Notes under the pieces: generated by a model | The model's input: only the letters and a program-made list of their open reading frames with translations | The model's database searches: none | What the model was told of the DNA's origin: nothing | Shown here: positions 1-21,215 of the stretch, piece by piece | Numbering within the stretch: position 1 is the first letter of the stretch | How the letters are laid out: every line of letters starts with the position of its first letter | Virus record (IMG/VR): IMGVR_UViG_3300000117_000341 | Coordinates: 1-21,215 of that record | From: a virus | DNA: 21,215 nt | Strand: one strand, 5' to 3' | Made by a program: the position numbers and the translations under genes

Positions 1-255
1 AAGAAGAATATAATCCAAGCTGGACATAAAGCAGTTGAAGAACTGATTAAAGTAGCTAAAGAAGCTATTGTAGATTCTGACGATGATATATCAGCTGACA
101 GGTTAAAAAATGCTGCAGCGACAAAGAAACTAGCTATATTTGACGCGTTTGAAATATTGAGTAGAATACAAGAAGAAGAAAATATATTAGAGGGCAAAGA
201 AAACAAATCAGAGGTTAAAGTGTTTAAAGGTTTTGCAGAAGGTAGATCTAAATAA
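1..255 (+). CDS. probable terminase small subunit, C-terminal part (5' end outside window)
   Basis: An open frame runs from the first base to the TAA at 253-255 and encodes the last 84 residues of a protein. It is charged and mostly helical in character (alternating K/E/A/I), with a segment around ADRLKNAAATKKLAIFDAFE followed by an acidic helix RIQEEENILE. The tail is basic (EGRSK). The stop codon overlaps the next start (TAATG), so it is translationally coupled to the large terminase gene. A short helical protein directly before TerL is the usual place for the small subunit, which recognises phage DNA and regulates the packaging motor. The assignment rests on position and helical character. 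The N-terminal DNA-binding region is not in the window, so another small packaging protein is possible. Confidence 0.5.
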   Translation, partial: KKNIIQAGHKAVEELIKVAKEAIVDSDDDISADRLKNAAATKKLAIFDAFEILSRIQEEENILEGKENKSEVKVFKGFAEGRSK

Positions 256-2468
256 TGTACGAGCAAGACCTATATAGTGTTGTAGAGCCTATAAAAAAGA
301 CTACTATAAGTAGACTTAATAAAGGTAAAAAGTGGAAGTACGGGTACAACAAAGAGCATGATATTGTAGTTATATCTAAGACTGGTGAGATCGGTGAGAT
401 ATACGAGATACAAAATTTTCAGATAGCTTTACCGAAAGAACGTAGTGTGTATAGCAACGAGGAAAAAAAGTGGAAACAGTTTGAATATCCAAAAGAATTA
501 ACAAGACTTAAAAACATATTTGACTGGAGAGTTTATGCTGAGGAGAACAAAGCTAAATGGTTTGACTATATAGATGAAGAGTTTAAACGTAGAGAGCAAG
601 GCTTTTGGTTTAACAACAACGGCACGTCAACATATATAACAGGCACACATTACATGTATTTGCAGTGGAGCAAGATTGATGTAGGTGCACCAGATTTTAG
701 AGAAGCTAACAGATTGTTCTATATATTCTGGGAAGCTTGTAAGGCAGATAAAAGATGTTATGGCATGTGCTACCTTAAAAACAGAAGATCTGGTTTTTCT
801 TTTATGTCATCAGCAGAGACAGTTAACCAAGCTACAATATCAAGCGATAGTAGGTTTGGAATATTATCAAAAACAGGTTCGGATGCTAAAAAAATGTTTA
901 CAGACAAGGTGGTTCCAATATCAATTAACTACCCGTTCTTTTTTAAACCAATTCAAGACGGTATGGACAGGCCTAAGTCTGAGCTTGCTTATAGGGTTCC
1001 TGCAAGTAAGTTCACGCGTAAAAAAATTACTGCTAACGAAAAGCAGGAAGACTTGGCTGGACTTGACACTACTATTGATTGGAAAAATACAGGTGATAAC
1101 AGTTATGACGGAGAAAAACTTCAGCTGTTAGTACACGATGAAAGCGGTAAATGGGAAAGACCCGATAATATATTAAATAACTGGAGAGTTACCAAGACAT
1201 GTTTACGATTAGGTAGTAGAATTATAGGTAAATGTATGATGGGCTCAACATCAAACGCATTAGACAAAGGTGGAGAAAACTTTAAAAAACTATATAACGC
1301 ATCAGACGTCACTAAGCGAAACAGAAATGGACAAACAGCGTCTGGCTTGTATTCTCTCTTTATCCCAATGGAGTGGAATTACGAAGGATTTATTGATGAG
1401 TACGGAATTCCAGTGTTTGATAGTCCAGACTATGATGTCTTCGACCCACATGGAGAGTTAATAGACGTAGGTGTAGTAGAAAATTGGCAAAACGAAGCTG
1501 ATGGATTAAAAGGCGATCAAGATGCTTTGAACGAATTTTACAGGCAGTTTCCAAGAACTACAGAACACGCATTCAGAGATGAAACAAAAAACAGTATATT
1601 TAACTTAGTTAAAATATACGAACAAATAGATTATAATGAAGAAATGTCTAGAACACTAGGCATTACTAAAGGTAATTTTCAATGGGTAAATGGTGTTAAA
1701 GATTCTAAAGTAATATTTTATCCAGATCCGAAAGGTAGATTTAAAGTAAGCTGGACACCACCTCAACAGTTACAAAACAAAGTTGTAATTAAAAACGGTG
1801 TGAAACATCCAGGTAACGAGCATATGGGTGCTTTTGGCTGCGATAGCTACGATATATCAGGTACCGTCGATGGCGTCGGCTCTAAAGGTGCACTCCATGG
1901 ATTAACTAGGTTTAGCATGGAGGACGCTCCTGCTAACCAGTTCTTCTTAGAATACTTAGCTAGACCACAAACTGCAGAAATATTCTTTGAAGACGTTCTA
2001 ATGGCATTAGTATTTTACGGGATGCCTATACTCGCAGAGAACAACAAACCTCGTTTATTGTATTATTTAAGAAGACGTGGCTATAGAGGTTTTAGTATGA
2101 ATAGACCTGATAAAATATGGAATAAATTATCTGTAGCTGAAAAAGAAATAGGTGGTATGCCTAACTCTAGCGAGGATATAAAACAAGCTCACGCCGCTGC
2201 TATCGAAATGTATATACAAGATAACGTTGGTTTACAACAAGATGGTAGTATTGGTAGTTGTTATTTTAACGAGCTGTTAAATGACTGGGCAAAGTTTGAT
2301 ATAAATAAAAGAACAAAGCATGATGCGTCTATTAGTTCTGGTTTAGCTATAATGGCTAACAATAGACATCTTTATAGACCAAATGCACCAATACAAAAAC
2401 CTAAACTAAACTTAAGTATTGCTAAGTATTCAAACAACGGTAGTACATCTAAATTAATTAAAAAATAA
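255..2468 (+). CDS. terL: terminase large subunit (packaging ATPase and nuclease)
   Basis: This 737-residue protein is the motor that pumps DNA into the prohead through the portal and cuts the concatemer. Motifs visible: a deviant Walker A at about K175-S182 (KNRRSGFS, without the usual GK[S/T]); a Walker B ending in V293-H294-D295-E296; and a coupling motif with S331-T332-S333 after a hydrophobic strand. The C-terminal RNase H-like nuclease shows candidate acidic residues D530 (GCDSYD), E595 (ILAENN) and D690 (KHDASISS). The first 150 residues or so form an N-terminal extension before the ATPase core. The length suits the large TerL proteins of crAss-like phages. The start is fixed by the TAATG overlap with the upstream gene, and the portal gene starts 2 bases after the stop. 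The function is secure; the exact family is inferred. Confidence 0.93.
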   Translation: MYEQDLYSVVEPIKKTTISRLNKGKKWKYGYNKEHDIVVISKTGEIGEIYEIQNFQIALPKERSVYSNEEKKWKQFEYPKELTRLKNIFDWRVYAEENKAKWFDYIDEEFKRREQGFWFNNNGTSTYITGTHYMYLQWSKIDVGAPDFREANRLFYIFWEACKADKRCYGMCYLKNRRSGFSFMSSAETVNQATISSDSRFGILSKTGSDAKKMFTDKVVPISINYPFFFKPIQDGMDRPKSELAYRVPASKFTRKKITANEKQEDLAGLDTTIDWKNTGDNSYDGEKLQLLVHDESGKWERPDNILNNWRVTKTCLRLGSRIIGKCMMGSTSNALDKGGENFKKLYNASDVTKRNRNGQTASGLYSLFIPMEWNYEGFIDEYGIPVFDSPDYDVFDPHGELIDVGVVENWQNEADGLKGDQDALNEFYRQFPRTTEHAFRDETKNSIFNLVKIYEQIDYNEEMSRTLGITKGNFQWVNGVKDSKVIFYPDPKGRFKVSWTPPQQLQNKVVIKNGVKHPGNEHMGAFGCDSYDISGTVDGVGSKGALHGLTRFSMEDAPANQFFLEYLARPQTAEIFFEDVLMALVFYGMPILAENNKPRLLYYLRRRGYRGFSMNRPDKIWNKLSVAEKEIGGMPNSSEDIKQAHAAAIEMYIQDNVGLQQDGSIGSCYFNELLNDWAKFDINKRTKHDASISSGLAIMANNRHLYRPNAPIQKPKLNLSIAKYSNNGSTSKLIKK

Positions 2469-2470
2469 AT

Positions 2471-4891
2471 ATGGCAGAGTCTGTTATAAAAAGTTATTTT
2501 CCAAGTCAAGTTGTAAGCGATGCTGAAAAGCTTAGCTACGATTATGGTTTAAAAGTTGCTAGAGCAATAGAAACAGAGTGGTTTAATAATGACAATAGAT
2601 CAACAAGATACGACGCGAATCAAAACAATTTTCATGAACTAAGGCTTTATGCTAGAGGAGAGCAATCTGTACAGAAATACAAGGACGAGTTATCTATAAA
2701 CGGTGATTTGTCTTATCTTAATTTAGACTGGACACCAGTTCCAATTATACCTAAGTTTGTAGATATAGTTGTTAATGGTTTGTCTGATCGCTTGTATGAT
2801 ATAAAGGCATACTCTCAAGATCCTTACGGCGTTAGTCAAAGAACAGAGTACATGGAAGCTTTGTTAGAAGATATTAACATGAAGTCGTATAACGATTTTG
2901 TTCAAGCTGAAATAGGTATAGATATTAGTAATTCAGATCAAGATAATTTACCTGTAAATGAAGAGGAGTTAGCGTTACACATGCAGTTAACATATAAGCA
3001 GTCTGTTGAAATAGCTGAAGAGCAAGCTTTAAATGTTTTGTTTAAAGGTAATAACTACGACTTAATTAAAAAACGTTTTTACTACGATTTAACTGTTTTA
3101 GGTATTGGTGCTGTAAAAACAAATTTCAACACATCTGAGGGCGTTACTATAAGTTATGTTGACCCTGCAGATTTAGTTTATTCATACACTGAATCTCCTT
3201 ACTTTGACGATATATATTATGTAGGTGAGGTTAAAAATATACCTATAAACGAATTAGCAAAACAGTTTCCACATTTAGATGAAGAAGATTTAGAAGACGT
3301 AATAAAAAATAAGAGTTATCACCAAACAAATAGAAATAATAGCTCTAGTTATAATAATGAGGTAGATAATAATAAAGTTCAAGTTCTATATTTTAATTAT
3401 AAAACATATATGAACGAAGTTTATAAAGTAAAAGAAACTGGTAGTGGAGCTGAAAAAGCTATCGAAAAAGACGATACGTTTAATCCGCCAGAAGATGCTA
3501 CTGATTATTCAAGATTACAAAGAAGTATAGAAACTTTATATGAAGGTGCTTTAATACTAGGTACTAACAAATTGCTTAAGTGGGAAATGTCTAAAAACAT
3601 GATGAGACCTAAGAGTGATTTTACTAAAGTAAAAATGAATTATGCTATTGTAGCACCTCGTATTTACAAGGGTAAAATAGAAAGTTTAGTAAGGCGTGTA
3701 ACAGGTTTTGCTGATATGATACAACTTACACATCTAAAGATACAACAAGTATTAGCTAGAATGGTACCAGATGGTGTTTATTTAGATGCTGATGGTCTTG
3801 CTGAAATAGATTTAGGTAACGGAACAAATTATAGTCCACAAGAAGCATTAAATATGTTTTTCCAAACAGGTAGTGTTATTGGTAGATCATTTACAAGTGA
3901 AGGTGATATGAATCCAGGTAAAGTTCCTATTCAGGAAATACAATCAGGTTCTGGTGGTCAAAAACTACAGTCGCTTATAGGTAACTATAATTATTATTTA
4001 CAAATGATAAGAGATACTACCGGGCTTAATGAAGCTAGAGATGGTAGTACGCCAGATAAAAACGCTTTAGTTGGTGTTCAAAAACTAGCCGCGGCAAATA
4101 GTAATACAGCTACAAGACATATATTACAGTCTGGCTTATACTTAACGTCTCATATAGCTGAGTGTTTATCTTTAAGAATATCAGATATTATAGAGTACTC
4201 TCCAACTAAAGACGCTTTTATACAACAAATAGGCTCTCACAATGTAGGAACTCTAGAAGAAATGCAAAACTTGCATTTATATGATTTTGGTATATTTTTA
4301 GAATTAACACCTGATGAAGAGGAAAAAGCTTTACTTGAAAACAATATACAAGTTGCTTTAGCACAACAAACTATAGATCTTGAAGACGCTATTGATATTA
4401 GAGAAATTAAAAGTTTAAAGTTAGCTAATCAATTACTTAAGCTTAGAAGATCTAAGAAAATAGAAAGAGATCAAGAGTTAAACGAAAGAAATATTCAAGC
4501 TCAAGCACAAGCAAACGCTCAAGCACAACAAGTTGCCGCTCAAGCAGAGGTACAAAAGAATATGGCTTTAACAGAGCAAAAAACCTCTTTAGCTCAAATA
4601 GAAATGCAATTAGCACTTCAAAAAATGCAAGCAGAAGGTGCTCTTAAAAAAGAGTTAATGGAACAAGAGTTTCAATACAACATGCAGCTGAGACAAATGG
4701 ATAACCAAACTGTAAGTAAAAAAGAAAAAGAAAAAGAAGATCGTAAAGACGAAAGAACAAGAATTCAAGCAACTCAACAAAGTGAGCTGATTGATCAAAG
4801 AAATAGTGCAAAAGCACCTAAAAACTTTGAGTCCGCAGGTAATGATAATATAGGCGGCGGATTTGATTTAGGTGCATTTGATCCTAGATAA
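2471..4891 (+). CDS. portal protein
   Basis: This 806-residue protein is the probable dodecameric portal, the ring at one capsid vertex through which DNA enters and leaves and to which terminase and tail connectors bind. It follows TerL directly, as portals usually do. Recognisable segments are D86-WTPVPIIPKFVDIVVNGL and, near residues 515-540, TGLNEARDGSTPDKNALVG; both resemble conserved blocks of crAss-like portals. The C-terminal 130 residues or so (from about 660) are a long charged helix rich in Q, A, K and E, including an AQAQANAQAQQ stretch, followed by a Gly-rich tail (GGGFDLGAFDPR). This C-terminal coil could form the barrel or crown that projects into the capsid. The leader has no Shine-Dalgarno sequence. 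No peptidase or other fused domain is seen. Confidence 0.9.
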   Translation: MAESVIKSYFPSQVVSDAEKLSYDYGLKVARAIETEWFNNDNRSTRYDANQNNFHELRLYARGEQSVQKYKDELSINGDLSYLNLDWTPVPIIPKFVDIVVNGLSDRLYDIKAYSQDPYGVSQRTEYMEALLEDINMKSYNDFVQAEIGIDISNSDQDNLPVNEEELALHMQLTYKQSVEIAEEQALNVLFKGNNYDLIKKRFYYDLTVLGIGAVKTNFNTSEGVTISYVDPADLVYSYTESPYFDDIYYVGEVKNIPINELAKQFPHLDEEDLEDVIKNKSYHQTNRNNSSSYNNEVDNNKVQVLYFNYKTYMNEVYKVKETGSGAEKAIEKDDTFNPPEDATDYSRLQRSIETLYEGALILGTNKLLKWEMSKNMMRPKSDFTKVKMNYAIVAPRIYKGKIESLVRRVTGFADMIQLTHLKIQQVLARMVPDGVYLDADGLAEIDLGNGTNYSPQEALNMFFQTGSVIGRSFTSEGDMNPGKVPIQEIQSGSGGQKLQSLIGNYNYYLQMIRDTTGLNEARDGSTPDKNALVGVQKLAAANSNTATRHILQSGLYLTSHIAECLSLRISDIIEYSPTKDAFIQQIGSHNVGTLEEMQNLHLYDFGIFLELTPDEEEKALLENNIQVALAQQTIDLEDAIDIREIKSLKLANQLLKLRRSKKIERDQELNERNIQAQAQANAQAQQVAAQAEVQKNMALTEQKTSLAQIEMQLALQKMQAEGALKKELMEQEFQYNMQLRQMDNQTVSKKEKEKEDRKDERTRIQATQQSELIDQRNSAKAPKNFESAGNDNIGGGFDLGAFDPR
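4499..4549 (+). repeat. short direct repeats coding for the Q/A-rich portal coil
   Basis: The 12-base unit GCTCAAGCACAA occurs at 4499-4510 and again at 4517-4528. A partial third copy (GCTCAAGCAGAG) occurs at 4538-4549. The repeats encode the AQAQ-type part of the portal C-terminal helix. They are in frame and look like local expansion of a low-complexity coil rather than a regulatory repeat. Confidence 0.75.
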
Positions 4892-4904
4892 AAATTATTA
4901 ACTA

Positions 4905-4919
4905 TTATTATATTATATT
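4905..4919 (+). promoter_or_regulatory. A/T-only leader of the scaffold gene, shared with the gene at 7652
   Basis: The bases directly before the ATG at 4920 are only A and T, ending TATATTATATT. The same 11 bases stand directly before the ATG at 7652. There is no purine-rich ribosome-binding site. The leader is likely unstructured, which suits initiation without Shine-Dalgarno pairing in Bacteroidota. Promoter activity is possible but cannot be shown from the sequence. Confidence 0.4.
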
Positions 4920-6089
4920 ATGGCAAAAAAGAAAAAAGTAACCGAAGAAGTTACAAAGGTAGACTTATCTAAAAATGCAACACCTGAAGATAACACTACA
5001 AAAGTAAACCTAGACAAACCAATAGAACCAAAAGAAAATGAAACCAAAGAAGAAATTAAAGAAAATAACCCTGTCGACGAGGGAGTGGCTAGAGTCGATG
5101 AAAATGCCGATGCCACAGAAAAACAAGAAGAAGTACAACCGGAAGCTGAAACACAAGAAACTCCAGTATTAGAAGAAATTACTGAAGAAGAAGTTAAAGA
5201 GCAAGTAGAAGATTTAGCTGAACAAGCTCAAGAAGCTATGCTAGAAGCTCAAGAAACTGGAAAAGCAATACCTGAAAACGTACAAAAACTAATGGACTTT
5301 ATGGAGGACACTGGTGGTACATTAGAAGATTATGTCACACTTAATCAAGATTTTTCTAACTACGACGACATGACAGTTCTTAGAGAGTACTATAAAAAAA
5401 CAAAATCTCACTTAACACCTGAAGAGGTGGAATTTTTAATTGACGATAGATTTTCATATGATGAAGAAGTTGATGAAGAAAGAGAGATTAAAAAGAAAAA
5501 AATAGCGTTAAAAGAGCAAGTTGCCGACGCTAAAGCCCATCTGGACAGGCAAAAGTCCAAATACTATGAAGAAATTAAAGCTGGGTCAAAGTTGACCAAA
5601 GAACAACAAAAAGCTGTAGATTTTTTTAATAGATATAACAAAGAATCAAAAGAAAACGAAGCGGTTCTTGAAAAGCAAACAAATACTTTTAAAATCAAAA
5701 CTAACAATGTTTTTAATAAAGACTTTAAAGGCTTTGACTACAATGTTGGTGAAAAGAAGTATAGGTTTAATGTTAAAGACAGTAACAAAGTGAAAGAAAA
5801 CCAAAGCGACATTAATAATTTTGTCAAGAAGTTCTTGAATGAAAATAACGAAATGTCAGATGCTACAGGTTATCACAAGTCTTTGTTTACCGCTAATAAT
5901 CCTGATGCTATTGCAAAACATTTTTACGAGCAAGGTAAAGCAGATGCTTTAAAAACAAGTGTTGCTAAAGCTAAGAACGTAGACATGAACCCCAGACAAC
6001 AACATGGATTTGTTGAGGCTGGTGGTATGAAGGTAAAAGTACTAGGTGAAACTTCTAATGATTTTAAGTTTAAAATTAAAAATAAATAA
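4920..6089 (+). CDS. probable capsid scaffold protein
   Basis: This 389-residue protein lies between portal and capsid genes, the normal place for the scaffold that guides prohead assembly and is then lost. The sequence fits: a Lys-rich start (MAKKKKV), then about 100 very acidic, low-complexity residues (E, T, P, V, N). Next comes a helical centre with an acidic block (about 145-190, FLIDDRFSYDEEVDEEREIKK) and coiled-coil character to about residue 230. The C-terminus is basic (KFKIKNK), as expected for a capsid-binding scaffold tail. It has no recognisable protease triad, and no separate prohead protease is seen in the window. The start is the only ATG close to the preceding stop. A core or minor head protein is the main alternative. 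Confidence 0.7.
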   Translation: MAKKKKVTEEVTKVDLSKNATPEDNTTKVNLDKPIEPKENETKEEIKENNPVDEGVARVDENADATEKQEEVQPEAETQETPVLEEITEEEVKEQVEDLAEQAQEAMLEAQETGKAIPENVQKLMDFMEDTGGTLEDYVTLNQDFSNYDDMTVLREYYKKTKSHLTPEEVEFLIDDRFSYDEEVDEEREIKKKKIALKEQVADAKAHLDRQKSKYYEEIKAGSKLTKEQQKAVDFFNRYNKESKENEAVLEKQTNTFKIKTNNVFNKDFKGFDYNVGEKKYRFNVKDSNKVKENQSDINNFVKKFLNENNEMSDATGYHKSLFTANNPDAIAKHFYEQGKADALKTSVAKAKNVDMNPRQQHGFVEAGGMKVKVLGETSNDFKFKIKNK

Positions 6090-6110
6090 TAAATTTAAAA
6101 AAACAAAATT

Positions 6111-7580
6111 ATGGCAATTACAGGTGGAAATTTGTTAAATAGTGTACCTGCTCCAATACAGCAAACACTAGCTACAAATTACTTAGATTTCAACACAGAC
6201 ATGGGTTGGGCTCAACAATATTTACCAGATCTTATGGAAAAAGAAGCTGAGGTTTTTGGAAAAAGAACTATTTCAGGATTTCTTTCACAAATAGGAGCTG
6301 AAGAAGCGATGGCTGGTGATCAAGTTATTTGGTCTGAGCAAGGTCGTTTACACTTATCTTACAAAGGAGATATAGATACTAATAATATTATTACTATTCA
6401 AAAAGATATTGATGGTAATGATATTACTACAACTACACACCACGGTGTTAGATTAAATGATACAGTTATTGTATCAACTGTTACTGGAGTTTTTAAAGGT
6501 TTAGTAACTCTTGTAAATGGTTTAAGTATTACTGTTGCAACTTATGATGGAACTACTATACCAACTTCAGGTAACACTGCTGATGGTGCAACTACTCTTT
6601 TTGTTTATGGTTCTGAATACGCAAAAGGTGTTGGTTACAACAATACTGATGACGCTACAGTACAATCAAGAGGAGCTAACGAACCACAATTTAAAACTTT
6701 TAGCAACAAACCAATTATCATGAAAGATTACTACGAAGTATCAGGTTCTGATACATCTAGAATTGGTTGGGTTGAAACTACTAGTGAAGGTGGTCAATCA
6801 GGTTACATGTGGTACTTAAAAGCTGAGTCTGATACAAGAGCTCGTTTTACTGATTACTTAGAAATGGCAATGTTAGAAGGTGAAATTGATCGTCTTGACG
6901 CTTCTAGTAACGGAGTTGAAGATGCTTTATACGGAGCTGATGGTACTAAATCTGTTGGTACAGAAGGTTTATTTGCTGCTATCGAAGCAAGAGGTAATAT
7001 GACTTCTGGTGTTACTGGTGTTAATGCTGCTACTGATTTAGCTGAATTTGACGCTATCTTAGCTGAGTTTGATAAGCAAGGTGCTATTGAAGAAAACATG
7101 ATGTTTGTTAACAGATCTACTAGCTTAGCTATGGACGATATGTTAGCTTCTATGAATTCTTACGGTGCTGGTGGTACATCATACGGTGTATTCAACAACT
7201 CTGAAGATATGGCATTAAATTTAGGTTTCTCTGGCTTCAGAAGAGGTTCTTATGACTTCTACAAGTCTGACTTCAGATACTTAAACGATTTAGCTACAAG
7301 AGGTGGTGTTAACGCTGCTAATGCTGCAAATGCAATTAGAGGGGTTATTATTCCAGCAGGTACTTCAAATGTTTATGACCAACAGTTAGGTAAAAACTTA
7401 AAGAGACCATTCTTACACGTTCGTTATAGAGCTTCACAAACGGACAATAGAAGATTGAAAACTTGGGTTACTGGTTCTGTTGGTGCTGCTACATCTTCTT
7501 TAGATGCAATGCAGTTACATATGCTAACTGAAAGATGTTTAATTACTCAAGGTGCTAACAATTTCATGTTAATGAACTAA
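6111..7580 (+). CDS. major capsid protein (HK97-like fold expected)
   Basis: This 489-residue protein is the likely main shell subunit. It follows the scaffold gene and ends at a strong terminator, an arrangement typical of a very highly expressed capsid gene. The N-terminal part has FNTDMGWAQQYLPDLMEKEAEVFG and EEAMAGDQVIWSEQGRLHLS. The middle has IIMKDYYEVSGSDTSRIGWVE and YLKAESDTRARFTDYLEMAM, blocks I associate with crAss-like and related marine phage capsid proteins. Between them, residues about 88-185 form a beta-rich, Thr/Asp/Gly-rich segment that may be an insertion domain on the capsomer surface. The C-terminal part (HVRYRASQTDNRRLKTWVTG) would form the P-domain end. No N-terminal delta-domain or cleavage site is evident, in keeping with a separate scaffold. 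Confidence 0.9.
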   Translation: MAITGGNLLNSVPAPIQQTLATNYLDFNTDMGWAQQYLPDLMEKEAEVFGKRTISGFLSQIGAEEAMAGDQVIWSEQGRLHLSYKGDIDTNNIITIQKDIDGNDITTTTHHGVRLNDTVIVSTVTGVFKGLVTLVNGLSITVATYDGTTIPTSGNTADGATTLFVYGSEYAKGVGYNNTDDATVQSRGANEPQFKTFSNKPIIMKDYYEVSGSDTSRIGWVETTSEGGQSGYMWYLKAESDTRARFTDYLEMAMLEGEIDRLDASSNGVEDALYGADGTKSVGTEGLFAAIEARGNMTSGVTGVNAATDLAEFDAILAEFDKQGAIEENMMFVNRSTSLAMDDMLASMNSYGAGGTSYGVFNNSEDMALNLGFSGFRRGSYDFYKSDFRYLNDLATRGGVNAANAANAIRGVIIPAGTSNVYDQQLGKNLKRPFLHVRYRASQTDNRRLKTWVTGSVGAATSSLDAMQLHMLTERCLITQGANNFMLMN

Positions 7581-7593
7581 GCACTTATTACTT

Positions 7594-7628
7594 AAGGATC
7601 GAGGCTTCGGCCTCGACCCTTTATTTTA
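7594..7628 (+). terminator. intrinsic terminator after the major capsid gene
   Basis: AAGG (7594-7597) pairs with CCTT (7618-7621). TCGAGGC (7599-7605) pairs with GCCTCGA (7610-7616), with one A-C mismatch between the two helices and a stable TTCG tetraloop at 7606-7609. The T-rich run TTATTTT follows. It begins 13 bases after the capsid stop codon. It should end most transcripts after the capsid gene and also protect the 3' end of the capsid mRNA. Read-through or a new start is needed to express the connector genes. Confidence 0.88.
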
Positions 7629-7637
7629 CTAATTTTA

Positions 7638-7651
7638 TTATATATTATATT
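7638..7651 (+). promoter_or_regulatory. A/T-only leader after the capsid terminator
   Basis: This run of A and T ends in TATATTATATT directly before the ATG at 7652 and matches the last 11 leader bases of the scaffold gene. It lies just after the capsid terminator, so a promoter restarting transcription could sit here. No clear Bacteroidota -7/-33 pair (TAnnTTTG/TTTG) is visible. The safest reading is an unstructured translation leader. Confidence 0.35.
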
Positions 7652-8470
7652 ATGTCAAAAAAACAAAAAACACAAGAGGTAGAGGTACCTGTTGTTGAAA
7701 CTCAAGTAGTTGAAACACCAAAACCTAAAAAAGTTGAACCTAAAAAACCAACTTGGGAAATAAAAGATAGAGTTTATTATTTAAAAGGCAATAAAAAACC
7801 CTTGTCTAGAGCAATAAAATCGGCAAGCATATATTATTTTGACGAAGAAAAAGGTTACGAAAGAGAATTAAAATATTGTAAAAATCAAAAAACTCCATTT
7901 GTTGATGAAATGAAAGGAGATCAAAGATTAGATCATATTATTTTTAGAAATGGCACTCTTTTTGTAGAAAGATCAAAAACAGTTTTACAAAAACTTTTAA
8001 GTTTATATCACCCACATAGAGATCAATTATTTTATGAATACAAACCTCAAGAAGTTGCTGCTCAAGAAATAGATATTTTAGAAATGGAAGTAGAAGCTTT
8101 GATGGTAGCTAGAGATTTAGATATTGATATGGCCGAAGCTGTTATGAGAGTAGAGAAAGGCTCTGAAGTGTCTACAATGAGTTCTAAGGAGCTTAAAAGA
8201 GATTTATTACTATATGCTAAACGAAACCCTGGTTTGTTCTTAGATTTGGTTAATGATGATAATGTTCAGCTTAGAAATTTTGGTATCAAAGCAACTGAAA
8301 TAGGTATATTAAAATTATCTTCTGACCAAAGAACTTTTTCATGGGGTTCTAATGATAGAAAACTAATGAATGTTCCTTTTGATGAACACCCGTACTCAGC
8401 TTTAGCTTCTTGGTTTAAAACTGATGAAGGTATGGAAATCTATGCAAACATAGAAAAACAATTAAAATAA
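7652..8470 (+). CDS. structural or head-completion protein of unknown function
   Basis: This is a 272-residue protein without a recognised enzymatic motif. Residues 1-35 are a low-complexity K/P/E/V arm (KKQKTQEVEVPVVETQ, then KPKKVEPKKPTW). Residues about 38-130 contain WEIKDRVYYLKGNKKPLSRA, YYFDEEKGYERELKYCKNQ and FVDEMKGDQRLDHIIFRNG. I recall similar blocks in proteins of several marine phages with no assigned role. A helical segment follows (about 140-200, acidic), and the end is FSWGSNDRKLMNVPFDEHPYSALASWFKT. There is no signal peptide and there are no membrane segments. Its place between capsid and connector genes suggests a head-associated or neck protein. The start follows the capsid terminator by about 24 bases. 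Confidence 0.6.
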   Translation: MSKKQKTQEVEVPVVETQVVETPKPKKVEPKKPTWEIKDRVYYLKGNKKPLSRAIKSASIYYFDEEKGYERELKYCKNQKTPFVDEMKGDQRLDHIIFRNGTLFVERSKTVLQKLLSLYHPHRDQLFYEYKPQEVAAQEIDILEMEVEALMVARDLDIDMAEAVMRVEKGSEVSTMSSKELKRDLLLYAKRNPGLFLDLVNDDNVQLRNFGIKATEIGILKLSSDQRTFSWGSNDRKLMNVPFDEHPYSALASWFKTDEGMEIYANIEKQLK

Positions 8471-8476
8471 TCAAAC

Positions 8477-8515
8477 TGTAGAAGCGGTCGCTCTACGGGG
8501 CGATCGCAAACTACA
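8477..8515 (+). other. GC-rich structured spacer with two competing hairpins
   Basis: GCGGTCGC (8484-8491) can pair with GCGATCGC (8500-8507) through 8 base pairs with one G-U, closed outside by TGTAG (8477-8481) with CTACA (8511-8515). The loop holds TCTAC (8492-8496), which can instead pair with GTAGA (8478-8482), so two folds exclude each other. It lies in the 56-base gap between two genes, only 11 bases before the next ATG. No T-run follows on either strand, so it is not a standard terminator. It could be an mRNA processing site, a stability element or a translation control element. Confidence 0.55.
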
Positions 8516-8526
8516 ATAAAAAAAAT

Positions 8527-9234
8527 ATGGTAAATATAAACACAGTGTACCAAACGGTGTTAGCTTTAGCTAACAAAGAACAAAGGGGTTATATAACGCC
8601 ACAAGAATTTAATTTATTTGCAATACAAGCACAAATGCAAATATTTGAGCAGTATTTTTATGACTTAAACCAGTTTTTAAGAGCACCTGGTAATAATACA
8701 TCACATTCTGACATGGTAGACTTGTTAGAAGAAAAAATAAGTTTGTTTGAACGAACAAATACAGCTGTTGGAGGTGGTACTCAATTACCAGAAGATTTAT
8801 ACAAGCTACAGCAAGTACTGTGGAAAGAGTCTGGGCAAGGCAACAACAATCAAACATACGACGTTGAGTATGTTGATCAAAAAACATATACTCAAATGAG
8901 ACGAGTTAGTCTTATTAAACCTACAGATAAAAGACTAGTATATACTAGAAATGCATTTAGCATAGCTGTTATAGGTAAAGAACAAAAAACAATTGGAGTA
9001 ACTTGTAACTACATTAAAGCTCCTGAAAATCCAAACTGGACATATGTTGTTGTAGGTGAGAAAGCTTTGTTTAACCCAGACGGTGGGGTTGTACACTTTG
9101 AACTTCACCACTCAGAACAAACAGAACTTGTAACAAGAATTTTAGGCTTAGCTGGAATAACATTAAAAGATCAAAGCCTTTATCAAATAGCTTCAAACGA
9201 AGAGTCTAAACAAATCCAACAACAAAAAAGATAA
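8527..9234 (+). CDS. probable head-to-tail adaptor (ring) protein
   Basis: This 235-residue protein begins with a helical N-terminus (VYQTVLALANKEQRGYITPQ, then EFNLFAIQAQMQIFEQYFYDLNQF). I recall this pattern from small connector-region proteins of crAss-like and marine podoviruses. The middle is mixed (LPEDLYKLQQVLWKESGQG), then strands (YVDQKTYTQMRRVSLIKPTD, KRLVYTRN). The C-terminus is helical and Gln/Lys-rich. It sits between the structured spacer and the 515-residue connector, with only 3 bases before the latter. The likely role is one of the rings stacked under the portal that continue the DNA channel. No enzymatic motif is seen. Function is inferred from position and recalled similarity. 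Confidence 0.6.
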   Translation: MVNINTVYQTVLALANKEQRGYITPQEFNLFAIQAQMQIFEQYFYDLNQFLRAPGNNTSHSDMVDLLEEKISLFERTNTAVGGGTQLPEDLYKLQQVLWKESGQGNNNQTYDVEYVDQKTYTQMRRVSLIKPTDKRLVYTRNAFSIAVIGKEQKTIGVTCNYIKAPENPNWTYVVVGEKALFNPDGGVVHFELHHSEQTELVTRILGLAGITLKDQSLYQIASNEESKQIQQQKR

Positions 9235-9237
9235 AAA

Positions 9238-10785
9238 ATGACAGTAGATCCAAATAGAATTCAAATAGACTATTACGAGGGAAACAATTACGGTGATTAT
9301 CAGTTTACATCCCTAAAAGATATTATACAGCAATTTTTAGTAGTGTACGTTGGTGAAGGTAAAATAATAAGTAAAGCTAGTGAAACAGATGTTTCTTTTC
9401 ACGCTCAAAGAGCTTTACAAGAACTTTCCTTTGACACTTTTAAATCTATTAAATCTCAAGAAATAGTATTACCACCATCACTACAGATGATGCTTCCTCA
9501 CGATTATGTTAACTACACTAAGTTATGTTGGTCAGATGCTTCTGGCATAGAACACGTTATATACCCAACAAGCAAAACATCAAATCCTTTTAGCATTAAA
9601 CAAGATACTGACGGTAATTACGATTTTGGAGGTGCAGAAGGTTTATTTCCTAACTTTAATAATTCAGATTTTAGCACAGCACTTGATTCTACTAACGACT
9701 GGTCTTTTTCTAACGCTAGGGTTATGACTGCTAATAACTCTGCAAATCCAAACTCACTACAAACAAAAGATATATTTGCTGCCGGTAATACTAATCATGG
9801 TGGTAAGTTAACAGCTAAAATACATCATGAACTTAGTTCTACTGGAATTTCTTTTGGTAGGCATTACAGTTGTTGGCAAGAAGTAGATGTTAGTGGTCTA
9901 GATGTTGTTAATATTTCTGCAGACGGAGTTGCTCCAGCTGACCAAACAGGTGCTTCTGGGGCTACTATAAGATTAGGTATAAGTAGCACAAAAGGTGACA
10001 CAAAAACAAGTCCTCACGCTGTTTACGGTGACCCTACTTTAAACGGTGGTACATCTGGTTCTCAAAGTAAGGGCCCTAACTTTTTACCACACGCTTCAAC
10101 AGCAGACAATTTGTCTTATTTAGAATGGGTTGGTGGTACAACGGCAGATAGCACTACTAAGTCTCTTAACGATGTTGACGTTACTAATTACAATAGCGTG
10201 TTTGTATTAGTTACAATGTTTGTACCAGGTGATGTTTCTGGAATGGCTGATATGGCGACTGTAAATTTAACTTTAGATAATGTTGTATTAACGTTTGAAG
10301 GAGATTTTCAAGCTTTACAACAAAGTAGCGAATCTAAAACGTGGAGTAATTTTAAGTCAGTAAACACTTCTGAGACTAATAATCATGAGTACGATACTGA
10401 TAATTATGATTTGATTATTGGTAAAAGATATGGTCTAGACCCACAGCACGCTCAAGTAAATGGATCATTTTATATTGACAACCTAAAAGGTTTAGTTCAC
10501 TTTAGCTCTAACATTTCAGGAAAAACTGTGATATTAAAATATATAAGCGATAGTCTTGGCACTGATCAAGAAATGCAAGTGCATAAACTAGCTCAAGAAG
10601 CTTTGTACAAACATATAATGTATGCTATATTATCAACTACTGCAAATATTCCCGAATATATAGTTAGAAGATACAAAAAAGAAAAGTTTGCAGCTACAAG
10701 GCAGGCTAAACTAAGATTATCAAATATTAAGTTAGAAGAAATAACACAAATACTTAGAGGTAAGTCTAAGTTGATAAAACACTAA
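9238..10785 (+). CDS. head-tail connector (tail tubular or ring-like) protein with inserted beta module
   Basis: This 515-residue protein looks like a connector of crAss-like phages split by an insertion. The N-terminal part (1 to about 130) has FHAQRALQELSFDTFKSIKS, VLPPSLQMMLPHDYVNYTKL and the segment ending NPFSIKQDTDG. The C-terminal part (from about 358) has SKTWSNFKS, KRYGLDPQHAQVNGSFYID (397-415), ISGKTVILKYISDSLGT and a basic helical end (AKLRLSNIKLEEITQILRG, then KSKLIKH). Residues about 130-356 differ in character: Ser/Thr/Asn/Gly-rich, beta-rich, ending LTLDNVVLTFEGDF. The conserved parts would make the ring below the portal; the insert should project outward. It is tightly packed in the operon, with 3 bases before and 3 after. 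Confidence 0.7.
   Translation: MTVDPNRIQIDYYEGNNYGDYQFTSLKDIIQQFLVVYVGEGKIISKASETDVSFHAQRALQELSFDTFKSIKSQEIVLPPSLQMMLPHDYVNYTKLCWSDASGIEHVIYPTSKTSNPFSIKQDTDGNYDFGGAEGLFPNFNNSDFSTALDSTNDWSFSNARVMTANNSANPNSLQTKDIFAAGNTNHGGKLTAKIHHELSSTGISFGRHYSCWQEVDVSGLDVVNISADGVAPADQTGASGATIRLGISSTKGDTKTSPHAVYGDPTLNGGTSGSQSKGPNFLPHASTADNLSYLEWVGGTTADSTTKSLNDVDVTNYNSVFVLVTMFVPGDVSGMADMATVNLTLDNVVLTFEGDFQALQQSSESKTWSNFKSVNTSETNNHEYDTDNYDLIIGKRYGLDPQHAQVNGSFYIDNLKGLVHFSSNISGKTVILKYISDSLGTDQEMQVHKLAQEALYKHIMYAILSTTANIPEYIVRRYKKEKFAATRQAKLRLSNIKLEEITQILRGKSKLIKH
9625..10305 (+). other. carbohydrate-binding-like jelly-roll insertion in the connector
   Basis: This segment encodes residues about 130-356 of the connector. 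It starts with PNFNNSDFSTALDSTNDWSF and contains HYSCWQEVDVSGLDVVNISA. It ends with a strand pattern, LTLDNVVLTF, like the closing DNV strand of many carbohydrate-binding jelly-roll modules. It is rich in S, T, N, G and D and poor in Lys/Arg relative to the flanks. The boundaries are judged by eye from where conserved connector blocks stop and resume. Sugar binding is an inference from fold character only. Confidence 0.5.
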
Positions 10786-10788
10786 TAC

Positions 10789-13700
10789 ATGCCAGAAATC
10801 AAAAACACTTTTGTTGGAGGTAAGATAAATCAAGACCTTGACGAAAGAATTGTTCCTAATGGAGAGTACATAGATGCGATGAATATTAAGGTTAATTCAT
10901 CTGATGACTCTAGTGTTGGTACGGTTCAAAACATATTAGGAAACTCCAGAGTGGATATGATAGTACCGCAAGACTATTTGTGTATAGCAACTATTGCAGA
11001 CGAAAAAACAAACAAGCTGTACTGGTTTGTAACAAAACAATTGCCAACTCCAATCAACGCTATATTGCAGTATGATTTACAAGATCCAAATGCTGCGGCT
11101 AAAATAGTTTTAATTGACAAAAACAACTCTACATTAAAGTTTACAACAAAAATTATTACTGGTATAAATATTGTTGATAATTTTTTATTTTGGACAGATG
11201 GTGTTAACGAACCTAAAAAAATTAATATAGATGATTGTTTAGAAGGCACAAAGCTGTCTAATCCTTCTGTTCAAGACTTAAACAGTGCGGTTCACACAAA
11301 ACTAGTAGTCAACGGTGTTCCTAAAGGTGATATTGAAGAAAAACATATAACTGTTATTAAAACAGCGCCTAGAACAGCTCCCTCAACAACTATACTACCT
11401 GATTACGATAAGCCAGCCGTGCTTTTCGAAAAAGTTTTCCCAAGATTTTCTTACAGATACAAATACAAAGATGGAGAATATTCTTCTTTTGGTCCTTTTA
11501 CAGAAGTAATATTTAATCCTATTTATAAGGAGGAGTATAACCTTGACAATGCTTACTCACTTGAAGAGGGTAATAACGCTGGTATGGTAAACAACATAAA
11601 AGCTATTAGGTTTCAAAATTTTAAACATGCTAGAATGGGAAAGAATGTAGTGCAAGTTGAGTTGCTTTACAAAGAAGAAGGTTCTAGTGTTGTTTTTTCT
11701 GTTAAAAAAATAAACTATAATGACCCTGAGTGGAGTCAAAACCAATTTCTTTTAGAATCACAAGACATATTTGCAGCAATACCAGAAAATCAGCTATTAA
11801 GAGCTTGGGATAACGTCCCTAAAAAAGCGCTAGCACAAGAGGTTACAGGTAATAGAATTGTGTATGGTAATTACACACAAGGCGCAAATTTAATTACTAG
11901 TGATGGTGATAAAGCTGTTTCAAACGTTGTGGTTGATTATGAGAAAAGAGATTTAAGGTATACTTTTAATAGTGACTTTGATTTAGGTGGTATAAATTCT
12001 TTAAAATCACAAAGAGAGTATAATGTTGGAATAATATGGGGTGACAAGTATGGTAGAGAAACACCTGTTAATGAAAACGTAGGAAGTGTCACGGTACCGT
12101 GGTATGACAAAAATACAGGTTTACTTTTAGCAAGTAACTCTAATTCTTTAAAGTTAAATGTCAACGGTGATAAGCCTTACTGGGCAGATTACTATAAATT
12201 TTTTGTTAAAGAAAACTCAGGAGAGTATTACAACTTATTGATGGATAAGGCTTACATTGCGGAAAAAGTAAATTTATTTGACGAAGCTGAAGAAAAAATA
12301 TGGTTAGGTTTTGTGTCTTCAGATAGAAACAAAATTTCAGATCAAGAGTATATAATTCTTAAAAAACAAGTCGGAACAAATGAGTTGCAAATACCTTTAG
12401 AAAATAAATTTAAAGTTATAGATGTGCAAAACGAAGCTCCAGACGCTATAAAATACAGGTACGTTGATATAGGGCGAGTTACAGATAGTACTAATAATAT
12501 TGTTGATAATCTTGATTTAATATTTCCTGAAACATCAAATAGGCCAAATGCCGAGATAGACATGCTGTATATAGGTATATCAGACTGGGTTAATACAGTT
12601 GGTGGTTCTTTACAACAAGGCGCTGACAACGCAGAAATGTGGATTGAAAACCTATATACATCTTGGAAAGATACAGTTACAGGCAAAACCTCTGAAAGAT
12701 ATAGAATAATATCTTCTATAAACAATGGTAATGACCAGTACATGTTAAAGTTAGATAGAAAAATAAACACTTCAGACGCCGCTATTGCCTTAAAGCAAGG
12801 CTCTACAACTAATGAAATGAATGATGATTTGGAGTTTTTAATACAAAAAAGAGAAGAGGTAGAGTTAGAAGAATTTACCGGTAAGTTTTTTGTCCAAATA
12901 AGCTCTCTTTCTTCTACTCAATCAGATGTTACAGATGAGGAGCTAAATAACAACCACATGCAAGTTGCAAACCAAAGTTTTTTTTGGTTTTATGATGATG
13001 TTCAAGTGGGTACAAACCCAATATTTGCAGGTGGACCAACAGAACCTTCTCCAACACCAAGCCTCGCAAGTAATGTTAGTGGAGTAACTGGGCCTATAAC
13101 CGACACAGAAACGGATTACAGTTCTTTAATGGCAAAATTTGGTAATATTAACAAAGGATTTTTTGTTGACAATTTATATATGGCTAGCAGTCAAGTACAC
13201 GGTGCTAACTACGCTAAAAGTACTGGTAGAGCTTGGTTTGGTAGGCATGATCAACACGCAGTAACACCTACGTGGGGTAGATTATTACAAGATGGAGATG
13301 TACCAACTGTTACCACAACTAATACTGAGGTTTATGGTTGGGGTTATGGTTTTTTTAATGGAAGTCTTGGAAACCCAGGTTCAACTCCAAATCCTAGTAG
13401 CCCTCATTTTGGTAAAAAATATCCGCTTGTAGATTTATTTCAAGGTGGTTTTGGTATTAACGAAAATTGGGTGCAAGGCCAAAAGCTTATTGCTAGTCCA
13501 GATCAAGCAAAAACAGTTAATAGTATGGAAGGTTTTGTTGAAACAACAGACGCCTACTCTTCAACATTAGGAGCTTTAACTGCCTACAGAAGATGGAGAA
13601 AACCTGGCTTTACTAACTTGTTTGGAAATTATTTTGATGGAGACGCTGAAGAAACATATGGCACTGAAAACGGTGTTCATTATATGCAAATATCATTTTT

Positions 13701-16700
13701 AGCCCCAGGAAAAGATCTTCACAGCGGGTTTAACGCTAATTTTGATGAGAGTGCGCCTAATTTTGGAAATGATAGTCCTGGTAATTTTTTACAAGCTATA
13801 TGGGGTGGTGGTATATTTAATGATACTGTTAATAATAACGTTGTTGAGATGGAGGGTAATTATAACGTTAATGACGATCCTTTAGTGGATGCTCCAGGGC
13901 CAAATGTTGGTTATGGTTATGATGATACTTTTGACTATAGAGCTAAACATGAAAACCAATGGGAACCTACTTATGGTTTAAACTCAGAACAAGCTAGCGA
14001 AATTGAAAGTTTTATTCAAAACCTGGCGAAGGATAAAAAGTTTAAGTTTTCTAGTAATGACGATGAAATATTTACTATTCTTGCTAATCCTATAGTTAAA
14101 AAAGTGTACAATCACACAGCTTGGAATAGAGACTATGATCGCAGAAATGGAACTTCTTACGAAGAAGTTGAAAGTGTAGAAAAAGCTGCTTTAACATGGG
14201 CTAATAGTAAAAATACTACTAACTTTGATGCTTTTAAAGAAAAGATTATTGATTTTGGTAAGGCAAGTAATAGAAGACTTGTTTATATATTTCCTATAAA
14301 TAAAAACCCTTTACCACTTTTAAATGCTAATGGCGGTGCTCCAGAACCTGATTTTGATGCAGAAGCTAGTTTAGATATAAATTTTATAACAGCTAACGCT
14401 AGTGAAGTGTTAAGTCAAGTTGTAAAAGGCTCTGCAATATGGGAGACAGAACCTAAAAAAGACGACAAGCTAGAAATCTACTATGAGGCTAGTCAGGCTT
14501 ATCCTACAAAGTTAACTACAGACACAAATGTTGATTTCGCTCCACATGGTGGTTTTGTAGAGTTTATTAGTATTCCCGAGGCTAAAAATGGAAAGCATAT
14601 TGTAGAGTCTAAAGTTCAACTCGTAAAGTGGACTGGAAAAAATAGATTTGCAATAGCAACTGGAAAAAGTGCCCCTGGAAATGGAGTTAATAAATTTGAT
14701 GATAACGGAGATACTATAGACTACAAGGGTGGTTTAGTTAGGTTTTACAGAAAAGAAGGTGGTTATACAACAGCTAGAATTAGCGCTAATCCTATATCTG
14801 CTGCAAATGAAACCTTTACTGAAACAGATCCAGTAACTGGGCAAGTTTATACATATACTGCTACGTCAGATTATTATAATCAATTTTATGTAGAAGAAAA
14901 TATAGATATTTCTTTAGACACTGGTTTAAACTGGTATAATTGTTTTACGTTTGGTAATGGTATTGAGTCAAATAGAATTAGAGATGATTTTAACAATCCT
15001 ACTATTAGTAATGGTGTTAAAGCATCTATAGTTTTAGAAACAGATTACAAAGAAGAACATAGAAAATCAGGTTTAATATTCTCAGGTATTTATAATTCAA
15101 ATTCAGGCGTTAATAATTTGAATCAATTTATAATGGCTGAAAATATTACTAAAGATTTAAATCCTACTTATGGTGGTATACAAAAGTTATTCCAAAGAAG
15201 AATAAGTTTAGTTGCTTTTTGTGAGGATAGAGTTATTAGCATAACATCTAACAAAGACGCGTTGTTTAACGCGGACGGTAACTCTCAGTTGGTAGCTACA
15301 AACGCTGTTTTAGGTGATGCTACTCCTTTTGTCGGTGACTTTGGTATATCTAAAAACCCAGAGTCTTTCGCTAAAGATTCTTACAGAGCTTACTTTGCAG
15401 ACAAACAAAGAGGCGCGGTACTTAGATTATCTATGGACGGTATAACACCTATTTCAGAAGCTGGTATGGACGATTATTTTAGAGATAATTTAAAATTATC
15501 AGGAGAAGTAATTGGTAGTTTTGATGCTTATGATAAAAATTATAATATTACATTTTCTGGTTTAAAACCAACACAAAGTCTTATTTTAAATAGTTTTATT
15601 GATGATGGTAGTGAGAGTACTGTTCTTTTTACTCCATCGTCAATAATAATAGATCCTTATATTAACTCGTTAACACCTATTACGCTTCCAACACCTCTTA
15701 ACATAAATAATGGTAATTCAGAGTTAAGTAATAGATATTTAGATTTTAAAACACATATTACAAATTACGACGAACAGGCTGTGGGTAGCATAGAGGCAGA
15801 AACACAAACGATAACTACAACACAAGATACTTTTACAACGTTTGGAACGGCAGCAAGCTCTTTTGCTTCTTTTAACTTCACTAATGCTGGCAATCATAGT
15901 AACACTGTTTTTGGTGCCGCAGGTTCAGGTTACGGTGGTGCTGATAAAAAATGGCAAATAAAAAGAAACTATGCTTCGCAATTTGTTACAGATAGTGAGG
16001 CTTCTCTTGGTGGTAATTTTACTAATGGTATTCCAAATCCTTTAGAAGATCATTATCCTAGTTGGACTTATGGTGGTACACTTTTTTCAAACGGTGGTAC
16101 CAGCACTATAACCTCTGCAAGCGGATTTTGGTATGGTTCGAATCCTGATATTCATTACGCAGGGCCTAGTGGAGATATTATTTGGAATAGAGATAAAGAT
16201 CTGTACGATGATTTTTATTCATATGCTATTGACACAAGTGATCCGACGTATTTTTCCGCTCCATTTCAAGGAGGTGGAGAAACGTCTAGACCTTGGTTTT
16301 TTAACGCAAGTGGAGCATGGCAAGGACTTACTTGGGACGGTACTCTTGATACTGTGTCAGCTATTTTTCCTGGTGTAAAAGCAACTGCTAATGATATTTC
16401 AACTCCAGCGCCTGTATTAGCTAAATATACTTCTGCTGCTCCAAACACTATATTTAACGGAGAAGAAGTAAGAATTCAGTTTTATGCTAGAAATCACTAT
16501 AAAGTAAACTCTGATGGTACTGGTGGAATGCTTGGGCAATACGACAGTACAGCTGATTACACCAGATACATAAACATACAGCTCTATGATGGTATTCCGG
16601 GTCAAGGTGGTGTTGCACTAAGTGATGAAGTTATATTTGATGGTAATAATGTACCACCCGGGGTTAGTGGTGATTTTGGGTCTGAACAATCAGATCCAAA

Positions 16701-19131
16701 TCCTCAAGGAACTTACTTAGTTGGGTTTCAGCCTACAGCTAGCTTTAGTTTTCCAACTCTAGTTAATGACAACAACATTCAGCACAATATATTTTTTAAA
16801 TTTACAAATGACACTGCTACTGGTAACAACGATGCTGATAATACCGAGCAAATTGTAGTTCAAAACTTACAAGCTGTAATTACTTGGAAAAACAATAATG
16901 GTAGCACCGCTCAAAGACTTTTTGGGACTATATCTAGTTTAAATATGATAAAGAAGCATCAATTGATTGATGTAGATACTTTCACAACAACAACTACTAA
17001 CAATGGAGACGCACAGCCACCAGTAACAATACCTGCTTTTGTTGAAGTTGATCATGATCATTATCCTTATTGGGTACTACAAGACGCTGCTGGAAACGTT
17101 TTAGATGAAGACCCTTTTGCTGAGGTTGCTTTAGGTTATTACGGGCCTAACCACATAGCAGTACAACAAACCGCAACCAACAACGATGGTGTAACTAACA
17201 CGTGGTATGTTCCTCCTAATGGCGATGTAAGTAACGGTACTACTTTTTATGATGATGGTTCTGGTGGTGGGGGTATGTACACAACTGGTACAAAAACAAC
17301 AAATGATAAATTTGCTTGGAATGGCGGTAGTGGTGATAACTACTTAATACAAAGTAATACGGTTGTAACTGGTAATTGGTATGCAATAGCTTTAATGAGA
17401 GTAGGAACACCGTCTGGTGATGTTCCAGTTCTAGAGCACTACAACATTGACTTTGAGCTCACAGATATTCCTTTTGATTTTATAGAAGGTAATACACTGC
17501 ACCCTGCTTATTTCTGTATATTTGAAGGTGATGATACTATAACTGAAATAAAAATAAAGCTACCTGCTAGCGCTGATTTTACAATGTCTACTATCAACAT
17601 GATAGACATAAGTGAAACATGGACGCCAGCAATTACTAATCAGATGGATCATTGGATTACAAATATAGGTTCTAGTCAAAATCCATTTCCACAAAATTTT
17701 TATGACAAACCAAAAGTCTATGGAGATACAGCTGGTATAGTATTTGACTCACCCGAACCTGGTAACTACATTAGTGTTCGTCAAGATCATGGCTCAAATT
17801 TTGCTGCCAGTGCTAATGGCTGGTTATTAGAGTTTCATGTATCTAATTACAACAGCGGTACATTAAATTTTCATATAACAGATGCTAATGGTGATGGTAT
17901 TTCTGGACTCAACGTAATTGATAGAAACGGTTTTTATAGGGTTTACTTTAATGATTTCACCACAACGTATGACGTTCTTATAGATGAAGGGCTTCCTGCC
18001 CCAAATAATGGCTTTCAGCCACATGGCACAACCAGTTCTATCTCTGGATCTTCACTTACTAATTTAATTTGGTTTTCCGACAACGGTGGTATCGAATGTG
18101 TTGTTAATTCTATCAAACTTACAGATCAAACTCAAGTTTTTTCTGGTGGATCTGCTGATAACTTTACTTTTAGTGGTTTTGATGAATTAGTTAACGACTA
18201 TATTATTTTCGACGCAGCAAACCAAAATATTGAGTTTATTAACGCACCTATAACAGATTTAGGTCAAGTTCAGGTTCAACAAGCTATTACACAACCTACA
18301 TATGCTGGACAATCTTTTAGGGTTTTATTTGAGCACAGTATAACACAAGGAGCTATAAATGGCTATTACTTTAACGATGATGGTGAAGGTTTTAGGTTTG
18401 GAACTATAAGCGCTCCAACCTTCCAACAAACATACAACACTTTACATACTATAGGAGAAGCAACGTGGGTAGCTGGGGAATTAAAAAATACTTTTGTAAT
18501 CTTTGTAGATCAAGAGCAAACTAGTGGAACTATTGATAATATAACATTTAGACAGGAGTTTAGTTTTCTTGATGAAAATGGTAATGATATGTCAAGCACA
18601 ATATCTTTTAGCGAAAAAGTTAGAGGTTGGGTTAGTAGAAAATCATTCGTACCTGAGCAAGGTGTTAGTTTGTCTAGTGATTATTTTACTTTTAAAAACG
18701 GTGGTATTTTCAAACACAATGAAGAAATAATAGATATTAACAGTGGTGATGATACTAATAGAAACACTTTTTACGGAGTTTCTACTAATTCTACTATAAC
18801 TACCGTTTTAAACACTGAGCCTTCTACTATAAAGTCTTTTAATACTATTAAGTACGAAGGGTCACAATCTAAAGTTCAAGCCGGTGATCCTGCTGTTTTA
18901 ATCACTAACCCAGATTTAAGTGTTAGCTCTTACAGCACGTTAGAAGCTTACAATCAACATGAAAAAGCTGGGTGGAGTGTAGAGTACATAAAAACAGACA
19001 AGCAAGAAGGTAGTGTTAACGAATTTATAGAAAAAGAAGGCAAATGGTTTAATTACATTAGAGGCAATGAAGAAATAAAAACAAGCGATTTAAGTTTTCA
19101 AGGACTAGGAATTGTAAAAGGAACACAATAA
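10789..19131 (+). CDS. giant tail hub/stabilization protein with inserted adsorption modules
   Basis: This single intact 2780-residue frame is the largest gene in the window. The N-terminus (IKNTFVGGKINQDLDERIVP, then NGEYIDAMNIKV and VGTVQNILGN) is a hallmark I associate with crAss-like and marine phage tail stabilization proteins. A beta-propeller-like region follows (NFLFWTDGVNEPKKINID). Further conserved-looking blocks are AIWETEPKKDDKLEIYYEAS at about 1216-1236, residues 1385-1560 (RKSGLIFSGIYNSNSGVNNL to GMDDYF), and the C-terminus from about 2595 (SFSEKVRGWVSRKSFVPEQG, then EFIEKEGKWFNYIRG). Between 1667 and 2591 the sequence is a run of beta-rich modules. There is no signal peptide, coiled coil or catalytic motif I can name. 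The likely role is the tail hub, with the insertions contacting the cell surface. It lies 3 bases after the connector and 1 base before the next gene. Confidence 0.72.
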   Translation: MPEIKNTFVGGKINQDLDERIVPNGEYIDAMNIKVNSSDDSSVGTVQNILGNSRVDMIVPQDYLCIATIADEKTNKLYWFVTKQLPTPINAILQYDLQDPNAAAKIVLIDKNNSTLKFTTKIITGINIVDNFLFWTDGVNEPKKINIDDCLEGTKLSNPSVQDLNSAVHTKLVVNGVPKGDIEEKHITVIKTAPRTAPSTTILPDYDKPAVLFEKVFPRFSYRYKYKDGEYSSFGPFTEVIFNPIYKEEYNLDNAYSLEEGNNAGMVNNIKAIRFQNFKHARMGKNVVQVELLYKEEGSSVVFSVKKINYNDPEWSQNQFLLESQDIFAAIPENQLLRAWDNVPKKALAQEVTGNRIVYGNYTQGANLITSDGDKAVSNVVVDYEKRDLRYTFNSDFDLGGINSLKSQREYNVGIIWGDKYGRETPVNENVGSVTVPWYDKNTGLLLASNSNSLKLNVNGDKPYWADYYKFFVKENSGEYYNLLMDKAYIAEKVNLFDEAEEKIWLGFVSSDRNKISDQEYIILKKQVGTNELQIPLENKFKVIDVQNEAPDAIKYRYVDIGRVTDSTNNIVDNLDLIFPETSNRPNAEIDMLYIGISDWVNTVGGSLQQGADNAEMWIENLYTSWKDTVTGKTSERYRIISSINNGNDQYMLKLDRKINTSDAAIALKQGSTTNEMNDDLEFLIQKREEVELEEFTGKFFVQISSLSSTQSDVTDEELNNNHMQVANQSFFWFYDDVQVGTNPIFAGGPTEPSPTPSLASNVSGVTGPITDTETDYSSLMAKFGNINKGFFVDNLYMASSQVHGANYAKSTGRAWFGRHDQHAVTPTWGRLLQDGDVPTVTTTNTEVYGWGYGFFNGSLGNPGSTPNPSSPHFGKKYPLVDLFQGGFGINENWVQGQKLIASPDQAKTVNSMEGFVETTDAYSSTLGALTAYRRWRKPGFTNLFGNYFDGDAEETYGTENGVHYMQISFLAPGKDLHSGFNANFDESAPNFGNDSPGNFLQAIWGGGIFNDTVNNNVVEMEGNYNVNDDPLVDAPGPNVGYGYDDTFDYRAKHENQWEPTYGLNSEQASEIESFIQNLAKDKKFKFSSNDDEIFTILANPIVKKVYNHTAWNRDYDRRNGTSYEEVESVEKAALTWANSKNTTNFDAFKEKIIDFGKASNRRLVYIFPINKNPLPLLNANGGAPEPDFDAEASLDINFITANASEVLSQVVKGSAIWETEPKKDDKLEIYYEASQAYPTKLTTDTNVDFAPHGGFVEFISIPEAKNGKHIVESKVQLVKWTGKNRFAIATGKSAPGNGVNKFDDNGDTIDYKGGLVRFYRKEGGYTTARISANPISAANETFTETDPVTGQVYTYTATSDYYNQFYVEENIDISLDTGLNWYNCFTFGNGIESNRIRDDFNNPTISNGVKASIVLETDYKEEHRKSGLIFSGIYNSNSGVNNLNQFIMAENITKDLNPTYGGIQKLFQRRISLVAFCEDRVISITSNKDALFNADGNSQLVATNAVLGDATPFVGDFGISKNPESFAKDSYRAYFADKQRGAVLRLSMDGITPISEAGMDDYFRDNLKLSGEVIGSFDAYDKNYNITFSGLKPTQSLILNSFIDDGSESTVLFTPSSIIIDPYINSLTPITLPTPLNINNGNSELSNRYLDFKTHITNYDEQAVGSIEAETQTITTTQDTFTTFGTAASSFASFNFTNAGNHSNTVFGAAGSGYGGADKKWQIKRNYASQFVTDSEASLGGNFTNGIPNPLEDHYPSWTYGGTLFSNGGTSTITSASGFWYGSNPDIHYAGPSGDIIWNRDKDLYDDFYSYAIDTSDPTYFSAPFQGGGETSRPWFFNASGAWQGLTWDGTLDTVSAIFPGVKATANDISTPAPVLAKYTSAAPNTIFNGEEVRIQFYARNHYKVNSDGTGGMLGQYDSTADYTRYINIQLYDGIPGQGGVALSDEVIFDGNNVPPGVSGDFGSEQSDPNPQGTYLVGFQPTASFSFPTLVNDNNIQHNIFFKFTNDTATGNNDADNTEQIVVQNLQAVITWKNNNGSTAQRLFGTISSLNMIKKHQLIDVDTFTTTTTNNGDAQPPVTIPAFVEVDHDHYPYWVLQDAAGNVLDEDPFAEVALGYYGPNHIAVQQTATNNDGVTNTWYVPPNGDVSNGTTFYDDGSGGGGMYTTGTKTTNDKFAWNGGSGDNYLIQSNTVVTGNWYAIALMRVGTPSGDVPVLEHYNIDFELTDIPFDFIEGNTLHPAYFCIFEGDDTITEIKIKLPASADFTMSTINMIDISETWTPAITNQMDHWITNIGSSQNPFPQNFYDKPKVYGDTAGIVFDSPEPGNYISVRQDHGSNFAASANGWLLEFHVSNYNSGTLNFHITDANGDGISGLNVIDRNGFYRVYFNDFTTTYDVLIDEGLPAPNNGFQPHGTTSSISGSSLTNLIWFSDNGGIECVVNSIKLTDQTQVFSGGSADNFTFSGFDELVNDYIIFDAANQNIEFINAPITDLGQVQVQQAITQPTYAGQSFRVLFEHSITQGAINGYYFNDDGEGFRFGTISAPTFQQTYNTLHTIGEATWVAGELKNTFVIFVDQEQTSGTIDNITFRQEFSFLDENGNDMSSTISFSEKVRGWVSRKSFVPEQGVSLSSDYFTFKNGGIFKHNEEIIDINSGDDTNRNTFYGVSTNSTITTVLNTEPSTIKSFNTIKYEGSQSKVQAGDPAVLITNPDLSVSSYSTLEAYNQHEKAGWSVEYIKTDKQEGSVNEFIEKEGKWFNYIRGNEEIKTSDLSFQGLGIVKGTQ
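13021..13068 (+). other. Pro/Ser/Thr linker opening a first variable region in the tail hub
   Basis: Residues about 745-760 read IFAGGPTEPSPTPSLA, a flexible linker. After it, residues up to about 1120 are unusually rich in Gly, Asn, Trp, Tyr and Phe (for example EVYGWGYGFFNGSLGNPGST). The region ends before a helical, charged stretch (about 1070-1170). This suggests a separate inserted domain within the hub; the downstream boundary is uncertain. Confidence 0.4.
14941..15468 (+). other. conserved core block of the tail hub
   Basis: Residues about 1385-1560 include FTFGNGIESNRIRDDFNNP, GGIQKLFQRRISLVAFCEDR, GISKNPESFAKDSYRAYFAD and GAVLRLSMDGITPISEAGMD. This is the part of the protein I most firmly recognise from crAss-like stabilization proteins. 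It marks the end of the hub core before the long insertion. Confidence 0.55.
15787..18561 (+). other. approximately 925-residue insertion of tandem beta-sandwich-like modules
   Basis: Residues about 1667-2591 separate the conserved core from the conserved C-terminus. The segment is rich in T, N, G, D, S, W and Y, with no long helices evident. A first part (about 1667-2080) ends near IVVQNLQAVITWKNNNG. Three later stretches look like successive modules: about 2093-2278 (starts PYWVLQDAAGN, ends STINMIDISE), 2287-2448 (starts DHWITNIGSS, ends VVNSIKLTD) and 2458-2591 (starts NFTFSGFDEL, ends GTIDNITFRQEF). Each starts near an aromatic-rich strand and ends in an Asn/Ile strand like the closing strand of carbohydrate-binding jelly rolls. 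Module borders are estimates. Confidence 0.5.
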
Positions 19132-19132
19132 C

Positions 19133-20383
19133 ATGGAAAAAAAATTAATTAAAAGGGTATCTATAAATAGAGCTAATATGGTTGCTGCTGGAGAGAATAG
19201 AGAGCTAGTTATTTTTGGAGATATTGGCGCTGAGTTTAATATCAATATTATAAAAATAAACGGTAGTTCAAAAGAAAGTTATTATAACTTTAAGACAAAC
19301 ACTTTTACAGAAGCTTTTGTAGCTGCTAATAATTCACACGAAACAATGGCTAGCGAGAAATTTTCTAAAGTAATTGTTTTTCCAGCTGATGCAAACGGAG
19401 AGGTGTATAGCATAAAAACTATAGCAAAAGAACCAACTACAAAATTTAGAAATGGTAATTTTGTTGATACAAAAACAATAACTCAAGTTGGTCAAACAAT
19501 TATAGCGTTCCAAGTGCCAAGCACTTCAACTATTGACGATAACTTAGTGAGTCTTCCTACAGCTGTTCAAAGTACAGGTTCTACAGCTTTGTCACAAACC
19601 GTTACAATTCCTATAGCTTGGACTTTCACAAATACATCTAGCGACACAAAAGGTTTTGGCTTAAGACTACCGGGATTACCAGAGTCAAACGAATTTATTA
19701 TACCTGATAACTTATGGTACTCTCAACAAGTAGCTGTAGTAGACGGTACTCATAGTAGTGTTTTAGATATTACTGTAAACAGCACGGATAAAGTAGTTGC
19801 TGGTATGGAACTTTCTGGTTATCTTGAAAGTGGTACTAATAAAATATTTGTAACAGCTGTTTCTGATACCGTAATAACATTAAGCGCTGCTATATCAGCG
19901 GCTAATGATGCTCAGTTAACATTTAAAGCGTATGGCCCAAGTCTTATAAAAAGTATTTTTGGACAAGAAGTTGAATTTAGCGGTTTTGTAGCAAGAGGCA
20001 CACCTTTACAAAAGCAAGTTAGAACGCAAACAACTTTCCCAACATCAAATGGAAATGTTACTTTACCATTATCTGGAACTTACGGTGTTGGTGGTGGTGG
20101 TCATGTTAGGCTAGAAGGTTTCAACGTTAACAATACGGGTAACAATAATCTAATAACAACTGTTAGTGCTAGCTCTACAGCTGGATCCGTTGTAATAAAC
20201 TACAGTGGAGCAGAATTAGATTCTGCTTTAACTATTCCAATTGGAACAAAACTTAACGTTATTGGATCCCACCAAGTAATAACAGTTACTGGTAACGTTA
20301 AAGTAAAAAAATACCCTGACCAAAACGCTAAGGTAATTTTAGACACAGTACAAATTATAACTGCTGGTACAGCTGACGAATAA
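19133..20383 (+). CDS. beta-rich tail/virion structural protein
   Basis: This 416-residue protein starts 1 base after the hub stop (TAAcATG). The N-terminal 110 residues (RELVIFGDIGAEFNINIIKI, FKTNTFTEAFVA, KVIVFPADANGEVYSIKTIA) look like an all-beta domain common in tail proteins of marine phages. Residues about 200-265 hold the segment VVAGMELSGYLESGTNKIFV, continuing TAVSDTVITLSAA to QLTF, a repeat-like strand pattern often found in phage tail and baseplate proteins. The C-terminal part is Gly/Asn-rich (YGVGGGGHVRLEGFNVNNTG) and ends in further strands. There is no catalytic motif. It probably decorates the tail or hub; a role in receptor binding is possible but not shown. A weak AAAGGA lies 10 bases before the ATG, within the previous gene's end. 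Confidence 0.6.
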   Translation: MEKKLIKRVSINRANMVAAGENRELVIFGDIGAEFNINIIKINGSSKESYYNFKTNTFTEAFVAANNSHETMASEKFSKVIVFPADANGEVYSIKTIAKEPTTKFRNGNFVDTKTITQVGQTIIAFQVPSTSTIDDNLVSLPTAVQSTGSTALSQTVTIPIAWTFTNTSSDTKGFGLRLPGLPESNEFIIPDNLWYSQQVAVVDGTHSSVLDITVNSTDKVVAGMELSGYLESGTNKIFVTAVSDTVITLSAAISAANDAQLTFKAYGPSLIKSIFGQEVEFSGFVARGTPLQKQVRTQTTFPTSNGNVTLPLSGTYGVGGGGHVRLEGFNVNNTGNNNLITTVSASSTAGSVVINYSGAELDSALTIPIGTKLNVIGSHQVITVTGNVKVKKYPDQNAKVILDTVQIITAGTADE

Positions 20384-20388
20384 ACAAT

Positions 20389-20712
20389 ATGATAATAAAA
20401 TTTAAAAGTAATTTACAAAACTCTTCTTTGCAAATGCACGACAAAGCTTGGAAAAGCGTTCCTGATGCTAATGGGTTTGGAAGTGAAAAAGTTCTTGTTG
20501 GAGAAATAACAGAAATAGGTGTTGATTATATCGAGATCAATAGCCCTCTTACATCTGTAGATCCAGACGATTTTATAATGTTTAGCAAAGATAACAAAGT
20601 AAATAAAAACAGTCTTGTTGGTTATTACGCTGAAATTAAGTTTGAGAACAACTCTAGCAACAAAGCTGAATTATTTTCAATAGGTTCTGAGGTGACTCAA
20701 AGTAGTAAATAA
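20389..20712 (+). CDS. small virion-associated protein of unknown function
   Basis: This is a 107-residue, mostly beta protein. The first half carries KVLVGEITEIGVDYIEINSP. The second half has DDFIMFSKDNKVNKNSLVGY and YAEIKFENNSSNKAELFSIG. I recall very similar C-terminal blocks in short proteins encoded in tail modules of unrelated marine phages (podo- and myoviruses), usually left as hypothetical. It starts 5 bases after the preceding stop and ends 27 bases before the next gene, so it is part of the same unit. It could be a small tail or head-tail accessory protein. There is no membrane segment. Confidence 0.6.
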   Translation: MIIKFKSNLQNSSLQMHDKAWKSVPDANGFGSEKVLVGEITEIGVDYIEINSPLTSVDPDDFIMFSKDNKVNKNSLVGYYAEIKFENNSSNKAELFSIGSEVTQSSK

Positions 20713-20739
20713 TATACAAAAAATGTAACTATAATAGAT

Positions 20740-21215
20740 ATGAATAATAAATTAAAGAAAAGTCCTTTAAAAACTCCAGGTTTTTGGTCAACGCCCGCCG
20801 GTCAAGCTACAATTCAAGCTGGTGTAGGAGTTGGCGTAAGCTTACTTGGTAGTCTTTTTGGTAGAAAAAAAAGAAGAAGACAACAAAGAAAAGAAAGAGA
20901 AGCTGAAGCCGCTTACAACGAAAGAATGAAGGCGTATGAAGATATGGAGTACACTCCTATTGACCCTAGTATTGTAGACCAAGAAAATCTATTTGAAGAT
21001 ATGGAAATAGATATGACTGGATTTGAAAAACAAAGAAAAGCTTTTCTACAATCTCAAGCAAATATACTACAAACGTTGCAATCTACAGGTGGAACATCTG
21101 GAGCGGCTGGTTTAGCACAAGCACTAAGTATACAGGCTGATAAACAAACAGAACAAATGGGTATGACTGTTTCACAGATGATGAATAGAGCTAGAGAATT
21201 AAGAATAGAAGAAGA
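20740..21215 (+). CDS. probable internal virion protein, N-terminal 158 residues (3' end outside window)
   Basis: The frame opens at ATG 20740 after an A/T-rich leader and stays open to the window end. Residues 10-40 (PLKTPGFWSTPAGQATIQAG, then VGVGVSLLGSLFG) form a short glycine-rich hydrophobic stretch, and a strongly basic stretch follows (RKKRRRQQRKER). Next comes a charged, helical region with Gln/Ala-rich repeats (FLQSQANILQTLQSTGGTSG, then AAGLAQALSIQADKQTEQMG). The hydrophobic, then basic, then helical layout resembles internal virion or ejection proteins of short-tailed phages, which travel in the capsid and are ejected ahead of the DNA. The position after the tail genes agrees. The remainder is needed to confirm. 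Confidence 0.6.
   Translation, partial: MNNKLKKSPLKTPGFWSTPAGQATIQAGVGVGVSLLGSLFGRKKRRRQQRKEREAEAAYNERMKAYEDMEYTPIDPSIVDQENLFEDMEIDMTGFEKQRKAFLQSQANILQTLQSTGGTSGAAGLAQALSIQADKQTEQMGMTVSQMMNRARELRIEE

Follow-up and report, generated by a model that had tools for sequence, protein, structure and literature searches.

The 21,215-base virus record analysed here ("the window") carries, in this order, genes for a terminase, a portal, a 389-aa protein, a structural/capsid protein, two smaller proteins, a ring protein and a 2780-aa protein, followed by two ORFs of 416 and 107 aa and an incomplete gene for an internal virion protein (Table 1). The 2780-aa ORF is open throughout, with no internal stops in the translation, and occupies 39% of the window, in keeping with the preliminary description, which had put it at nearly 40 percent. 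It lies directly downstream of the ring-protein gene, and the order TerL, portal, structural/capsid, ring, muzzle is that of the phage phi40:1.

Judged by its sequence matches, this ORF is a real gene and encodes a crAss-like tail muzzle of the phiCrAss001 gp44 family. The protein matches PHROG_14478 (E 2.2e-115) and also PHROG_18548, and its residues 2657-2760 match PF25729 (crAss_MUZ_C, the crassvirus muzzle C-terminal domain) with 39.7 bits against a curated cut-off of 27; all 26 members of alignment A1 match the same domain. When a profile of the window family was compared by hhalign with a profile of seven Crassvirales muzzles, two places matched, one N-terminal (family 1-244 with gp44 1-217, E 1.6e-9) and one C-terminal (family 1508-1797 with gp44 1055-1333, E 2.6e-14; L009 numbering in both cases). 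These two matches together with PF25729 identify the protein as a muzzle and rule out the name "tail hub" that the preliminary description had given it. The muzzle was formerly named the "stabilization protein" and is distinct from the tail-fibre docking hubs of crassviruses; its proposed task is to keep DNA and cargo proteins from leaving until the crassvirus encounters a host. The middle of the window protein, where a crass fold and IG-like domains would be expected, gave no significant profile match to gp44, and an AlphaFold2 model of the core reached a pLDDT of 71.9. Core N- and C-termini and the C-terminal Pfam domain are what the two proteins have in common, as well as the adjacency of ring and muzzle genes (gp43 and gp44 in phiCrAss001). 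A literature search found the phiCrAss001 structure as the sole directly relevant paper (PMC10172136). It also provides a more distant likeness, at the level of gp44, to T7-type nozzles, with which gp44 has a ring-joining domain and a seven-bladed propeller in common (PMC10172136).

A tblastn search with TerL returned 87 phage records, all of them Flavobacterium, Cellulophaga, Tenacibaculum, Maribacter or unclassified phages, the best match being 62% to MW202828; no gut crassvirus is among the organism names of these 87 records. As far as tested, the phage appears to be crAss-like and to lie outside the formal order Crassvirales. Muzzle C-terminal matches were also seen within Flavobacteriaceae and Flavobacteriales genome bins (L087, L088), a hint of Bacteroidota hosts.

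Table 1. The muzzle gene, its parts and its neighbours, in positions of the window.
Feature	Position	Strand	Basis
Ring protein adjoining the muzzle, with a middle insertion of ~230 aa	9238..10785	+	PHROG_13977; gp43/gp44 position; insertion lengths
Muzzle ORF, 2780 aa, 308 kDa	10789..19131	+	Pfam PF25729, PHROG_14478
Residues 1-740: ring-joining and first propeller segments, IG-like regions, start of crass-domain region	10789..13008	+	N-terminal gp44 match; later boundaries by analogy with gp44
Residues 741-1190: probable enlarged crass-domain region, of graded length among relatives	13009..14358	+	Site lengths
Residues 1386-1593: conserved propeller block, ending at the first strand of the hairpin	14944..15567	+	Identity; gp44 from 1055 on
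Residues ~1594-2600: cassette, ~1,007 aa, predicted all-beta, 109.8 kDa	15568..18588	+	Bimodal site length, HMM positions, model
Residues ~1676-2075: exchanged sub-block of the cassette	15814..17013	+	Identity and dS jump, L006 versus L001
Residues 2288-2447 and 2448-2597: two tandem homologous beta domains	17650..18579	+	hhalign 96.8%, E 2e-10
Residues 2601-2780: second strand of the hairpin, last propeller part, muzzle C-terminal domain	18589..19128	+	PF25729; gp44 up to 1333
416-aa ORF between the muzzle and its C-terminal piece	19133..20383	+	ORF list, gene order
107-aa ORF: probable split-off C-terminal piece of the muzzle	20389..20712	+	Homology to fused C-termini; PHROG_18548 165-239

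The conserved frame of the protein comprises ~1,450 alignable residues, the length of an ordinary muzzle. Its relation to the remainder is clearest against the muzzle of phi40:1, which aligns only with window residues 1-535, 1383-1592 and 2604-2761; in phi40:1 these blocks are consecutive (1-493, 867-1077 and 1079-1203), as the preliminary description had anticipated for an N-terminus, a block at about residues 1385-1560 and a C-terminus. The best-conserved parts include the block 1386-1593 (96-98% identity to the nearest relatives) and the C-terminus (89-95%). The muzzles of phi40:1 (Cellulophaga, 1324 aa) and elemoF (Flavobacterium, 1493 aa) show ~30% identity to the window protein over the three core blocks, stand in the same gene order and are annotated as structural proteins, in phi40:1 by MS/MS. 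Unlike the window protein, both are without the cassette described below and have the C-terminal piece fused.

The two stretches that separate the conserved blocks had been described as compositionally different, which is true of residues 1594-2600 (K+R 3.5%, pI 4.1, against K+R of ~10% in the core) and only mildly so of residues 741-1190 (7.6%). They had also been taken together as domains inserted into a scaffold, and here the two must be told apart. Between anchors 700 and 1222 lie 521 residues in the window protein, 325 in gp44 and 232 in phi40:1, with a continuous spread up to 717. Because the length varies continuously (232-717), I read the stretch 741-1190 not as an inserted domain but as an enlarged crass-domain region; by sequence, it is an instance of graded growth, a kind of variation already published (PMC10172136). 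The same paper ascribes muzzle length variation to insertions in the crass and IG2 domains, propeller insertions being unmentioned (PMC10172136).

Residues ~1594-2600, on the other hand, are a discrete, optional and phylogenetically patchy cassette at one exact site. Site lengths were compared in 75 muzzles, drawn from 79 viral-contig loci plus phi40:1, elemoF and gp44, minus partial or duplicate sequences; the sample consists of the best 80 matches to the window's own protein, and the counts hold for that neighbourhood only. Between anchors 1588 and 2606 there are 6-132 residues in 48 of the 75, 310 in a single one, and 919-1370 in the remaining 26, the window included. These bimodal site lengths rule out growth of the whole protein as the source of residues 1594-2600. 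Numerous shorter homologues align before and after this stretch with no residue inside it and are shorter largely by the cassette; three of them (L009, L011 and L014) are ~40% identical to the window protein over residues 1-1590 and again from ~2580, with nothing between. Homologues of equal length aligning from end to end, which the preliminary description had set against insertion, do exist, but in close relatives only (L001, L002, L003, L006 and others).

In the alignment the empty site of short relatives, for example '..YDDKKNEYNLTL TTVSFSESVKGWVSFKSF..', is a tight turn joining two strands, which reads '..NEYNLTL|TTVSFSE..GWVSFKSF..'. A family HMM of 1,478 positions also places the site, its position 1288 being window residue 1592 and its position 1290 window residue 2601. 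Going by how strands normally follow one another in a propeller blade, this hairpin would be the b-c turn. In the profile alignment the insertion site falls at about residue 1199 of gp44, between 'YFTYKD' and 'HCLCYSE', where gp44 (1371 aa) has an empty turn and the window protein has its cassette. None of the listed gut crassviral records that span the hairpin point has ~1,000 extra residues there, and their lengths are close to that of gp44.

A tree of the capsid gene proved misleading as a reference for phage lineage, the capsid gene itself being exchanged, and trees of the portal and of the muzzle core were used for this reason. On the muzzle-core tree, built without cassette columns, the presence of the cassette takes five changes, against an average of ~21 with shuffled labels (none of 500 shuffles was as low); on the portal tree it takes eight. 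The muzzle-core tree has one main clade of 25 carriers and six non-carriers, the latter in three groups, a 27-row sister clade without the cassette, and one carrier, L038, standing alone. The L038 cassette has weak similarity to the others (hhalign 50%, P 1.6e-4, with L038 left out of the profile), and clear homology links those of L024 and L025 to the remaining cassettes.

An AlphaFold2 model of residues 1583-2780 shows the cassette as all-beta and multi-domain (mean pLDDT 66.9, pTM 0.38, the propeller part being poor). The cassette holds an internal block that differs sharply between close relatives. The muzzles of L006 and L001 are otherwise ~90% identical (79-98% outside the cassette), but over window residues ~1676-~2075, where the window sides with L006, they are only ~37% identical. 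Within this block of ~400 residues dS between L006 and L001 is 1.16, compared with 0.13-0.23 outside, so the block was exchanged between muzzles and did not simply evolve fast; this exchange is a new finding. Between the window and L006, dN/dS comes to 0.29 for the exchanged block and 0.22 for the remainder of the cassette; the cassette is therefore under purifying selection and maintained.

Searches of the 26 cassettes against Pfam, PHROGs and NCBIfam gave no convincing family match, and PDB sequences gave no relative beyond one chance-level line (E 1). As to known carbohydrate-binding or galactose-binding-like module families, there was no sequence match beyond a weak one to GalBD_like (E 0.012) in one of the 26. 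PHROG_38031 was ruled out as a cassette family, its match being confined to the last propeller part. The last two cassette domains were not found outside the muzzle in 14 contigs or records, nor was cassette-domain similarity found in the ring-protein insertion, the 416-aa protein or the first stretch (741-1190).

The hairpin that holds the cassette is, by sequence comparison, also where the muzzle gene is broken in phi13:2, its close relatives and ctfjg026, a coincidence that is new here. In both phi13:2 gp120/gp121 and ctfjg026 the chain breaks between HMM positions 1290 and 1291. The upstream gene of ctfjg026 (MW202828) follows the core to the hairpin (residue 1202 of 1551) and then runs on for ~350 residues; a 184-aa gene comes next, and then a 267-aa protein that starts at the next propeller strand. 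In the isolated Cellulophaga phage phi13:2 (Pachyviridae), gp120 (1613 aa) follows the core to residue 1116 and continues for ~500 residues, and gp121 (241 aa) starts at the same HMM position as the downstream protein of ctfjg026. The region is kept at 96.6-98% DNA identity in phi19:3, phi18:3 and phi46:3, with two structural-protein genes there; since the split is kept in three related isolates, it is unlikely to be a sequencing error. PHROG_18548 (241 positions), of which 1-88 correspond to window residues 2601-2695 and 165-239 to the 107-aa ORF of the window, is evidently the downstream half of a split muzzle. In such broken chains a decoration trails the upstream half and a protein of 241-267 aa would supply the remaining propeller. 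Thus phi13:2 and ctfjg026 are interrupted at exactly the position of the window's cassette, but they use two genes and a decoration of ~350-500 aa, whereas the window has one chain and a cassette for which no homologue was found in phage records.

Several further observations concern these decorations. That of phi13:2 looks in part cadherin/VCBS-like, by eye only. In several relatives (L041, L052, L023) short repeats of the form GCTDPxAxNYDPxAT..DGSC are present in neighbouring genes and in C-terminal extensions as well as at the hairpin of the muzzle, and they are apparently another exchangeable decoration. The muzzle of Maribacter phage Panino (L115:4316-8229) is annotated as two ORFs; its break lies elsewhere, within the propeller block, and may be a frameshift.

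A second division of the chain, likewise new here, is found in the window itself, where the far C-terminal piece of the muzzle is, by homology, a separate gene two genes downstream. The 107-aa ORF matches the fused muzzle C-termini of L074 (E 1e-27), elemoF (E 2e-16) and phi40:1 (E 9e-14). In the window and 67 other loci this piece has a gene to itself, which follows the muzzle immediately (5-15 bases) in eight loci and stands behind at least one intervening gene in the others, among them the window with its 416-aa gene. Homology between the 107-aa gene and gp44's own C-terminus is not significant; the two are alike by eye and by position, and by position the 107-aa protein may be equivalent to the last strands of gp44. 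On this split-muzzle reading, phi13:2 gp121, the 267-aa protein of ctfjg026 and the 107-aa gene of the window are accounted for as pieces of one tail protein.

How, then, is the cassette to be understood? I consider it rather probable that the window protein is a tail muzzle of ordinary frame with a hairpin port that displays exchangeable beta domains, likely in contact with the host surface; host contact is suggested because a block is exchanged, divergence is strong and the position is that of a tail tip. The phage would be a crAss-like podovirus, the nearest isolated relatives of which infect Bacteroidota. Within a conserved frame of ring-joining segments, a beta-propeller, and IG-like and crass domains, a single hairpin of one of the late propeller blades would accept foreign sequence and tolerate interruption too. 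The hairpin occurs in three states, namely with ~1,000 residues in several predicted beta domains, as an empty turn, or as a broken chain in which a second protein would have to complete the blade. A hexameric muzzle like that of phiCrAss001 would carry six cassettes around the tail tip, presumably with sandwich or jelly-roll folds and exposed on its outer distal face; together they would add ~0.66 MDa to give a hexamer of ~1.85 MDa. Most likely they would make contact with structures on the host surface, or bind them, before the muzzle opens or as it does so; glycans are the probable targets, and the ~400-residue block would be exchanged between phages as hosts or receptors change. The L001 contig also encodes a tail fibre in a gene of its own (PHROG tail fibre, E 4e-67). 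Receptor binding need not therefore fall mainly to the cassette, which would work alongside the fibres, perhaps making a second contact close to the gate. A single permissive turn at which evolution adds, swaps and cuts domains is likely a host-sensing surface and gives an exact place to test. I hold more tentatively the broader reading, plausible as it is, that the hairpin is a general decoration port in Bacteroidota crAss-like phages, the muzzle being modular and multi-chain, its outer domains swapped by recombination, and serving as a second host-recognition device besides the fibres.

It is unlikely that the cassette is instead structural bulk that makes the tail tip stiffer, shields it or lets it reach farther through a capsule, without specific binding. 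Such bulk would explain why length varies little in the group (919-1370) while sequence diverges strongly, and the fibre gene in the close relative L001 fits it as well, but exchange of an internal block, in homologous versions 37% identical, is more typical of specificity domains. A surface enzyme rather than a binder, such as a depolymerase digesting the host's capsule or polysaccharide, seems quite unlikely. Phage tail parts often digest surface glycans, ~1,000 residues stand here at a tail tip, and one cassette has the weak GalBD_like match; against this, none of the 26 cassettes matches a catalytic family, and the model strings beta domains together, two of them tandem copies, in a strand pattern that shows no evident long regular beta-helix.

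That the long protein belongs to one continuous fold family, from which short relatives lost the middle with no insertion at all, is very unlikely. Loss does occur, as the muzzle-core tree fits one main gain followed by three losses, and equal-length homologues exist; however, the more distant muzzles compared (phi40:1, elemoF, gp44 and Gundel) and the sister clade all lack the cassette, and where the site is empty it forms a tight turn within a blade. An intein, or some other element that removes itself and leaves a mature muzzle of normal length, would suit the exact position in a conserved gene and the patchy presence, but is extremely unlikely given that none of the 26 members matches an intein or homing-endonuclease family, that the model is all-beta and 919-1370 aa is long for an intein, and that neither internal-block recombination nor the chain breaks found at this site, with their unrelated decoration, would fit.

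The neighbouring genes vary as well. In six relatives the middle insertion of the ring protein is nearly absent (7-22 aa); in the others it measures 154-272 aa. Relatives of the 416-aa protein have the N-terminus in common and vary in length, and in L061 a related gene comes after the 107-aa homologue. The 70-kb contig of L001 also carries a GroEL chaperonin (L109:13100-14662; PHROG E 4e-134). The window's capsid-type structural gene (6111-7580) is 92-93% identical to those of L006 and L061 and 73% to that of L001, whereas its terminase and portal side with L001; the capsid-type gene has been exchanged independently of its neighbours.
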